Of a DNA stretch of 5,947 bases, positions 1 through 5,947 are shown in pieces. Source of the DNA: Paludibacter sp. (GTDB lineage Bacteria; Bacteroidota; Bacteroidia; Bacteroidales; Paludibacteraceae); assembly GCA_030655595.1 (NCBI GenBank), contig JAUSNQ010000098.1:1-5947 (forward strand). Direction: 5' to 3'. The notes beneath the pieces were generated by a model that made no database searches, had not been told where the DNA came from, and worked only from the letters and a program-made list of their open reading frames with translations. Position 1 is the first letter of the stretch, and each line of letters starts with the position of its first letter. A program made the position numbers and the translations under genes.

Positions 1-24
1 GGTCAAATTCCGGTGATACTGACC
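1..24. repeat. IS21 terminal-type repeat, GGTCA...TGACC
   Basis: GGTCA at 1-5 and TGACC at 20-24 form an inverted pair around an ATTCCGGTGATA-like centre. It lies beyond the istB stop, where IS21 elements carry their terminal repeats. A degenerate partner may exist at 58-73: ACTGAC recurs at 18-23 and 58-63, and the AAATT.CCG pattern appears in both places. The outer boundary lies at or beyond base 1. Assignment as an IS21 end rests on position and on general resemblance to Bacteroidetes IS21 ends, not on a comparison. Confidence 0.5.
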
Positions 25-67
25 ATCCCTTAGGTTTTGAATCAAAATACACAATCGACTGACAAAA

Positions 68-97
68 TTACCGTTTTTTTCTTAAACTTTCTCCTTT
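68..97 (-). pseudogene. istB: Severed 3' end of istB (KGESLRKKR-stop)
   Basis: Read on the minus strand, these bases encode K-G-E-S-L-R-K-K-R and a TAA stop at 68-70. IstB proteins commonly end in a basic tail of the type IELKGESxRKK, and the main istB piece in this window reaches IELKG at 3630 before entering foreign sequence. The two pieces join exactly: removing 93-3629 gives IELKG-ESLRKKR-stop, a 240-residue IstB. This is therefore the displaced end of the same gene and not a separate gene. It is too short to be expressed alone. Confidence 0.9.
93..97 (+). repeat. Left copy of the CCTTT direct repeat at the RIT boundary
   Basis: CCTTT here matches 3630-3634. On the minus strand it reads AAAGG, the Lys-Gly codons of istB that occur on both sides of the insertion. 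It is either a short target duplication or, more likely for tyrosine recombinases, the shared crossover sequence. At the left the sixth base is T (CCTTTT), at the right it is C (CCTTTC). Confidence 0.75.
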
Positions 98-124
98 TTT
101 ATGGCAAGGTTTGCATAAAAAAGG
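93..124. repeat. Left-end palindrome: 11-bp arms, 10-bp centre, probable recombination site
   Basis: CCTTTTTTATG (93-103) and CATAAAAAAGG (114-124) are perfect inverted arms around a 10-base centre, within which GCAA and TTGC (104-107 and 111-114) pair again with a one-base offset. Two core-like sites overlap here. One is the spacer CCTTTT (93-98) followed by the arm TTATGGCAA (99-107). Its mirror is the arm TTGCATAA (111-118), spacer AAAAGG (119-124) and arm TTATGACAA (125-133). Arms flanking a 6-base spacer are typical of tyrosine-recombinase core sites. The hairpin could also act as a transcription terminator, but its fit to the crossover repeat makes an attachment role more likely. Confidence 0.7.
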
Positions 125-148
125 TTATGACAACTCTTATATTATGTA
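120..148 (+). repeat. RIT left inverted repeat
   Basis: The first 20 bases (120-139) match the reverse complement of 3615-3634 perfectly. Two mismatches follow at 140-141, then seven more matches (TTATGTA, 142-148). The repeat contains GTTATGAC at 124-131, a motif that recurs at 3595-3602 and inverted at 3623-3630; it is a likely recombinase half-site. Confidence 0.9.
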
Positions 149-152
149 CATT

Positions 153-184
153 TTGCCAAAACATGAAAATTAAACTACTATAAT
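153..184 (+). promoter_or_regulatory. Possible promoter for the rit operon
   Basis: TATAAT at 179-184 is a perfect sigma-70-like -10 hexamer. TTGCCA at 153-158 could be a -35 box, but the spacing of 20 bases is longer than usual. If the host is a Bacteroidetes, its main promoters use a different -7 motif (TAnnTTTG), of which no clear copy is visible. The site lies just inside the left inverted repeat, so recombinase binding there could repress transcription; this is inference. Confidence 0.25.
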
Positions 185-188
185 ATAG

Positions 189-228
189 CACTTTCCACCT
201 TAACTATACATAAACACTTTCCATAAAC
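189..228 (+). repeat. Short direct repeats in the rit leader
   Basis: CACTTTCCA occurs at 189-197 and 215-223, 26 bases apart, and ATAAAC occurs at 210-215 and 223-228, 13 bases apart. They fall between the left inverted repeat and ritA. Possible roles are accessory recombinase binding sites or operators. The region is AT-rich, so the shorter repeat may be chance. Confidence 0.4.
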
Positions 229-239
229 GTTTTTATATA

Positions 240-251
240 AGCATATTGCCA
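240..251 (+). repeat. Left subterminal inverted repeat (AGCATATTGCCA)
   Basis: These 12 bases are the exact reverse complement of 3565-3576 near the other end. Similarity continues outside in gapped form (TTTATA upstream, GC.A downstream). The pair is distinct from the terminal inverted repeats and is a candidate second recombinase binding site. It lies only 17 bases before ritA, so it could also regulate the operon. Confidence 0.55.
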
Positions 252-268
252 GCGACAATAAAAACAAA

Positions 269-1510
269 ATGATTATGGAAATTAACAAATTAATTGAAAT
301 TAGTACGGCGTACTTGAAAAGTACGTCATACTCAACCAATCGAATCTACACTTATAACTGGTTGTGGAAATATGGCATACTTGCCTATATGCAATCATTG
401 GACGAAAGTGAGTATAGCATTGAGATTGGGAATGATTTTATACTAACATGCAATATTAATGGTAGTATAGCGAGTAAGCATCGTGATATGATTAAGAGTG
501 TAATAGTGCTTAATGATGTCATGACAACAGGGAAAATCCATGGTAGGCGTTATATGCCTATTAATTATCCTCTTGGTGGAGAAATAGGTGTTCATGCTCA
601 AGAGTTTATAGGACATCTTACCAATTTACGCAGGAACATCAAGACCGTTAAGGATTATAAGAAAAGACTCAGCATCTTCATTGATTACTTGGCAGAAAAA
701 GGAGTGCATTGTCCTGGCCAGATTGACGAAAACAACGTCCTTGCATTTATATCGACTTATACGTACGGTTGTTCAAAGAACATAGCAAGCGTAAAATGGT
801 TCCTCCGATTTATGAAAGAAGGACATATAATTGAAAAGGACTTTGGATATATGCTGAAAAATCAAAGCTGCAAGCTGCGAAGTGAACGTGAAAGGATACC
901 TTCTTTCTACTCCGAAAAAGAAGTGAAAAAAATAGAGCAGTCGGTTAGCAAAACAGATGGAGTCGGTAAAAGAGACTATGCAATGGTTTTATTAGCGTCG
1001 AGGCTCGGACTTCGCATATCTGACATCGCAGGTCTTGGTTTTAATAATATAGACTGGGATGCGAATCAAATAAAACTGATCCAATATAAAACAGGCAATC
1101 CCATAACGCTTCCATTACTGCCTATTATCGGTAACGCAATCATTGACTATCTCCGTTACGGACGAAAGAAATCTTCATCAGATAAAGTATTCCTGAGCTG
1201 CCGAGCACCGTACACAGCTATTACTAGCGGTGCTGTCCACTCGGCTATTATGAGTGCGTTCAAGACATCCGGAGTGGAAGTGGATAAAAGACATCATGGT
1301 GGTCATGCCCTGCGATTCAGTCTCGCCCAAAGGTTGTTGGAACTAAACACCCCTATGCCAATAATATCTGAAGCCTTGGGTCACCGAAACAGAGATGTTA
1401 CAAGGGAATATGTCAGGATAGATCTGCCTTTGCTTCAGAAATGTTCGCTCGACGTTCCGGCAATTGATGACAACTTTTACATGCAGAAAGGAGGATGCTT
1501 CTATGAATGA
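269..1510 (+). CDS. ritA: RIT tyrosine recombinase A
   Basis: This 413-residue DNA strand-exchange enzyme is expected to act with RitB and RitC on the element ends. It has the C-terminal catalytic fold of tyrosine recombinases: Arg249 in GLRISDI, Lys274 in QYKTG, His346 and Arg349 in HALR, His372 in LGH, and the nucleophile Tyr381 in EYVRID. Residues about 105-190 form the helical core-binding domain. The first 100 residues are extra compared with a XerC/D-sized enzyme and may be a further DNA-binding domain. The start at 269 has no clear Shine-Dalgarno; an in-frame ATG at 275 is an alternative. A 32-residue tail follows the catalytic Tyr, and its codons contain the ribosome binding site of ritB. 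Family assignment is firm; the A position follows from being first and longest. Confidence 0.92.
   Translation: MIMEINKLIEISTAYLKSTSYSTNRIYTYNWLWKYGILAYMQSLDESEYSIEIGNDFILTCNINGSIASKHRDMIKSVIVLNDVMTTGKIHGRRYMPINYPLGGEIGVHAQEFIGHLTNLRRNIKTVKDYKKRLSIFIDYLAEKGVHCPGQIDENNVLAFISTYTYGCSKNIASVKWFLRFMKEGHIIEKDFGYMLKNQSCKLRSERERIPSFYSEKEVKKIEQSVSKTDGVGKRDYAMVLLASRLGLRISDIAGLGFNNIDWDANQIKLIQYKTGNPITLPLLPIIGNAIIDYLRYGRKKSSSDKVFLSCRAPYTAITSGAVHSAIMSAFKTSGVEVDKRHHGGHALRFSLAQRLLELNTPMPIISEALGHRNRDVTREYVRIDLPLLQKCSLDVPAIDDNFYMQKGGCFYE
1487..1494 (+). promoter_or_regulatory. Strong ribosome binding site for ritB, inside ritA
   Basis: AAAGGAGG lies eight bases before the ATG at 1503 and fixes that codon as the ritB start in preference to the in-frame ATG at 1464. 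It is the only near-consensus Shine-Dalgarno seen ahead of a gene in the window. Confidence 0.8.
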
Positions 1511-2486
1511 TGTGTTTAAATACCATAGTGTCTTGGCTCCATACATGAACGGGCTGATAGCGATAAAAGAATCACAGGGTTTTAATACGATTTCAATGAA
1601 GTGGTTCTTCAAGGAGTTTGACTCTTTTGCAATAAATTACGGTCTGAAAAGGTCTATTATAACACAAGAGCTTGTTGACGCATGGCGAAAGTCACGTATC
1701 AATGATTGTGGCAGAACATTCTATGGAAAATGTTCCGCACTGGTGCAGCTGGCAAGATATATGTGTGAGCGTGGGGCGGATTCTTATATAATGAGACTGC
1801 CTAAGGTAATAAATGACAGGGGGTTCACACCATACATTTTCTCAGAAGATCAGATGCAGGCGATCTTTGAAAAATCCAATAGGCTGATACGTGAGAGCCA
1901 TCGTATAGATGACCCTATTATGGCCATACCGAGTTTGATAAGGCTTTTATATAGTACAGGTCTAAGAATAACCGAAGCTATATCGATCAGAAATGAGGAT
2001 CTTCATTTTGATCAGGGTTATATACATATCAGAGAATCCAAGAATGGTTCTGAACGGCTTGTTCCTGTATGTAATACTCTGAAACAATCACTAATGCAGT
2101 ATATCAAATACAGAAATATGCTACCATTAAAGGGATTACAAGAAGGTGTGCATCTTTTTTTTGTGAAGCTTGACGGAACAGAAGTATCTACATCATGCGC
2201 ATATAAGTGGTTCAGAAAAGTGTATACCAACTGTGGTATCCCATATAAAGGAGATCGCTTTGGACCACGCCTGCATGACCTTCGTCACAGCATGGCTGTC
2301 CATACGCTGGCAAAGTTGATAAGGGAAGGAATGGATGTATATGCGGCATTGCCATTACTGTCAGCATGTCTTGGTCACACACAATTGTCTTCTACAGAAC
2401 ATTATGTCAGACTTACTAACTGTGAATATCCAGCACTTTTGAAACAATGTTCTTCCCTCAATGACTTTATTTACCCAAAAGAATAA
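1503..2486 (+). CDS. ritB: RIT tyrosine recombinase B
   Basis: This is a 327-residue tyrosine recombinase, the middle member of the trio. The catalytic set is complete: Arg155 in STGLR, Lys180 in ESK, His258 and Arg261 in HDLRH, His292 in LGH, and nucleophile Tyr301 in EHYVRLT. The N-terminal 110 residues form the helical DNA-binding domain. The start at 1503 follows an AAAGGAGG site and overlaps the end of ritA by eight bases, so the two are probably translationally coupled. An upstream ATG at 1464 would add 13 residues but lacks a ribosome site. After the catalytic Tyr the protein ends with ALLKQCSSL, resembling LLQKCSLD at the same place in RitA; RitC lacks this. It should work with RitA and RitC at the element ends; which half-site it binds cannot be told. 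Confidence 0.92.
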   Translation: MNDVFKYHSVLAPYMNGLIAIKESQGFNTISMKWFFKEFDSFAINYGLKRSIITQELVDAWRKSRINDCGRTFYGKCSALVQLARYMCERGADSYIMRLPKVINDRGFTPYIFSEDQMQAIFEKSNRLIRESHRIDDPIMAIPSLIRLLYSTGLRITEAISIRNEDLHFDQGYIHIRESKNGSERLVPVCNTLKQSLMQYIKYRNMLPLKGLQEGVHLFFVKLDGTEVSTSCAYKWFRKVYTNCGIPYKGDRFGPRLHDLRHSMAVHTLAKLIREGMDVYAALPLLSACLGHTQLSSTEHYVRLTNCEYPALLKQCSSLNDFIYPKE

Positions 2487-2490
2487 TACA

Positions 2491-3525
2491 ATGAATACGA
2501 AAACTGATTTTGCAAGATATCTTAGCAGATATTTATCTTCATATTTGCCTTATGAGCGGAATGTAAGTCCCAACACTATTGCCTCATATCGGGATTCTTT
2601 TGTGCTGTTCATCAATTACATGAAAGATGAAAAACACATTAAGGTGGATAAAATAACCCTTGAGTACATGATCAAAGAAAATGTTGTAAGCTTCTTAAAC
2701 TGGTTGACTGAACAAAAGAGATGTAACATATCTACCCGCAATATCCGCTTGGCCGCTATACACTCATTTATATCCTATCTTCAATATGAGAAAATAGAAA
2801 AACTTAATGAGTGGCAGAGCATCTTGTCGATAAAGACCATGAAGAAAGAATCAAATGCTCCAAATTATCTGACAGTTGACGGCATTAAACTCTTATTGGC
2901 ACAGCCTGACATAGAAGACTATTGCGGTTTGAGACATCTGGTCATACTTGCACTAATGTATGATACAGGATGCCGTGTACAGGAACTGATAGATCTGACG
3001 GTTGACTCTCTTAAGATACAAACAGAACCATATACCATACGTATATATGGTAAAGGCAGGAAAACAAGAATAGTACCAATGGTTCGTAACCAAATAGTTT
3101 TCTTGCGAAAGTATATGGATAGATACGGACTTAATGAGAACAAGTGTCTAAGTCATTCTCTGTTCTTCAACAACAGAGGTGAAAAGATAACCAGAGCTGG
3201 AGTTACTTACATTTTGAAGAAATACGCTGACATGGCGAGACAAACAACTCCATCTCTAATCCCTGAAAGAATCAGTTGCCACTCCTTAAGACACAGCAAA
3301 GCTATGCATTTACTTCAAGCAGGCGTCAATCTAATATGGATAAGGGATCTACTTGGACATACAACTATACAGACCACAGAGGTCTATGCAAGGGCAGACT
3401 CAAAACAAAAAAGAGTAGCACTTGAAAGTGCGTATATGGATATGCTGCCCGATAAAACTAAGGATGGTGAGTGGCAGAAGAATCAGACGCTTCTTGACTG
3501 GCTGAAAGGACTCCAAAAGAAGTAG
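2491..3525 (+). CDS. ritC: RIT tyrosine recombinase C
   Basis: This is a 344-residue tyrosine recombinase, third of the trio and the most XerC/D-like. An N-terminal core-binding domain (about 5-105, with RNVSPNTIASYRDSF) precedes the catalytic domain: Arg162 in TGCRVQEL, Lys188 in YGKGRKTR, His264 and Arg267 in HSLRH, His290 in LGH, and nucleophile Tyr299 in TEVYAR. The start at 2491 is chosen because MNTKTDFARYL suits the family's N-terminus and lies four bases after the ritB stop. An in-frame ATG at 2461 would give 354 residues and a 26-base overlap with ritB; neither start has a good ribosome site, so coupling to ritB translation is likely. The stop at 3523-3525 leaves about 80 bases before istB ends convergently. 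Confidence 0.92.
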   Translation: MNTKTDFARYLSRYLSSYLPYERNVSPNTIASYRDSFVLFINYMKDEKHIKVDKITLEYMIKENVVSFLNWLTEQKRCNISTRNIRLAAIHSFISYLQYEKIEKLNEWQSILSIKTMKKESNAPNYLTVDGIKLLLAQPDIEDYCGLRHLVILALMYDTGCRVQELIDLTVDSLKIQTEPYTIRIYGKGRKTRIVPMVRNQIVFLRKYMDRYGLNENKCLSHSLFFNNRGEKITRAGVTYILKKYADMARQTTPSLIPERISCHSLRHSKAMHLLQAGVNLIWIRDLLGHTTIQTTEVYARADSKQKRVALESAYMDMLPDKTKDGEWQKNQTLLDWLKGLQKK

Positions 3526-3564
3526 CATCTCTAATATTATGTGAAGTTTAACAGTAAAGTTGCT

Positions 3565-3576
3565 TGGCAATATGCT
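3565..3576 (-). repeat. Right subterminal inverted repeat (TGGCAATATGCT)
   Basis: This is the exact reverse complement of 240-251. It lies in the 80-base stretch after ritC, which holds no gene, and is 58 bases from the right RIT boundary, against about 120 bases for its partner at the left. It is probably a recombinase accessory site. Confidence 0.55.
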
Positions 3577-3589
3577 ATAAATCAAGTGA

Positions 3590-3618
3590 CTTATGTTATG
3601 ACGTTTACATAACGTAAG
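3590..3618. repeat. Right-end palindrome: 11-bp arms, 7-bp centre
   Basis: CTTATGTTATG (3590-3600) and CATAACGTAAG (3608-3618) pair at 10 of 11 positions around ACGTTTA. The left arm includes GTTATGAC (3595-3602), the same motif found in both terminal repeats. The right arm is part of the terminal inverted repeat. Arm and spacer sizes resemble a tyrosine-recombinase site, so this may be an extra binding site specific to the right end. Confidence 0.55.
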
Positions 3619-4327
3619 AGTTGTCATAACCTTTCAATTCAATTTTATATGCTGTATGGATTAATCTGTCGAGTATAGCATCAGCAATAGTAGCTTCTGC
3701 AAAGACATCATACCATTGCCCAAAGGGTATTTGACTGGCCATGATTGTAGCTTTGATTCCGTGTCTGTCTTCAATTATCTCCATCATATCCAACAATTGC
3801 TGTCCCTCCAGATGCATCAATCCAAAATCGTCGAGTATTAACACCTCAGTTTTAGCAATTTTATCTAAGAACTTGATGTGCGTACCTTCAAGTCTTGCAA
3901 TGCGCAGTTTGGCAATCAGTTTCTGTGTATTATAATAAGCTACACTTTTACCCTGATAGCAAGCCTGATGACCTAATGCTGAAGCCAGAAAACTTTTGCC
4001 GGAACCGGAAGATCCGGTAATCAGTACCGGTGCACCTTTGTGGATGTAATTTCCGGATTTCAGTTCATCAAGCATTGTTTTGTCAAGATTTCGGACAGAT
4101 GAGCAGATGACTTCCTCCATCGTAGCCTGATATCTGAAGTGAGCATTTTTAATCAACCGCTCAAATCGTTTGTTGGACTTCTCAAGGATTTCAGCCTGTA
4201 ATAAAAGCGTTAATCCATCATTGACAGATAGCTCATTTAGTTGTCGGCTTTGCTCAAGTTCTCTCCAGGCCTGAGCCATTCCGTGTAAACGAAGGCTCTG
4301 CATTTGTGATTCAATTTGTGTAATCAT
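3605..4327 (-). CDS. istB: IS21 transposition helper ATPase IstB, C-terminus replaced by RIT sequence
   Basis: IstB is the AAA+ ATPase that oligomerises on DNA and directs the IstA transposase to its target. Visible motifs are Walker A GSSGSGKS (residues 105-112), Walker B LILDDFG (164-169, acidic residues 166-167), sensor-like ASQIP (197-201) and the arginine-containing ILDRLIHTAYKIELKG (218-233). The N-terminal 90 residues are the helical IstA-interaction region. Native sequence ends at G233, base 3630; the last seven residues YDNSYVM come from the RIT inverted repeat and replace the native ESLRKKR found at 68-97. The hybrid and reconstructed proteins are both 240 residues, but the basic tail is lost, so activity is uncertain. 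The start lies 14 bases after istA with no Shine-Dalgarno. Confidence 0.9.
   Translation of the reverse strand: MITQIESQMQSLRLHGMAQAWRELEQSRQLNELSVNDGLTLLLQAEILEKSNKRFERLIKNAHFRYQATMEEVICSSVRNLDKTMLDELKSGNYIHKGAPVLITGSSGSGKSFLASALGHQACYQGKSVAYYNTQKLIAKLRIARLEGTHIKFLDKIAKTEVLILDDFGLMHLEGQQLLDMMEIIEDRHGIKATIMASQIPFGQWYDVFAEATIADAILDRLIHTAYKIELKGYDNSYVM
3606..3634 (-). repeat. RIT right inverted repeat
   Basis: This is the partner of 120-148, with 27 of 29 positions matching and the outer 20 perfect. It contains the core arm TTGTCATAA (3621-3629) directly followed by the crossover sequence CCTTTC (3630-3635). It also encodes the foreign tail of the hybrid IstB, whose stop codon is at 3605-3607. 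Confidence 0.9.
3630..3634 (+). repeat. Right copy of the CCTTT direct repeat at the RIT boundary
   Basis: This matches 93-97. Here the repeat abuts istB sequence directly (CAATTCAATT follows), whereas at the left it is followed by the palindrome, so the joining DNA between the two inverted repeats stayed on the left side. Confidence 0.75.
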
Positions 4328-4341
4328 ATGAATAAAGGGTT

Positions 4342-5928
4342 TTAAAAGTTTATTTCTAATTGCGATTTAAAATATTGAGAACCAAGTATATTTTTGTGTT
4401 CAGGTAATGGTTTGGTTGTTTGCAAAACCATATCTGATATTGTTTTTCTGGTAATAACATTGCTAACAAAACGGTATGAATACTGTTCTTCTCCCAGAGC
4501 CAGATGACATGCTTTCTCAAAAATATCATGCGCTGTTTTACGTTGCAGTTGCAGCATCCCTTCACAGGTCCTGTAAAGTTGTTCGGGAGGACGTGAGGTT
4601 TGATTGAACATACGCTCAAACAACTGCCCTAACACCTCAGTTTTTCCTTTAGCCAACTCAATGTAATAATGGGGGCTTCTGTCCAGATAGTGTTGATGAG
4701 TGGAGCATAAATGCCCCTTGACGGTGGTATATGCACCCTGTGTGAGAGAGCGAATATGTATTATAGGCTCCTGATGTGGGGCAAAGATCGATACCAGTGT
4801 TTGTGTATAGATTACTTTTACCTTCGATCCAATCCATTGATAAGGCACACTGTAATAATGTTTATCCCGCGCCAGATAGATATGGTTATTTTTAGCTACC
4901 TTCAACTCCGTGTAATGTTTGATTTGAAAAACCATATCAGGTAAAGGTTTCAAACAGGGTTGTTCTATTGACAGGAAACGTTCCTCACGTGTAAAAGGAT
5001 GCTGTTGCATGCGTGTTTGGTTGTGATCCAATACTTTTTCAGTGATGGCCTGATTGAGTTCACCCAATGAATGAAAGACCTGTTTTCGAAGTTTGGCATA
5101 TACCCGATGATATATCAACTTTACTTGATTCTCCACTAAAGCCTTGTCTTTGGGTTTCTTTACCCTGGTGGGTACAACAGTAAATCCATAATGGTTTCCC
5201 ATATCCTCAAGAACCTGATTGATACGTGGCTCATAGCGGTTGGAAGTTATAACAGCGGATTTAAGATTATCAGGGATGAGTAGTGAGGGGACACCACCGA
5301 GTTGACGCAGGCAACATGCAAGAGCATAAATAAAATCTTCGGTTGACTGTGAGCGGACTGCTATGGCAAAGGCATAATCGGTATGCTGAAGACAAGCTAC
5401 AAATACCTGACATTGTATAATCTCACCGGTGTTGATATCCACATAATAAAGCGTATCTCCAGCAAAATCAACCAATAGGCGCTCAGCTGGCACACTACTG
5501 AGCACCATGCTTGGGTTACGGGCAGTTTGATGTTGGGTCAGATGAAAACAGAACTGGCTGTAACGATAACCATTGGGATGTTCTGAGAGATATTCCTGCC
5601 ACAAAGCATGACGGGTCAGATGGTTTTTTGGATTCTCCAATTCCCGGATATAACCATCCATCAATCGTTTAATATCTTCAAAACGACTATCACTGTACGC
5701 CGGGTTTCCTGCATGAAAGCGTGTTTCCAAAACCGGATCATCCAAAACCAGCAGTTGATCAATGCTAAAAGGCATTTTTTCTAGTTTGGCGATGTAGGAC
5801 TTGACCGTGTTGCGTGCAAGACCTGTTAAGCGAACAATGGTTTTTATTCCTTTGCCCGATTTGAATAATTGAAGCATTTGTTTGATTTTCAAATAGGTTT
5901 TGCCTGTTCCGGTAGGTCCGTTAATCAC
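4342..5928 (-). CDS. istA: IS21 transposase IstA, N-terminus fused to a P-loop segment
   Basis: IstA is the DDE transposase that cuts and joins IS21 ends with help from IstB. Counting from the GTG at 5926-5928, a helix-turn-helix lies at about residues 20-50 (GIKTIVRLTGLARNTVKSYI). The rve-type catalytic domain shows Asp154 (LVDFAGD), Asp220 (IPDNLKSAV) and Glu266 (ALVENQV), and a C-terminal region runs to SQLEINF. The family-like part begins near LKIKQMLQLF; its Leu is a TTG at 5890-5892, giving 516 residues, close to normal IstA length. The preceding residues INGPTGTGKTY are a Walker A motif not expected in IstA, and the frame stays open to base 5947 (RNGQTIVINGPTGTGKT). The true start is therefore uncertain: TTG at 5892, or a fused start outside the window. 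Confidence 0.88.
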   Translation of the reverse strand: MINGPTGTGKTYLKIKQMLQLFKSGKGIKTIVRLTGLARNTVKSYIAKLEKMPFSIDQLLVLDDPVLETRFHAGNPAYSDSRFEDIKRLMDGYIRELENPKNHLTRHALWQEYLSEHPNGYRYSQFCFHLTQHQTARNPSMVLSSVPAERLLVDFAGDTLYYVDINTGEIIQCQVFVACLQHTDYAFAIAVRSQSTEDFIYALACCLRQLGGVPSLLIPDNLKSAVITSNRYEPRINQVLEDMGNHYGFTVVPTRVKKPKDKALVENQVKLIYHRVYAKLRKQVFHSLGELNQAITEKVLDHNQTRMQQHPFTREERFLSIEQPCLKPLPDMVFQIKHYTELKVAKNNHIYLARDKHYYSVPYQWIGSKVKVIYTQTLVSIFAPHQEPIIHIRSLTQGAYTTVKGHLCSTHQHYLDRSPHYYIELAKGKTEVLGQLFERMFNQTSRPPEQLYRTCEGMLQLQRKTAHDIFEKACHLALGEEQYSYRFVSNVITRKTISDMVLQTTKPLPEHKNILGSQYFKSQLEINF

Positions 5929-5947
5929 TATTGTTTGTCCATTCCGC
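5893..5947 (-). pseudogene. Partial P-loop ATPase coding segment joined in frame to istA
   Basis: The minus strand here encodes RNGQTIVINGPTGTGKTY: a hydrophobic beta strand followed by a textbook Walker A motif (GPTGTGKT, bases 5896-5919). It continues beyond the window. Beta-strand-plus-P-loop spacing is too well formed to be chance. IstB/DnaC-like ATPases often have TGTGKTYL at this point, so it may be a piece of another istB, but the fragment is too short to exclude other P-loop families. No stop codon or IS21 end separates it from istA. Confidence 0.5.

Follow-up and report, generated by a model that had tools for sequence, protein, structure and literature searches.

The window, that is, the whole stretch of 5,947 nucleotides analysed here, contains an RIT ("recombinase in trio") element of 3,537 bp (93–3629) inside an IS21 insertion sequence, at the C-terminus of IstB. 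The host IS21, for which a plasmid search gave no near match, has its genes on the minus strand. Its transposase gene istA (4342–5946; NF033546, 4.8e-63) is open at the window end, and the N-terminal half of the interrupted istB, hereafter U, lies at 3605–4327 (PF01695, 2.1e-57, profile positions 2–227 of 238). The C-terminal half, hereafter D, encodes GESLRKKR and a stop codon and is found together with the IS21 end region at 1–92, also on the minus strand. In the interrupted form the istB frame enters the element, ending ...IELKGYDNSYVM, and the last IstB residues ESLRKKR are replaced by the element-encoded YDNSYVM (3605–3636). When the element is excised in silico by joining 92 to 3630, the IstB frame is restored and ends in IELKGESLRKKR and a stop codon (also given as ...YKIELKGESLRKKR and stop).

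The element contains three adjacent tyrosine recombinase genes on the plus strand, all identified from open reading frames with PF00589: ritA (275–1510, 1.5e-22, with another in-frame ATG at 269), ritB (1503–2486, 2.9e-23) and ritC (2491–3525, 3.2e-29, with another in-frame ATG at 2461). The genes ritA and ritB overlap by 8 bp (1503–1510), and the spacing of ritB and ritC depends on whether 2461 or 2491 is the start. The catalytic motif of tyrosine recombinases is R-K-HxxR-H-Y. The corresponding RitA residues R247, K272, H344, R347, H370 and Y379 are invariant in 15 aligned proteins; the alignment covers RitA only, and the catalytic residues of RitB and RitC were read by eye from the translations. 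RIT elements have been described from Cupriavidus metallidurans CH34 and from plasmid pHG1, and the parts of these accounts available to us give three adjacent recombinase genes, a length of ca. 3.5 kb, an inverted repeat of 28–29 bp with a palindrome, and insertion into transposase genes (PMC2864759, PMC3414803). Short gene overlaps of 4–8 bp are another RIT feature. The length of 3,537 bp, a 29-nt inverted repeat and a palindrome at 99–118 match these features. RitA is 27.4% identical over 95% to a recombinase of the pHG1 three-gene set, where the three genes are likewise adjacent.

The terminal inverted repeats (TIRs) were found by a repeat search, with 93% identity over 29 nt. The left TIR occupies 120–148 (plus strand) with an outer motif TTATGACAAC at 125–134, and the right TIR occupies 3606–3634 (minus strand) with an outer motif GTTGTCATAA at 3620–3629. 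At the right end, a 6-bp spacer CCTTTC (3630–3635, plus strand) leads from the TIR to the U half. The left end is longer. Here the D half is followed by the 6-bp spacer CCTTTT (93–98, plus strand), whose bases 93–97 repeat 3630–3634, then by a 20-bp palindromic module TTATGGCAAGGTTTGCATAA at 99–118, called P, which has an equivalent in relatives, and then by a spacer AAAAGG (119–124, plus strand) at the boundary of P and TIR.

The original prediction held that a circle formed through the CCTTT repeats would have a perfect palindrome with 26-bp arms at its junction, and this palindrome is real. Joining 3629 to 93 gives TAAGAGTTGTCATAA+CCTTTTTTATG (26 bases), the centre GCAAGGTTTG, and CATAAAAAAGGTTATGACAACTCTTA (114–139), with 26 of 26 bases mirrored, while shuffling the 400-nt junction 200 times by mononucleotide gave longest perfect arms of at most 12 and of 6.8 on average (loop up to 20). 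Beyond the arms there are two mismatches and then seven matches, as had also been claimed, and neither end alone has the symmetry: the longest perfect arm in the linear window is 11, which is the 93–103/114–124 hairpin alone. The predicted fold of one junction strand, 62 nt long, has a free energy of -27.0 kcal/mol, with a z-score of -12.5 relative to 200 dinucleotide shuffles. Of the 26 arm bases, 15 are supplied by the TIR, whose two copies would be juxtaposed by any circularisation; the part specific to this junction is the left-end hairpin CCTTTT-TTATGGCAAGGTTTGCATAA-AAAAGG, which extends the TIR in exact register. The 10-base centre of the original prediction is present, but it is really the imperfect middle of the 20-bp module, with 7 of 10 pairs mirrored; in most parsed relatives the module is more symmetric than in the window. 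The crossover at CCTTT is supported independently of the palindrome by the restoration of the IstB C-terminus upon removal of 93–3629, and the relatives share its 6-bp register.

Relatives were collected with RitA. Protein databases gave 1,676 homologues at E up to 1e-3, of which the best 120 were listed, and GTDB genomes gave 123 confirmed homologues, of which the best 80 were kept; by record title these are mostly from Bacteroidota, plus Bacillota, Pseudomonadota and others. Nine loci from viral contigs, found by protein, and two plasmid regions were added. Out of 80 loci, 51 entered the first end search, 39 were displayed together with the window, and 30 plus the window were parsed. The parser placed P at one end in 19 of these 31, at both ends in 1 and at neither in 11, and L067 and L075 (with a poorly symmetric, eye-read P) were reassigned by eye to the one-end class. 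The ends of L058, L076, L091, L092, L095 and L149 were read by eye; 20 extra loci had been tried, of which 13 had no readable ends, one (L067) was already parsed and six were new. In total, 37 elements including the window had readable ends; P lies outside the TIR at one end in 27 of them, at both ends in one (L039), and at neither in nine (L012, L013, L017, L022, L028, L030, L057, L059 and L060).

In these relatives P is a palindrome of 19–20 bp, separated from the TIR by a 6-bp spacer. It takes the form TTATG...CATAA or TTATC...GATAA, with other forms in proteobacteria. As an example, the three-recombinase element of pHG1 in Cupriavidus necator has the same layout, with P AAATGTGCTGCAGCACATTT and all three spacers reading GCGCTA; pHG1 is the plasmid named as rich in RITs in the available part of PMC3414803. 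Among the 26 one-end elements that were tabulated, P is on the left in 13 and on the right in 13 (L067 was omitted from the table, and its inclusion would give 14 left and 13 right), and two elements from one genome record, L034 and L035, have it on opposite sides. The expectation that homologues would keep the left 26 bases therefore fails as worded, with the module on the right in 13 of 26 and varying in sequence. A varying sequence with a persisting palindromic form is what a symmetric site predicts, and such a site is well supported. The idea of a symmetric attachment site is supported by the even split of P, but the junction looks more like two complete inverted cores with a common 20-bp centre, of which one would be used per insertion.

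The spacers were compared in the same 26 insertions, with s standing for the plain-end spacer, s' for the one by the target at the P end, and s2 for the one between P and TIR. The mean agreement between s and s' is 4.92 of 6 positions, and the two are identical in 14 of 26 and agree at five or more positions in 18 of 26; shuffled pairings had a mean of 1.83, and none of 10,000 was as high as the observed value. Mismatches by position number 8, 5, 5, 7, 2 and 1. Of the 12 rows with unequal s and s', 8 have an s2 identical to one or the other. Four elements (L007, L016, L026 and L091) agree at only 2 of 6 positions, which counts against a shared register. These counts are not independent, because there are related copies among the rows (L031/L069, L034/L035), and the spacer of L015 was corrected by hand. 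The observed agreements and mismatches would result if a 6-bp staggered exchange took place with a target of partly different sequence and was followed by replication.

The two ends also differ in which half of the target they face. By Pfam, plain ends adjoin N-terminal halves in 21 of 21 tested (the window and 20 relatives), and of ten P ends tested, eight adjoin C-terminal halves, while L055 and L009 are without a hit. In each family the two halves meet at a single residue: for IS66 transposases at 154 and 154, for AbiEii, with the two halves taken separately, with U ending at 33–34 and D beginning at 34–35, and for DUF6876 at 56 and 70, while U ends at 226–227 in IstB and at 164–165 in DDE_Tnp_1. 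Most targets in this sample are transposition genes or genes for AbiEii nucleotidyltransferases. An exception is found in genome G011, where the P ends of L111 and L120 face a gene that, by eye, reads into P, so the rule concerns U and D as DNA half-sites and not simply N- and C-termini. Codons of P-loop motifs also appear by eye as targets in genome G017, where L059 has KGGVGK at either flank and L112, whose flank belongs to the PAPS reductase family by Pfam, has GGKDST beside P. L142 (G357) has a P end at ALGNQA within an istB-like gene, a position distant from the C-terminal one seen in the window.

Taken together, we consider the following account of RIT excision and integration to be probable as a whole. 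The three tyrosine recombinases would excise 93–3629 through a 6-bp staggered exchange (at CCTTTT here) into a circle, whose junction TIR/s1/P/s2/TIR would hold two complete inverted cores of about 10-6-10 bp sharing the 20-bp P. The predicted cores in the window are GTTGTCATAA-CCTTTT-TTATGGCAAG and GTTTGCATAA-AAAAGG-TTATGACAAC, either of which should be usable. Integration at a specific codon of the target gene would use one of these two equivalent cores, leaving P at one end with the second core still intact (109–134 in the window) and a bare TIR at the other. Each core would join an "alpha" half (target U or a P arm) to a "beta" half (target D or TIR), each presumably bound by particular members of the trio. 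The intact P/TIR core of an integrated copy could then, presumably as double-stranded DNA, react with a second target, and the products would be an element flanked by U halves on both sides and a lone P flanked by D halves on both sides; the order of these events is one that we infer from the sequences. A bolder form of the proposal is that the twin inverted cores do react with two targets and that half-sites are interchangeable (U or P with D or TIR), giving insertion in both orientations, head-to-head placement of two target-gene copies on either side of the element, and 20-bp lone-P scars that are still substrates. For this form we find the case evenly balanced.

Elements between two U halves do exist. 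Among the nine P-less elements, four have N-terminal halves of one Pfam family at both flanks: topoisomerase in L028 (to 337 and 336 of 411), AbiEii in L030 (33 and 33) and L057 (34 and 34), and Y1 transposase in L060 (71 and 71). L013, L017 and L059 have the same look by eye or by inverted repeats in their flanks, and L012 and L022 have one identified half apiece. When 393 Bacteroidales genomes were searched with a P pattern, 8 places matched, spread over 6 genomes, and none matched a reversed control. Five of these places have a TIR beside P (L140, L146, L141, L142 and L147), L145 could not be classified, and two (L143 in G018 and L144 in G310) consist of a lone P flanked on both sides by IstB-type C-terminal halves, which is expected if both cores react. 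The left flank of L144 resembles the tails of intact istB genes (87–90% over 50–54 nt) and has no near match in plasmids, and its right flank resembles the terminal portion of an intact IstB-type gene, ...HFHGPSYRMENRQTIF (86% over 42 nt). For L143, the right flank resembles an istB tail (85% over 53 nt), and the left flank, ca. 200 nt from the contig end, reads KGASLRQKK by eye only; 10 plasmid records matched part of this flank, and in the 8 rows listed there was no annotated feature beneath. G018 is also the genome of L003 and is titled Parabacteroides distasonis An863. Three genomes with both-U elements, G001, G002 (among the places listed for it) and G003, yielded no recognisable lone P, an AbiEii-type lone-P pattern gave no match in 395 genomes, and a stricter P pattern matched, among 395 genomes, only the centre genome at its known copy. 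Another P pattern was unspecific: it matched 17 places, in 9 of 12 genomes, and its reversed control matched 12, and only readable contexts were used from it. L100 and L101 were rejected as lone P on reading, and so was G001:C82, a terminator-like hairpin. In L126 (G012, ca. 1066) a P-like palindrome adjoins an IS4-type C-terminal half, its other side lacks a TIR, and it is possibly a third lone P. In L127 (G016, ca. 1009) a P-like palindrome stands between an istB tail (KGKYMRQHKKK) and a second TTATG-type motif, and is perhaps a decayed lone P.

Much of this evidence also bears on other explanations. That the palindrome is a chance hairpin, or a host terminator, beside an ordinary inverted repeat gains something from the 15 of 26 arm bases that are the inverted repeat itself, but an equivalent module recurs at the same 6-bp spacing in 27 of 37 readable elements, including one on a betaproteobacterial plasmid; we find this explanation highly improbable and have rejected it. 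A single-stranded substrate is a more serious candidate. In integron attC sites and CTXphi, a palindromic site is left almost whole at one end after integration, and the substrates are single-strand hairpins. By analogy, one strand of the RIT junction would fold into a 62-nt hairpin whose stem forms a single double-stranded core, one strand would be exchanged, and the whole palindrome would stay at one end. The very stable fold of the junction strand, the pairing of s1 with s2 and the palindrome at one end, which is also how attC behaves, all agree with this. Alone, however, it gives neither both-U elements nor lone P, since those need a reaction at the P/TIR boundary of an integrated copy, and P lies equally on either side with no strand choice apparent. 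Two double-stranded cores appear to fit the RIT sequences better, and we hold the single-strand route to be unlikely.

The remaining explanation is simple insertion with a single core ever used, after which homologous recombination between oppositely oriented copies would yield both-U and both-P elements, with lone P arising by later deletion. L039, which has P at both ends and two C-terminal IS66 halves, has just the structure expected of such recombination, and more than one copy is present in several genomes. But this route predicts both-U and both-P elements in equal number, and four of the former by Pfam (seven with those read by eye) are seen against one of the latter. It also needs an extra deletion for lone P, and the split of 13 left and 13 right would still require a symmetric site. 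We regard it as rather doubtful, slightly less so than the single-strand route, and retain the account with two cores as the preferred reading.

The circle itself was looked for in assembled sequence, and no circle was seen. A scan for TIR/P/TIR in the loci collected up to then gave one match, in L092, which was judged to be chance on reading. Five contigs of 3,494–3,512 bp with ends at or near the spacers (L001, L003, L018, L019 and L032) resemble circles. They are not taken as evidence: the element contig of G018 can be placed between two contigs that belong to an ordinary insertion.

Several known systems resemble this one in part. GInts also have three recombinases, with 6-nt staggered cuts, circular intermediates and attachment-site variants after excision in the available part of PMC5385486, which also states that they need a fourth gene, ginD, whereas here ritC ends only ca. 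80 bp short of the right TIR. No plus-strand ORF of at least 60 amino acids lies in that interval. The strand-biased circularizing integrative elements (SE) and Tn554 share the several recombinases and the imperfect terminal inverted repeats, but SE carry intA, CDS2, intB and CDS4, as far as the available text of PMC10214605 goes, while the present element has three recombinase genes only. Tn554 has TnpC, whereas the third gene here is a recombinase (PF00589). Gene content thus excludes all three identities. In Tn916 the coupling sequences, i.e., spacers, may differ between element and target and then segregate; Tn916, however, has one core per end, without a shared central palindrome.

RIT elements are a known family, and the twin-core mechanism is a proposal of the present analysis. 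The RIT section of PMC3414803 and the available part of PMC2864759 do not describe the crossover, the one-sided P or the twin core, and a twin-core site is likewise undescribed in the available parts of PMC10214605, PMC8138268 and PMC5385486; Ricker et al. 2013 (Plasmid 70:226) lies outside this comparison. The 2012 survey, in the part available, noted that RIT ends can be matched to known recombinase sites only with difficulty, and left unexplained how three recombinases cut four strands (PMC3414803). A symmetric twin-core site, if true, would give exact element boundaries for annotation, would explain insertion in both orientations, and would predict inversions between target copies as well as tiny palindromic scars. 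The question of the three recombinases would also become testable site by site.

Some observations concern the wider set of relatives. RitA matched 25 phage records, all at less than 60% identity. Nine viral contigs contain the 17-mer GGTTATGACAACTCTTA, and in one viral contig (L093, 4621–8505) a region with the recombinase trio lies between long inverted repeats (score 109.6). The element L035 (4841–8200) is ca. 140 bp shorter between its TIRs than L034 from the same genome, probably through an internal deletion.
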